A DNA stretch of 64,000 nucleotides from Vicinamibacterales bacterium (GTDB lineage: Bacteria; Acidobacteriota; Vicinamibacteria; Vicinamibacterales; UBA8438), in the NCBI GenBank assembly GCA_958296065.1, contig CATQHX010000010.1, positions 124,001 through 188,000 on the forward strand. Reading direction: 5' to 3'. How positions within the stretch are numbered: position 1 is the first letter of the stretch; each line of letters begins with the position of its first letter. The notes beneath the pieces were generated by a model. The model worked only from the letters and a program-made list of their open reading frames with translations. It was not told the DNA's origin and made no database searches. The position numbers and the translations under genes are program-made. Shown piece by piece: positions 1 through 64,000 of this stretch.

Positions 1-2
1 CG

Positions 3-707
3 CACCGGATCTTCGAGCGGCAGTTCCGGCGCTCACGGATCCCGGTGGGTGACGGCTTCCTGCGGCGCGTCGTGCCTGCCATCGTGGCGGAGTCGCCGGA
101 GTTGGCCGGCGAGGCGGCCGACAGCTCCACCGCGCCGGCCGAGCTGCTGCAACTCTATCTGCTCATAAACGGGCAGCTCCGGGAGAGCAACCGCGCGGCC
201 ATAGCCTCGCTGGCGGCCGAGACCGCTCCCCGGCAGCTCTGGAGCGGCCCTTTCCGGCAACTGGCCAACTCGCAGGTCGAGTCGGGCTTCGCCGATCATC
301 GGACGTACCTGTACGACGGGAACGAAATCGACCAGCAGGTGCATCTCGGGTTCGACCTCGCATCGACGGCCAACGCGCCGGTGCGCGCCTCGAACGCGGG
401 CACGGTGATCTTCGCCGAATACCTCGGCATCTTCGGCCGCTGTGTCGTCATCGACCACGGCATGGGACTCCAGTCGCTGTACGCCCACCTGTCGTCCATC
501 GACGTCACGCCCGGCATGCCCGTCGACCGCGGCCAACAGATTGGCCTGAGCGGGCAAACCGGCCTGGCCGGCGGCGACCACCTGCACTTCGCGATGCTGC
601 TGCAGGGGCGGCCGGTGACGCCGATGGAGTGGTGGGACGAGCACTGGATAGAGGATCGGTTGCTGCGGAAGCTGCGGGAAGCAACCGGCACACCGACCTC
701 CAGGTGA
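3..707 (+). CDS. M23 family metallopeptidase (5' partial; frame open to window start)
   Basis: HLGFDLASTANAPVRASNAGTVIFAEYLGIFGRCVVIDHGMGLQSLYAHL...GDHLHFAM is a typical peptidase M23 core; listed start at 45 is internal. Confidence 0.85.
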   Translation, partial: HRIFERQFRRSRIPVGDGFLRRVVPAIVAESPELAGEAADSSTAPAELLQLYLLINGQLRESNRAAIASLAAETAPRQLWSGPFRQLANSQVESGFADHRTYLYDGNEIDQQVHLGFDLASTANAPVRASNAGTVIFAEYLGIFGRCVVIDHGMGLQSLYAHLSSIDVTPGMPVDRGQQIGLSGQTGLAGGDHLHFAMLLQGRPVTPMEWWDEHWIEDRLLRKLREATGTPTSR

Positions 708-819
708 CCGGCGCACCCGACTGCCGATATAATTGAAGGGTTTTGCTAGGTATCCGGGAACGCCCAGATTGCGTGCATCCCGGTTTCTCGCTTATCCACT
801 TCCGCGCAGGAGAAGCTCG

Positions 820-1596
820 ATGCGACACCGTACACTTTGGATCATCGTCTCGCTAGCCGCGATCGTGGTCGCCGGCGCGTGCAATTCCCGCTCCGACGTA
901 CCGCCCGTCTCGATCATCCCGGAAGGCGGCGGGGCGGCGGCCAACGCGATCGGCGAAACCGGCACCAGTACCGTCAGCGGTTCCATCACCCTCCAGGGCA
1001 CACCCCCGGCGGCCGAGACCATCCGCATGAACTCGGATCCGGTCTGCGTCAAGGCAGCGACGAACACCGAGACCGAGTACTACGTGGTCGGCGACGGCGG
1101 CGGGCTCGGCAACGTCTTCGTCTACGTCAAGGAAGGCCTGTCCGGTTCGTACCCGGCCTCCACCGAGACCGTCACCCTCGACCAGCAGGGCTGCCGCTAT
1201 ACGCCGCATGTCTTCGGCGTGCAGGTCGGCCAGACGGTGCAGATCACCAACTCCGACCCGACGCTGCACAACATCCACGCCACCCCGGCCATGAACGCGG
1301 AGTTCAACACCGGCCAACCGATTCAGGGCATGTCCATGGAGCGGACGTTCGACGAGGTCGAGGTCATGGTTCCGTTCAAGTGCGACGTGCACGGCTGGAT
1401 GAACGCTTACGTCGGCGTGCTCAGTCACCCGTACTTCGCCACGACCGGGCCCGACGGCGCGTTCGACCTCAGCAGCCTGCCGGCCGGCAACTACGTCGTC
1501 GCGGCCTGGCACGAAATGCTGGGTGAGCAGACGCAGAACGTAACGGTCGGCGACGGCGCGACCGCCGAGGTTTCTTTCACGTTCACCGTCGGCTAG
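820..1596 (+). CDS. Cupredoxin / carboxypeptidase-regulatory-like lipoprotein
   Basis: ATG at 820, lipobox-like signal (IIVSLAAIVVAGAC), cupredoxin-like ligands HNIH...CDVHGWM, then PDGAFDLSSLPAGNYVVAAWHE. Confidence 0.75.
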   Translation: MRHRTLWIIVSLAAIVVAGACNSRSDVPPVSIIPEGGGAAANAIGETGTSTVSGSITLQGTPPAAETIRMNSDPVCVKAATNTETEYYVVGDGGGLGNVFVYVKEGLSGSYPASTETVTLDQQGCRYTPHVFGVQVGQTVQITNSDPTLHNIHATPAMNAEFNTGQPIQGMSMERTFDEVEVMVPFKCDVHGWMNAYVGVLSHPYFATTGPDGAFDLSSLPAGNYVVAAWHEMLGEQTQNVTVGDGATAEVSFTFTVG

Positions 1597-1777
1597 GAGT
1601 CCGCGCCGTAGAACGCAACGGAGCGAGTTCTGCGGCGCAAGCTCCTGGGGCGGTGGGGGCTGGGGCCGAACCCGGTTTGGCGGCGCTAGTCGAAGCAGCG
1701 AACCGGTTGGCCGAGGCGTCCTCGCACAGGACGCCTCGGTCGCGCGCCTTCCCCCGCGACCCTGGCGGTCTCCTCTC

Positions 1778-2761
1778 ATGCGCTGGCTGCACTACTACCT
1801 GAGCTTCTGCGCGGCGGCATCGCTGCTGCTGATCGTCGCCGGAGGTCTGGTCACCAGCACGGGTTCGGGGCTGGCCGTGCCCGACTGGCCGAACACCTAC
1901 GGCACCTTCATGTTCGCGTTCCCGCTGTCGCAGATGGTCGGCGGCATCTTCTACGAGCATGGCCACCGTCTCATCGCCAGCACTGTCGGCCTGCTGACGA
2001 TCGGGTTGTCCGTCTGGATCGCGGTCGTCGAGCCCCGCCGCTGGGTCCGCCGCCTGGGCTGGACCGCCCTGGCCGCGGTCGTCATCCAGGGGCTGCTGGG
2101 CGGAATCACCGTTCTGTATTTCCTGCCGGCGCCGATCTCGATCAGCCATGCGGGACTTGCGCAACTCTTCTTCGCGCTCGTCGTGAGTCTCACCCTGTTC
2201 ACCTCGCCGGGCTGGCGATCGGGATCGCCGGCGTTCGCCGCACGAGACGATCGCGTCTTGTCGCGGCTCGCGCTGGCGGCTCCGGTCGTCATTTTCGGAC
2301 AGATTCTGCTCGGGGCCACGATGCGGCATACCGGGGCCGGACTTGCGATCCCGGACTTTCCCCTGGCGTTCGGGCACCTTCTGCCTCCGGAGTGGACCGC
2401 CGGCATCGCGATCCACTTCGCCCATCGCGTCGGCGCACTGGCGGTGACGACGATTGCGCTGGCCACGGCGGGCCACCTGCTGTTCCATCACCGGGAGCAA
2501 CGCGAGCTGACGAACCCGGCTTTCCTGCTCACCGTGCTCGTGCTGGTGCAGGTGGGCCTGGGGGCCTGGACGGTGTTGAGCGGCAGGCAGGTAGCAGTGA
2601 ACACCGCCCACGTCGCAGTGGGTGCGGTCACGCTCGCCACCTCCCTCGTGCTGGCGCTGCGAGTACACCGGAGCTGGTTTGGGGATGCCTCCGGCGACAG
2701 TCGACGCGCATCGCGACCCGCCGTGGAGGCGATGGGCAGCGGCTCGGAGGCACGGGCGTGA
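1778..2761 (+). CDS. ctaA: Haem A synthase, COX15/CtaA family
   Basis: GGLVTSTGSGLAVPDWP, HRLIAS, GATMRHTGAGLAIPDFPLAFG, HFAHRVGA motifs; multi-pass. Confidence 0.88.
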   Translation: MRWLHYYLSFCAAASLLLIVAGGLVTSTGSGLAVPDWPNTYGTFMFAFPLSQMVGGIFYEHGHRLIASTVGLLTIGLSVWIAVVEPRRWVRRLGWTALAAVVIQGLLGGITVLYFLPAPISISHAGLAQLFFALVVSLTLFTSPGWRSGSPAFAARDDRVLSRLALAAPVVIFGQILLGATMRHTGAGLAIPDFPLAFGHLLPPEWTAGIAIHFAHRVGALAVTTIALATAGHLLFHHREQRELTNPAFLLTVLVLVQVGLGAWTVLSGRQVAVNTAHVAVGAVTLATSLVLALRVHRSWFGDASGDSRRASRPAVEAMGSGSEARA

Positions 2762-3648
2762 AGGGCAGCACGGCAACGCTGGCCATGGTGCCGCATCGGG
2801 TCGCCGACTTCCTGGCGCTCACGAAGCCGCGGCTCAACTCGCTGGTCGTCGCCACCGCGGGCGTCGGGTACTACCTCGGAGCCGGCGCAGCGCCCGACCT
2901 CGCCGTGGCGCTGCACGTGCTGGTGGGGTCGGCCCTCGTGGCGGGTGGTGCCGCCGCCTTCAACCAGGTCGCCGAACGGGACATAGACGAGGTCATGCAG
3001 CGCACACGGCTGCGACCGATGGCGACCGGTCGACTCACCCCGGTCGAAGGCAGGCTGTTCGCCGTCACCCTCAGCGTAGCGGGGCTGCTCGAGCTGGTGT
3101 TGCGGGTCAACGCCCTTGCCGCCGCGGTGGCCCTTGCGACGCTGGTCAGCTATGCCGCCGTCTATACGCCACTCAAGCGGCGGACACCCTGGGCGACGCT
3201 GATCGGCGCGGTGCCGGGCGCACTGCCGCCCGTGATCGGATGGACCGCGGCGCGCGGCGCGCTGACCGTGGAGGCGTGGATCCTGTTCGGCATCGTCTTC
3301 CTCTGGCAACTGCCGCACTTCCACGCGCTGTCCTGGCTATACCGGGACGATTTCGGTCGAGCCGGCCTGCCGCTGGTGGCCACCCGCGATCCCGACGGCC
3401 GGCGAACGGCTCGGCAGGCTCTCGTGCCTGCCGTCGCGCTCGTCCCTCTGAGCCTGGCGCCGGCCCAGGTCGGGATGACCGGACCGCACCACGTCGCGGT
3501 GGCCGGCGTCCTGAGCGTGGTGTTCCTCACGCTCGCCATCCGTTTTCTCAACCGGCGCTCCGAGACCCGGGCACGGACCCTGTTCATCGGGTCGTTGGTC
3601 TATTTGCCGCTGTTCTGGGCATCGCTGCTTGCGGGGCTCGCGCTCTGA
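2758..3648 (+). CDS. ctaB: Protohaem IX farnesyltransferase
   Basis: GTG start overlapping ctaA stop; LTKPRLNSLVVATAGVGYYLG, NQVAERDIDEVMQRTRLRPMATGR, YTPLKRRTPWATLIGAVPGALPPVIGW. Confidence 0.92.
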   Translation: MKGSTATLAMVPHRVADFLALTKPRLNSLVVATAGVGYYLGAGAAPDLAVALHVLVGSALVAGGAAAFNQVAERDIDEVMQRTRLRPMATGRLTPVEGRLFAVTLSVAGLLELVLRVNALAAAVALATLVSYAAVYTPLKRRTPWATLIGAVPGALPPVIGWTAARGALTVEAWILFGIVFLWQLPHFHALSWLYRDDFGRAGLPLVATRDPDGRRTARQALVPAVALVPLSLAPAQVGMTGPHHVAVAGVLSVVFLTLAIRFLNRRSETRARTLFIGSLVYLPLFWASLLAGLAL

Positions 3649-3657
3649 GGTACCCGC

Positions 3658-4074
3658 TTGCCTGAGGTCACCGATCTTCCGGGCGTCAACGCCGCGCTGA
3701 ACGCCATCTCGGCACTGCTGCTGTCGATCGGGTACGTCATGATCCGCAGCGGCCGTGCCGATCGTCACCGCGCGTGCATGCTCGCCGCCTGCGCCACCTC
3801 CACACTCTTCCTTGCCTCGTACGTCGTCTACCACCTCAACGTCGGTTCCGTAGCGTTCACGGGACGGGGACCGATCCGCGTCGTCTACTTCACGGTGCTG
3901 ATCAGCCACATCGTGCTCGCGGCGTCGATTCTGCCGCTGGCTCTCCTCACGCTGATCCGAGCACTGCGTGAGCGCTTCGCCGCCCATGCGGCCATCGCAC
4001 GCTGGACATTGCCGATCTGGCTCTACGTGTCGGTCACCGGTGTGGTCGTCTACTGGATGCTGTATCGGATGTGA
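3658..4074 (+). CDS. DUF420-like membrane protein
   Basis: LPGVNAALNAISALLLSIGYVMIRSGRADRHRACMLAA and 4-TM pattern; adjacent to ctaAB. Confidence 0.75.
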   Translation: MPEVTDLPGVNAALNAISALLLSIGYVMIRSGRADRHRACMLAACATSTLFLASYVVYHLNVGSVAFTGRGPIRVVYFTVLISHIVLAASILPLALLTLIRALRERFAAHAAIARWTLPIWLYVSVTGVVVYWMLYRM

Positions 4075-4308
4075 CCGGCCTTCCCGCTGGACGCGCCGGC
4101 GGCAGATGCGCGCCGCACTCGCGTGGCGACGCGGGAGCCGCTTCGCGCCGCTGGGAGTCCGTGGTGAAATCTCGGGCTGAAGGTCAACCCATTTATTTTC
4201 AGTCGTTTAGGTGGCTGCCCCCAGCGGCCGTGTGCATTTCCGTGCACAATTTGTGATCCGACTGTACCGGACTATTCTAGCCCTCTGCGGAGCTGCGGAC
4301 CTGCGGAC

Positions 4309-4490
4309 GTAACCGTTCGGTGAACCCGGTATGGACATGGGAGCGGGCCAACCGGACGCTGGCGTTGTCGACGGCCAGTACCGGTCGAATGTCCCTGCGC
4401 AGGGAGAGCGCCGGACAGGATTGGCTCGCTGTGCGGACGATGCTTGCCCGACTGCCGGAACGCCGGATACCGGCTTGAGCGAACGCTTAC
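4309..4490. mobile_element. MITE-like element with ~24-bp imperfect TIRs, inserted in a ctgcggac tandem array
   Basis: 4309-4332 GTAACCGTTCGGTGAACCCGGTAT vs reverse complement of 4467-4490 GTAAGCGTTCGCTCAAGCCGGTAT (20/24); ctgcggac on both sides (4301-4308, 4491-4498). Confidence 0.6.
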
Positions 4491-4559
4491 CTGCGGACCT
4501 GCGGACCTGCGGACTGCGGACTGCGGACGGATCCCGCGGTCGTCGAGCCGATAGCGTTC

Positions 4560-4680
4560 GTGCAGGCGCCCGAGCGCTTCGAGCACGTCGGGAAACGGCT
4601 TCAGCCGCTCGATGCACGAGACGAGCCAGCGCACCTCGTCGTGGGTATGGTCGATGCCTCGGTGGCGTGCATGACGTCGC
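4560..4680 (-). pseudogene. Haloacid-dehalogenase-type II fragment
   Basis: Minus-strand RWLVSCIERLKPFPDVLEALGRLHERYRLD, then tandem repeat DNA. Confidence 0.4.
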
Positions 4681-7048
4681 TATTCTGCCCGCAGGGCTGT
4701 CATCGGGTCGAGCCGGGCAGCCCGGCGCGCGGGAACCGCCGAAGCGGCCAGCGCGGCGAGGGCGACGACGAGGGCGACCGTGGCGAACGTGCCTGCATCG
4801 TACGGTCCGACCCCGTAGAGCAGGCCAGCGAGACTCCGGCCGGTGGCGGCAGCCATCGTCGTGCCCGCGACGAGGCCGACCGCGGTCACGCCCAGGCTGC
4901 TTCCCATGACCAGCCGGACGAGCCGGCCCGGCGACGCGCCGACCGCGGCGCGTATGGCCAGCTCCCGGCGCCGTTCCGCGACGCTCCGGGCCAAGGTGCC
5001 GAAGAGACCGGCCATGGCGACGGCCAGCGCGAGCGCCGCGAAGCCGGCCGCCGGCACGACGCGCAGCCGCCGCTCGGCGATCGTGCCGGCGGCATGGTCC
5101 GCGAGCGTGCGCACCTACGGAATCGGCAGCGACGGGTTCAAGGTACGGATGAGATCGCGAACCGCCGGGACCAGCGCCGCCGGATCGCCGGTGGTCCGCA
5201 CGACGAGGTGCGCTACGCCGGTCGGCGCACGCCGCCACGGGACGTACATCGAGCCCGCCCGCGGCGCGTCGAGGCCCCGGTGCTTCACGTCGCCGACGAC
5301 CGCCACGACCGGCGAGTCTCCGCGGGCGATGCCCAGGACATCGAAGTCGTAGATCATCGGACGGCCCACCGGATCCTGGTTCGGATAGGCGAAACGCGCG
5401 GCGGTCTCGCTCAGCATCACCGGGGACACCTCCGCGAGATCGTCGCCGGCATCGAATCTGCGACCGGCCGCGAGCGGCGTGCCCAGGGCCTCGAAGTAGC
5501 CGGCCGTGACCGTGCCGAAAGAGAGTGTGACGTACTCGGCGCGGGTCGCACTCTCGAAGAACATGCTGACCATCAGCGGCGCCTCGTCGGGAGGCAGCAG
5601 GCTGCCCACCCCGGCCGCCTGCACCCCGGACAGCCCGCGTACCCTCTCCAGCAGCGTGTCGACGAACGCCGTTGCGGCGCCCCCGTCGATGAACATCCTG
5701 TCGGCGAGCATCAGTCGCGCGGTCAGCGCCCGTCGCGATTCGAAACCACTATCTTCGTCGAGCAACCGGTCGACGGTGCGGACGAGCAGCCCGGTTCCGG
5801 TCAGCAGGACGATGGACAACGCGATCTGGGCGGCCACCAATCCGGCGCGCAGGCGCCTGGTCGTCGGCGAACCGGTCGCGAACGCCCCGCCTCGCGGGAC
5901 GGCAGCGTCACGTCTCGTGGCCGTGAACGTGGAAGCGCCGCCGCAGACCACGCCGACCAGCAGAGTCAGAACCAGACCCGTCAGGACGACCGGGAGGTCG
6001 ATGGCGACGCCGTCGAGGCGTGGCGTGACGCCGGCGGCCGTGGCCGTGAACAGCCGCAGACCGGCCCAGGCCGCCGCGAGGCCCAGGACAGGCCGCCGAG
6101 GGCCAACGCCAGACCCTCGACCAGCGCGGCCCGGACCAGTCGCGCCCTACCGGCCCCGAGAGCGATCCGGACGGCGAACTCCCGGCTCCGCACGACCGAG
6201 CGCCCGATGAGAAGGGTTACTGTATTCGCGCACGAGACGACCAGCACCAGCATCGCCGCCGCGATCGACACCCGGACCACCGGCCGCGCGCTTCCGAGCA
6301 GGGTCTCTTCCACCGACCTGACCGCGGCGCTCCAGGCCTCGCCGCTGATCTCGCGCGCGACCCGGTCGGCGTCGTCCCCGGCGTGGGCGATGGTCGTGCC
6401 CTCGGGCATGCGCCCCACGAGGCGATATCCACCCGAACCCTCCGGTACTACCAGCCACACGTCGACGTCGGCCGACGGAAACGCGAAGTCATCCCCCATG
6501 ACCGCGGCCACGTCGTAACGACGGTTCCCGACCGTCACCGCCTGGCCGAGGGCGGACCGGCCGGTGTCGTCCTCCATCGCGCGTGCCAGGGGCGTACTGA
6601 CCACGGCCCGGGCGTCAGCCCCCGGGAACCGGGACCTGACGCCCTCCGCGGCCGGCGCGCCGAGCACCTCGAAGAAGTCCTCGCTGACCGTGGCCACCTC
6701 CAGAACGCGGGTCGGCCCCACGCCCCGCACCACGCGTTCCCGCGCGTCGTAGCCGGCCACACGGGCTGTCCGTAGCCGTTGGTTCCACTCGTCGATCTCG
6801 TCGAATCCGACACGATGTTCCAGGCCGTCCTCTTCGTACACCTCCGCTATGGTGATCAGCCGGTCGGCGGCGACGTAGGGAAGCGGGCGCCAGAGCACCC
6901 CGTAGGCGACGGCGAGCACGGCGGTGTTGATGCCCAGACCCAGTGCCAGAATCCCTGCCGCCAACACGAACACCCCCGGATGTCGCACCAGCGAGCGGGC
7001 GACGTATCGTACGTCGTGGGCAATCGACTCGAGCATCGGGAACTCCAT
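4680..7048 (-). pseudogene. ADOP/MacB-like FtsX-family ABC permease, disrupted
   Basis: Starts MLESIAHDVRYVARSLVRHPGVFVLAAGILALGLGINTAV; frame lost near 6090 (GLALALGG|), in-frame TAG near 5115 (NPSLPIP*VRTLADHAAG), C-term PARRAARLDPMTALRAE. Confidence 0.8.
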
Positions 7049-7060
7049 CTCGTCCCCGCA

Positions 7061-7190
7061 ATTCTGCCCGCAAGGCAGCCGCCGGGTCGAGCCCGGCGGA
7101 CTCGGAGAACGCGGGCCGTCGCCGCCCGCCACGTTCCGGCGACCGGCCCCGACGGCTACAGATCGGGACCGGAACTTCCGATACCTGTAA
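7061..7190 (-). pseudogene. C-terminal relic of a second ADOP-like permease
   Basis: SESAGLDPAAALRAELRG parallels RLDPMTALRAE; DNA at 7061 (attctgcccgcaaggcagccgccgggtcgagcc) is near-identical to 4681 (attctgcccgcagggctgtcatcgggtcgagcc). Confidence 0.55.
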
Positions 7191-7207
7191 CACACGGGAG
7201 GTTGCAG

Positions 7208-7423
7208 ATGGCAAAGTTCATGGCCTGCCACGAGACCCGCACTCTGCGCCCCGGCTTCATCCCCATCGGAGACGTCACCAGAGTCGAGCCTGATGACCCG
7301 GCACGGGCGTTCTTCGCCTTTACGACGATCACGTTGAAGTCCGGCGAACGGGTTCACGTCACGGAACAGCCGGCCATGGTGCGCTGCATGGCGTACAACC
7401 CCCTGTGGATGATCGACGCGTAG
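7208..7423 (+). CDS. Small hypothetical protein (~71 aa)
   Basis: ATG at 7208, MAKFMACHETRTLRPGFIPIGDVTRVEPDD... Confidence 0.45.
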   Translation: MAKFMACHETRTLRPGFIPIGDVTRVEPDDPARAFFAFTTITLKSGERVHVTEQPAMVRCMAYNPLWMIDA

Positions 7424-7620
7424 GTCAACCGGGACACCGATGACGCTTCGGGCCTCGCGCGACCACAGCCGCATGGAGATCCCTGGAGACCCGGATCCGC
7501 TCGGCCGCCGACATACGGCCCGCGCTCACCGCGCGGGACGCGGTGGACGCCATGCGCGTCGCGTTCGGCGAGCTTCTCGAGGCTCCCTGACACCCACCGG
7601 GACCGTGATACGCTGCCTCC

Positions 7621-7900
7621 GATGGACACCCACGCGGCCGTGAGGATGCTGACCGCCGCTGGCGCGGAGGAGGCGCTTGCCGTCGCCGTTGGTCGATGTT
7701 GCTCAGAACGCCGCCGCTGACCACGGTCGCGGGTTGGCCACTCGCTCCGATCTGCGCGAAGTGCAGCGGGCGGATCTGGCGGCCCTTGAGGCCCGGCTGA
7801 CGTGGCGTTTCGCCGGTGAGATACTGGCGCAGACACTCGCGATTCTCGGCGGCGTGGTCGCGATCCTGCGCCTCCTGGATTCACCCCTACCGACCGACGG
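7621..7900 (+). pseudogene. Small coiled-coil/TM protein relic
   Basis: MDTHAAVRMLTAAGAEEALAV [frameshift] DVAQNAAADHGRGLATRSDLREVQRADLAALEARLTWRFAGEILAQTLAILGGVVAILRLL. Confidence 0.45.
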
Positions 7901-8154
7901 GGCCCGCCGGAACGCGAAGCTGGGTGCGCTCGTTACCCTCGCCGAGGCTCGGGAACTGGTACCCACCATTCCGGCCGGGAATCTGCGAGACGTAATCTGG
8001 CGATCCGTTCAGGGCTTCCTTTCTCATCGCAAAGCAGTCCTCGGCGCTCTTCGTCGAAGGACCGACTGGCGCCGCCCAGACCGGAGCGACCCGTTCGGCG
8101 AGCCGACGTCGGTCGAGGCCGGCCCGTCCGGCAGGATCCACCAGTGAGGGCAGA

Positions 8155-9345
8155 TTGACTACCTCGAGCGGAACGCCAATTCTGGTGTCAGAGACCTCCA
8201 GAACATTGCTCCGAGCCCCCAAGCGGTCGGAGCGCTGGTTGCAGGAACTCATCCACCGGCATCCGACGTGTCTACCGATGGACGAAATCGAGCCGGGCAT
8301 CGGGCGTCTGATCCCTGTTTGCATGGAGTTGCCCCTCCGCGTCGGCTGGGTTGACAACCTGTTCATCACGCCCGAGGGCAATCTAGTCATCGTTGAGGTG
8401 AAACTCTGGGGCAACCCCGAGGCTCGCCGCCAAGTCGTCGCACAGACCCTGGAGTACGCGACAGCGCTCTTCAAGCTCGACTACATCGAGTTGGAGGCCG
8501 CGGTCAGGAAGGCGGATTTGGGCGGAGAGAAGCCCCCGAAACACCTCTACAGCATGGTGGACGTAGCGGACGCTTTGCCCGAGAGCGAGTTCGCGGACCG
8601 CGTTTCGCGCAACCTGCGCGACGGACGGGTGGTCGTGTTGATCGTGGGCGATGAGATCCGCCCCGCAGCAGGTGAATTCGTGGCGGCGCTGCAGGCCCAT
8701 GCGAACTTCCACTTCACGTTCGCTCTCATCGAAATGCCGGTGTACACGTTACGCGGAACCAATGCTGCCAACGAGTACGTGGTCATGCCGCGAACGCTGC
8801 TGAAGACCGTCGAGGTACAGCGGTTCACCATACGGACGGAGGGCGGCGCTACTGTGGTCACGGACGCGGGAATAGATAAGCGAAAACCGTTGCGGCGGTC
8901 AACCATCTCGTCCAAGGAGTTCTCGGAGGCGATACGGGAACGTGCCCCCGACGTTCCCGACAAGCTGATGCAGTTTCTGGACGATGTGGCCGCTATCGAT
9001 GTGCGCGTCGAGTACCTCGCAGCGCTGAACCTCAAGTGGGATCAGCCGGCAGGCAAGCCCGTGAACCTTGGCACCGTGACGCGAAGCGGAGAGATCTGGA
9101 CTGACGCGACCTCCTGGACGGTGGACCGAGATCTGGCGGAAGAGTACAACCGGCGTCTCGCGCAACTCTTCGGCGGCAAGGTCAGGCACGGTACTACGGA
9201 GAAGGTGCCGAGGCTCTGGGTAGCTCGTCACGACGGCCCTCCGTTTCGTATCGAGGACGTGGCGGATCGGTTGTCTGCTTGGACTGGGATCATCGAAGAG
9301 TTCCAGAGCGCGGTGCGATTACGCGCCCAGGATCGCGAAACATGA
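8155..9345 (+). CDS. Hypothetical protein with PD-(D/E)XK-nuclease-like N-terminal region
   Basis: TPEGNLVIVEVKLWGNPEARRQVVAQTLEYAT: E-x-K strand followed by Q/Y helix. Confidence 0.6.
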   Translation: MTTSSGTPILVSETSRTLLRAPKRSERWLQELIHRHPTCLPMDEIEPGIGRLIPVCMELPLRVGWVDNLFITPEGNLVIVEVKLWGNPEARRQVVAQTLEYATALFKLDYIELEAAVRKADLGGEKPPKHLYSMVDVADALPESEFADRVSRNLRDGRVVVLIVGDEIRPAAGEFVAALQAHANFHFTFALIEMPVYTLRGTNAANEYVVMPRTLLKTVEVQRFTIRTEGGATVVTDAGIDKRKPLRRSTISSKEFSEAIRERAPDVPDKLMQFLDDVAAIDVRVEYLAALNLKWDQPAGKPVNLGTVTRSGEIWTDATSWTVDRDLAEEYNRRLAQLFGGKVRHGTTEKVPRLWVARHDGPPFRIEDVADRLSAWTGIIEEFQSAVRLRAQDRET

Positions 9346-9359
9346 CCGAGGGTTGCAGC

Positions 9360-9667
9360 TGTAGCCCAGAAAGCCCGGCGGCTGGTCGAGCTGCGGGACC
9401 GGTGGCTCAACCCGCCGGAGTGGGTCGCCTGGGTGGACGAGCCGGTGCTGGCTATCCGAAGCGGTCGGTTCTCAGCGACGAGGACGCGGCGAAGGCGCTC
9501 ACGAGACGAACGTTGACGAACCTCTACCACGCCCGGCCGCAGTGGCTCGCCGACTCGCCGACACGCCCGCGGCGCTCGATGCCGCCGCGGCGTCGGCCTA
9601 CGGCTGGCCCGCCGACATCGCTGATGACGATGCCCTGCGCGAGCTATTGGCACTCAACGGACGGTAG
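9360..9667 (+). pseudogene. C-terminal relic of a class I SAM-dependent DNA methyltransferase (MmeI-like tail)
   Basis: VAQKARRLVELRDRWLNPPEWVAWVDEPV [fs] GYPKRSVLSDEDAAKALTRRTLTNLYHARPQWLADSP [fs] DTPAALDAAAASAYGWPADIADDDALRELLALNGR*. Confidence 0.65.
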
Positions 9668-9807
9668 CGGGTCCACCCGCTCGCCAAGCTCGCGGCATCC
9701 TCATGCCTCACGGCAGGCGTTACGGCGGTCGCGGTCTGTGCCGACGAGATGGGCGATAATGGCCCGTGGGTCGCAGACTTCGTCGGCTCTGAATCCAGAG
9801 GAGACGC

Positions 9808-10605
9808 ATGAACGCCGAATCTGCGGCCATGCTGGTTTCTGGGATGCGGCGGGCCGCGTTCACGGCAGTCGTCATGCTGGCGCTGGTGGCGGCGCCGGCA
9901 GCGGCGCAACAGAGCCTTGATGCCGGGGGGCTGGTTTACGGTCTGGTGGGCGGTGGGTTCGGCGACGGCACATTCGTCGCGACCGGCGTTGGCGCTGGTA
10001 TCAGGCTGACGCGGCATCTTGGCCTGGATGTGGAACTGACGTACCTGTCGGGCGATGCTGCGGGAATGCCCACCCACGGGTACGGCGGGATTTCTGTCGC
10101 TGGCACGTTCGCCGTAGCGGATCCGGTGATCGGGGACATTCCGGCGTTCCCGCTTGGATTCGACCCCTGGTTCCCATCCGTTCGGATCGAGCACCAGCGG
10201 CGGGACGTGGCGACGTTCCTGACGAAATTCACGGTCGAGTTTCCGGTTGCGAATGGCCGGCTCTTCCCGTATCTGACCGGCGGCGGCGGGGTGGGGCGGG
10301 TGACGGAACGCTTCAGCATCGTCGTCGCTCCGATTCCCTGGATCCCATTAGACCCGCTGGGTACCGAACCGGTCGAGCACGCGTCGGATGGCATCAACAC
10401 GGTGCAGTTCTTCGACACTTCCATCTTCCCGTCGCCGGGCGAGTATTCCGAGCTGGGTTTGAGCCTCGTATTGGGCGGGGGCGTCGATGTGCGGTTGTGG
10501 CGCGGACTCGGGGTCGGCGTGGATGTCCGCTGGCTGCGGATCCTGCGCAGCTACGACGCCTTCGACACGGCTCAGGTGACCTCGCGGGTGAGCTACCGGT
10601 TCTGA
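9808..10605 (+). CDS. Outer-membrane beta-barrel family protein
   Basis: Signal peptide (AVVMLALVAAPAAAQQ), alternating Gly/aromatic strands, terminal aromatic (VSYRF). Confidence 0.65.
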   Translation: MNAESAAMLVSGMRRAAFTAVVMLALVAAPAAAQQSLDAGGLVYGLVGGGFGDGTFVATGVGAGIRLTRHLGLDVELTYLSGDAAGMPTHGYGGISVAGTFAVADPVIGDIPAFPLGFDPWFPSVRIEHQRRDVATFLTKFTVEFPVANGRLFPYLTGGGGVGRVTERFSIVVAPIPWIPLDPLGTEPVEHASDGINTVQFFDTSIFPSPGEYSELGLSLVLGGGVDVRLWRGLGVGVDVRWLRILRSYDAFDTAQVTSRVSYRF

Positions 10606-11408
10606 GACGGCGGACGCGTCGTCTGTGGGCGTTGGGGCGGGTCGTGATTCCAGCATTGTCGAACAAATGCCCGTTGTGAGCGTGCGCGGAGCCGGCGTCA
10701 AGGCCGATAGCCCGCGCAGCGGGTCGGCGCAGCCGAGCCTTGACGTCGGGGAGCACAAGCGGACTCTGAAGTGTGGTTGTCCTGAAATAGATGTGGGTCC
10801 TTGGCTCGGCGCGCGGGCCGTAACTGGTCGGCAGGCCTTGCTGGATGCGCCGCCGGGCCGGCCTCGGGCGGTGTCCGGTGCGACTCCCGGCGTCGCCCGT
10901 GAAGCCCTGTTCTTTTGGGCGGAAGCGGGGAGAACGGTGTCGTCGTATTCAAGTCCATGTGCCATCGATGCGTGGATTGTGTCGGACCCGACTGGACGAG
11001 CATCCCCGTGAGGCAGTGCCATCCACGGAGTCAGAAGTACGGCACGTCCAGCACCGGCTCCCAGGTTGAAGAGGTTGCGCACGGTGCGGACGATCCTCGA
11101 CAACCTGTCCGTCAGAAGACGAAGTTCGTCGTGACGTTCCTTCAGGAGCATCCGACGTGACGCTGCACTTGACGCTGCCGTGTTCGTCGTGGCTTAATCA
11201 GGTCAAGCTGGTGGGTTCTCGACGATTCAGCGGGACTTGCCGTCGCGGGGACTCTTCACGTCGACGACGGACCTCGCATCGCTGCTCCGTCGCTACGTCG
11301 GCGCCTGCCCGATGCGGGCGAAGCTTTTCCGCCGGAAGTACGCCAATCCCACTCGGCGCCTCCCTCACGGAACACTTTTTCACCGACACGCCCCCAAGGA
11401 GCAGCACT

Positions 11409-12947
11409 GTGGAGTTAGCCATCACCGACCGACTTCTTCGAGATCTCGGGGCTCTCTCTCCGTCCCTGTACAAGAAGTGTCAAGAACTTATCCAGGAACT
11501 TCGCGCCGTCAAGACCGGCGCACTCCGTCAACAGGCGCGACCAGGCTGGCGGTTGCATGATCTGCGGAGTTCCGACATGCTTTCGCTGTCCGTAGACATG
11601 AACTACCGGTTGCTAGCTCAACTTACCGGCAGTACTCTCATGCTTCATAGGGTGGTAAAGCACGACCTAGCGGACCGAGCCAATGTGAACCGAAATACTC
11701 GCGCTCAAGCTGTCGCGACCATCAGTGGCGCTGAGCTCAGGCCTAGCGACATCTACAACGCACTACTCGCGTTCGGCATCGAGGAGACAGATGCCGAAGA
11801 CTTCTCTGCCTGCAATACGGAGGACGATCTTCTTGAGGCCTTGGCCCGCGCGCCAGAAGCCACGGCTAACCTAGCGCTCACACTGTATGAGACCAGCGGT
11901 TTGGTCATTCCTGAGGCGCGTTTTCGCATTCTCCAGCAAGATGATGACTTCGCACTTCTCCTCGATACCGGTGGCCTAGACTGGGAAACATACTTGCACC
12001 CGTCGCAAACTTTTCTTGTGGAATTGCCAGCTTCCGTTCGCGCCGCGGTCGTCGGTTCTGCTGGCACCGGAAAGACCGTCTGTGCTTGGCACCGTGCTAA
12101 GCACTTGATAGAGGCCGGGGTCTCGCTAGGATTTGTTTGCCCGCACGACTCAGTTCTCGATGTATCCAAGACACGCTTGCTACGAATGGTCGGTGCACAC
12201 GAAGATGGGAACTATTTCCTTGTCCCGAGACAGCCCGACGACCTTTTGCAACTTGCCGAGGTCGTCGACCACATCATCATTGATGAAGGACAGGAAATAC
12301 CAGTGACTTGGTTAGCGAGACTTGCCGAGAGGGTCAACGGCAGGGGGGGCATGACGCTGTTCTATGACCTCAACCAACTCGGCGGCAATATTCCAGCTGG
12401 CGATCGTACGCGCTACCGGAGACGTGTAACGGATTGGAAGATGATGCTGGATAGTGTTCCCCGGATGCAGAAGTTTCGGTTGGCCATCAATTACAGGAAC
12501 GCTCGCGAGATTGCCGAGAGTTACCTCGGTCTTCTTTCGGAGGCACTTCCCGCAAAGCCGTTGGCCGACGTTCCGGTTTTCGAAACAGGTGAGGTCGTGC
12601 GCCGAAGGATCCTTGCCCAGGAAGTGGACGATGTTGTGACAAGTCTTCTCCATCGCCTGCTGCAAGAGCATTCGCCTCGAGACATTGGAATAGTCTGTCT
12701 CGACCGGGGGACGGACCGGCTACGCCGCGTGCTGCTGAAACGGAAATTCCCGGTGGCGGTAGATCCCATGTGCGACAGCTTGGTCATTACTACTGCATCG
12801 AAGATTCGTGGTCACGAACGGCAAGTGGTAATTGTGACGGTGAACGACTACGATGCCCTTTGCCGAAATTTTGGTGCTGCCATCGATGCGTATATTGCAA
12901 TGTCGAGAGCCGTGAAACGTCTCATCGTAATTGAGGCCGCAGCCTGA
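11409..12947 (+). CDS. UvrD-like helicase with RelE/ParE-like N-terminal domain
   Basis: GTG at 11409; N-term LLRDLGALSPSLYKKCQELIQELR...NYRLLAQLTGSTLMLHRVVKHDLADRAN; Walker A VVGSAGTGKT, Walker B IIIDEGQE, INYRN, AYIAMSRAVKRLIVIEA. Confidence 0.7.
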   Translation: MELAITDRLLRDLGALSPSLYKKCQELIQELRAVKTGALRQQARPGWRLHDLRSSDMLSLSVDMNYRLLAQLTGSTLMLHRVVKHDLADRANVNRNTRAQAVATISGAELRPSDIYNALLAFGIEETDAEDFSACNTEDDLLEALARAPEATANLALTLYETSGLVIPEARFRILQQDDDFALLLDTGGLDWETYLHPSQTFLVELPASVRAAVVGSAGTGKTVCAWHRAKHLIEAGVSLGFVCPHDSVLDVSKTRLLRMVGAHEDGNYFLVPRQPDDLLQLAEVVDHIIIDEGQEIPVTWLARLAERVNGRGGMTLFYDLNQLGGNIPAGDRTRYRRRVTDWKMMLDSVPRMQKFRLAINYRNAREIAESYLGLLSEALPAKPLADVPVFETGEVVRRRILAQEVDDVVTSLLHRLLQEHSPRDIGIVCLDRGTDRLRRVLLKRKFPVAVDPMCDSLVITTASKIRGHERQVVIVTVNDYDALCRNFGAAIDAYIAMSRAVKRLIVIEAAA

Positions 12948-13369
12948 TGAGAGATTTTCGTGAGCGCGTGATACCGCGTCAGCCCGATAACTCGGAGATC
13001 ATCGAAGCCCTACGCAAGGGCCAACTGGAAAAGGCACTACGAAAGGCGCGGGCTGCGGGTACTGTTGTATGCCAGGCGGAAATTGACGGCGCAGCAAAGG
13101 CGATGCTGCGCATGGGACGAGCGGGCGCATTGCTTGCGATGGTGGGCAAGGTCGACGTATGTTTGCCTTTCGACATTGAGACGTTGCTCTGTCGCACATA
13201 TGAAGCCAAAGATTACCACACGTTCCTTAAGCAAGTGCATCGCCTTGGTTTGGCCGAGGAACAACAACGTAGAGTCCAGGCGGCGATCGAAGCAGTACAA
13301 CGTAAGGCCCCCCGCGAGGCAATGGCTTGGCGTCGAAAGTTCGGCGTGGGAAGAACCGATCCCGATTAG
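12947..13369 (+). CDS. Small helical hypothetical protein, ATGA overlap with upstream helicase
   Basis: Start overlaps TGA of the helicase (ctgatga at 12944-12950). Confidence 0.6.
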   Translation: MRDFRERVIPRQPDNSEIIEALRKGQLEKALRKARAAGTVVCQAEIDGAAKAMLRMGRAGALLAMVGKVDVCLPFDIETLLCRTYEAKDYHTFLKQVHRLGLAEEQQRRVQAAIEAVQRKAPREAMAWRRKFGVGRTDPD

Positions 13370-13640
13370 TATTAGTTGGTAGTGGCCATTTGAAACGGGA
13401 ACGGTCGTTTGTACGTCTTTGTTTAACGAGTGATTCGTCAACGAACACGGGCATGGCGTGGGCCGGGAGCGCCGAAGCCGCGTGCCGATGAGGTTCCCTT
13501 GGTGGACGGTGCGTCGTACGCGGGATGCCACCGTGACTGCACTGCTACCCTGCGGCTTTGCAGTCTGCCGAGCGCAGCTACCGTTGGATGGATCTTCCCG
13601 GATATCGGGGCGCCGAGCCTCGGGGGCAGCGTTTCTGGAT

Positions 13641-13745
13641 ATTTCGCTGAAGTTGAACACCGAACTCGGCGAACGTGAACGCTGATTTCGGCGAACGTGA
13701 ACCCTCGTCGGAGCGTAGCGACGATGCTCTGTCAGGTCCCTCCCT
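13641..13745 (+). repeat. Orphan IS21-end-like repeat
   Basis: tatttcgctgaagttgaacaccgaactcggcgaacgtgaac...ctcgtcggagcgtagcgacg; near match at 54380-54485 and inverted at 60619-60709. Confidence 0.6.
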
Positions 13746-14054
13746 GTGGTGGCGTACCGTAGCGGGTGTTCAAGATCCTATCTTGATCCTCAATGGACGG
13801 GTCAAAGCCGGCTGTTCCTGCAACTCCAGGAGCGTCTGCACGGCGTCGTTCCACTGCTGTGGCCGCGCTCTCCGGTCCGCTGGCTCCACACGACCACGGA
13901 GTTGACGGATCCAACTGTGTTCTGCCTCGCCGGCGTCCGCAGAGACTGGTCGAGTCGCCGACGACAAAGAGCCGCACTCCTCCGCAGTCGCAGTTATGCC
14001 GGAACATCATAGGCGAGCACGGTAAGGACAGTGATCAATACAAAGTCTTCAACT

Positions 14055-15263
14055 TCATCGGGGTAGCAGTTTGTAATTCCATTCCCCGTGAAACTCATCG
14101 TGGACCAGCGCGAGTGCGTCCATCTGTTTCTTGGTCACCGTAACGCCCGTGGGATACTCCCCGGCATCGAGTTCGGCCCGGACCCGCAGCCCGGTTACCG
14201 TCCGGACGTTCCCGATGCGGTCGACGATGGTCTCATACGTCGTCAGCGGGGTGCCGCGCCAGTTCGCCGTGATGTGACAGAAGAGCCGGTGCTCGATCTT
14301 GTTCCACTTGCTGGTGCCCGGTGGGAAATGACTCACCTCGATGGTCAGGCCGGTCTCGTCGGCCAACTGCTGAAGCTCATGCTTCCAGGCGCGAGACCGA
14401 TACCCGTTGCTTCCGCCCGCATCAGCCGTGACGAACAGGGTCGTGGCGTCGGGGTAGGCACCGCAACCCATCTGATGCCACCAGTGGCGAATCGACGCCA
14501 CCGCGAACGCCGGTGTGTCGTGGTCCCAGCCCACGCTCACCCAGGCTTCGTTGCGCGCCATGTCGTAGACGCCGTACGGAATCGCCTTGCCCTCGGCGTC
14601 GGTCGGGAAATCATGCACCAGCACCGCCGGTGGCGTACCCTTCGGCTGCCATTCCCGCCCGCCGTTCTTGAAGTTCCCGACCAGCTCCTTCTTCTTCGTG
14701 TCGACCGAGACCACCGGCTGGCCGGCGGTCAGATGCTTGTCCGCGGTCTGGTTGATGTACTCGAACTGCGCGTTGCGGTCCGGATGCGTGGCGCCTTCCT
14801 GACGCTTGCGCGGCGACTGCAGCCGGTAGCCCAGACGGTGCAGCAGCCGGCCCACAGTCGTCGAACTCACCCGCCACCCCTGCTCGGTCAGCGCCGCCGC
14901 CAGCTTCGCGCGACTCTTGCACGTCCAGCGCAACGGAGATGTCGGGTCGCCGCGCGTGAGCGGGTCCACCAGCGCTTCGAGCGCGGCCTGGATACCGGGT
15001 TGATCCTGCTGGATGCGGGGCCGTCCGCCTCCAGGGCGTCGGATGCGGTCCGTCGGCGACTCGTCGCGGGCAATCTCCCGGCGTCCCCTGCGAATCGTCT
15101 CCCGAGCCAGACCGGTAGCCGACGAAACCACCGCGTCGCCACCGTAGCCGATGGCGAGCGACTCGGCCGCCGCCCACCGCCGGCGACTACGCTCGTCTAA
15201 CACCGGCGCGACCACGGCATACTTCGCAACCAGAAGCGCTTCCAGCTCGATGTCTCGCTTCAT
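14055..15263 (-). CDS. ISAzo13-family transposase
   Basis: VSVDTKKKELVGNFKNGGREW, FVTADAGGSNGYRSRAWKHELQ, HFPPGTSKWNKIEHRLF. Confidence 0.88.
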   Translation of the reverse strand: MKRDIELEALLVAKYAVVAPVLDERSRRRWAAAESLAIGYGGDAVVSSATGLARETIRRGRREIARDESPTDRIRRPGGGRPRIQQDQPGIQAALEALVDPLTRGDPTSPLRWTCKSRAKLAAALTEQGWRVSSTTVGRLLHRLGYRLQSPRKRQEGATHPDRNAQFEYINQTADKHLTAGQPVVSVDTKKKELVGNFKNGGREWQPKGTPPAVLVHDFPTDAEGKAIPYGVYDMARNEAWVSVGWDHDTPAFAVASIRHWWHQMGCGAYPDATTLFVTADAGGSNGYRSRAWKHELQQLADETGLTIEVSHFPPGTSKWNKIEHRLFCHITANWRGTPLTTYETIVDRIGNVRTVTGLRVRAELDAGEYPTGVTVTKKQMDALALVHDEFHGEWNYKLLPR

Positions 15264-15304
15264 GCCTCCAGTATGGCCGGAAAGCCAGCAGGTGGCAAAC
15301 TAGT

Positions 15305-16507
15305 TTAGGCCAGTGTCCTAAGTAGCAGCTCTCGATCGGGATCGTCAGGATGCTGGAAGACAAATCGCCAGCCCGTATCGTCATGCTGGTATGCGACATC
15401 GCGACGGAAGGAACGATGTAACCGCACCGTCTCTGGAACCCGAGCGAGTACCGCGGTGAAGTTCTTCGTGCGACTGAAGATGATCAGCGCCAGCTTGCCG
15501 TCACGCCACGTGGCATAGCCCAGCAACTGGTCCAGTGCTTCCTGGAGCGCCTTGGGTCCGGCCCAGAACTTTGTCTCGGCCACGAAGACGTTCTTGTCGT
15601 CCGCTCGGATCAGAATGTCTGTCTTACCGGAGCAGTTGAAGGTCTCCCCGCTCGCCTGACCTTCGTACTGCCCGTTGAGCTGGACCAGGAAGTGGGTGCG
15701 CATGTCCTCCTCCTTCATGCCCTTGAAGGCAGCTGGGCTACGTTCCATGACGTGCACCATGCCATCGATAATCGCGATGATGTTGTCGTACTCCTCCAGC
15801 TGGAGTGCAGGCTCGGGAACAAAGGGCTTCGCGCCGCGGGCAGGTTTTCGGACCCGAGGTCTCCGGCGTGCCGTAGGAACGGCGTACGTTCGGGGCGCGC
15901 CCTCCCGTTGACGAAGGGGATAGCCGAGCTGACTGACCATACCCTGGTCCTTGAGCAACTTCTCGCGGCGCCGCACAATCCGTTGCTTCGCTTCCGCACG
16001 AAAAGATTCGTTAAACGGAACAACATCGTTCCGAACCCAGGAGAGGTGCTCCCGGACCCCCGCTAGCTCCCGTTCGAATTCCGCCCTCAACGCCTCGGCG
16101 TCATGGTCGAGGCGCTCGTAGCGGAACAACAGTTCCCCATTTCCGACTTCGGCACACGGCGGACACGTCGAAAATGTAGAAGCCTGTGCGCCGAATAGCT
16201 CGTGTTCCCCGTCAAACGGAACATGGAATGACACTCTCGTACCGGACAAGTAGAACGGCCTGCTTCGGTCGAAAACGAAGCGCCCTGGGTCCTGGCTCAC
16301 GTCGACCTTTACTTCGTCCTGGCTCGCCTGAATGTCCGACTCTCTGAGGACCGGCGGCTCGATGCGCAGCTCCTCAACGAGCTCCTCCGCCAGCTGATCC
16401 GGCGGTCTTGAGAGAATCTCCGATGCGGGAAAGGCCTCGATGGCACGCGTCAGCTTCTCGTCCTGCGCTCCAATTGCGGCGCGCAACTCAAACCTGCGGA
16501 AGAGCAT
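15305..16507 (-). CDS. Hypothetical protein with C-terminal PD-(D/E)XK-like region
   Basis: GKTDILIRADDKNVFVAETKFWAGPKALQEALDQLLGYATW: D...E-x-K nuclease signature. Confidence 0.6.
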   Translation of the reverse strand: MLFRRFELRAAIGAQDEKLTRAIEAFPASEILSRPPDQLAEELVEELRIEPPVLRESDIQASQDEVKVDVSQDPGRFVFDRSRPFYLSGTRVSFHVPFDGEHELFGAQASTFSTCPPCAEVGNGELLFRYERLDHDAEALRAEFERELAGVREHLSWVRNDVVPFNESFRAEAKQRIVRRREKLLKDQGMVSQLGYPLRQREGAPRTYAVPTARRRPRVRKPARGAKPFVPEPALQLEEYDNIIAIIDGMVHVMERSPAAFKGMKEEDMRTHFLVQLNGQYEGQASGETFNCSGKTDILIRADDKNVFVAETKFWAGPKALQEALDQLLGYATWRDGKLALIIFSRTKNFTAVLARVPETVRLHRSFRRDVAYQHDDTGWRFVFQHPDDPDRELLLRTLA

Positions 16508-18074
16508 ATCTCTCTCTCCTCGCCTTCTGTTCATGGACTACTCGCGACGAGATCCGCACATCACTCGCACGGACGTCGCCTTGGGCACGATCGCCAACAT
16601 CTAATTGTACCCGGTCTACCCGGTCACCTGGCAACGGTCCCAAGCAGCTCCGGCGACACGCGCGAATTCCTGGACGGCGCAGCGCATGGACGGCCGCCCG
16701 ACGATCGAGACCGTTGTGGACTTGATCAGGGAAATGACTGGTCCACGTCGGGACCTGAATGATCTAGCGTCAGCCCTCAATAGAATTTCCGCCACCCATT
16801 CCATTCCCAATTCGGAGCTGGATTCGATCGCACTTTGCGGAACTGCTTCGGCTGGCTGCGGAGGGTTGCGGACGCGGTTCAAGACGGACTGGGAGGCTTC
16901 CGGTCCACCGCCGAGTAGCCGGTCGCGTTCGGCGACACGAAGCTGCTGGCGACGATAGGACGAAGCCGTACCAACGCTGCCCGGTGGGATGTGTCCCTCG
17001 GGAACAGCAGCAGCGGCGGGTTCAGGTCCGGATGCGGGGACCGTTCGTTCGCACTCGTCGACTGGCGCAAGAGCGACTTGGGGGCGGTCGATGGCTGAGT
17101 GCTCGAGCGTTCGACTCCTTCGTTCAGCTACCCCCTGGCTGTCGACCTCGGAGACGCCGACCTCCGTCGGCAGACTGCCGAGGTGTCGCGCGCGGACCAT
17201 CCCGCAGCGCGTTCCGGACGCGTCGGTCTACCGTCGGCTGTCCTTGACGCGTGGCTCGGCCGGACCTTCCTCGACGATCTCGGCGACGGCGCGGTTTGAC
17301 GGGCGTCCGGCTCGCCTGCGTCGAGCCCTATCGCTACGGCATGTTGCAGGGCGCCGACCTTGTATACGTGTGGTTCGTCGCCCCACGTGCGGCGATGAAC
17401 GGACCGTCGGCAACGGTGGGTGATGGTGCACGCCGACCAGCCCGCGCGCACGGGGATCGACCCGCGCGTCGAACTCCGGGACCGACAGTTGCCGGGGAGC
17501 GCCTCAGACACACGGAACGGGGAATGCGGCGTGTGGATGGCGAACATGCGTTCGCAGTGGAGCCTGCGGCCCGTTCTCGGATCGGAAGGAAGGATCCGGT
17601 GTGCGAACCGGCAAGGGCGGCGTCCGACCGGGCGTGGCCGTCACCTGACGACAGCGTCCTGCCGACCGGACCTCCGGAGACGGCGGCTGATTCGTGTCGC
17701 ACGCCTGCAGACTGCCGGGACTTCGCCGGTCGGTTCCGCACCTGCCCGGCGGTGGTGACGGCTGGCCTCGGGTCAAGTGCGCGGGCTGTCCACTTGAGTT
17801 GGTCGACCTTCGCGGCGTGGGTGTGGCGCGGCCGTCTCGGCGACGACCGCTGCGGCGAGTCGGAGCGCTTCGAACGCAACGTCGATGAACACGATGACGT
17901 CGCGGGCGTCGAGCCGCTGGATGATGCCCCAGCGCCGCTTGCTCGGCCCCCGCGTCATCTCGTCGAGGCTCAGCAGCGCCATCCGCGTGCGGTGCCGCAT
18001 CCGCAGCAGCGCCGCCGAAAGCCCGGGGGCCGTGGGCTGGCCGTCGCCCATCCCCCGCCTGGAAACGGCTTTTC

Positions 18075-18515
18075 CTACTGGTTGTGCTCATACCACTGCT
18101 CCATCGCGTGGTCCAGCAGCTCGATGGCGTTGCGTCGCGCCGCGTCGGTGGTCTCGATCGGAACTGCCGGATTGATGGCCGCGGCGTCCTCGAGCATCCC
18201 CGTCGCTACCGCGAAGGCGTCCGGCTCGTTGTAGATCGCGATGCGTTCGGCGTAGTCGTCGGGACTCTCGCCAGCGGGCGGCTTGACGACCGTGGCGTGG
18301 CGCACCTGCTGACTGTTGAAGCCAACCCCCGTCAGCGTGGTCTCGTCGACGCCGGCGGCCCCCAGTGATGCGCTCAGCCAGCCGACCTCCTTCTCCCAAT
18401 ACATCGCGAGTCGGTCGGTCAGCCGCTCGGCGTTGTCGAGCAGGCTGCGGCCGTGCGCGTCGTGCTGTCCGGCCAGCACCAGCCGAACGAAGCACTCGGC
18501 CCGTCCGGCGGCGAA
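18075..18515 (-). pseudogene. C-terminal fragment of unidentified protein
   Basis: RAECFVRLVLAGQHDAHGRSLLDNAERLTDRLAMYWEKEVGWLSASLG... in frame; its 5' part is antisense to the 18591 gene and looks non-native. Confidence 0.4.
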
Positions 18516-18590
18516 CGACCCGTAGCACCTCCGTTTCCTGCTATCATTCTTCCGACGACGACGCACACTCCGGGTCCAGGAGTCCTCCCA

Positions 18591-20897
18591 GTGCCGCACC
18601 TGCCCAGCAAGAAACTCGACACCATCACCGACGAAGCGGCGGACCTTCACCCACTTCTCGACGTTCTCTTTCGCAAACTTCCACATGTAGAGGATTATGA
18701 ATACACCCACGGAAAGGACGAAATGGGTGCCGACTTCGTGTTGGCGCTCAAGCACGACGTCTTCGACACAGTCGATCATGTCGGCGTTATTGCAAAGGTC
18801 GGCAGGATCACGCAAGATCACACTGATATAGAACGTCAGATTACCGAGTGCGGCGTGCCACGCTTTTTTCAAGGCGGCAAGCAGGAGATTCGCATTCGAG
18901 AGATCTGGGTAATCACTACTAAGCATATCACCCACGGCGCACAGAGAAAGATCTACGCCAACTACCCAACACGCAAAATCGTGTTCATTGATGGATCACG
19001 CCTTGAGAAGCTCATCGATCAGCATGTGCCGACAGCTTGGTCCCAACTGGCACTTCCTGTAGGTGAATACTTGCACGACCTGCGCACTAGACTCGAAGAA
19101 GAGGACAAGCGGTTTAGCCTAGTCCCGACGTCCGGACACAGTGTGTACGTCAAGCAAGACCTTTATCAGCTACCGGACCCGGAGTACCGCAGGAACCAGA
19201 AGGGCCGCCCCCCGAAGCGTCTCGCCCTCGACGATGTCGGCAAACAACGTCACACATATATAGAAGGTGGGATCGGCTCCGGAAAGTCAAAGCTCATCCG
19301 GCGCCTCGCCAGCAACCGTGCCGACCCATCTTCTTACGCCACGTCTAAACTCTTGCCGCTGGTTGTGTCCTACAATGACCTGATGGACACCCATGCTGGT
19401 GACATCCAGCGGGCTGTGGATAGCCTTGTGCCGGGAGGAGTTCGGGACATCCAGTCGCACGCGGAGTATCTCGTTTACGTCGATGCGTTCGATGAGCGCA
19501 AACTCGACCAAGGCGACCATGCTGCAGCTCTGACAAGTCTCTTTGACCAGGCAACCAAAGAGAGCCGGATTCGGGTGGTCGTAACCAGCCGATATATTCG
19601 AGGCCTGGAAAGCAGGAACAGTTTATCCCCCAGCATTCTGCGTTGCGAGCTTCGCCATCTTTCCATGGAGAAGGTTATTGAATTCCTTTCCAAGCTATGC
19701 GATAAGCTGAGTAAGAGCAGCCGCACAATCGAAGACCTCAAGAAATCGTCCCTGTTCAAGAACTTGCCGCGCAGTCCAATTTCCGCAATTCTTCTCGCTA
19801 GGCTACTGGATGAGAACTCCCAGGACATTCCTTCCAACATGACCGAGCTGTACTCCAAGTACATGGAACAAACTCTGGGCCGGTGGGATATCGAGAAGGG
19901 CCTTCAATCTCAAAAGGAGTATCAAGCCCTTGACCAACTCATGATGGCACTCGCGCGTCAGATGATTGACCATCAGCGGTCCCTTATGTCTGTTTCTGAA
20001 GCCAAGCAAGCCTTCGTGCACTACCTCGACGCGCGGAACCTAGGCCTCGACGTAGATGCACTATTTGCGCGGATGATTCAGCGTTGCGACATTATGGTCC
20101 TCAATACCGTTTCGATGACGGTCGGCTTTAAGCACCGCACCTTTGCCGAGTACTTCTACGCGAAGTCGTTTGGGCGCGAAGTTCTGGGAATTGACGAGCG
20201 CGTCTATAATCCTTATTGGATAAACATCTTCTTCTTTTATCTCGGCCTGCGAAAGGATTGCCCTGCGGAGCTCAGAGCCATTTATTCCATGGCGCCATCG
20301 ACGGAACTCGAGGCATGGATTAAGGTAGTCAACCTTTCCAACTATCTCTTGGCCGCGTACACCACACCGTACGAGGTAATTGTAGAGGGAGTCGAAGCCG
20401 CCGTGGTGAGCGGGGCTGAATTGTACCGAAAGATCGCACGCGATGGTTCTGATGGACCCTTCGGCGAGATGTCTAGGATGCACCTTTTATACTTTCTCCA
20501 GCTTGTCGTGCGTCGCGGGTATGCTTTTTCGTTCTTCGAGCGGGCTCTGGAGGAAGTAGCCCTGCGAATTGATGATGGCACTCTACCTCCTGAAACCAAG
20601 GCGTATGCCCTGTTCTTTTTGAATGTCACCATTGTTGACCTTCTGCCGGGAAGTGATTTTGATTTTCTACTTCAACACTATACGAAGGAACTGCCCTACG
20701 AGCTTCAGTTGGCACTGCAGCATGAGGCGGAAGGCGACCAACGAACTGCGTTGCTCAAAAAGCAAGACAAGTACCTGAAGCGCTCACTGAAGGGAAATTC
20801 CGCCCTGAGAGATTACATTGACAAGCTATATGATCAGCCCATTAACAAATGGCAATCGAAGAACGAATTGCCGAGTAGAACCGGAGAGGACGGCTGA
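18591..20897 (+). CDS. NACHT-like NTPase with N-terminal restriction-endonuclease-like domain
   Basis: GTG at 18591; GADFVLALKHDVFDTVDHVGVIAKVGRI...; P-loop HTYIEGGIGSGKSKLIRRLA; Walker B YLVYVDAFDERK; FKHRTFAEYFYAKSF typical of NACHT winged-helix region. Confidence 0.72.
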   Translation: MPHLPSKKLDTITDEAADLHPLLDVLFRKLPHVEDYEYTHGKDEMGADFVLALKHDVFDTVDHVGVIAKVGRITQDHTDIERQITECGVPRFFQGGKQEIRIREIWVITTKHITHGAQRKIYANYPTRKIVFIDGSRLEKLIDQHVPTAWSQLALPVGEYLHDLRTRLEEEDKRFSLVPTSGHSVYVKQDLYQLPDPEYRRNQKGRPPKRLALDDVGKQRHTYIEGGIGSGKSKLIRRLASNRADPSSYATSKLLPLVVSYNDLMDTHAGDIQRAVDSLVPGGVRDIQSHAEYLVYVDAFDERKLDQGDHAAALTSLFDQATKESRIRVVVTSRYIRGLESRNSLSPSILRCELRHLSMEKVIEFLSKLCDKLSKSSRTIEDLKKSSLFKNLPRSPISAILLARLLDENSQDIPSNMTELYSKYMEQTLGRWDIEKGLQSQKEYQALDQLMMALARQMIDHQRSLMSVSEAKQAFVHYLDARNLGLDVDALFARMIQRCDIMVLNTVSMTVGFKHRTFAEYFYAKSFGREVLGIDERVYNPYWINIFFFYLGLRKDCPAELRAIYSMAPSTELEAWIKVVNLSNYLLAAYTTPYEVIVEGVEAAVVSGAELYRKIARDGSDGPFGEMSRMHLLYFLQLVVRRGYAFSFFERALEEVALRIDDGTLPPETKAYALFFLNVTIVDLLPGSDFDFLLQHYTKELPYELQLALQHEAEGDQRTALLKKQDKYLKRSLKGNSALRDYIDKLYDQPINKWQSKNELPSRTGEDG

Positions 20898-20912
20898 GCC
20901 GATGGCCTGGGG

Positions 20913-21092
20913 CAGTGATCGATACAAAGTTTTCAACTTCATCGGGGCAAAAGTTTGTAATTCTATTCGCCGTGAAACTCATCGCGGACCAGCGCGAATG
21001 CGTCCATCTGTTCCTTGGTCACCGTAACGCCCGTGGGATACTACCCGGGGTCGAGTTCGGCCCGGACCCGGAGCCCGGTTGCCGTCCGGACG
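20913..21092 (-). mobile_element. Truncated ISAzo13 3' end (180 bp)
   Basis: cagtgatcgatacaaagttttcaacttcatcgggg...gtccggacg parallels 14029-14208 throughout. Confidence 0.85.
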
Positions 21093-21518
21093 TCGTCCCG
21101 GTGGTAAGCGTTCGGTCAAGGTGCGCCGTGAAAGGCGCCATTCCTCAGCGGGTGCGAATCCCGCCCGGCAACTGTCGTGTGTGGACGCCTCCCCGATTGT
21201 CAAGCCTTTCTGAGTCGCCTCGTTCTGCACCTCCTCAGCTCGCCCGAAGCGGCGGTGTCCGCGGTTGCCCAGGGCCGGTGTGCCGGGGTTGCCCGACCGG
21301 CGCGAGTGGCCGGTGTGGACCGCCGCCCAGATGCGTGCGGCCGGTCGAGTACCTCCTGGAGGCGGGCCCGGCTGTGACGGAGTCCGGATGTGCGCGCAGG
21401 CAGCAACGCGTTTCCGCCGGACTCTCAGCGCGGCCGCGTGCGGCGGCCGTCGATGTGCGTACGCATCGGCGACCGGCACGATGGTGTCGCGGGTCGCATC
21501 CAAGGAAGCAGGATCACG

Positions 21519-21773
21519 ATGTCGAGAAACGGAATTCTGCACGCCCTGAAGGATGAGGAGAAATCGCTCAGGACTCAGCTCGTCGCGATACAACGTGCGA
21601 TCGAGGCGATAGAAGGAGCGGATGCCCCTGCGCCCGCCGGGCGCGGCAAGAAGAAGGCGCTCAAGGTGGTCGCCAAGCGGAAGCGCACGATGACGGAGGA
21701 ACAGCGCCAAGCGGTTGCTGACCGAATGCGGAAGTACTGGGCATCGCGGCGAGAGTCCAAGGCGCAGGCATGA
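21519..21773 (+). CDS. Small basic hypothetical protein
   Basis: MSRNGILHALKDEEKSLRTQLVAIQRAIEAIEG...TMTEEQRQAVADRMRKYWASRR. Confidence 0.5.
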   Translation: MSRNGILHALKDEEKSLRTQLVAIQRAIEAIEGADAPAPAGRGKKKALKVVAKRKRTMTEEQRQAVADRMRKYWASRRESKAQA

Positions 21774-22034
21774 CGCGACCGCATCGGTTGTTCCCGCCGC
21801 CGGGTCGTTTCTGCAGGCTCGACGGGATGCGCTGGACTCCAATCGCCGAATTCGCATCGGGCGTTTCGTCGACCTTGACCGCGGCGATGTCGCCCGGAGC
21901 CACCGTGGCATCCCGTTGCGACCCAGGGCATCGTCCGAAACGTATAGCTCTATTTCGAGGTGACCGAGCAACAGCTCGCGATTCTGGTTCCGCGCGAAGC
22001 ACCAACCGCGTGGCGAAGGCGACCTCGTCGGCGG

Positions 22035-22198
22035 GAGTCACGCAGGTGACCGTCCGGACACCATCGGCCTGCCGCAGCCCTACGTCAGCGATGTCGCCCG
22101 CCAGCGGTACCGGACCACTACCGTCGAGAACGCGCGGGAGTTCGCCGACTACTTCGGTTGCTCCATCGCGGATCTGTTCCCGCCATCCCGTAGATAAT
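22035..22198 (+). pseudogene. C-terminal relic of an XRE-like regulator
   Basis: Frame reading TIGLPQPYVSDVARQRYRTTTVENAREFADYFGCSIADLFPPSR*. Confidence 0.35.
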
Positions 22199-22207
22199 GA
22201 TCCCGAG

Positions 22208-22828
22208 GTGACGAGGACCGATCTTCGAACCAAGCTCCTTGCCGACACGATTCTCGGCACCGACACGGCCTTCGATTTGATCGAGGAGATCGCCGCCATT
22301 CCCGGCGTCAAGTGGTCTCATGCGCCTTGTATCGGCCTGCGCGGCAGCATCGGCGGCGTTGTCGCGCCGACGGCCGAGCGGGTCCGCGGCGCGGATCCTG
22401 AGACGGAGGAACCGTTCGAGTCCCCCATGGACGGCCGGTCGCTGCGCTGGAAGGAAGAGGAACAGGCGTTGTGCCCCATCGCGATACGAGAATGGCACGC
22501 GAACAACGTCGACGACATGATGATCCTCGAGTGCATTCACACGGAGCCGTGGGACGCGGTATCCAAAGCATGGTGGGAGAGGTTTCCCGCTGCGCCCAAG
22601 AAACCGGTGGCATCCGCGCTCTGGCCCGTGCCCGTTGCCATGATCCCTTGGATGCTGATCATTCACGCTGCCGACGAGGCCCCGCTCGAAGGCGAGACCA
22701 GCGTCGAGCCTCACAAGACGCCGTACACCCTCGAGCAACTCATCACCACCGTCAAGGCGCTCCATGTCTGGCTGATCGAGACGACGCAAAGCCGACCAGC
22801 TCGGATCGACGAGCTCGAGGACCCGTAA
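22208..22828 (+). CDS. Hypothetical protein
   Basis: GTG at 22208; VTRTDLRTKLLADTILGTDTAFDLIEEIAAIPGVKW... Confidence 0.5.
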   Translation: MTRTDLRTKLLADTILGTDTAFDLIEEIAAIPGVKWSHAPCIGLRGSIGGVVAPTAERVRGADPETEEPFESPMDGRSLRWKEEEQALCPIAIREWHANNVDDMMILECIHTEPWDAVSKAWWERFPAAPKKPVASALWPVPVAMIPWMLIIHAADEAPLEGETSVEPHKTPYTLEQLITTVKALHVWLIETTQSRPARIDELEDP

Positions 22829-22864
22829 GACATCGACGTGAACGGGATCACGTTGCCGAGTCGC

Positions 22865-23360
22865 CGGCGATGTCGACGACGCCGCGGTCTTCCGCCGCGA
22901 CGCCGGACAGACCGACACGGTAGGACCCGACGGGTGCCTGCAAGTCCTCGCGGAGTTCCTCGAACACTGCCGGTCGATGCGCGCGCCCAAACGCGCCCGC
23001 GCGGTCGACATTCGCGTGACGCTGTCCACCCTCCACGGAGCCAAGGGGCTCGAGTTCGACGCGGTCGTCATCGGCGGCTTCGACACCGAGCACCTGCCGC
23101 ACCGCGGTACACTCGCCTCCGCCGACGACAACGAGACCGCCGTGGAAGAAGAACGCCGGCTGGCGTATGTAGGCATGACACGCGCCCGCTCCGAGTTGTA
23201 CCTGAGCGTGCCAGCCGTCACCGGCCACGGCGCACGGCAGCGCCCCACCGAGCCGTCGCCCTTCCTGACCGAAATCCCCGAGAACCTGAGAACGACGACG
23301 GACAACGCGGACATGTCCGCAGGGCCGCTTGGACCCGAAAGGCCGGTGTTCGCAGTCTGA
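22865..23360 (+). pseudogene. UvrD/Rep helicase C-terminal fragment
   Basis: VTLSTLHGAKGLEFDAVVIGGFDTEHLPH...EEERRLAYVGMTRARSELYLS; no N-terminal helicase motifs upstream. Confidence 0.75.
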
Positions 23361-23435
23361 ATACCCACCGAAAGCGCCCGGGAACACTCCGCCACCGGCC
23401 TCACGGCACCCCCCGCTCGCTTTACAGATGAAGCC

Positions 23436-25046
23436 TTGCTGACGCTGCCCGGCTTCGAGCGGGCGGAGCGGCACGTGGAGCTGGCCGCCGGTCGCACGGC
23501 CAACGTCGACGTCGAGCTGCACGTCGGCGGGCTCTTCGAGGAGGTCACGGTGTCGGTGACCGGCACCGCCATCGACGCGCCTGCCATCAACATGCCCCAC
23601 GCGGTAACCGGGGTCAGCCGCGAGACGCTGGAGCAGCAAGGAGCGACGCAGCTCGTCGACCTGTTCCGGAACCTGAACGTCAGTCACGGCGTGGTCGGCG
23701 AGCGCAGCAGTTGGTACAACTCGAACCAGCCTGCGACCTTGACCGAGACCGTGGCCAACGTCAACCTGCGGGGGCTGGGCGCCTCGCGGACCCTGGTGCT
23801 CGTCAACGGCCGGCGCCATGTGCCGGTGCCGGCGCGTCTGATCGGGAGTCGCTTCGTCGACGTGAACACCATCCCGTCCATCGCCGTCGGACGACTGGAG
23901 GTGCTGAAGGAGGGCGCGTCGGCCACGTACGGATCGCACGCCGTCGGCGGCGTCGCGAACTTCGTCACGCGCGGCGACTTCCGGGGCCTCGAGCTCAACG
24001 TCGCGCACGACTACTTCGACGGCGCGGGCGACACGACCGTCGCCGGCATCTGGGGCGGCCGGATCGGGGGCTCCAGCGCGGTCTTCTCCGCCGAGCGGGT
24101 CGGCCGGCAGGAGCTGCGGATGGAGGAGCGCCCCTGGACGCTGGACCGGCTGAGCAGCGTTTCCGCCCGGAGCCGCGCCGGCTGGTCGGTCCTGGGGAAC
24201 CCCGGCACGTTCTCGCCCGGCGCACCCCTGCCGTGGGACGGCGACGTCTCCGATCCCCGCTGCGCCGACTTCGGGGGCCAGGACGAGGGCTGGACCTGCC
24301 GGTTCCGCTATGCGCCCTACGACAACCTGATCGAGCCCCAGCAGCATACCCGCGCCTTCGCCGAGCTGAACGGGCCGCTGAACGACCGCACCAACTACCA
24401 CGTCGAGGGACTCTGGGCGGACGCCGCGATCCCGGGCTGGTACACGACCCCGTCGTACGGCCCGGTCTCCACCTCCAGCAGCACCCTCATGGAGGTGGCG
24501 ACCGACCATCCGGGCCGGCAGGCGTTCTGCGACGCGTACGCCGGGCAGCCGAACGCCGATCCGACGGGCGCGTGCGCGGCGGAAACGCCCTGGTACTTCC
24601 ACGGCCGGCCGTTCGGAAGCTCGGGGCCCGGGCGCCGTGTCCGCCGTGAGTCCCGCACCCAGCGGGTCGCCGCGTCGGTCGACGGCAACTTCATGGCCGG
24701 CGGGCGGGACGCCCATTGGGACGTCGGCATCAGCTACTCGCGGGCACGGGGCAACTTCAACGTGCCGGGGGTCTACAGGGACCGGATCTTCCGCGCCTTC
24801 CGCAGGTTCGGCGGTCCCGACTGCGGGGTCGCGGCCGTCGCGGACCGCACGTCGCCCGCCGGCATGCGGCTCGGGCCTCTCGACGGTGCGCTGGCGGGCC
24901 AGGGACCCTGCATGTACTACAACCCGTTCAGCAACGCGATCGAGTACTCCGACCAACCCGGATCGCGATTCCGGAGCACGCCCAATCCGGACTACGTTCC
25001 CGCCCTTCAGGACCCGGGCCAGGTCTCGTCGGCCGACGGCCCGTAG
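23436..25046 (+). pseudogene. TonB-dependent receptor, truncated at both ends
   Basis: RTANVDVELHVGGLFEEVTVSVTG...VNLRGLGASRTLVLVNGRRHVP...GSRFVDVNTIPSIAVGRLEVLKEGASATYGSHAVGGVANFVTRGDFRG; no beta-barrel C-terminus. Confidence 0.8.
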
Positions 25047-25522
25047 AGCGAGGGGACGGCGACGTCGTTGATCCGCAGGTAGACGCCGAGCTGCGCCCGG
25101 TGGTGGATCAGGTGGTTCAGGACGAAGCTGCGGAGCACGGCCACCTTCGGCAGCGAGAACAGCTTCGTGCCGTTGCTCAACAGCGTCCACGGCTTCATCA
25201 GCTCGGCGTCGCTCGCACCGGCGATCGCCGCGCGCGCCTCGGCGCACGTCCGGTCGAACGTCGCCACGAGCTCCGCGGTGCCCGCGGGCGGCGGCGGCCC
25301 CGGCATCGGCTTGCCGCCGGGCGTCGTGTCGAACTCGCCCTGGTTGACGGTCAGCGTGCCCCACGACGGAAGGTTGGCTATGTGCCCGGCCAGCACGCTC
25401 ATCGAGAGGGACTTCGGGTGCGGCTTCCAGTCGAACTTGTCCTCCGGCACGCGCTCCAGTGTCTTGCGGACGCCGGCCATCTCCTGATCGAACTCCGGCA
25501 GCAGGCTCTCGCTGATCGCCAT
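25007..25522 (-). CDS. DinB family protein
   Basis: FDWKPHPKSLSMSVLAGHIANLPSW...LRSFVLNHLIHHRAQLGVYLRI. Confidence 0.85.
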   Translation of the reverse strand: MAISESLLPEFDQEMAGVRKTLERVPEDKFDWKPHPKSLSMSVLAGHIANLPSWGTLTVNQGEFDTTPGGKPMPGPPPPAGTAELVATFDRTCAEARAAIAGASDAELMKPWTLLSNGTKLFSLPKVAVLRSFVLNHLIHHRAQLGVYLRINDVAVPSLYGPSADETWPGS

Positions 25523-25836
25523 CTCGTCACTCCCCCATCGGATGCTCGCGGCCCAACCCGTCCGTTATCCGCTCCCCAGGCTGCCGCGCCCGGGCGGCTC
25601 AAGAGTCTACTAGCCGAGCGTGTACGTCACACTACGCGATAGCCATGACGTACGGCTCGCGAAGCACCTGGGCGCCGCGGCCGCCGAGCGCCTCTTCAAC
25701 GCGACCTCGAGGAAGGCCGCGATCGCCGAGCTGCGCAGCATCCTCGAAGAGCACCTTGGCCGGTTGCCTGAAAAAAAAGCGGGATCACCTCAGCCGCGCC
25801 CGGCTTCGGAGTTTCCGTCAGTATAGGAATGATCCC

Positions 25837-27042
25837 ATGGCGCACGCCGTCGACCGGATCGTCGTCGCCCTCCGCCTCGCGGCTGGTCTCGGCATCGCCG
25901 CGGCCGGCCTCGTCGCCGTGCTGCCGCATCCGACTGCCGGCCTGTGGATGGCGAGCATCGTGCTGAGCGAGGGTGGTTACTGGCTGGCGTTGCTCGCGTC
26001 GCCGCTCGTCGTCGACTTGCGGGCCTGGCGAGGGAGCGAGGACGGACACCCCGCCCCTCGCATTCTGGCCGCGACCGCGGCGCTCGCGGGCATCGTGCTG
26101 CTCCTCAGCCCGGTCGCAGGGGCCTACGCCGTCGCCCGCACGCTACCGGACCTGCTCGAAGCGCGCTTCGGGACGCCCGTGCGGGGGCCGCTCGCGGAAC
26201 CGCCGCGGCCGGCGCCGGTCTCGCTGCCGGCGCTGCTCGCCGGAGTCAGCTCTGGCGAAGTCGTCGCCGAGGAGCACGTGTACGCGGTGCGGGAAGAAGA
26301 CGACCTGCGCCTCGACCTCTACCGGCCGGTCCGTGCGGAGGGAGCCCTGCCGGTGGTCGTGATGATCCACGGCGGGGGCTGGTCGACCGGCGACAAACGG
26401 GACTTCCCGGCCCTCAACGACTACCTGGCGGCGCGCGGCTACGTCGTGGCCGCCATCGGCTACCGTCTCCTTCCCGACGCGCGGTTCCCGGCCGCCCAGG
26501 ACGACGTTGCGGAAGCCATCCGCTATCTCGGCTCGCTGGCCGAGACGTACAACCTCGACCCAGACCGCATCGCCCTCGTCGGGCGTTCCGCCGGCGGCCA
26601 GATCGCGCTCCTCGCCGGGTACGCCGCCGGGAGCCCGGCGATTCGCGGCGTCGTCTCCTTCTACGCGCCGACCGCGCTCCGTTGGGGCTACGCGAACCCC
26701 GCCAAACCGGGCGTCATCGACTCAAGCGCGGTTCTCGACGCCTACCTCGGCGGCCCGCCCGCGACGCACGGCTCGCAGTACGACGCCGCGGAGCCGGCGC
26801 GCTTCGTGTCCGCGTCGACACCCCCCACGGTGTTCATCCAGGGGTTGCGCGACGAGCACGTCTCGCCGTTCCACGCCGAGTTCGTCAGCGCGCGCCTCCT
26901 CGAGGCCGGTGTCCCGCACGCGCTCGTCCGCCTGCCGTGGGCGACGCACGGCTGCGACTACCTGTTCCGGGGCCCCTGCGGGCAGGTAAGCACGTTCGCC
27001 GTCGAGTGGTTCCTCGACGCCGTCCTGCGGCGAGAACAGTAG
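25837..27042 (+). CDS. Alpha/beta hydrolase (BD-FAE/esterase-like) with N-terminal TM region
   Basis: VVVMIHGGGWSTGDKRDF, IALVGRSAGGQIALLAGY, DEHVSPFHAEFVSARL. Confidence 0.85.
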   Translation: MAHAVDRIVVALRLAAGLGIAAAGLVAVLPHPTAGLWMASIVLSEGGYWLALLASPLVVDLRAWRGSEDGHPAPRILAATAALAGIVLLLSPVAGAYAVARTLPDLLEARFGTPVRGPLAEPPRPAPVSLPALLAGVSSGEVVAEEHVYAVREEDDLRLDLYRPVRAEGALPVVVMIHGGGWSTGDKRDFPALNDYLAARGYVVAAIGYRLLPDARFPAAQDDVAEAIRYLGSLAETYNLDPDRIALVGRSAGGQIALLAGYAAGSPAIRGVVSFYAPTALRWGYANPAKPGVIDSSAVLDAYLGGPPATHGSQYDAAEPARFVSASTPPTVFIQGLRDEHVSPFHAEFVSARLLEAGVPHALVRLPWATHGCDYLFRGPCGQVSTFAVEWFLDAVLRREQ

Positions 27043-27058
27043 GGTGTCGAGTCGCTCT

Positions 27059-27620
27059 TGCCGCGGGTGTCAACTCGCGAGCCGGTGAAAAATGCAGCCC
27101 TCGGCGAAGCAGCAGCTTGCCCAACCTGTGCCGGCAGCGCTGTCGGTCCGCGCGAGCGTCATCGCGGGCTCGGCACAGGTCGCGAACCGCTTCTTCGGCC
27201 GGCGTCGGCGCCCGTACCACCGTCAACAGGCTGGCCCGGTGCAATTCCGCCAGCTTCCGGGCATCTCGTCGATCGGTCTTGACCCGATCACCCGGTTTGC
27301 GGGGCACCAGCGCCGGCGCGATCACGTCGCAGCGGACCCGGTCCCGCTCGAGCTGCCGCTGCAACGCATACCCGCACGGCCCGGCCTCGTAGCAGCACGC
27401 GATGGGACCGGGTGCATCCTTTTCGAGCTTCCGCCGTAGACGGTTCACCGCCCGGACCTCATTCCGCACCGTCCAGATAGTCGGCTCGGCCGCGTCCGGC
27501 GCCAACACCGCGACCTGCAACTCAACGGGGGAGGTAGGCAACCCGATGAAAACCTGGTGCAGTTCCAAGCGCCACGACGCCGACGGCGACGTCTTCATCC
27601 ACCAGCCCACGTCGCGATGG
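27059..27620 (-). pseudogene. IS110-family transposase N-terminal fragment
   Basis: RRKLEKDAPGPIACCYEAGPCGYALQRQLERDRVRCDVIAPALVPRKPGDRVKTDRRDARKLAELHRA. Confidence 0.75.
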
Positions 27621-27688
27621 TCGAACCGAGCGGCATCGGCGACAACAACGTGACCGACATCGTGGTCGCACACAGGCCGGGCTCGCGC

Positions 27689-27736
27689 TCGTTCGTAATC
27701 AGCAGGTCAGCGGTTCGAGTCCGCTCGCCGGCTCCA
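27689..27736 (+). pseudogene. 3' half of a tRNA (Thr-CGT-like): anticodon loop to CCA
   Basis: ttcgtaatcagcaggtcagcggttcgagtccgctcgccggctcca: perfect T-stem AGCGG/CCGCT with TTCGAGT loop, acceptor 3' strand CGCCGGC-T-CCA; no matching 5' half upstream. Confidence 0.7.
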
Positions 27737-27983
27737 GGCTTTCTCCTTATATTTCAGATACTTACGAGCGTACTCCGGGTTCTGATTCCGTGGCGTCTGC
27801 TCGCGTAGGGTGCATATAGGGTGCAGATCCCGATCCTCTGGCGTTCCAGCATGGGCCGGCTCCTTGCTTGCAGAGCGTAGTGACCCCAACATCGCCCGAC
27901 CGATCATCAGGTCGAGGCGGCCGAGCAGAGGCGGCTCGACGCGGATGATCGGGATGGCACTCCTGGCCATGAGGGCGCCGTCG

Positions 27984-28214
27984 GCGTCCGTATCCTCGGC
28001 GGCCTCTCCCTCGTCAAGAAGCACGGTCCCGCCGTCGTCGAGGACGCCGCCACCAGCGCGATCGAACTCGGCGTGCCCACCTACCGTTTCCTGAAGCGCT
28101 ACCTCGACCGCACCCCGTCGCGCCGCTGTCGTTGCGCCAAGTCGACCCCCTCATCCGCGCACTGACCGTCTACCGCGATCTGATCCAACGTAGAACAGGA
28201 GCCCCATCATGAAT
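27984..28214 (+). pseudogene. IS21 istA C-terminal relic (frameshifted)
   Basis: GGLSLVKKHGPAVVEDAATSAIELGVPTYRFLKRYLDRTPSR [fs] PLSLRQVDPLIRALTVYRDLIQRRTGAPS*. Confidence 0.65.
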
Positions 28215-28550
28215 CTCGTCGAACTCGACCAAGCGCAGCGCAAGCTGCGCCTCTCCGGCATGGCCGACGTCCTCGAAACCCGCCTGCTCCAGGCCCAGAC
28301 CGAACAGCTCGCCCCGCTCAACCTCGTCGCCGCGCTCGTCTCCGACGAGCTCCAGCACAGCGAGGACCGGCTGCTCGTCCGCCGACACAAGCAGACCCGA
28401 TTCCGAGATCCCGACCGCTCGCTCGACGGCTTCGACTTCGCGTTCAACAAGAAGACCAACCGCGACCTCGTCTTCGAGCTCGCCATCGCACGCTTCATCG
28501 CCCAGCGCGATGACTTCACACCCGAGTGCCCGATAGAATCTCCCCAGTGA
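28209..28550 (+). pseudogene. IS21 istB N-terminal fragment
   Basis: MNLVELDQAQRKLRLSGMADVLETRLLQAQTEQLAPLNLVAALVSDEL...FDFAFNKKTNRDLVFELAIARFIAQRDD, lost before Walker A. Confidence 0.75.
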
Positions 28551-28704
28551 GTGTGACTTCGCACCTGATGCGGGGCACGCCGACCTCGCCATCACAATCA
28601 CTGTGATGCGGGTTGGCGACGTACAACCGCGGGAATGATGGTGTCACCCGACCCAGCCTGGACACGCCGAGCGGCTCCGCAACGGATTCCCTCACCCCGA
28701 TGTC

Positions 28705-31659
28705 GTGCCTGACGTAGTCAACGTTGGTACGGGGCCCGTCCTCGCGCCCGGCGGACGCGTCGTGATCCGCGACGCCGAGTGGGTGATCCGTCGCGTCGAC
28801 CGCTCGCCAGACGGCGGGTACCAGCTCGTCTGCGACGGGGTCTCGGAGCTGGTCCGGGAGCGCGAGGCGATCTTCCTGACGACCCTCGAGCCGGACATCC
28901 AGGTGTTGGATCCTGCCGAGACGCGGCTCGTGCCGGACCCGTCGCCCGGCTTCGCGGACAGCCGCCTCTACCTGGAGAGCCAGCTCCGGCAGGCGGTACC
29001 GAACGATGAGCGCATCCACGTCGCCCAGGAGGCGGCGATGGATCCGGTGCCCTACCAGTTCGAACCGGCCCGACAGGCGCTGCGCCAGCCGCGGCAGCGG
29101 ATCCTGATCGCCGACGCCGTGGGGCTGGGGAAGACGCTGGAGGCGGGCATCCTGGTCAGCGAGCTGATCGCCCGCGGCCGGGGCCGCCGGATCCTGGTGC
29201 TGGCCGTCAAGAGCATGTTGACGCAGTTCCAGAAAGAGTTCTGGAACCGGTTCACGATCCCGCTGACCAGGCTCGATTCGATCGGCATCCAGCGGGTGCG
29301 CAGCCGCATCCCGACCAGCCACAACCCGTTCCACTACTACGACAAGGCGATCATCTCCATCGACACCCTGAAGCAAGACGCCGAGTACCGCACCTACCTT
29401 GAGCAGGCCTACTGGGACGTCATCGTCATCGACGAGGCGCACAACGTCGCGGACCGCGGCGGGGGGAGCGCGCGCGGAGCCGCCTCGCATGGAAGAACGT
29501 CGCTGCGCAGCCGCCTGGCCCGCCTGCTCGCGCGCCGGTCCGACACGCTCATCATGCTCTCGGCGACGCCGCACGACGGCCGCGCGCGCAGCTTCGCGAG
29601 CCTGATGAACATGCTGGACGCGACGGCCATCGCGGACCCTGACAACTACACTCAGGGGGACTTCAGCGAGAAGGGGCTCGTCATCCGGCGCTTCAAGAAG
29701 GACATCCGGGACCAGGTTCGCGACGCCTTCCGCGAGCGGAAGATCGTCCGGCGCCGGTTTCCCGCATCGGAGGCGGAAGAGGCCGCCTACGAGGCGCTGC
29801 TCGCCGTGAAGATGGCGCCGTCCGGATCCGCGGCGACCAGTCCGGTGTCGAAGCGTCGCGACCTCTTCCTCGTCACGTTGGAGAAGGCGCTGTTCTCCAG
29901 CCCGGCCGCGTGCATCGCGAGTGTCGACAAGCGTATCCGCCGAAGAGAACGGGAGATCGACGCCGCGCCCAACGCGCAGGCAGCGGCGGAGGTCGAATCG
30001 TTACAGGTCCTGCGCAAGGCCCTCGCGGCAATCGGACCGGACGACTATGCGAAGTACCAGGCGCTGCTGGCCGCGATCCGCGACAAGAAGCCGTTCGACT
30101 GGAACGCGAGCGACCCGAGGGATCGTTTAGTCGTGTTCACCGAGCGAATCGAGACGCTGAAGTGGCTGCGCGATCGGCTCGCGAAGGACCTGCGGCTCGG
30201 CGACAGACAGGTCGAGAGCCTCCACGGCGGTCTGAGCGACATGGATCAGCAGCGCGTGGTCGAGGACTTCGGCAACGCGGCGCGCCCGCTGCGCCTGCTG
30301 ATCTGCTCCGACGTCGCGTCGGAGGGGATCAACCTGCACTACCAGTGCCACCGGCTCATCCACTTCGACATGCCGTGGTCGCTGATGGTCTTCCAGCAGC
30401 GCAACGGGCGGGTGGACCGCTACGGGCAGGAGCGGACGCCGCACATCGTCTACCTGGTGACCGAGAGTGCGAACGAGACCATCCGCGGCGACACGCGCAT
30501 CCTGGAGGTGCTGGCCGACAAGGACGAACGGGCCCACCGCAACATCGGCGATCCGTCCGCGTTCATGCGCGTCTACGACATCGAGGACGAAGAGGAGATC
30601 ACGCGGGACGCCATCGCCGCCGGTGAACAGGCGGACCGCTTCGACGCGCGTCTCACCCCGGCGTCCAGCCAAGGAGACGACCTGCTGGCGCTGTTTCTCG
30701 GCACGAAGCCTCAAGGAGACGATCCGCCGGCCGAGACGCCGGAGCTGTCCCCGGTGCCGATGTCGCTGTTCGAGAGCGACATCGGCTACTGCGAAACGGC
30801 CCTGCACCGCCTGCGGGAAAAGGACCGTGCGTTGCGGTTCGAAACCGATGTGACCGGCAGCGTGCTGACCCTGGACGCACCGGACGATCTGCAGCGGCGC
30901 TATGGCTACTTCCCGCGGGAGGTGTTGCCGGAGAACGGCCGCTTCGCGCTGACCGCGGACCGGAACCGCATGCGCGACGCCATCGCCGAGAGCCGCCGCG
31001 ACGAGACGACATGGCCGAAGTTGCACTACCTCTGGCGTCTGAACCCGGTGGTCGGCTGGCTGAACGACCGCATGCTCGCCGCGTTCGGCCGCCACGAGGC
31101 GCCGGTGCTGGCCGGCGTACCGAACCTGGCCGCGGACGAGACGGTATTCGTCCTCTCCGGACTCGTTCCGAATCGACGGAGCCACCCGCTGCTGTACGAG
31201 TGGATCGCCGTGGTGTACCGCGAGGCACGCTACGACACTCTGGTCCCGCTCCAGGAGCTGCTCGACCGCACCGGACTCGGACGCGAGGATATCGCGAACC
31301 GGGGCCGGCAAGCGGACATCGACACCCTCGCGCACCTGCTCCCGGACGCCGTGGCGAAGGCCCGCGGGTGGGCGGTCGCCCGCCGGCGCGAGTTCGAGGA
31401 GCGCATCAACGAGAAGCTGAACAGGGAGTTGAACGCGTTGGAAGAGCTGAAGACACGCCAGCTTCGCCAGCTCGAACTGCAGCTCGAACGATCCGACCAG
31501 GCAGAGACGTTCAAGCGCGCTCGGGAGGAGCGCGGCCGCCACGACATCGAGACGATCTTCGAGGAGTATTTCGAGTGGGTTCAGGAGACGATGACCACGG
31601 AGCCGCAGCCCTGGATCAAGGTGGTCTGCGTGATGACGGGCGAGCCGGCCGGTTCATGA
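28705..31659 (+). CDS. SNF2-like DEAH helicase (DISARM DrmD-like)
   Basis: ILIADAVGLGKTLEAGILVSELI, VIVIDEAHNV, LSATPHDGRARSFASLMNML, SDVASEGINLHYQCHRLIHFDMPWSLMVFQQRNGRVDRYGQ. Confidence 0.8.
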   Translation: MPDVVNVGTGPVLAPGGRVVIRDAEWVIRRVDRSPDGGYQLVCDGVSELVREREAIFLTTLEPDIQVLDPAETRLVPDPSPGFADSRLYLESQLRQAVPNDERIHVAQEAAMDPVPYQFEPARQALRQPRQRILIADAVGLGKTLEAGILVSELIARGRGRRILVLAVKSMLTQFQKEFWNRFTIPLTRLDSIGIQRVRSRIPTSHNPFHYYDKAIISIDTLKQDAEYRTYLEQAYWDVIVIDEAHNVADRGGGSARGAASHGRTSLRSRLARLLARRSDTLIMLSATPHDGRARSFASLMNMLDATAIADPDNYTQGDFSEKGLVIRRFKKDIRDQVRDAFRERKIVRRRFPASEAEEAAYEALLAVKMAPSGSAATSPVSKRRDLFLVTLEKALFSSPAACIASVDKRIRRREREIDAAPNAQAAAEVESLQVLRKALAAIGPDDYAKYQALLAAIRDKKPFDWNASDPRDRLVVFTERIETLKWLRDRLAKDLRLGDRQVESLHGGLSDMDQQRVVEDFGNAARPLRLLICSDVASEGINLHYQCHRLIHFDMPWSLMVFQQRNGRVDRYGQERTPHIVYLVTESANETIRGDTRILEVLADKDERAHRNIGDPSAFMRVYDIEDEEEITRDAIAAGEQADRFDARLTPASSQGDDLLALFLGTKPQGDDPPAETPELSPVPMSLFESDIGYCETALHRLREKDRALRFETDVTGSVLTLDAPDDLQRRYGYFPREVLPENGRFALTADRNRMRDAIAESRRDETTWPKLHYLWRLNPVVGWLNDRMLAAFGRHEAPVLAGVPNLAADETVFVLSGLVPNRRSHPLLYEWIAVVYREARYDTLVPLQELLDRTGLGREDIANRGRQADIDTLAHLLPDAVAKARGWAVARRREFEERINEKLNRELNALEELKTRQLRQLELQLERSDQAETFKRAREERGRHDIETIFEEYFEWVQETMTTEPQPWIKVVCVMTGEPAGS

Positions 31660-31660
31660 T

Positions 31661-31999
31661 ATGAAGAGCGCGGGGAAGGACGCGAATCGCGGACGCGCGG
31701 CGAAGAAGAAGGCCGAAACCGCGGAGGCGGCGGCTCCCGGGCCGCGCGATGGCCGTAAGTTCGCCCGCGTGTTCATGTCCGGGCGCTCGCGGGCGGTGCG
31801 GCTGCCGAAGGAGTTCCGTTTCGACGTCGACCGCGTGGTCATTCGCCGTGAGGGCCGCCACGTCGTTCTGAGCCTCCCGTTCAAGGACTGGGAGGACTAC
31901 TGGGAGAACGGCGCGCGCTTCACGGATGATTTCTACGAGGCGATGGAGGAGTTGGACAAGGAAGAGCTGCCGCTCGAAGAGAGGGAGCCGTTCGATTGA
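31661..31999 (+). CDS. VapB/VagC-type (AbrB-like) antitoxin with basic N-terminal extension
   Basis: ARVFMSGRSRAVRLPKEFRFDVDRVVIRREGRHVVL preceded by K/A/R-rich MKSAGKDANRGRAAKKKAETAEAAA. Confidence 0.75.
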   Translation: MKSAGKDANRGRAAKKKAETAEAAAPGPRDGRKFARVFMSGRSRAVRLPKEFRFDVDRVVIRREGRHVVLSLPFKDWEDYWENGARFTDDFYEAMEELDKEELPLEEREPFD

Positions 32000-32388
32000 A
32001 GATCATGCTCGACACGGATACGTGCATCCATACGCGCAAGCGCTCGCCCGGCTTCGCGCCGCGGCTGTCGCTCGAACACTGCGGCGTCTCGGCCATCGTG
32101 GTGGGGGAACTAGAGTGGGGTGTATCGCGGTCGCGTCGTATCGAGGAGAACCAGGCCGCCCTGCGAGACTGGCTCGTATCCGTGCAGGTGGTCGAACTCG
32201 ATACGCGCGTCGCACAAGAGTACGGTCGCCTGCGGGCGCACCTGCGCGCCATCGGCCAGCCCATCGGCCCCAACGACCTATGGATCGCCGCTCACGCCCT
32301 GGCCCGGGACGTGCCATTGATCACGCACAACCTGTCCGAGTTCCAGCGCGTGCCGGAACTGTCGGTCGAGACCTGGATGACGGCGTAG
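31996..32388 (+). CDS. PIN-domain toxin, VapC/FitB-like
   Basis: MLDTDTCIH, VVGELEWG, GPNDLWIAAHALARDVPLITHNLSEFQRVP; overlaps antitoxin stop. Confidence 0.82.
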   Translation: MKIMLDTDTCIHTRKRSPGFAPRLSLEHCGVSAIVVGELEWGVSRSRRIEENQAALRDWLVSVQVVELDTRVAQEYGRLRAHLRAIGQPIGPNDLWIAAHALARDVPLITHNLSEFQRVPELSVETWMTA

Positions 32389-32392
32389 ACCC

Positions 32393-35300
32393 ATGCCCGC
32401 CGCGACGTCCGCCGCCTTCACCGGCATCCACAACGAGAACGAGTTCTACAGCCACCACTATCTGTCGGAGATCTTCAGCGGCGACATCCGGGCGACGGTG
32501 GACCGCTGGCGCGAATCCGCGGAAGCCGAAGGCGGACGGACGCCGCATGCCGCGCTGCGCGCCCTGGCCGGCAACTACGTGCGGTTCCGCCGCGACTTCG
32601 AGCGCGAGCGCCGTGGCGGACAACGGCTGAACCTGCAACACAACTGGTTCCGGCAGCTTCTCCCGGCGCTGGGCTACGAGTGGAATCCAGCGAATCACCC
32701 GCTCGACGACGGCGACGAGGTGCCCGTGCTCTGCGCTCTGGGCGGCAAGGCCGGCGCGCCCGCGCTCCTGACGCTCGGCGCGTACGACGCGGAGGCCGAG
32801 GGCGAGGACCCGCTCGCGCTCAAGCCGCACCGGCTGCAGTTCCACGGCGAGACGCCGCCGCCGGAGGCGCTGCTGCGGGAGACCTGGAACGACGTCATCA
32901 CCCGCCGCGTCTTCGGCCAGGATCACCCGCCGCGCTGGCTGCTGGTGCTGTCGTTCAGCCGCGTCCTCCTCATCGAGCGCGGCAAGTGGACGCACAACCG
33001 ACTGCTGCGCTTCGACCTCGACGAGATCCTCGGCCGCCGCGAGGAAGCCACGCTGAAGGCTGCCGCCGCGCTGCTGCATCGCGACTGCCTGCTGCCGCCG
33101 GACGGCCAGAGCCTGCTCGACCGCCTGGACGAGAACAGCCACAAGCACGCCTTCGCCGTCTCCGAGGACCTGAAGTACGCGCTACGCGAATCGATAGAGC
33201 TGATCGGCAACGAGGCCATCCGCTACCTGCGCGACGTGCTCAAGGACAAGCTGTACGAACGCACCGACGACGCGCTGGCCGGACAGCTCGGCCGGGAATG
33301 CCTGCGCTACATGTACCGGCTGCTGTTCCTCTTCTACATCGAGGCGCGTCCGGACCTCGGCTACGCGCCGCTCGATTCCGAGACCTACCGCAAGGGCTAC
33401 AGCCTGGAACACCTGCGCGACCTGGAGCTGGTGCGTCTGACCAGCGAGGAATCGCTGGACGGCTACTACCTGCACCACGCCGTCCAGACGCTGTTCCGCC
33501 TGATCCGGGACGGCTTCGACGGCGCCCGGCGGGGCGGTACCACGGATCTGCTGGCGACGGCCGAAGGGACGCACCTGCAGCACGGCTTTCGCATCCGCGC
33601 CCTCGACAGCGCCCTGTTCCGGAAGAGTTCGACGCCGTTGCTCGACCGCGTGAAGCTGCGCAACCGCGTGCTGCAGCAGGTGATCCGACTAATGTCGCTC
33701 ACCCGACCCGCGAAGGGTCGGCGCGGCCGGCGTGGGCGGATCTCCTACGCACAGCTCGGCATCAACCAGCTCGGCGCGGTCTACGAAGCGCTGCTCTCGT
33801 ACCGCGGGTTCTTCGCCGAAGAGGACCTCTACGAGGTGAAGAAGGCGGGAGATCCCGACGACCCCCTCAAGAACGCCTGGTTCGTGCCGGCGCGCGATCT
33901 GGACGACTACACGGACGACGAACGCGTCTACGACAGGGACGACGAGGGCCGCCGAAAGCTCCGCGTCCACCCCCGGGGCCGATTCATCTACCGACTCGCG
34001 GGCCGCGACCGGCAGAAATCGGCGAGCTACTACACGCCGGAGTCGCTCACGCGGTGCGTCGTCAAGTACTCCCTGCGCGAGCTGATCCCGGACGACATGC
34101 CGGCCGACCGCATCCTCGACCTCACCGTCTGCGAGCCTGCCATGGGCTCGGCCGCGTTCCTGAACGAGGCAGTGAACCAGCTCGCGGAGAAGTACCTGGA
34201 GCGCAAGCAGCGCGAGCTGGGCAAACGGATTCCGCATGCGGAGTACGCGGACGAGCTGCAACAGGTGAAGCACTACATCGCCGACCGGAACGTCTACGGG
34301 GTGGACATCAATCCCGTCGCCCGCGAGCTCGCCGAAGTCTCGCTGTGGCTCAACTGCATCAATCGCGGCGGGCACGTCCCGTGGTTCGGCTATCAGCTCG
34401 TCTGCGGCAACTCGCTGGTCGGCGCGCGGCGGCAGGTGTTCCGGACGACGATGCTGGGCAAGCACAACCGCAAGCCCGAACTGTGGTTCAACCATGCCCC
34501 GGAGCGGGTCGCGCCGCCGGCCGGGCCGGAGGGCGGACAGGAAAGCGACCCCGCGGCGGGAGAGGCGCGCACCCACGCCGCGCTGCGGCCCGCCGGGAGC
34601 GTCTATCACTTCCTGCTGCCGGACCCCGGCATGGTCGCCTACGGCGACGAGGCGGCCAAGGCCTTGGAACCTGAGAGCCTCGGGCGGATCCGGAAATGGC
34701 GCGAGACCTTCTTCAAGCCGTTCGCCGACGAACAGATCGCCGAGCTCGAAGCGCTGTCGGACCGCGTCGACGCGCTCTGGACGCTGCACGCCGAACAGCT
34801 CGCGCGCGATCACCGGGAGACGGAGGACACCCTGCCCGTGTGGGGCCGGCGCGGTGCCGAGGAAGAGCACCGCACCTCGAACAGCTGGAAAGATCGCATC
34901 CGCGCCCAGGGCGTCTTCAGCGCCGACACGCGCACGGCGAGCCCCTACCGCCGGCTGAAGCTCGTGATGGATTACTGGTGTGCGCTGTGGTTCTGGCCGA
35001 TCCGGGAGGCCAGCCGGCTGCCGGACCGCGACGAGTTCCTCAACGATATCTCCCTGGTGCTGACCGGCTCCGTCTACCAGCCCGGCGTCGGTCCCAACCA
35101 GACCGCCGACCTGTTCGGCGCTGAGTACGCGGAGCATGCCGACGAGATCGCGAGACGCATCGCCAACGAGATCGGCATGCTCGACCTCGACAAGCTGTTC
35201 GAGCAGTTCCCGCGGCTCAGGTTCGTCGACGACCTCGCGCAACGGCACCGGTTCCACCATTGGGAGCTGGCTTTCGCCGACCTGTTCTACCGGGAGCGGC

Positions 35301-37534
35301 CGGACGGTTCGGTGCGGGGTGGGTTCGATCTCTTGCTGGGGAATCCGCCGTGGATCAAGGTGGAGTGGGAAGAGGGCGCTGTGCTGGGGGACTACAACCC
35401 GCTGCTCGTATTGCGGCGGCTGTCGGCAAGGAAGATTGCGGCGTTACGGAGGGAGACATTCGCGCACGGGTCAAGCGCAGCCGGTGTACCGCCAGCGTCC
35501 GGCGCTGACGCGACGCAGGACTCGGCGGCCGCCGACATGCCGCACGACCTCGCGGCAACGGGCACGGCGCAGGCTTCGCCAACGAGTGACGACGCGTCCC
35601 GAACCCCGGCGGCTCGTGCGGTCCCGCAGCAGTCGTCAGTGCGCCGAAGCCTACTGGACGTCTGGCTAACCGAGTTCGAGCAGGCCGAGGCGACGCAGCG
35701 TTTCCTGAACGCGCGGCAGAACTATCCGTTGCTGCACCGGCAGCAGACGAATCTGTACAAGTGCTTCCTGCCCCAAGCGTGGATGATCACGAACCGGGTC
35801 GGCGTGGTCGCCTTCCTACACCCCGAGGGCGTGTATACCGATCCGAAGGGCGGCGGATTCCGAGAGGCCCTGTACCCGCGGCTCCGAGCGCACTTTCAAT
35901 TCCAGAACGAGAAGAAACTGTTCGCCGAGATCGACCATCACCGACCGTTCAGCGTCAATGTTCACGGCCGCCCGCGTGCGGTTCCCCGTTTCACGCACAT
36001 CGCCAACCTCTTCGCGCCTGCGACCGTGGACGCCTGCCTCGACCACGACGGCCGCGGCGTTGTTCCCGGCCTCAAGGACGACAACCACGATTGGAACACC
36101 GCCGGACATGCCGATCGCGTTGTCACTGTCACCTTCGACGGACTCGACAGCTTCGCCAAGCTGAGCGACCAGCTTGGCACCTCTCCCATGAGGGCTCGGC
36201 TGCCCGCCCTGCACGCCACGACCTTGCTGCACGTGCTGCGGAAGTTCACCGCCTGGCCGAGGCGACTCGGCGATCTCAACGACGAGTTCTACGTCACCGG
36301 CCAATGGCACGAGACGATGTCGCAGCGCGACGGCACCATCCGCCGCGAGACCCGTTTCCCGAGCCGTTCCGCGGAGCTCGTTCTCTCCGGGCCCCACTTC
36401 TTCGTTGGCAACCCGTTCAACAAGACACCGCGAAGCGCATGCACGCAGAACAGCCACTACGACGTGCTGGATCTCACTGCGCTGCCGAACGACTACCTGC
36501 CACGCACGAACTACTCGCCCGCCTGTGAGGTTGCCGAGTACCGTCGACGCACGCCGATCGTGCCATGGCAGGCGTCCCGAGAAAGCGCCCCCGGGAGAGT
36601 GACGGACTACTACCGCGTGGTGAACCGCCGGATGGTAGATCCCACGGCGGAGCGAACCCTGATCACCGCGCTGCTGCCCAAGGAGGTCTCGCACATCGAA
36701 GCGATCGGCGGCACGGCCTTCCGCGAAATCGGCACGTGCCTTGATTTCTCTGCCCTGTCGATGTCGGTCGTCCTCGACTTCGTCGTCAAGAGCACCGGCA
36801 CTGCAGACCTCCGATATTCGTGGCTCAGTCGCCTCCCGGTCCTAACCGACGACTGCCATCCCCGCCTGCGTAGCGCCCTGCGCCTGCGCGCGCTCCGCCT
36901 CTGCGGTCTCACCGTCCCCTACGCCGACCTCTGGCGCGACGCCTGCCGAGCGGACCTGCCCGGCGCCGGCACTCCCTGCCTCGACGCGTTCCGCGATGAC
37001 GCCTGGACCCGGTGCGACCCCCGCCTGCCGGACGACTTCCATGCTCTGCCGCCTGAGTGGCACCCCCGAGTCCCCCTGCGCACGGACTACGCCCGCCGCC
37101 AAGCGCTCGTCGAGATCGACGTACTTGCCGCCATCGCTCTGGGCTTGACCCTCAAGGAGTTGCTTACGCTCTACCGCGTCCAATTCCCCGTCATGCGCCA
37201 GTACGACGCCGACACCTGGTACGACGGGTACGACGCCAACGGCCGTATCGTGTTCACGGTTTCCAAGGGACTTCCAGGCGTCGGGCTTCCTCGAAGAGCC
37301 ATTCCCGGAGACCAGACCTGCGGCTTGCGAACTCCGAAATCAGAACAGAAGGGTGTCGAACTCGGCTGGGAGGACGTACGCTACCTGATGCACGGCATCA
37401 TCACTCGCCGAGTGACGAACGATACGCTTCCTCACGGTCCTCGGGAGCATCAGATCGAATATCATGCACCGTTCGACTGTTGCGACAGAGAGCGAGACTA
37501 CCGGACAGCGTGGAGAGCGTTCACGAACCGATGA
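32393..37534 (+). CDS. Eco57I-like N6-adenine DNA methyltransferase, 1713 aa (DrmMI-like)
   Basis: SASYYTPESLTRCVVKYSL, ILDLTVCEPAMGSAAFLNEAV, NVYGVDINPVARELAEVSLWLN, FDLLLGNPPWIKVEW. Confidence 0.82.
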   Translation: MPAATSAAFTGIHNENEFYSHHYLSEIFSGDIRATVDRWRESAEAEGGRTPHAALRALAGNYVRFRRDFERERRGGQRLNLQHNWFRQLLPALGYEWNPANHPLDDGDEVPVLCALGGKAGAPALLTLGAYDAEAEGEDPLALKPHRLQFHGETPPPEALLRETWNDVITRRVFGQDHPPRWLLVLSFSRVLLIERGKWTHNRLLRFDLDEILGRREEATLKAAAALLHRDCLLPPDGQSLLDRLDENSHKHAFAVSEDLKYALRESIELIGNEAIRYLRDVLKDKLYERTDDALAGQLGRECLRYMYRLLFLFYIEARPDLGYAPLDSETYRKGYSLEHLRDLELVRLTSEESLDGYYLHHAVQTLFRLIRDGFDGARRGGTTDLLATAEGTHLQHGFRIRALDSALFRKSSTPLLDRVKLRNRVLQQVIRLMSLTRPAKGRRGRRGRISYAQLGINQLGAVYEALLSYRGFFAEEDLYEVKKAGDPDDPLKNAWFVPARDLDDYTDDERVYDRDDEGRRKLRVHPRGRFIYRLAGRDRQKSASYYTPESLTRCVVKYSLRELIPDDMPADRILDLTVCEPAMGSAAFLNEAVNQLAEKYLERKQRELGKRIPHAEYADELQQVKHYIADRNVYGVDINPVARELAEVSLWLNCINRGGHVPWFGYQLVCGNSLVGARRQVFRTTMLGKHNRKPELWFNHAPERVAPPAGPEGGQESDPAAGEARTHAALRPAGSVYHFLLPDPGMVAYGDEAAKALEPESLGRIRKWRETFFKPFADEQIAELEALSDRVDALWTLHAEQLARDHRETEDTLPVWGRRGAEEEHRTSNSWKDRIRAQGVFSADTRTASPYRRLKLVMDYWCALWFWPIREASRLPDRDEFLNDISLVLTGSVYQPGVGPNQTADLFGAEYAEHADEIARRIANEIGMLDLDKLFEQFPRLRFVDDLAQRHRFHHWELAFADLFYRERPDGSVRGGFDLLLGNPPWIKVEWEEGAVLGDYNPLLVLRRLSARKIAALRRETFAHGSSAAGVPPASGADATQDSAAADMPHDLAATGTAQASPTSDDASRTPAARAVPQQSSVRRSLLDVWLTEFEQAEATQRFLNARQNYPLLHRQQTNLYKCFLPQAWMITNRVGVVAFLHPEGVYTDPKGGGFREALYPRLRAHFQFQNEKKLFAEIDHHRPFSVNVHGRPRAVPRFTHIANLFAPATVDACLDHDGRGVVPGLKDDNHDWNTAGHADRVVTVTFDGLDSFAKLSDQLGTSPMRARLPALHATTLLHVLRKFTAWPRRLGDLNDEFYVTGQWHETMSQRDGTIRRETRFPSRSAELVLSGPHFFVGNPFNKTPRSACTQNSHYDVLDLTALPNDYLPRTNYSPACEVAEYRRRTPIVPWQASRESAPGRVTDYYRVVNRRMVDPTAERTLITALLPKEVSHIEAIGGTAFREIGTCLDFSALSMSVVLDFVVKSTGTADLRYSWLSRLPVLTDDCHPRLRSALRLRALRLCGLTVPYADLWRDACRADLPGAGTPCLDAFRDDAWTRCDPRLPDDFHALPPEWHPRVPLRTDYARRQALVEIDVLAAIALGLTLKELLTLYRVQFPVMRQYDADTWYDGYDANGRIVFTVSKGLPGVGLPRRAIPGDQTCGLRTPKSEQKGVELGWEDVRYLMHGIITRRVTNDTLPHGPREHQIEYHAPFDCCDRERDYRTAWRAFTNR

Positions 37535-37600
37535 CCGGCATCTAGCTGGAAAACCACAGGCACAGCCTTTGACCCGTGAAGGAGGTTACGCAAGCAAATC

Positions 37601-38455
37601 ATGGCCATACCCGAACAGATCTTGTCGTCGTGGTCGGCCTTGGGTGCACAGCACGGCTCTGCCACTACATACACCTCCATCAAGACAGCATTGGAGTCCC
37701 ATGCGTGGCCAGATGGCATGCGCTATCGTGTGTATCTGCAAGGCTCTTACGCCAACCATACGAACATTCGTGGAGACAGCGACGTTGACATCGTATTTGA
37801 GGGCATCAGCACCTTTTACCACAACGTGCCTGACACACTACGGCTACAATATGGCGTGAGTGTTCCAGCACGGTACTCTTGGGACCACTTTCGACATGAA
37901 GTCAAGGAAGCACTCCAGGACTACTACGGCTCCTCGTCCGTAGTTGACGGCAACAAATGCCTAAGTGTGGCCGGGAAGGGAAACCACCTGAAAGCCGATG
38001 TAATCCCATGCAATACATACCGAAGCTACCAGGACCCGTGGAACTATGCAGAAGGCATCGTTTTCTGGACTCGCTCCGGCGTTCGCGTGGTTAATTTCCC
38101 CAAACTACACAGGGAAAACGGCGTGCGGAAGAATGAAGCCTGCTCCATGCGCTACAAGCCAAGTATCCGGATGTTTAAGAACGCGAGAAACAGGTGCAAG
38201 AGTAGTTTCCCGTCCTACTTCCTGGAGTGCTTACTCTGCAATGTTCCTAACACTTGTCTTGAGAGGACTCTTGCCAGCTCATACTATCGGGTTGTGCAGT
38301 ACCTGGTTGGCGTCAGGGATGCTGACACACTTTCCACTTTCGTCTGTCAGAACGACCAGCAAGAGTTGTTCGGCGCCAACCCTTATCAGGCCGACTTAGA
38401 ATCCGCCGGCCGCGTTATACGCAACCTGACTGACTTGTGGAACCAGTGGTCGTGA
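37601..38455 (+). CDS. CBASS CD-NTase-like nucleotidyltransferase
   Basis: VYLQGSYANHTNIRGDSDVDIVFEG (GS...DxD) and third acidic in GNHLKADVIPC; paired with patatin. Confidence 0.75.
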   Translation: MAIPEQILSSWSALGAQHGSATTYTSIKTALESHAWPDGMRYRVYLQGSYANHTNIRGDSDVDIVFEGISTFYHNVPDTLRLQYGVSVPARYSWDHFRHEVKEALQDYYGSSSVVDGNKCLSVAGKGNHLKADVIPCNTYRSYQDPWNYAEGIVFWTRSGVRVVNFPKLHRENGVRKNEACSMRYKPSIRMFKNARNRCKSSFPSYFLECLLCNVPNTCLERTLASSYYRVVQYLVGVRDADTLSTFVCQNDQQELFGANPYQADLESAGRVIRNLTDLWNQWS

Positions 38456-38457
38456 GC

Positions 38458-39369
38458 ATGCCCTTTTACATTCTATCGCTCGACGGCGGCGGATCGTTGG
38501 GGATCTATACACTGGGCGTCTTGACCGAGATCCGCCGAATGCTCGGAACACCTTTACACGAAGCATTCGATCTTGTATACGGGACCAGTACTGGATCGAT
38601 CATAGGGACATTGCTCGCATTAGGTCAGGATGTTGACGAGATTCAAGGCCACTACCTCAATGTCGTCCAGGATGTCATGAAGCGTATGGGCCGACGAGCG
38701 AAATCGAGAGCACTGTATCGACATGCGAGGCGAGTCTACGGAGACAGGAGATTCGACGATTTCGTGATGAGGGTCGGCGTTGTTGCAACGCATTTGGAGT
38801 ACAACAGACCGATGGTGTTCAAGACCGACGTGGGTCAAGCACACGGGAGCCGGGGTAGTTTTGAACCGGGCTTCGGATGTCGAATAGCGGATGCGGTAGT
38901 AGCATCCTGCGCGGCGTTCCCATTCTTTTCGGCAAGGTCGCTGACGACACCAAATCATGGCGTTCGCGAGGTTGTCGATGGGGGATTCGTGGCAAACAAC
39001 CCGACACTATTCGCTTTGGCGGACGCATTGGGGCCGCTGAGCGTGGCGAGGGAGGATATTCGCGTTCTGAGCCTGGGAACCGGCAACTACCCAGAAAAGG
39101 GAAGGCTACTGAAGAAGGCATTTTCGTTCTTTGGCACCACAAGTACAGTGATGACCCTATTGAAGACGAGCTCCAATTCAATTGAGACCGTGCGGCGCTT
39201 ACTTTTTGATGATATATACACCCTGAGGATAGACGAGTCGTTTACGGACAAGAGATACAAGACAGACTTTCTAGAATCGGATCCAGAGACTCTGCGAAAG
39301 ATCTTTCAGCTTGGAAGAGAGTCGTTCGGAAGAAGAGAAGGCGAATTACACAGGTTCTGGGAGAGGTGA
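38458..39369 (+). CDS. Patatin-like phospholipase (CapV-type CBASS effector)
   Basis: ILSLDGGGSLGIYTLGVL, YGTSTGS (GxSxG), VDGGFVANNP; starts just after the CD-NTase stop. Confidence 0.8.
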   Translation: MPFYILSLDGGGSLGIYTLGVLTEIRRMLGTPLHEAFDLVYGTSTGSIIGTLLALGQDVDEIQGHYLNVVQDVMKRMGRRAKSRALYRHARRVYGDRRFDDFVMRVGVVATHLEYNRPMVFKTDVGQAHGSRGSFEPGFGCRIADAVVASCAAFPFFSARSLTTPNHGVREVVDGGFVANNPTLFALADALGPLSVAREDIRVLSLGTGNYPEKGRLLKKAFSFFGTTSTVMTLLKTSSNSIETVRRLLFDDIYTLRIDESFTDKRYKTDFLESDPETLRKIFQLGRESFGRREGELHRFWER

Positions 39370-39482
39370 CATGGACACTCAGAATGTACTCGTCCGCAAG
39401 GCGGAATGCACACTTTGGTTTCGCAACGAGGAAGTGCGTCTCAACTTTCGGGTATCCAGAATATTTCTGGAATGGAGGACTC

Positions 39483-40082
39483 ATGACAACGCTCACAATC
39501 GAATTGCCCGACGAGTTGGCGGAAGAGGCGAGAACCAGGCGGTTGCTCGCGCCGAGTGCCATCGAGGCCATGATTCGCGACGCGCTGCGCCGGGGTTCCG
39601 TGGCGGATCTCTTCGAGGCGGCGGACAAGCTGCCTGCTGCCGAGTTTCCGACCATGACGCTGGCGGAAATTCAGGAAGGGGTGAACGCAGTACGTCTGGA
39701 GAGACGGCGACGTGCGTCTAGATTCCTTGACCGGCCGGCATCTTTACAGATGAGTCCCGGCACGAAGCGGTTCCTTCTCTACGACAGACTGACCGGGCGG
39801 CGGGTGACTTGCTACGTCGGCGATTTGGTGTCATGGGAGGGACTCAGAAACGTGTTCGGCGAGCGCGTGGCGGTCGCCGGCGCGATCCGTTCGCGGCGGT
39901 CCGGAGAGCGGGCATCTATCGACGTGTCGTCGTACTACGTCTTCCCGCGCGAAGACGAACTCCCTTCCGCAGACGAAGTGCGCGGCCTGCTCAAGAACGT
40001 CGACGCCCCGTCGATCATCGACAAGCCGAACATCGAGTCGTCGCTCCCTCCGTTCGAAAGCGACGAAGGAGAAGACTCCTGA
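39483..40082 (+). CDS. RHH-antitoxin-like N-term fused to OB-fold-like C-term
   Basis: MTTLTIELPDELAEEARTRRLLAPSAIEAMIRDALRR then TKRFLLYDRLTGRRVTCYVGDLVSWEGLRNVFGERVAVAGAIRSRRSGERASIDVSSYYVFP without a stop. Confidence 0.6.
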   Translation: MTTLTIELPDELAEEARTRRLLAPSAIEAMIRDALRRGSVADLFEAADKLPAAEFPTMTLAEIQEGVNAVRLERRRRASRFLDRPASLQMSPGTKRFLLYDRLTGRRVTCYVGDLVSWEGLRNVFGERVAVAGAIRSRRSGERASIDVSSYYVFPREDELPSADEVRGLLKNVDAPSIIDKPNIESSLPPFESDEGEDS

Positions 40083-43000
40083 TCCCCGCCGTCGTCGCCG
40101 ATGAGGTCACCGGCGCGCTTCGCGACTTCCTCGCCACCGGGTTCGGGCCGTCCAACCCCGCACTCGCGCAAGTCGTCAACGAGTTCCTGGCCGATGCCGA
40201 GAACCTCGCGAAGGGTCCGTACCTCTCCGTCGCGCTGCCGTTCCAGCAGGCACCGGACGGTGGCGAACCGTTTCCGGAGGTACCACTCGGGTTCACGCCG
40301 TACCGCCATCAGCGAACCGCGTTCTCGCGTCTGGCCGCCAGCGCCGGTCGGTCGACGGTCGTCGCCACGGGTACCGGCTCGGGCAAGACGGAGTGCTTCC
40401 TTTACCCTATCCTGGACCACTGCCGGGAGCGGGCCGGAACGCCGGAAATCAAGGCCATCATCATCTACCCGATGAACGCGCTGGCCGCGGACCAAGCGCG
40501 GCGAATCGCGGAGATCATCGACCGAACGCCCGCCCTGCGCGGGAAGGTGACCGCGGGGGTCTTCGTCGGCCGCGACAACCAGCCGCAACGGTCGGCCCAC
40601 AAGGCGATGGGCCGGGACCACGTCATCACGGACCGCGACACGCTACGCGAGCATCCGCCGGACATCCTGCTGACGAACTACAAGATGCTGGACTACCTGC
40701 TGGTCCGGCCGTTCGACTTCCGGCTCTGGCGCTGCAACGAACCGAACACCCTGCGTTACCTGGTGGTCGACGAGCTGCACACGTTCGACGGCGCCCAGGG
40801 AACCGACCTTGCGTGCCTCATCCGCCGCCTTCGGGTACGGCTGGGCGTTGCGAGCGAGAAGCTGATCTGCGCCGGGTCCTCAGCCACCCTCGGTGACGGG
40901 GCTGACGAGACGGAACTGCTCGACTACGTGTCGCGGATCTTCGGCCAGCGGTTCGAGCCGGGGGCAATCGTCGGCGAGACCAGACAGAGCATCGATGCGT
41001 TTCTCGGCGATGCGGTCATCAGCCGCCACCTGCATCCGGTCGACGATCTGGCGACCCGCGTGGACCCGACGCGATACTCGACACCCGAGACCTATGTCCG
41101 GGAACAGCACGAGCTCTTCTTCGGCGCGCCCATCGAGGGCGACTTCGCTTCCGGCGCGTGGCGCCTGGCGCTCGCGGATCGCCTGCGGGAACACTCGGCA
41201 TTCGTGAATCTCCTCCGGGTGCTCGAAAGGCACCCTACACCGATGTCGGCGATCGTCGCGCGGCTCCGCCACAGCCTCCCGGTGGCGAGCGATGACGAAG
41301 CGTTGGGTGTGCTGAACGGGCTCTGCGCCCTGATCTCCGTCGCGCGCCGGCACGAGGAGACTGGCGACGGCGGCAAGTTGCGGCCGTTTCTCCAGGTCGG
41401 CTTGCATCTGTGGGTGCGCGAGCTCCGGCGCATGGTGTGCAGCCTGCACGAGGAGGCGACCGAGGGGTCGGCCGAGGAATCGGCGGATCGGCGGGCGGGC
41501 GGGATGGACGATGTGGCGGACCGCGCGGCGGGACGGGAACACGAGACCAGCCCGCCGACCAAGTCACCGAGAGCAGTGAACGGGGCAATGGTACCGCGCC
41601 GGCTGCGTTTCTTCGACGATCTCAAACCGGACGAGCCGTCGATCCATCTGCCGCTCATCCAGTGCCGCGAGTGTCACGTCACCGGCTGGGGCGCCGTCAA
41701 GCGTGCCGCGGAACTGCGGCTCGAAAGAGACCTGCGGGTCTTCTACAACCGGTTCTTCCTCCGGGACGTCGACGTGGTGTACCTCTTCCCCGCCGACGCG
41801 CCGCGAGGAGTCCGCGGCTTCGACGTCGGCGTCTGCGGAACCTGCGGCATGGTCCTGCCCGCAGACGCTGCGGCGTGCAACGGGTGTCAGTCAGATCGCC
41901 TCGTCCGCGTCTTCCGGCCCGACTCGGTCGAGCCCCGAGGCCGTGGCAAGTCCCGATCGATGCGGCTGAGCCGGGATTGTCCGTACTGCGGGGCGCGAGA
42001 GGGCCTGATCATCGTAGGCGCGCGGGCCGCGAGCCTGCTGAGCGTTGCGCTCGGACAGGCCCAGGGATCGCGGTACAACGACGACCGCAAGGTGATCGCC
42101 TTCTCGGACAACGTCCAGGACGCAGCGCACCGCGCCGGGTTCTTCGCGGCGCGGACCGCCGGCGTCGGCGTCCGCTCGGCGGTCGCGCAGGTCGTCGAAC
42201 GCAACGACGGCATCGCGCTGGACGATCTCCCCGCGCAGGTGGAGACGTGGTGGCGTGACACGGCGGTCAACCCTGACGCTTTCGACACCGAGCGGTTCGT
42301 CAGCGAGTTCATCGCCCCCGACCGATTGTGGCTGCGCGATTTCGTGACGCTGCGAGATGAGGGCCGGTTGCCGGCCGGCTCCCGGCTGCCGGCGCTCGTC
42401 GCGCAACGGCTCCGCTGGGACACCCTGGCCGAGCTCGGCTACCGGTCGACCATCGGCCGCACCCTGGAACGGACGCGCGCCGCGGCGGTCGGCGTGGACC
42501 CCGAGACCCTGGAGCGGGGGTGTCGCGACGCCCACCTGCGCATCCGGGAGCAGTTCGGGGCGCTACGCGATCTGGAGCCGGCGGTGGTGCGTGCCCTGGC
42601 CCTCGGCATCCTGCGGCGCATGAAGGATCGCGGCGCCATCCGGAGCGACGTCACGAGCGCGTGGCTGGCGAAGGGCGCCAGGTTCTGGTGGTTGAATGCC
42701 AATCTCGCATTGCAGGATTTCGGGCGGCGGTCGGCGCGGCCCATCTTCCCGGTCGACGGGAGCGGCAATGGCGAAAGTCTCGAATCGCTGGTTTCGGGGT
42801 CCGGTGCGCGGAAGTCGTGGTACCAGGTATGGGTCGAGAAAGTCCTCACGCCTGTCGATCCGTTCGCCGCGACGCACGACGCACCGGAGGTCCTTCTGGC
42901 ATTGCTCCAGGCACTTGAGGACGCAGGCCTCGTATGCCGCCTGGAGGCTGGGCGGGAGAGCCGCGCCTGGGCGCTCGACCCGGCGCGCTTCTACGCAACT

Positions 43001-46000
43001 GCGCGCACCGCGGTGATGCACTGCGCCGGATCGAACCGCACCCTCGTCGTGCCCGAACAGGAGGCGGACCTGTGGCCGGGCGTACCCTGCCTGGACCTCG
43101 GCGTGCAGGCTGTCTACGAGCGGCACGCCGTGGAGGCTCCGACCTGGTTCGGGCACCTGTATCGCGAGACGCGTATCCGGCGCCTGATCGCGGCCGAGCA
43201 CACCGCGCTGCTCACCCGCGACGAGCGCGACCGGCTGCAGCAGCGCTTCTCCGCTCCGAACCCGCGACCGTGGGAGCCGAACCTGCTGTCGGCGACGCCC
43301 ACCCTGGAGCTCGGCATCGACGTCGGCGACCTCTCCACGGTGGTTCTCTGCTCGGTGCCGCCCGGCCAGGCGAACTACCTGCAGCGCATCGGGCGCGCCG
43401 GCCGCCGCGACGGCAACGCGTTCACCGCCACCGTGGCGACGGGCCAGCCCCACGACCTCTACTTCTACGCCGAGCCGCTGGCGATGCTCGCTGGCCGCAT
43501 CGAGCCGCCCGGCGTCTTCCTGAATGCGCCGGCCGTGCTCGAACGCCAGCTCACCGCCTTCTGTCTCGACGGCTGGGCCGCGACCGGCCTGCCGGACGAC
43601 GCGGCGCCGCGGACCATCCGGCACGTACTCGACAACGTGGAGCAGGGCAGGCTGACCGGTTTTCCCTATCCGTTCCTGGACTTCGTGCAGCGCCGCGGCG
43701 GCGAGCTGCTGGAGGCGTTCTTCGACGCGCTGGCGGGCGAGTTGTCCGATGCGTCCCGGGATTACCTGACCACGTTTCTCCACGGCGACGACGAGTCGCG
43801 GCTGTCGCTACGGTTCCGGCTGGTGAACCGCTTCCTCGAGATGGCGAAAGAGCGCAAGGCCCTGCGCGCCGACGTCGACGCGCTCGGGCGGCGCATCCAG
43901 GCCAGAAAGCGTGCACCCGAAGACGAATCGACGACGAAGGAGATTAGGCGACTCACGCGGGAGCGCGGGGACCTGCAGGGACTCCTGCGCAAGCTGAACG
44001 GGCGCGAGACCTTCAGCTTCCTCACCGATGAGGGACTCATCCCGAACTACGCCTTCCCCGAGGCCGGGGTGACGCTGAAGTCGGTGATCTACCGGTCGCG
44101 TGAGCAGCACCAGGAAGATGCCGGCCCCGACGAACAAGGCGACGAGCGCAACGTCTACGAGTACGTGCGGCCGGCCGCCTCGGCGCTCAGCGAGCTCGCC
44201 CCCGAGAACGAGTTCTACGCCGGCGGGAACCGCGTGAGCGTCGATCGCATCGATCTGCGCATGTCACCGATCGAGACGTGGCGGCTCTGCCCCTCGTGCG
44301 ACCACTGCGCCCGGGTCGACACCAAGGACGACCACGTCGCCTGCCCGCGCTGCGGCGACGTCATGTGGTCGGACTCGGGCCAGCGCCGCGAGATGCTGCC
44401 GCTGCGGATGGTGCACGCCGCAACGCCGGACCGGCGCGCCCGCATCCTGGACGAGCGCGACGACCGGGAACCGCTGTTCCATACGCGTCAGCTCGCCGCG
44501 GACTTCGAACCTTCGGCCGTCAAGCGTGCTTACGCCATGACGGGATCGGATGCACCGTTCGGCTTCGAGTACATCGAGTCGGCGACGTTCCGCGAGATGA
44601 ACTTCGGGCGCCTGGGGAGCGGCGGGCAGCCGACGGCTTTCGCCGGGTTGGCGCTGCCGCGCGACGGATTCCGCGTCTGCCGGCGTTGCGGCACGGTGCA
44701 GAAGAGCGGCGACGACGATGATCACATGTCGACCTGCAGCGCCCGCAACGCAAAGCAGAAGGCCGACATCGCCGACTGCCTCTACCTGTACCGCGAATTC
44801 CGCTCCGAGGCGGTGCAGATGCTCCTCCCGGTGCTCGACACGCCGGGGTCGGAGCGCCGCATCAGCTCCTTCGTCGCGGCGCTGGAGCTCGGTCTCCGAC
44901 ACCACTTCAGCGGACGCATCGACCATCTTCGAGCCACGACCCGCCGGAGCCCCCGGCAGCCGGGTACGACAGGCAACTCGGTGGGAGAAGCGCCGGACGA
45001 CGGCGGTAGCATCGCCCACCAGTACCTGCTGCTCTACGACACCGTGCCGAGCGGCACGGGCTACCTCAAGGAGCTGATGACACAGCCGGAGAAGCTGCTG
45101 TCTGTCTTCGAGAAGGCGCGCGACGCGCTGAAGTCCTGCGTCTGCAACCAGGATCCGCTGAAGGACGGCTGCTACCGCTGCGTGTTCGCCTACCGCCGCA
45201 GCCGCGAGATGGCCGAGACCTCCAGGGACACCGCCATCGAGATGCTCGGCCGCATCCTGACCCACAAGGACGAGCTGGAGGAGGTGCCGAGCCTGGGCGG
45301 ACTCACCATCAATGCCACGTTCGACAGCGAGCTCGAGGTGCGCTTCGTCGAGGCGCTACGCCGAGTCGAGGTCGACGGCGCGCGGGCCGTGGCGGTGCGC
45401 GCGGACCTCGTGCGCGGCAAGCTCGGCTACGTGCTGAAGGTCGGCGACCACACCCACTACATGGAGACGCAGGCCGATCTGGGCGCCTCCGATGGCATCG
45501 TCGAGCCCAGCCGCCCGGATTTCCTGATCCGCCCCGCCCGCCCCGCGCCCGGCCGGCCGCCGGTGGCGGTCTTCACGGACGGTTTCGAGTTCCATCGTGA
45601 CACGACGGACGCCGACTCGCTCAAGCGCATGGCCCTGGTCCGGGCCGGATTTCTCGTCTGGTCGCTCACGTGGCACGACCTGGAGTTCGTCTTCCGCAAG
45701 GCGACGGACGTTCCCGACCTTCTCGCCGGCGCGAAGGCCAGCGACGACATGGCGCCCCTGCAGCTGAAGCTGGACGCCCGCTGGGGTACGGCGGGGCTGC
45801 GATCCCGGCTCGCCGAACCGACGTTGATGCTGCTGGTGAACTACTTGCGGGCGCCGGAGCCAGCCCGTTGGAAGCAGGCCGTGTTCACGGCGCTGTTCGA
45901 CCTGTACGATCGGCAAACGATGTTGAGTGGCGCGCTACGCGCCAGTTTCGACCGTGCGACGGCGGAAGCGCTGCCCGGCCAAGTACGTGAGGCGTTGGAC

Positions 46001-46633
46001 GACCTGCCGCCACCGGTCGCCGTGGCCGGCACCGGAAGCTGGACCGGAACCGCGCCGATGTTCTTCGACCTGTTCGCGGCGTTCCCACTGGCCACCGTCG
46101 AGCAGGGAGACCCCGACGCCGCAGCGATCGTCGTGCACCTCCATGACGACAAGGCGAGCCGGGAGAGCGACGGCTACCGGCGCGTGTGGAACGGCGTGCT
46201 GCGCCTCTTCACCCTGCTCCAGTTCCTCCCCGATTCGTGGTGGACGTCGCGTGTCGGCGTAGAGCGGGGAATCTATCCGGAGTTCCAACCGGTACCCGAG
46301 GCCCTAGCCGCGGCCGAACCCGCGGCAGGACTATCCGCAGAGGACTGGAAGAATGCGGTCGAACTCGCGGCTCCCGAAGTGCACCTCCTGTTAGGGGAGC
46401 TATCCACACGCGGCGCGCCTGTGCCAGAGGTCGGCTACGAACTGCTCGACACACGCGGCGCCGTACTTGCAGAGGCCGAGCTCGGCTGGCCGGCGCACGA
46501 AGTTGCGGTCTTGCTTCCGGGTCAGGAGGTGCACGTCGCTGAGTTTCAGCGCGCAGGGTGGCGGATCTTCACATCCAGCGCCAGCGATCTTGCGGAGGCA
46601 GTCGCGAAAGCGTTTCCCGGACAAGGGATATAG
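40079..46633 (+). CDS. Giant DEAD/DEAH helicase with DUF1998-like C-term (~2180 aa; fused DrmA/DrmB-like or MrfA/YprA-like)
   Basis: CTG or upstream start; STVVATGTGSGKTECF, YLVVDELHTFDGAQG, SATPTLELGIDVGDL...YLQRIGRAGRRDGNAF, six Cys clusters, YDTVPSGTGYLKEL...SCVCNQDPLKDGCYRCVFAYRRSREM. Confidence 0.8.
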   Translation: MIPAVVADEVTGALRDFLATGFGPSNPALAQVVNEFLADAENLAKGPYLSVALPFQQAPDGGEPFPEVPLGFTPYRHQRTAFSRLAASAGRSTVVATGTGSGKTECFLYPILDHCRERAGTPEIKAIIIYPMNALAADQARRIAEIIDRTPALRGKVTAGVFVGRDNQPQRSAHKAMGRDHVITDRDTLREHPPDILLTNYKMLDYLLVRPFDFRLWRCNEPNTLRYLVVDELHTFDGAQGTDLACLIRRLRVRLGVASEKLICAGSSATLGDGADETELLDYVSRIFGQRFEPGAIVGETRQSIDAFLGDAVISRHLHPVDDLATRVDPTRYSTPETYVREQHELFFGAPIEGDFASGAWRLALADRLREHSAFVNLLRVLERHPTPMSAIVARLRHSLPVASDDEALGVLNGLCALISVARRHEETGDGGKLRPFLQVGLHLWVRELRRMVCSLHEEATEGSAEESADRRAGGMDDVADRAAGREHETSPPTKSPRAVNGAMVPRRLRFFDDLKPDEPSIHLPLIQCRECHVTGWGAVKRAAELRLERDLRVFYNRFFLRDVDVVYLFPADAPRGVRGFDVGVCGTCGMVLPADAAACNGCQSDRLVRVFRPDSVEPRGRGKSRSMRLSRDCPYCGAREGLIIVGARAASLLSVALGQAQGSRYNDDRKVIAFSDNVQDAAHRAGFFAARTAGVGVRSAVAQVVERNDGIALDDLPAQVETWWRDTAVNPDAFDTERFVSEFIAPDRLWLRDFVTLRDEGRLPAGSRLPALVAQRLRWDTLAELGYRSTIGRTLERTRAAAVGVDPETLERGCRDAHLRIREQFGALRDLEPAVVRALALGILRRMKDRGAIRSDVTSAWLAKGARFWWLNANLALQDFGRRSARPIFPVDGSGNGESLESLVSGSGARKSWYQVWVEKVLTPVDPFAATHDAPEVLLALLQALEDAGLVCRLEAGRESRAWALDPARFYATARTAVMHCAGSNRTLVVPEQEADLWPGVPCLDLGVQAVYERHAVEAPTWFGHLYRETRIRRLIAAEHTALLTRDERDRLQQRFSAPNPRPWEPNLLSATPTLELGIDVGDLSTVVLCSVPPGQANYLQRIGRAGRRDGNAFTATVATGQPHDLYFYAEPLAMLAGRIEPPGVFLNAPAVLERQLTAFCLDGWAATGLPDDAAPRTIRHVLDNVEQGRLTGFPYPFLDFVQRRGGELLEAFFDALAGELSDASRDYLTTFLHGDDESRLSLRFRLVNRFLEMAKERKALRADVDALGRRIQARKRAPEDESTTKEIRRLTRERGDLQGLLRKLNGRETFSFLTDEGLIPNYAFPEAGVTLKSVIYRSREQHQEDAGPDEQGDERNVYEYVRPAASALSELAPENEFYAGGNRVSVDRIDLRMSPIETWRLCPSCDHCARVDTKDDHVACPRCGDVMWSDSGQRREMLPLRMVHAATPDRRARILDERDDREPLFHTRQLAADFEPSAVKRAYAMTGSDAPFGFEYIESATFREMNFGRLGSGGQPTAFAGLALPRDGFRVCRRCGTVQKSGDDDDHMSTCSARNAKQKADIADCLYLYREFRSEAVQMLLPVLDTPGSERRISSFVAALELGLRHHFSGRIDHLRATTRRSPRQPGTTGNSVGEAPDDGGSIAHQYLLLYDTVPSGTGYLKELMTQPEKLLSVFEKARDALKSCVCNQDPLKDGCYRCVFAYRRSREMAETSRDTAIEMLGRILTHKDELEEVPSLGGLTINATFDSELEVRFVEALRRVEVDGARAVAVRADLVRGKLGYVLKVGDHTHYMETQADLGASDGIVEPSRPDFLIRPARPAPGRPPVAVFTDGFEFHRDTTDADSLKRMALVRAGFLVWSLTWHDLEFVFRKATDVPDLLAGAKASDDMAPLQLKLDARWGTAGLRSRLAEPTLMLLVNYLRAPEPARWKQAVFTALFDLYDRQTMLSGALRASFDRATAEALPGQVREALDDLPPPVAVAGTGSWTGTAPMFFDLFAAFPLATVEQGDPDAAAIVVHLHDDKASRESDGYRRVWNGVLRLFTLLQFLPDSWWTSRVGVERGIYPEFQPVPEALAAAEPAAGLSAEDWKNAVELAAPEVHLLLGELSTRGAPVPEVGYELLDTRGAVLAEAELGWPAHEVAVLLPGQEVHVAEFQRAGWRIFTSSASDLAEAVAKAFPGQGI

Positions 46634-46635
46634 AT

Positions 46636-48422
46636 AGTGCCAGCCAGAAAACCCCCGTTTCGAGCGGAATTCTGAGACGAGTTCATTGATCGTGGACATG
46701 TTTTCGGGGGGCGAATCCGATCGCGAGGGAGGCAGTCCGGCGAGCTGCGGGCAGCGAAGAGCAGAAGATCAGCCCGGATGCCCTATTCCAAGGACACTAA
46801 CACCCTGCCGTCTTGCGACGGCTCGCGACCCGGTGGTCTTGCAAGAACCGGCTGAGTCAGGCGACGCGTTGTCGTCGTTTGCGCTCCTGCTTCTGCAGAA
46901 GCAACCCGATGCGATGCAGGTTGGCCGCCAGCACCGACAAGGCAACCGTGCGCGCAAACCCATCCGCGCCATGGCTTCGAACACGGTCGAGTCCGCGATG
47001 CTCCAATCCATTGATGGCAGACTCGACCGCCGGGTGCGCACGCCGCGCCGCCACAAAAGATTCTTCGGCTTCCCGCTCCTGGTTGGCCTTCGAAAGATAT
47101 CCTTTGCCCGGCAACGCGTTGACATCAAGCAGCCCATCGAGCCGGACCCGGTTGGCAGGACTGTGAAAGCCCCGGTCGAAACTGCACGCCCGCAACTCCG
47201 GATACAGTGCCTGCGCTTCCTGCACCATCGGCACCGCCACGTCCACGTCCTCGCCCTCCCATAGAATCTTGTGGTGAAGGATGAATTGATACTGATCCTC
47301 GATAAGAGCGACAGGAACCCCGAGTTCAACCGGCGTGCCCGCCTTGCCTTTCGAAATCCACCGCGTGTGCTCCTCGAAGATCGAAAAGACCTTCTCCTCG
47401 TGAGGAATCGTCTCGTCACGCAGAAGCCGCCGCTCCACCTGGTCAATCTGGCGCCGGCCGTGAGCGACAAAGCCGGCGATGGAGCGACAGGTGAATTCGG
47501 CCGCGCCCTGCTCCCGCAACGCGTCCAGCGTCGAATCTGCCCGCTCCACCAGCGCCCGGCAGCGCTCCACATACGCCTCCACCCGCTCCGGATGCCGCTT
47601 CGCCCGCCGTGTCGAGCGCACCTTGTTGAACAGCTTCCTGACCTCTCGGGTCAGATGGCGCCACTGACGCCAACCATGCATCCCGTATTTTTCAGCCGCC
47701 CGCCCAGTCTCCCGCACCAGACAACGCACGGCGTCCCACAACAGGTTGACGTCCGTCGGATAATGCGCGTCGGTTTCGACCACGAACGAATCACACCGCC
47801 CGCGCAATGGCTCGCCAGGCTTTTTTTTAGCGACCTTGTGACCGCTCTCCACCACCAGGCGCCCCACCGCTGACAACAACTCCGGCGTCAACAACGACAC
47901 GTTGTCCACCACGGTCTGGTACTCGTAGTGCGTCTTGTCGCCGAAGTCACTGTGGCCCAGGAACGCGCGTATCGTATCGTGATGGTTCGTCAATTCATGA
48001 AGACGGTCGAAGTCGCAGCCCAGCCCCTGCTTCAAGACTCCCAGCACCAGGACCTGCCACAGGTCCATTCCCGGCCGCCCGACCGTGCGGTCCGCCTCCG
48101 GCAGAATATGCTCGTCCAGCAGCGCATACAACTGCTCGCGCGACACCTCGTCACACCAGATGTGTTGAAGCCCCTTCAACACCGCGGGAATATCGTCCCG
48201 CGACTTCGGGTTGATCCAGACCTTGTCGATGGCTACCTCACCGAGCTGGAGCTGCGACCTGTGAACTTCTCTCATGATGTCAATGTCGCGAAGATGTGCC
48301 CGAAGTGGACCGATTCTCGGAAAACTACTCCCAAGAATACGACATCCCGACGATCTCCGCCACTTGAAATCCGACAGAGCTCCCGTAGAATCAATCACTT
48401 ACGGGGTTTTCTGGCGGACACT
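46636..48422 (-). mobile_element. ISNCY-type insertion sequence with TIRs and 4-bp TSD
   Basis: Left AGTGCCAGCCAGAAAACCCCCGT; right reverse complement AGTGTCCGCCAGAAAACCCCGT; agat at 46632-46635 and 48423-48426. Confidence 0.75.
46857..48275 (-). CDS. ISNCY-family transposase
   Basis: IWCDEVSREQLYALLDEHILPEADRTVGRPGMDLWQVLVLGVLKQGLGCDFDRLHELTNHHDTIRAFLGH...VVETDAHYPTDVNLLWDAVR; start approximate. Confidence 0.8.
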   Translation of the reverse strand: MREVHRSQLQLGEVAIDKVWINPKSRDDIPAVLKGLQHIWCDEVSREQLYALLDEHILPEADRTVGRPGMDLWQVLVLGVLKQGLGCDFDRLHELTNHHDTIRAFLGHSDFGDKTHYEYQTVVDNVSLLTPELLSAVGRLVVESGHKVAKKKPGEPLRGRCDSFVVETDAHYPTDVNLLWDAVRCLVRETGRAAEKYGMHGWRQWRHLTREVRKLFNKVRSTRRAKRHPERVEAYVERCRALVERADSTLDALREQGAAEFTCRSIAGFVAHGRRQIDQVERRLLRDETIPHEEKVFSIFEEHTRWISKGKAGTPVELGVPVALIEDQYQFILHHKILWEGEDVDVAVPMVQEAQALYPELRACSFDRGFHSPANRVRLDGLLDVNALPGKGYLSKANQEREAEESFVAARRAHPAVESAINGLEHRGLDRVRSHGADGFARTVALSVLAANLHRIGLLLQKQERKRRQRVA

Positions 48423-48489
48423 AGATAGGGCCCGATCCATGCGTCCGCCCCGTTGAAGCCGTTGAAGACGTGCTTGTAGGCCGGTGTAT

Positions 48490-48882
48490 TCAGGACACTG
48501 CGAGGAGTTCGAGCCCCGCGATGTCGCTGAAGTCACCGGGGTTGTGGGTGACCAGCGGCAAGCCATGGTTTCTGGCCGTTGCGGCAATCCACGCATCGTC
48601 GACGGCGATGGGCTGCGCGCGGCGTTCGCAACGAATGGCTCCCCACTCCCGGCAGATGCCAAGACTAAATGGGATCACGACATAGGTCTCTACGGTCTCC
48701 CTCAGTTTGGTCAGTCTCTCTTGCCCCCACCCGGCACGATACGCACCCTCATAGAGTTCCCCGACGGTCATGAAGGAAATAGCGAGTCTGTGTCCTTCCA
48801 GGCGTGGACGATATAGCTCCGCGAGCGAGTGCCCCCTCATCAGGAATGACACGACATTGGTGTCCAAGACGAGGGTGTTCAT
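48490..48882 (-). CDS. PIN-domain toxin, VapC-like
   Basis: LVLDTNVVSFLMRGH, MTVGELYEGAYRA, AVDDAWIAATARNHGLPLVTHNPGDF. Confidence 0.82.
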   Translation of the reverse strand: MNTLVLDTNVVSFLMRGHSLAELYRPRLEGHRLAISFMTVGELYEGAYRAGWGQERLTKLRETVETYVVIPFSLGICREWGAIRCERRAQPIAVDDAWIAATARNHGLPLVTHNPGDFSDIAGLELLAVS

Positions 48883-48894
48883 CGCTCGTCCCCG

Positions 48895-50210
48895 TTACCC
48901 TGCGGATCGATCGAGGCGCCGGTCGTGAATTCCGTGCACAAACAGGTTGAAGTCATCATTGTCATCCCACAGGTCCGACGCAGCGCCGATGACTGCATCA
49001 AGGTGCTGCGGAACGACGATCCCCTGCTCGGAAGCGAGTTCATCGACTGTCGACTTTCTCCAGAAGTCCGTCAGCGTAGTAGGAGGGGACGCCTCCGGTC
49101 GTTCGTCCGCAGGTGCATCGACGCCGACCTTGAGTCGTTGGTGCCGCATTCGCTCCATCTCTCCGACGACCTTCATCGTTTCGATCAGCCGGTTGATTCT
49201 CCCCTGGTCGGGTGCTCGTTCCGAATGAACGGCATCGTTGCGTGTGCGGACAGCCTCCTTGCAGTCGATGATGGTATCTGTGACTTGTCGTTCATTTTGG
49301 TGGAATCCGCGAACCAGATCCGGGAGTTCATGGCAAACCAAATCCCAAAGTGTATCGTCCCGTTCGGCACCTGTCAGGCGCCTTACGGACCGTTCGAATT
49401 CGATGCCTGCAACCTGGGCTGCAAGCTCGACATTCGTCGCTAGCAGTGCTTCCGCGAGTTCCGCACGCGAAATGTCCGAGAAAAGCTGTCGCGTGAGATT
49501 CCCAACGCGGATTTCACGCAACTTCGCATCCTGCTTGAATTCTCGCTTGAGGGCCTTGCACTGCGTCCCGGGTAAGTGATTCGCCAGCAAGTTGTCCAGC
49601 ACGCCGACCTGCAACACCCAGAGGGCCATGTCGACTTCGGCCGCAGTTTCGAAACCCCTATCATCCCTTAGGATCCGGAGGTTTGTCAAGTACGCTCGAT
49701 ATTTCTCCGGATGCCGACGGAACGAACCGAGGCCAAGAACCTTTTCTACGGGAGGACTCATAATGCCATAATGTTTCGGCACGAGGAATCTCAAGATCAC
49801 AGACACGGGTTCGATCTGTCGGAACACCAGAAATAGACCTGTGATCGCCTTGGTCTCTCTCTTCGGCAGGTTCCAGAAGTCCCACTGCGTCGACTCGATG
49901 ACCGATTCGATCTCGTCTCTCGCCGGCCAGTACCCGAACACATCCGCGTCCCAGACCCTGCTGTCCCGGATTCTGTCTATGTCGTCATATGTCAGCTTAC
50001 GCCGTGACCGGATCCGCGCGGTTGCATCTTCTATCCTTTCGAGATGTTGCGTGCGACCGTACCGGACTCTGGTCAGGAGCTCAAAAAGTTCACGACACCG
50101 GTGCAGGTAATCTCGTTCCACTTGCGCCACCCCATCACAACAGCCATCTGAGACACAATTATGCAGAAGTTCACCGAGTTCCTCAAGTGTGTGCTCTGAG
50201 TTTTGACCTG
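48895..50210 (-). CDS. Large hypothetical with HEPN-like motif and VapB-antitoxin-like C-terminus (start uncertain)
   Basis: RTRNDAVHSE (R-x4-H) and C-term LTDFWRKSTVDELASEQGIVVPQHLDAVIGAASDLWDDNDDFNLFVHGIHDRR; 12 bp before vapC. Confidence 0.6.
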
Positions 50211-50287
50211 CCCGTCTCGCGCGGCGTACATTCGGTAGAAGCGGGGTCAAGCCAACTGCGCTGGAAGTGTGCCCCGAGGGAGCATTG

Positions 50288-52393
50288 ATGCCCGGAAGAC
50301 CGAAGATGGCGATGTCCAGTGATTTCCTGGACGCCTTCGCGAAGCTGCCCAAGCCGCAGCAGCGGGGGGTGAGGACCCTCATCTCCCGCTTCAATGCCGA
50401 CTCGACCGCCAGTGGCCTCAACTACGAGCGGATCCACGCGGCCCGCGACCCTGCCATGCGGTCGCTGCGCATCGATCAGGGCTACCGAGCGATCGTGCTC
50501 AAGCCCGAGCACGGCGGCGTCCACATGCTCTTGTGGGCCGACAAGCACGACGCCGCTTACACGTGGGCGGAGCGGCACGAGTGCCGCATCAACGCCGAGA
50601 CTGGCGCATTGCAGGTGTACGAGCCCCACACGGAACCGGACGCCGCGGCGGCGGCGCTGGCCGAAGCTGCCGGCCCACCGTTGGCCTTCCGCAACCTGCG
50701 GGACCGGGAGCTGGCCCGACTCGGAGTCCCGGTCGCCATGCTGGCCGAGGCGCGGACCGTGCGCGACGATGCCGAACTCGACGCCATGCAGTCCCGCCTG
50801 CCCCTGGAGGCGTACGAGGCGCTCTTCCTCTATCTGGCCGGGGAGAGCTACGAGGATCTCGTTCGCGAGCGGGAGGCTCCGGAGGAACCGGTCGACACCA
50901 GGGACTTCGCCGCGGCGCTGGCGCGGGACGACTCGCGCGGCCGCTTCGTCGTGGTCGACGATGAGCTGGAGCTCGAAGCGATGCTCAACGCACCGCTGGA
51001 GCGGTGGCGGGTGTTCCTCCACCCGTCGCAGCGCCGGCTGGTCGAACGGCAATGGAACGGTCCCACGCGGGTGCTGGGTGCGGCCGGCACCGGCAAGACG
51101 GTGGTCGCCATGCACCGCGCGCGGTGGCTTGCGCGGAACATGCCCGGGCGCGGCCGCATTCTGTTCATCACGTTCACGAAGAATCTGGCGGCCGACATCA
51201 AGCACAACCTGGGGGCGATCTGCAAGCCGGAGGAGTCCGCGCGCATCGACGTCACGAATCTCGACCGCTGGGTGACCCGCTTCCTCCAGGGCCGGCGCTA
51301 CGAGTTCCGCATCGGATTCGGCCGTAACCGGGAAGCGTGGCAGCGAGCCCTGGATTTGAAGTCGGCCGAGCTCGACGTTCCCGACGCCTTCTATGACGAC
51401 GAGTGGGAGCAGGTCGTCCAGGCGCACGGCGTCACGAGCAGGGAAGAGTACCTGCGCGTGTCGCGGGTGGGGCGCGGCGCACGGCTGAACCGGGCCGCTC
51501 GCGTCGAGGCTTGGCGCGTGTTCGAGGAGTACCGCACGCAGCTCGCCGAGCGGGGCGTGAAGGAGGTGGACGACGCGTACCGGGACGCCGCCTCCCTCCT
51601 CCAGAACGACCGGGGCGCACTGGATTACGTGGCGGTGATCGTGGACGAAGCGCAGGACATGGGCGCCCAGGCGTACCGGTTGGTCCGCCACATCGTGCCC
51701 GCCGGCGCCAACGACCTCTTCGTCGTCGGCGACGGCCACCAGCGCATCTACGGCCGCAACAAGGTCGTGCTCGGCCGTTGCGGCATCGACGTCCGCGGTC
51801 GTTCCCGGAAGCTGCGCCTGAACTACCGCACCACCGAAGAAACTCGCTCGTGGGCCGCTCGCTTCCTGGCCGGTCGTGCGGTCGACGACCTGGACGGCGG
51901 CCTCGACGTCGACAAAGGAATCACGTCGCTGACCCGCGGGCCCGAACCATTGCTAGAGCACTTCGACAACCGTCACGAGCAGTCCGCGTTCATCGTCGCC
52001 TATCTGAAGCAGGTGAAGGCCGAGGACGCCTCGCTGCGGGGCGTCTGTATCGTTGCCCGCACGCGGCGGGAGCGCGACGCCATCGCCGCCACGCTGACGG
52101 AGCATGGTCTGACGCACGTCGCACTCGAAGCGGGGGTCGTCGACGTAGCGGAGACGGAAGGCGTCCGACTCGCCACCATGCATCGCGTCAAGGGACTGGA
52201 GTTCGATCGCGTCATCATGGCCAGCATCAACGCGGACCTCGTGCCCCTGCCTGCCGCAATCGATGCACGCGGCGACGCCGTGGAGCGGGAATCGGCGGAG
52301 ACCGAGGAACGGGCGCTCGTCTACGTGGCCGCCACGCGCGCCAAGAAGGAGCTCGTCGTGTTGAGTTGCGGGAAGCCAAGCAGGTTCTTGTAA
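50288..52393 (+). CDS. UvrD-like helicase with RelE-like N-terminal domain
   Basis: N-term DFLDAFAKLPKPQQRGVRTLISRF...MRSLRIDQGYRAIVLKPEHGGVHMLLWADKHDAAYTWAERHECRIN; GAAGTGKTVVAMHRA, VIVDEAQDM, LNYRTTEETR, ATMHRVKGLEFDRVIMAS, ALVYVAATRAKKELVVLS. Confidence 0.85.
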   Translation: MPGRPKMAMSSDFLDAFAKLPKPQQRGVRTLISRFNADSTASGLNYERIHAARDPAMRSLRIDQGYRAIVLKPEHGGVHMLLWADKHDAAYTWAERHECRINAETGALQVYEPHTEPDAAAAALAEAAGPPLAFRNLRDRELARLGVPVAMLAEARTVRDDAELDAMQSRLPLEAYEALFLYLAGESYEDLVREREAPEEPVDTRDFAAALARDDSRGRFVVVDDELELEAMLNAPLERWRVFLHPSQRRLVERQWNGPTRVLGAAGTGKTVVAMHRARWLARNMPGRGRILFITFTKNLAADIKHNLGAICKPEESARIDVTNLDRWVTRFLQGRRYEFRIGFGRNREAWQRALDLKSAELDVPDAFYDDEWEQVVQAHGVTSREEYLRVSRVGRGARLNRAARVEAWRVFEEYRTQLAERGVKEVDDAYRDAASLLQNDRGALDYVAVIVDEAQDMGAQAYRLVRHIVPAGANDLFVVGDGHQRIYGRNKVVLGRCGIDVRGRSRKLRLNYRTTEETRSWAARFLAGRAVDDLDGGLDVDKGITSLTRGPEPLLEHFDNRHEQSAFIVAYLKQVKAEDASLRGVCIVARTRRERDAIAATLTEHGLTHVALEAGVVDVAETEGVRLATMHRVKGLEFDRVIMASINADLVPLPAAIDARGDAVERESAETEERALVYVAATRAKKELVVLSCGKPSRFL

Positions 52394-52462
52394 GGCCTTG
52401 GCGACAGCCCGGACGTCCAACAGCGAGGCTACTCCTACAGAGAAACTCAGGTGATCACTGAC

Positions 52463-53692
52463 TCAGGCGGTCTTCACTTCGACCTCCACTCGAAGGTCCT
52501 GCAGACGCCGGAGGAGGTGCTGGGTGACGCGGTGCTTGTCGCGGTTCGCCAGGTACCGGCCGCCGAGGTCATGGTAGTCCGTCTCGTCGCGGAGCATGAA
52601 GTAGGCAGCGGTCAGCATGGAAGCGGCGACCGCGATGATCGCCTTCTTCGGGCCGCGCCGGCCCTTGAGCCGTCGAAACTGCGCCTGCAGATAGCTCCCG
52701 TTCTTCCGGGTCGCCGCCCACGCGGCCTGGACCAGCACCGTCTTCAACCAGGGAGTCGCGTGACGGATCCGGGTCGAGCGGCGCTTCCCCGCACTCTCGT
52801 CCAGCCGCGGGCACAGGCCCGCCCAAGAGACCAGATGGCCCGGATCGGGAAACCGCGTCATGTCCACGCCGACCTCGGCGACGATCACCCGCGCGACCGT
52901 CTCACTGACCCCAGGCATCGTCGTCAGCCGGTCGGCCGCCTCGCGAAAAGGGAGCAGCACCTCGTCAGCCTGCCGCTCCACGTTCTCCACGGCCGCACGC
53001 AGCGCATCGATCTGCGTCAGGTGCAGTTGCAGCAGGAAACGATGATGAGCCGTCACCCGCCCGTGTACCGCGGCGACGATGTCCGCGCGGCTGGCCTTCA
53101 GGCGCACGTCGGTGCAATCGGCCAGCCGCTCGGGATCGGTCTCCCCGGCGATCAGCGCCGCGAGGATCGCCCGGCCGCTGGCGCCCAGGATGTCGCTGAC
53201 CACGCGCGTCAGCTTCACGTTCGCGTCTTCGAGTGTCTTCTGCAGCCGCTGCGTGTGCCGCGCGACCTCGCCGACGAGTTGCTTGCGGGTCCGCGTCAGG
53301 TCGCGCAGTTCCTGGATCGGGGCCGGAGGCACGAAGCTGCCCTCAATCAGCCCGTGCGCCAGCAGGTCGGCGATCCAGGCCGCGTCCTTCCGGTCCCTCT
53401 TGCGGCCCGGAACGTTGCGGATGTGCTGCGCGTTGGCAAGCACCAGCGTGAACGACTCCTCGTCTTCGAGGATGTGCCACACCGGCTTCCAGTACACCCC
53501 GGTCGCCTCCATCGCCACGTGCGTGCAGCCCGCCTCGCTCAGCCATGCCGCCAGATCGAGCAGCCCCGCCGTCGTGGTCGCGAACTCCTGATGCTCGGTC
53601 GTGACCTTCCGACCGGCCGCCACGCGCACGCAGGCATTCACTTGCCGCGAGTGCACATCCAACACGGCGCACCGGGCATGCAAGACTTCCAT
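52463..53692 (-). CDS. IS110-family transposase
   Basis: AVLDVHSRQVNACVRV, VAMEATGVYWKPVWHILED, RKRDRKDAAWIADLLAHGLI, TMPGVSETVARVIVAEVGVDMTRFPDPGHLVSWAGLCP. Confidence 0.92.
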   Translation of the reverse strand: MEVLHARCAVLDVHSRQVNACVRVAAGRKVTTEHQEFATTTAGLLDLAAWLSEAGCTHVAMEATGVYWKPVWHILEDEESFTLVLANAQHIRNVPGRKRDRKDAAWIADLLAHGLIEGSFVPPAPIQELRDLTRTRKQLVGEVARHTQRLQKTLEDANVKLTRVVSDILGASGRAILAALIAGETDPERLADCTDVRLKASRADIVAAVHGRVTAHHRFLLQLHLTQIDALRAAVENVERQADEVLLPFREAADRLTTMPGVSETVARVIVAEVGVDMTRFPDPGHLVSWAGLCPRLDESAGKRRSTRIRHATPWLKTVLVQAAWAATRKNGSYLQAQFRRLKGRRGPKKAIIAVAASMLTAAYFMLRDETDYHDLGGRYLANRDKHRVTQHLLRRLQDLRVEVEVKTA

Positions 53693-53886
53693 GCGTCACC
53701 TCCTGATCCCAAGGGCGCTGGCGTGGTGTCCGCCGGTACGGAATCTAGAGGACGCGCTCACCGGACGATCCGGCCTCGCAATGTGGGGTGCTCGCCGGAC
53801 TCCCGGTCCAACTAACAAACGGGCTCTCGACACCATAGAGAAACCGACATCTGTGCCAGCGACACGCTCCACACAATACCCCTGTT

Positions 53887-54150
53887 TCATGCATGCGCGC
53901 GTCCGATCGTGCGCGCGACGCTGTACTTCGGAGGAATGCTCAGGCACAGGTGCACGTGGTCCGCCATCGCCTTCCCTTCGATCAGCTCCACGCCCCGCTG
54001 CTCGCATAGCTCCCGCAGAATCTGCCCGACCCGCCTCCGAAGTCGCCCGTAGAACACCTTCCTCCGGTACTTCGGAATGATGACCACGTGGTACTTGCAT
54101 TCCCATCTCACGTGGGCCAGACTCCGCCAATCATGCTTGAGTAGGTTCTC
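53887..54150 (-). pseudogene. IS200/IS605 TnpA, C-terminally truncated
   Basis: HDWRSLAHVRWECKYHVVIIPKYRRKVFYGRLRRRVGQILRELCEQRGVELIEGKAMADHVHLCLSIPPKYSVARTIG then divergence. Confidence 0.82.
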
Positions 54151-54294
54151 CTTCCTGGCCCGAAACGGCCTTCCCCGGAAGGGGAACCTACGCCTTTCCC
54201 GCAACACGCCGGATCGCTCGAAGCTCTTCGGGTCACACGGCCAGAGGCCGTGGGTTTAGCTCGTACTAACAAGAAACTCATGGTGGGGTGGCGG

Positions 54295-54362
54295 CTCAGG
54301 CGGTCTTCACTTCGGCCTCCACCCGAGGTCGTGCAGACGCCGGAGGAGCCGCTGGGCACGCG
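54295..54362 (-). mobile_element. Truncated 3' end of a second IS110 copy
   Basis: ctcaggcggtcttcacttcggcctccacccgaggtcgtgcagacgccggaggagccgctggg parallels 52463-52525. Confidence 0.75.
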
Positions 54363-54762
54363 AGTTGAACTGCAAATGGGTATTTCGCTGAACGTGAACA
54401 CCGATTCCGGGGAACGTGAACACCGATTTCGGCGAACGTGAACGCTCGTCGGAGCGTAGCGACGTTGCTCAGTCAGTTCCCTCCCATCGGCGCCGCGACG
54501 GATCTTCGAGATCCTACTCTTGTCTTCCTGATCGAAAGTACAGAAGAAAGTGCCTGTGGAGCCTGTGGGCGCCGCTTGCGGCGTCCAAGGTGTTGTGGGA
54601 AACGCGCCTTCTGCGAGGCCGCAGTCAACGTTGAGCGTATCGCGCGCGTTTTCCACAGCACCGGCAGGATCCACAGGCCGCTCGGGCCCGGCAGCAGTGT
54701 CGCGGATGTCGCGGACGTGATCGTGCTCGGTGCTCGGTGCGATGTCGTCGCCGGCCGCGTGC

Positions 54763-54936
54763 TCATGTCGCCTCCTTCCGGCCGCGGGCTGGTGCGTCGT
54801 GCGTCCGCCGCATCGAGCGCCCCTTCAGGTCGATGCGGTGCGCGTCGTGGAGCAGGCGGTCGCAAATGGCGTCGGCCTGATTGGGGTCGCCGATGACGGC
54901 GTGCCAGTCGGTCACCGGCAACTGGCTGGCGATCTG
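54763..54936 (-). pseudogene. IS21-A IstB C-terminal fragment
   Basis: QIASQLPVTDWHAVIGDPNQADAICDRLLHDAHRIDLKGRSMRR...; broken by tgtcaacggtcattcaaaattcccccacc. Confidence 0.75.
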
Positions 54937-55116
54937 TCAACGGTCATTCAAAATTCCCCCACCCGCGGTCATCGAAAATTCCCCCACCCCTGGTTGAAAA
55001 CATCGATGAAGTGAGTGCCTGTGGGGGCTGTGGGCAGGCCGTCTTCGGCCTGTCCAAGGCGTTGTGGGCGCGTCTGCGCGTCCACATAGCCGGCAGCGTC
55101 CACAGGCTCCCATCGC

Positions 55117-55893
55117 TCACGCTCCCGCTGTCGTCGGCTTGACCACCCCCGACTTCAGCTTGTCCTTCAGCCGATACGAATCGCCCCGGATGCTGATCGT
55201 CGTCGCGTGATGCAGAATCCGGTCGAGGATCGCGCTGGCGATCACCCGGTCGCCGAAGACGTCGCCCCAGCTCCCGAAGCTCTGGTTGCTGGTCAGGATC
55301 ATCGGCCCCCGCTCGTAGCGCCGGCTGATGAGCTGGAAGAACAACGTCGCCGCCTGCCGGTCGATCGGCAGATACCCGATCTCGTCGATGATCAACAGCC
55401 GCGGGATCGTGAAGACCTTCAGCTTCTCGTCGAAGCGGCCCTCGTTCAGCGCCTTGGTCAACGTCGTCAGCATCGCCGCGGCCGTGGTGAACAGCACCCG
55501 GTAGCCGTGCTCTATCGCCTTGAGCCCGAGACCCACGGCCAGATGAGTTTTCCCGACCCCGGGTGGACCGAGCAGGACCAGGTTCTCCCCGTGCTCGACG
55601 AAGTGGCACAGACTCAGCTTCTGGATCTGCTTCCGGTCGACCGAGGGCTGGTAGCCGAAGTCGAAGCTGTCGAGCCCCTTGATGAACGGGAACCGCGCCA
55701 GGTTCGTCCTCATCGTGACGTGCTTGGCGGTCTTCGCCGACACCTCCTCGGTCAACAGGCCGTCGAGGAAGTCGGCATACGACAGCTCCTTCTTCGTGGC
55801 TTCCTGCAGCAGCGCTTCGAGCCGCTCACGGACCGTATTCAGGCGCAGCCGCTGCAGGTGCTCGTCGAGCCGGACCATCTGCGGCGACGTCAT
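55117..55893 (-). CDS. istB: IS21-B IstB ATPase
   Basis: [72 protein letters not shown]. Confidence 0.92.
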
Positions 55894-56450
55894 TGCGCAC
55901 CCCCGAGGCCGTAGGCCGACTCGTAGCAGGCGAGGTCGCGGATCTCGACGTCGAGCGGGACCGCCTCGGTCGAGCGCCCGCCCGTCGAATAGCGCACGCG
56001 CGCATTGCGGGCGATTGGTCCGGGACCGTGCTCGGGCAGGATCCGGAGCTGGTGTCGGCCGTCGAGCACCGGGTGGGTGGCGACCAGCTGGCCGCGGTGC
56101 CGCATCTGCAGGAAGCCGTTGCGTCGCATTACCTCGACCGGCTGACCGATCAGCGTGAACGGCACCGAGTAGCGGTTCGTGTCGACGGTGACCAGGTAGT
56201 CGGTCGCCACCACCCGCGTCAGCGGCGCCTCGAGTCGGAACGCACGGCCCGGTGGCGCCGGAACCAGCGAGTCACGCTCGCGAGCGAACCGGTCAATCGG
56301 ACGCTCGTGCGTCGTCCCGTGCACGCGCACGTCGGCCACCGTCGCCATCCACTCCTGCAACTGCTCGTTGAAGTCGAGGTCGTCACGGAATCGCCGGCCC
56401 GCCAGGAAATTCCGCTTGAAATACTTCACACCCGACTCGACCTTTCCCTT
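55890..56450 (-). pseudogene. istA: IS21-B IstA C-terminal part
   Basis: KGKVESGVKYFKRNFLAGRRFRDDLDFNEQLQEWMATVADVRVHGTTHERPIDRFARE...DYLVTVDTNRYSVPFTLIGQPVEV. Confidence 0.85.
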
Positions 56451-56548
56451 CGTCAAGGCTCCAGTCTGCACAGGATGCTGCTGAAGCACCGCAGATTCGC
56501 ATTACCCATCCGTTCCATCCGCTCCGGGGCGCCCGCTTCCCGTTCGTC

Positions 56549-56743
56549 GTGACCAAGTCGCTCTGGGGCGAAGACCGGGTGACGGTGCAGCGGCCCGACG
56601 GCTCGGCCTGGTCCATCCCCGTTGGCTGGACGGACCTGTTGCCGCCGGATCCGGCCGTGAAGGCGGGCCGAGGTCGAGCAGCTTTTCGTCTGGAGGACTT
56701 GCTGCGGCTCGCCGAGTTCGTGGCCGACAGGAGTCAATCATGA
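56549..56743 (+). CDS. DUF5372-like small protein (homology seems to extend upstream to ~56488 without ATG/GTG)
   Basis: RITHPFHPLRGARFPFVVTKSLWGEDRVTVQRPDGSAWSIPVGWTDLLPPDP. Confidence 0.6.
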   Translation: MTKSLWGEDRVTVQRPDGSAWSIPVGWTDLLPPDPAVKAGRGRAAFRLEDLLRLAEFVADRSQS

Positions 56744-56923
56744 GCGGCGATGTGAGTGTCAAGAAGATTTCGCCGATGCTGTCAAATGGATTTCGTCCTC
56801 GCGCAAGCGAGAGCGGACAGCCTTTGGCGTCGGTGCGGCGCAGTATTCGTCACTGTATTCGGTGTTCAGATTGTGATTCTGGTCAGGTATGCCTTGACAC
56901 GGAAAACGGAATGTGTCGTAATC

Positions 56924-57415
56924 ATGGTGACACACCTGATGGCCCGCTCGCCCAAGTCACCGCCCGACGTCAAGACGCAGGCCCTGCGCGAGGCAGGGGC
57001 CTTGCATCCGCACCCCGAGGTGGTCCGCGACGATGCCTTTCTGAGCCACCCGTTCTTCGACCCGCGCGACCGCGTCCAGGTCAAGTACGAAATGGTGCGT
57101 CGCCACCGGATCGAGGGGCGCCCGGTGACCGAGGTCGCGGCGCGCTTTGGCGTCAGCCGGCAGGCGTTCTACGAGGCGGCGGCCACCTTCGAGGCCCACG
57201 GGATCCCCGGGTTGGTGCCCAAACGCCCCGGGCCGAAGCGGGCCCACAAGTGCACCGAGGCGGTCGTCGACTACGTCGAACGCTGGCGGGTGGGCGAAGA
57301 CGTGCGACCGGACGAGCCGCTGACCGCCGCCGTGGCGCGGCGGTTTGGAATCTCGATTCATGCCCGCTCGCTCGACCGGGCGGTCGCCCGTCGCAAAAAA
57401 AAACCGCGCTCGTAG
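56924..57415 (+). CDS. Helix-turn-helix protein of recombinase cassette
   Basis: RRHRIEGRPVTEVAARFGVSRQAFYEAAATFEAHGIPGLVPKRPGPKRAHKC. Confidence 0.75.
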   Translation: MVTHLMARSPKSPPDVKTQALREAGALHPHPEVVRDDAFLSHPFFDPRDRVQVKYEMVRRHRIEGRPVTEVAARFGVSRQAFYEAAATFEAHGIPGLVPKRPGPKRAHKCTEAVVDYVERWRVGEDVRPDEPLTAAVARRFGISIHARSLDRAVARRKKKPRS

Positions 57416-57429
57416 ACGACACCGCGACG

Positions 57430-57717
57430 GTGTCGGGTGTCGACGTCGATCAGGTGCGCCGGCAGTACGAGGTCGTGCGGCACGACGCCGCTACGCAGGT
57501 CGCGTTCTCTGGCCGGGGATACGGCGTCGCGCTGCTGATGACCCGCGGGATGCCGGCGTGGCTGGAGGCCATGTCGACCATCAACCTGCCGCCGGCTGTG
57601 CTACGCCCGTTGGCTGGGAGCGGCGACCTTGAGCTGGCGCCGCCCGTCCGGTCGGAGCTGGCGCGTCTGGTGGCGAGCCTGGTGTTCCGGTGCGTTCCGG
57701 AAGGAGCCTCTACATGA
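57430..57717 (+). CDS. Small cassette-associated protein
   Basis: VSGVDVDQVRRQYEVVRHDAATQVAFSGRGYGVALLMTRGMPAWLEAM...; ATGA overlap with recombinase. Confidence 0.6.
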   Translation: MSGVDVDQVRRQYEVVRHDAATQVAFSGRGYGVALLMTRGMPAWLEAMSTINLPPAVLRPLAGSGDLELAPPVRSELARLVASLVFRCVPEGAST

Positions 57718-59789
57718 GCCAATCCACCGCGGTTACGGCGGACCATCTTCGTCGTCTCGCCTACCTCTACGTGCGGCAGTCGTCCTTGCAGCAGGTGCAC
57801 GAGCACCAGGAAAGCACCGCCCGGCAGTACGCGCTGAAGCGGCGCGCCTTGGCGCTGGGCTGGGCAGCCGACCAGATCGTGGTCATCGATGAAGACCTCG
57901 GTCTGTCGGGCGCTTCGGCAGCCGAGCGGACCGGGTTCCAACGGGTCGTCGCCGACGTCGGCCTCGGACGCGTGGGCGTGGTCATGGGCCTGGAGGTCTC
58001 GCGACTCGCCCGTAACTCGAGCGATTGGCATCGCCTGCTTGAGATCTGCGCCCTGAGCGAGACGCTCATTCTGGACGAAGACGGGCTCTACGATCCGGCC
58101 CATTTCAATGATCGCCTGCTGCTTGGACTCAAGGGGACGATGAGTGAAGCCGAGTTGCACGTGCTGCGCGCGCGCCTGATCGGCGGCCAACTCAACAAGG
58201 CGCGCCGCGGCGAGCTGTCGATGCCCACGCCGTTGGGATATGTCGTCGGCCCCGACGGGAAGCTGATGCTCGATCCCGACGAGCAGGTCCAGGGCGCCGT
58301 CCGCCTCGTGTTCGAGACCTTCCAGCGCACCGAATCGGCGGGAGCGGTGGTGCGCTACTTCCGGGAGCAGGAAATCGCGTGGCCACAACGCGTCTCTGTC
58401 GGTCCGCGCGCGGGGTCGTTCGTAACCGGTGCACTCGGACACCGACGTGTGCTCCACATCCTCCACAATCCCCGTTACGCGGGAGCGTACGTCTACGGGC
58501 GGACCCGACAGCGAAAGCTCCGCCTCGCCGGACAGCCGGCTTATCGACGCCTCCCCCGTGAGGAGTGGACAGTCCTCCTGCCGAACGCCCACCCGGGTTA
58601 CATCTCCTGGGAGCAGTACGAGGCGAATCAGGCTACGCTGCTCGAGAACGCCCGGAGCACAGGTGGAGACCGGCGCAGCGCACCGCGCGAGGGCGTTGCG
58701 CTACTGCAAGGGCTCGTCCTCTGCGGTCGATGCGGTGACCGTATGACGGTTGGCTACACCGTGTCTGGTGGTCACCCGACGCCGCACTATTCCTGTCAAC
58801 GCCGCTCGATCGAACGGGCGGAGTCGCCGTGCCAGCGCCTGCCGGGCGCGGCGATCGACCGCGCGGTCAGCAAGCTCGTGCTCGAGACCATTACCCCGTC
58901 GTCGATCGACGTGGCCGTCGAGGTGTTTGACGAACTGCGGAACCGGGCCGCCGAGGTCGATCGCGCCAAGCGGGCGCAGATCGCCCGGCTGCGGGAGGAC
59001 GCCGAGCGGGCGCAACGGCAGTTTCTGCTCGTGCGGCCCGAGAATCGGCTCGTGGCCGACAACCTGGAACGCCACTGGAACCAGGCGCTCCAGCGGCTGG
59101 CCGAGGCCGAAGAAGCGTACGCGCGTGCGGGCAAGACCCAGCCGTCGCCCGTCACGGCCGAGATGCAGGAACGGGTGATGACGCTGGTCTCCGACCTGCC
59201 GCGCGTCTGGGATGACCCGCGCACGCCGGCGCGCGACCGCAAGCGGATGCTGCGACTCCTCATTGAGGATGTCACCCTGCTCCGCGACGACGTGATCCGG
59301 ATCTCCATCCGCTGGCGTGGCGGTGCGACGCGTCAGATCGAGTGTCCGCTACCTCTCGCAGCGCCGGACTTGCGTCGTACTCCGGCCGCGCTCATCGAGC
59401 ACGTCCGCGCGCTCGCCACCGAACAGACCGATGGACAGATTGCCGAGACGCTCAACCGGCGGTGGCTGCGGACCGGGTGCGGTCTGCCGTTTACCTCCAC
59501 ACGCGTCCGCACCCTGCGCGGGTCGTACAACATCGACAGCTACTTGCAGCACCTGACCAGCGCAGGCTGGCTGACCGTCCCGCAGATGGCGGCGCAACTC
59601 GACGTGCATCTGAGCACCGCCAAGAGCTTCGCGCGGGAAGGCGTCCTGCGTGCCGTGCGGGCCGACGACAAGGGCACGATACTCTTCGAGCCCCCCACCG
59701 GACCGCTGCCCGTCGCCCATCCCGGAAAACGCTTCCGGGACCGGCGCCGATACCCAAAGCTTGCATCGCAAGTACAGGAAGGTGCGTAG
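57714..59789 (+). CDS. Large serine recombinase (resolvase + recombinase + zinc ribbon)
   Basis: LAYLYVRQSSLQQVHEHQESTARQYAL, VMGLEVSRLARNSSDWHRLLEIC, LLGLKGTMSEAELHVLRARL, GLVLCGRCGDRMTVGY. Confidence 0.93.
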   Translation: MSQSTAVTADHLRRLAYLYVRQSSLQQVHEHQESTARQYALKRRALALGWAADQIVVIDEDLGLSGASAAERTGFQRVVADVGLGRVGVVMGLEVSRLARNSSDWHRLLEICALSETLILDEDGLYDPAHFNDRLLLGLKGTMSEAELHVLRARLIGGQLNKARRGELSMPTPLGYVVGPDGKLMLDPDEQVQGAVRLVFETFQRTESAGAVVRYFREQEIAWPQRVSVGPRAGSFVTGALGHRRVLHILHNPRYAGAYVYGRTRQRKLRLAGQPAYRRLPREEWTVLLPNAHPGYISWEQYEANQATLLENARSTGGDRRSAPREGVALLQGLVLCGRCGDRMTVGYTVSGGHPTPHYSCQRRSIERAESPCQRLPGAAIDRAVSKLVLETITPSSIDVAVEVFDELRNRAAEVDRAKRAQIARLREDAERAQRQFLLVRPENRLVADNLERHWNQALQRLAEAEEAYARAGKTQPSPVTAEMQERVMTLVSDLPRVWDDPRTPARDRKRMLRLLIEDVTLLRDDVIRISIRWRGGATRQIECPLPLAAPDLRRTPAALIEHVRALATEQTDGQIAETLNRRWLRTGCGLPFTSTRVRTLRGSYNIDSYLQHLTSAGWLTVPQMAAQLDVHLSTAKSFAREGVLRAVRADDKGTILFEPPTGPLPVAHPGKRFRDRRRYPKLASQVQEGA

Positions 59790-59806
59790 TATGAAGCCTG
59801 AACCTT

Positions 59807-60568
59807 GTCCCGGGGTTTTCTCGGCCGCGCCGGAATCACGACCGCGCCGTAGTGGGCGGCCAGGTCCTCGTAGCTGCGGTTGACGCCGGCCTCGTAGCGG
59901 CAGGGTCGGGTGATGGCGCTCTTCAACTGGTCGGGGACCCACAGCGTGGTGGCGCCGTCGAAGTACTCCACCATCCGGATGTGCGCGTCGACCCAGTCGG
60001 GCAACTGCTGGGTCTCGGTCGCCTCGGCGTAGGTGAAGCTGCTGGCGCCGAGCACGGAGACGAACAGCTCGACGGGCCGCAACTCGCCCGTGCGCCGGTC
60101 GACCAGCCTCGGCCGCTTGCCGGAGAAGTCGATGAAGGTCTTCTCGCCGGCGCGGTGCACCTGCCGCATCGACGGCCGCAGCCGCTTGGCCCACTGCCGG
60201 TAGATCTCGCAAAACTGCGTGTAGCGGTAGCCGCTCGGATGGACCTGGGCGTACTCCTCCCAGAGCAGTTGCAGCGTCACGCCGTCGCGCTTGAGCTCGC
60301 GGTGGACGTACGCGCAGTCAGGCCGAACCCGGACTCGGTCCCGCACCGGAGCGGGGCGGCGAAAGAGTCGAGCCTCGAGCGCCGCGTCGTCCAGCTCGGC
60401 CGGCAACGGCCAGCCGAGCCCGCTTTGGGCCGTTCTCCGCAGATAGAGCGTGACCGTGCCCACGCCCATCGCGCAGGCTTGGGCAATCGCGCGGTGCGAC
60501 AATCCGTGCTCGTGTTTGAGCCGTAGAACCTCGCGAATCTTCCTCATCAGTAGTCTCCGAGCCGGCAT
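59807..60568 (-). pseudogene. istA: IS21-A IstA N-terminal part
   Basis: MPARRLLMRKIREVLRLKHEHGLSHRAIAQACAMGVGTVTLYLRR...RAGEKTFIDFSGKR...VLGASSFTYAEATETQQLPDWVDAHIRM...HYGAVVIPARPRKPRDK|. Confidence 0.88.
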
Positions 60569-61045
60569 CGCCTCCGTCCCTCCCCTCGAAAGGGCGGAAG
60601 CATGCCGGGTCAGGCTACCGACGAGCGTTCACGATGACCGAAATCGGTGTTCAACATCCCGGAATCGGTGTTCAACTTCGTCCGAAACCGGTGTTCAACT
60701 TCGCCCGGAATGCAGAGCATTTTTCGGTCGGCGGCGCGGCGCCAGCGGTGCGACAGATGGCGCACGATGACTCGCCGCGCCGGTGAGCGAAAGATGGGTT
60801 GAACTAAGCCGCTGCCCGGTCGGCGCTATGGGGATTGAATCGGCGCGCCTGTCGACCGAGGGTGCACGGTGGTCGCGTGACTTGGGCTCGGCGGGCGCCG
60901 ATGCGCAGCTCCTGGAGGCTTGCGACGAGCGAAGTCGGAGCCTGGAGGGCACGAGGGCCGTCGAGGCGTCGTGTAAAGAGGGAGGCGAGACAGACTACTC
61001 CCGTCATGTGCGGCGCGGCGCGTTGCGGTGCAGCCGTCGGTCGTG

Positions 61046-62242
61046 TCATGACGTGTCGATGAGGGCTGGCCGCGTGTACGCACGTCGCACGGCCTCGACC
61101 ACCGTCATGTGTCCGTCACCGCAGCTCGGACACGTGCGCAGCGACTCTGCGGTCAGTGCTTCGTGACGATCACGATAGTCGGATGGCGCGGCGGTCTGGC
61201 ACGGCGGCGACGTGCCGAGCAGCTGCCGGCAGCGGGCCAGCTTCGCGGTCCGGTGGCGATTGCCGAACAACCCGTAGTGGCGAATGCGGTGGAAGCCGGT
61301 CGGCAAGACGTGCAGCAGAAACCGCCGAATGAACTCCGACGCGCTGAGCGTGGCCGTGGCGACCGAGGGAGGTTGCGTCCGGGAGTTCCGATACCGGAAG
61401 CGGACGTGGCCGGCCTCGAGAGCGACCAGTCGATCGTCGGAAATGGCAACGCGGTGCGTGTAGCGACCCACGTAGTCGAGCACCTGCTGCGGGCCGCCGA
61501 ACGGGGGCTTGGCGTACACCACCCACTCGGTCTTGCGCGCGGGCGCCAGGTGCGCGAGGAACGTGCGACGCTCGGGCAGCGCGCTCAGCGCCCCGCCGAA
61601 GCGCAGCCGCCCGGTGTCGAAGGCTTCTTCGAGGTACCGGAGAAAGAGGCGGCGGAATAGACGGGAGAGCACGCGCACCGGCAAGAAGAATCCCGGCCGG
61701 CACGCGACCCAGCGCATCCCATCGTGGGAGAGGCCGCCGCCGGGAACCACACAATGCAGGTGCGGGTGCAGGCCAAGGGTCTGGTCCCACGTGTGCAACA
61801 CCGCGATGAAGCCGATCTCGGCGCCCAGATGTTGCGGGTCGGCGGCGATCGTGCGTAGCGTCTCGGCGGTGGCCCGGAACAGGATCCCGTAGACGACGGC
61901 GGGATTCTGCAGGGCGACCGCCGCCACCACCTGCGGCACGGTGAAGACGACGTGGAAGTACTCGCAGTCGAGCAGCTCCGTGGTGCGGGCCTCGACCCAT
62001 CGCGCCCGCGCCAGCGATTGACACGAAGGGCAATGCCGGTTGCGGCAACTGTTGTACCAGACCCGCGTGTGTCCACAGCGGTCGCACGCCTCGACATGGC
62101 CGCCGAGGGCCGCGGTCCGGCACTGCTCGATGGCGGTCATCACGCGCAGGTGCGCGGTCGACAACGCGGCCCCGGCCCGGGCACGATACGCGTCGCCGTA
62201 CTGGCGGAAGACCTCCGCCACGCGAAGAAGCGGACGAGCCAC
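61046..62242 (-). CDS. IS91-family transposase (HUH/Y1, zinc-binding)
   Basis: CDRCGHTRVWYNSCRNRHCPSCQ, LHPHLHCVVPGGG, YVGRYTHRVAISDDRLV, ACRP. Confidence 0.93.
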   Translation of the reverse strand: MARPLLRVAEVFRQYGDAYRARAGAALSTAHLRVMTAIEQCRTAALGGHVEACDRCGHTRVWYNSCRNRHCPSCQSLARARWVEARTTELLDCEYFHVVFTVPQVVAAVALQNPAVVYGILFRATAETLRTIAADPQHLGAEIGFIAVLHTWDQTLGLHPHLHCVVPGGGLSHDGMRWVACRPGFFLPVRVLSRLFRRLFLRYLEEAFDTGRLRFGGALSALPERRTFLAHLAPARKTEWVVYAKPPFGGPQQVLDYVGRYTHRVAISDDRLVALEAGHVRFRYRNSRTQPPSVATATLSASEFIRRFLLHVLPTGFHRIRHYGLFGNRHRTAKLARCRQLLGTSPPCQTAAPSDYRDRHEALTAESLRTCPSCGDGHMTVVEAVRRAYTRPALIDTS

Positions 62243-62254
62243 GACGGCCCCCGG

Positions 62255-63118
62255 TCAGTGCGTGGAGACCGACGCGGTCGCCGGTCGGGGAAGCAAGTCG
62301 AGCGGGCTGGTCGCCGAACAGACCTTGGTCGTCGCCAACCGGAGGTAGCGCGCCGTGGTCTCCAACCGCCGATGACCGAGCAACAGTTGAATGGTGCGGA
62401 CGTCGGTGCCGACTTCCAGCAAGTGGACCGCGAAAGCGTGGCGGAGTGAATGCGGCGTCACGGGTTTGGCCAGCCGACTGCGATACCGGGCGAGGCGACA
62501 CGCCCACTGGACCGTCCCCTTCTGCATCGGCTGCTCTGGATTTCGCCCCGGGAAGAGCCACCGGGCCGGCCGCTCGACCCGCCACCAGGCCCGCAACTGC
62601 TCGAGCAGCGTCGGCGAGAGCATGACGTAGCGGTCGCGAGCGCCCTTGCCCTGTGCGACATGCAGGACCATCCGGTCGCTGTCGACATCGGTGACCTGGA
62701 GCCGCAGCGCTTCGCTGAGTCGCAGCCCCGCGGCGTAGCACGTGGTGAGGATCATGCGGTGCTTGGGACGCGCCACGCCGTCGAGAAACCGAACGACCTC
62801 CTCGGGGCTCAGGACGACCGGCAGCGTCTCGCCGCGCTTCGGCAACGGCAGGGCCTCGACCGCCCAGTCTCGCTTGAGCGTGACCTGATAGAGAAAACGC
62901 AGGGCCGCCACGGTGCCTGCCACCGATGTCGGCGCGAGCTGGCGGTCGTCGATCAAGTGCAACTGGTAGGTCCGGATGTCCTCGGGACCGAGCAGCTCGG
63001 GAGATTGCCCGTAGTAGCGCGCGAATTTCGCGACCTGCCGAAGATACGAGGTCTGCGTCTCGGCCGCCAGGTTCCGGATCCGCATGTCGTCGAGCATCCG
63101 TTGGCGAAGCACGGTCAT
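62255..63118 (-). CDS. Tyrosine recombinase/integrase (IS91-associated)
   Basis: TPHSLRHAFAVHLLEVGTDVRTIQLLLGHRRLETTARYLRL. Confidence 0.93.
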   Translation of the reverse strand: MTVLRQRMLDDMRIRNLAAETQTSYLRQVAKFARYYGQSPELLGPEDIRTYQLHLIDDRQLAPTSVAGTVAALRFLYQVTLKRDWAVEALPLPKRGETLPVVLSPEEVVRFLDGVARPKHRMILTTCYAAGLRLSEALRLQVTDVDSDRMVLHVAQGKGARDRYVMLSPTLLEQLRAWWRVERPARWLFPGRNPEQPMQKGTVQWACRLARYRSRLAKPVTPHSLRHAFAVHLLEVGTDVRTIQLLLGHRRLETTARYLRLATTKVCSATSPLDLLPRPATASVSTH

Positions 63119-63508
63119 GGTGAGACTCCTCTGTGAACAGCGCCGGCCTGGGCCATCCAGGCGGTCGCGCAGAAGAGCCTACGGAGGACGACGAGCAGGG
63201 AGGGGGAATCAGGAAGCAGCCGGATGGAGACCACCCGGCCTGGTCGGCGTGTGCCTGGCTCCCGCGAAGCGGGTTAGTTCAATCGGTGTTCAACTTCGTC
63301 CGAAAAACCCAGCAAACTTGTTCGAGTGACACACCACTAGCGAGGCTGCGCCTCAGACCGACGAGCATGTAGGTCTCGGTATCTGCTGACGGTAGGTCGG
63401 ACTCCGGCCGCTGCTCCCTCTGCGGCGCGAGCCGCGTTCATTTGTCGCACAATGGCGGCGGTGGCCATAGACTGGCCGATGGGGAGCCCATCGACCGGAG
63501 CCCGAGCC

Positions 63509-64000
63509 ATGAAGGTAACACGATCCGTCGCCGAGATCCTGGCCCAGCACACGACGCTGGCCCTCGAATGCATCGACCGGCTGTACCTGAACGTGTACGT
63601 GCCGGTGCTGCAGCGGGCGGCGGGCGCCGCGTATTTCTTCCGCACGATCCGGGGCTGCAGCGTGCCGTCGTCGGCGCTGATGGCGCCGATGACGCAGCGT
63701 TTCGTGGATGCCATCAAGCGGTTCGCCGAACGCGACGGCATCGACATCGTGTCGTTCCGCCGGGGCGAGCGCAAGGACGACCGCACGCAGGAGTACCTGC
63801 ATCAGTGGCCCGGGGGCGAGGGCGTGCTCTACATCGGCAAGGCGCAAGAGAAGGCGCGGGTGCAGCGCACTCAGCGCCGCCGGCGCCCGGCCGGGGCGAC
63901 CTACGCGTGGCTGGTCGACTCGACGGCGATGGTGAACCACTTCTATTTCTACGTGTTCGACGACGACTTCGGGCCGTTCTTCCTGAAGTTCTGTTCGTAC
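63509..64000 (+). CDS. Hypothetical protein, 3' partial (not in supplied ORF track)
   Basis: ATG at 63509, open to window end: MKVTRSVAEILAQHTTLALECIDRLYLNVYVPVLQRAAGAAYFFRTIRGCSVPSSALMAPMTQRFVDAIKRFAERDGIDIVSFRRGERKDD...MVNHFYFYVFDDDFGPFFLKFCSY. Confidence 0.75.
   Translation, partial: MKVTRSVAEILAQHTTLALECIDRLYLNVYVPVLQRAAGAAYFFRTIRGCSVPSSALMAPMTQRFVDAIKRFAERDGIDIVSFRRGERKDDRTQEYLHQWPGGEGVLYIGKAQEKARVQRTQRRRRPAGATYAWLVDSTAMVNHFYFYVFDDDFGPFFLKFCSY

Follow-up and report, generated by a model that had tools for sequence, protein, structure and literature searches.

A divergent bNACHT25-like nuclease-NACHT-NCH1 gene, probably antiphage, in a Vicinamibacterales genome

The window, that is, the whole stretch of 64,000 nt analysed here, carries an intact gene for a nuclease-NACHT protein, in which no internal stop codons occur (Table 1). 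Its open frame spans positions 18453 to 20897 (+). We place the start at the GTG codon at 18591, where AGGAG occurs approximately 10 nt upstream; this start is in line with the annotated starts of relatives in an alignment and puts the N-terminus, including D48, in register with bNACHT25. The gene is richer in AT than its surroundings, as had been remarked from the letters of the window (the sequence-only reading): its GC content is 52.6% (GC3 62%) vs 65.5% for the window. A divergent ORF of 286 amino acids (18075–18935, minus strand), with no convincing family match, overlaps the start of the NACHT gene; the true start of this ORF is probably further in. An antisense ORF common to relatives (19475–19864) was considered as a partner and rejected, for it simply mirrors the conserved coding strand.

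Downstream of the gene lies a relic of ISAzo13, as the sequence-only reading had it, although the distance it gave (15 bp) needs correction: the relic begins 12 bp past the stop codon. It matches the transposase 3′ end (14026–14217) of a full ISAzo13 copy situated upstream of the gene. The relic is a neighbour, outside the defence system. Truncation of the nuclease-NACHT C-terminus by this element was considered and rejected, because the relatives end at about the same position; the C-terminus, also described in that reading as short, is thus complete and consists of NCH1.

Table 1. Position of the nuclease-NACHT-NCH1 gene, its predicted domains and the adjacent relic in the window.
Feature	Coordinates	Strand	Basis
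bNACHT25-like nuclease-NACHT-NCH1 gene, complete, 768 aa	18591..20897	+	GTG start, ORF, domain matches, alignment
N-terminal effector domain, PD-(D/E)XK/Mrr-like nuclease, residues ~1–175	18591..19115	+	E44, D48, K69, Q83 conserved; fold match; weak Mrr_cat match
NACHT NTPase module and winged-helix region, residues ~212–520	19224..20150	+	P-loop 226–233, Walker B 298–302, R334, HRTFAEYF with H515
C-terminal NCH1	20340..20849	+	PF22728, E 9.6e-41; helical in full-length model
ISAzo13 relic, 194 bp, terminal repeat and transposase 3′ end	20910..21103	-	90% identical to 14026–14217

The C-terminal NCH1 domain (Pfam PF22728) was recognised at 139.8 bits, where Pfam sets the cut-off at 27. For the window protein alone, the Pfam matches to NACHT and to Mrr_cat are weak and below the cut-off; a relative from Enterobacter kobei (L006), a probable near neighbour of bNACHT32, scores above it for Mrr_cat. 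The motifs that the sequence-only reading had pointed out, a D...(Q/I)xK-like pattern near the N-terminus, a P-loop GGIGSGKS (G226–S233) and a Walker B motif YVDAFDE (D298, D301, E302), are all present. In alignments, the P-loop, Walker B and D48...K69 are kept in 12 to 16 relatives, far beyond chance, most of these relatives being only 30–51% identical to the window protein; D48 occurs in all the aligned proteins. Both Walker A and Walker B of the central NACHT module are thus in place by alignment, and the module has NLR fold matches besides.

In Mrr-type enzymes, E or Q is usual two residues before the catalytic lysine. At the corresponding position before K69, the window protein has an Ile (not E, Q or D), and every close relative has I or V, Q being found only in a Deinococcus outgroup (L007). 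The Ile is no argument for a dead enzyme, because bNACHT25 shares the I-x-K motif and is active. The role of the missing residue may fall to Q83, which is conserved, or to E86 in the helix that follows.

An AlphaFold model of residues 1–180, built with 11 sequences (pLDDT 82.6), finds its best folds in the PDB in MspJI (E 7.4e-5 to 4.4e-4) and AspBHI (E 7.9e-3), followed by weaker matches to FokI, HamA of Hachiman, SPARDA and Avs4; TM-scores for the leading nuclease matches are moderate (0.38–0.54). The full-length model (pLDDT 82.2) matches NLRC4, NOD2, NLRP3 and Avs3. Modelling thus gives a predicted restriction-endonuclease fold at the N-terminus and a predicted NLR-type NACHT core. A PDB search with the single sequence returned a chance match only.

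The window protein aligns end to end over 750 amino acids with WP_001702659.1 (33% identity, 55% similar, E 1e-143), a protein annotated in E. coli (genome L021) and bearing the accession given for bNACHT25 (PMC12169576). The E. coli protein bNACHT25 provides antiphage defence and degrades DNA, and both activities are lost with D48A, while H506L is hyperactive (PMC12169576). The catalytic D48 of bNACHT25 is also D48, by the same number, in the window protein, and its H506 corresponds to H515 within HRTFAEYF. The NCH1 domain is given in the literature for bNACHT25 and bNACHT32, antiphage proteins of clade 6 with N-terminal PD-(D/E)XK DNase domains (PMC12169576). Full-length homology to bNACHT25 and the PD-(D/E)XK-type fold together bear out the proposal, already made in the sequence-only reading, of a nuclease-NACHT defence protein; the two findings that this reading had named as refuting it, an N-terminus devoid of a nuclease fold and best matches to non-defence NTPases, were looked for and did not emerge. 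Judged by its sequence, the gene product is a new, divergent member of the known, experimentally characterised bNACHT25 antiphage family.

A genome scan, plasmid searches and a search in E. coli yielded roughly a dozen additional relatives of full or nearly full length, along with a remote one. One bNACHT25-like gene, in E. coli FDAARGOS_1249 (L022, 201–2460), is annotated as two overlapping ORFs, and this copy is therefore apparently frameshifted. In a tree confined to the relatives collected here, the window protein forms a branch (support 99/100) with proteins of Bryobacterales (52% identity), Nitrospira (46%), Geobacteraceae (45%) and Anaerolineae (44%), the enterobacterial and other Pseudomonadota proteins falling outside. 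The protein is absent from three genomes of the same genus; among 297 genomes drawn from the same phylum, it occurred in full length only in the source genome. Several relatives reside on plasmids (conjugative) or in prophage-like surroundings; this patchy distribution fits horizontal spread. No relatives were found in viral contigs (single-sequence search) or in phage records. A conserved partner gene beside the relatives was sought, and none was found; therefore, the nuclease-NACHT-NCH1 gene is probably a single-gene system, as is the case for bNACHT25.

With both flanks as queries, we sought an empty site in same-genus genomes; no clean site was obtained, because both flanks hit numerous short, dispersed pieces in each of the four genomes. 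Such matches, mostly of 70–97% identity, are made by the segments 5000–11000 and 23000–28000 in the source genome itself and in the same-genus genomes. Repeats and gene fragments abound in the flanking region, among them a piece of a TonB-receptor plug at 23436–25046. At 2 kb from the NACHT gene, a protein of 409 amino acids (15305–16534, minus strand) matches PDC-S54, a candidate defence family in PADLOC (E 2.1e-144), and its C-terminus (TDILIR...FVAETKFW) looks, by eye, to have a PD-(D/E)XK motif of its own. Downstream, a fragment of 127 amino acids (22977–23357, plus strand) corresponds to the C-terminus of a UvrD-like helicase, with GajB as its best PADLOC match (E 1.6e-23); it is probably what remains of a UvrD gene, whether Gabija-like or of another kind. 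Another ORF, of 596 amino acids and with a lower GC content of 56.7% (11157–12947, plus strand), weakly matches AAA/UvrD-type helicase models (RTasNERD-Hel, E 1.3e-7) and is possibly a further defence gene.

With the intactness of the gene, its domain order, the conserved catalytic and switch residues and the full-length homology to a tested protein established here, we consider it very probable that the gene forms an antiphage system by itself and that its product is a receptor like bNACHT25 (clade 6), in which infection would turn on the NACHT module and the nuclease would then degrade DNA. Before infection, the module would be closed, with ADP bound. Infection would be sensed by the C-terminal half including NCH1, either directly or through a host factor, such as DnaJ for bNACHT25, of which the activation by phage proteins is DnaJ-dependent, with subsequent degradation of DNA by the nuclease (PMC12169576). 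Nucleotide exchange in the NACHT module, followed by oligomerisation, would bring the N-terminal PD-(D/E)XK domains together for the degradation of DNA, whereupon phage growth would stop, at a probable cost to the cell. For the window protein, we infer antiphage activity, trigger, oligomerisation and DNA cleavage by analogy; certainty is lowest for the trigger, which may differ, because identity to any tested member is only about one third.

Three other readings deserve to be weighed. That the gene is decaying in a scrap region and intact through chance would agree with the IS relics and gene fragments that fill its surroundings, but 768 codons without a stop, the retention of every motif and the normal C-terminus make this highly improbable. 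Other STAND proteins are regulators, and the product could likewise be a NACHT regulator with a role unrelated to phage, for instance, in plasmid control or stress-induced cell death, to which the location of several relatives on plasmids or in prophages would lend itself. We regard such a role as unlikely, since the full-length tested relatives, bNACHT25 and bNACHT32, are antiphage, and the location on mobile elements, the patchiness and the nearby defence candidate fit defence.

Alternatively, the same architecture could contain a catalytically dead nuclease, comparable to the NACHT-associated inactive REase domains in Pfam, that would serve in DNA binding or as a scaffold only. The I or V at the second metal-binding position in the close relatives speaks for it, as does a weak match of one relative (L010) to NA-iREase1. 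Nevertheless, E44, D48, K69 and Q83 are all retained in the window protein, and bNACHT25 cleaves DNA with the same I-x-K motif, an activity abolished by D48A (PMC12169576), so that loss of catalysis appears very unlikely.

A probable antiphage receptor of the bNACHT25 kind in this genome opens no new kind of system, but it takes the tested type beyond enterobacteria, into a distant branch of environmental bacteria. The conservation of D48, K69, Q83 and H515 across very different hosts marks parts that must matter; sensing may have diverged in the C-terminal half, which is more variable. Tentatively, the branch with Bryobacterales, Nitrospira, Geobacteraceae and Anaerolineae might have kept the nuclease and the switch and sense infection unlike bNACHT25, without DnaJ or by another viral trigger, its unusual D-x(20)-[IV]xK site being completed by Q83 or E86 of the next helix; we hold this to be possible, albeit doubtful.

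Amongst known systems, Avs (AVAST) proteins also combine an N-terminal nuclease with a STAND NTPase, but they measure approximately 1500–2000 amino acids and have a long sensor array, and no Avs family profile matched the window protein in a PADLOC scan. PADLOC is without a good model for the bNACHT25-like family: bNACHT25 itself gets weak NTPase matches only, and a blank result for this family therefore means nothing. The sequence-only reading had taken the short C-terminus as the sign of a distinct subtype; this does not stand, since that region is NCH1, a curated domain, and bNACHT proteins with a short C-terminus have already been described, with NCH1 in clade 6 and SNaCT in clade 14 (PMC12169576). 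The clade 14 proteins (bNACHT02, 11 and 12) share NACHT and a short C-terminus with the window protein, but have SNaCT rather than NCH1 and no discernible effector domain (PMC12169576), while the window protein ends in NCH1 and has an N-terminal nuclease fold. Closest in build are bNACHT25 (752 amino acids) and bNACHT32 (WP_057688292) of clade 6, membership of which we judged from homology and domains: the order of nuclease, NACHT and NCH1 is the same, whereas the window protein stands with its environmental relatives on a separate, well-supported branch.
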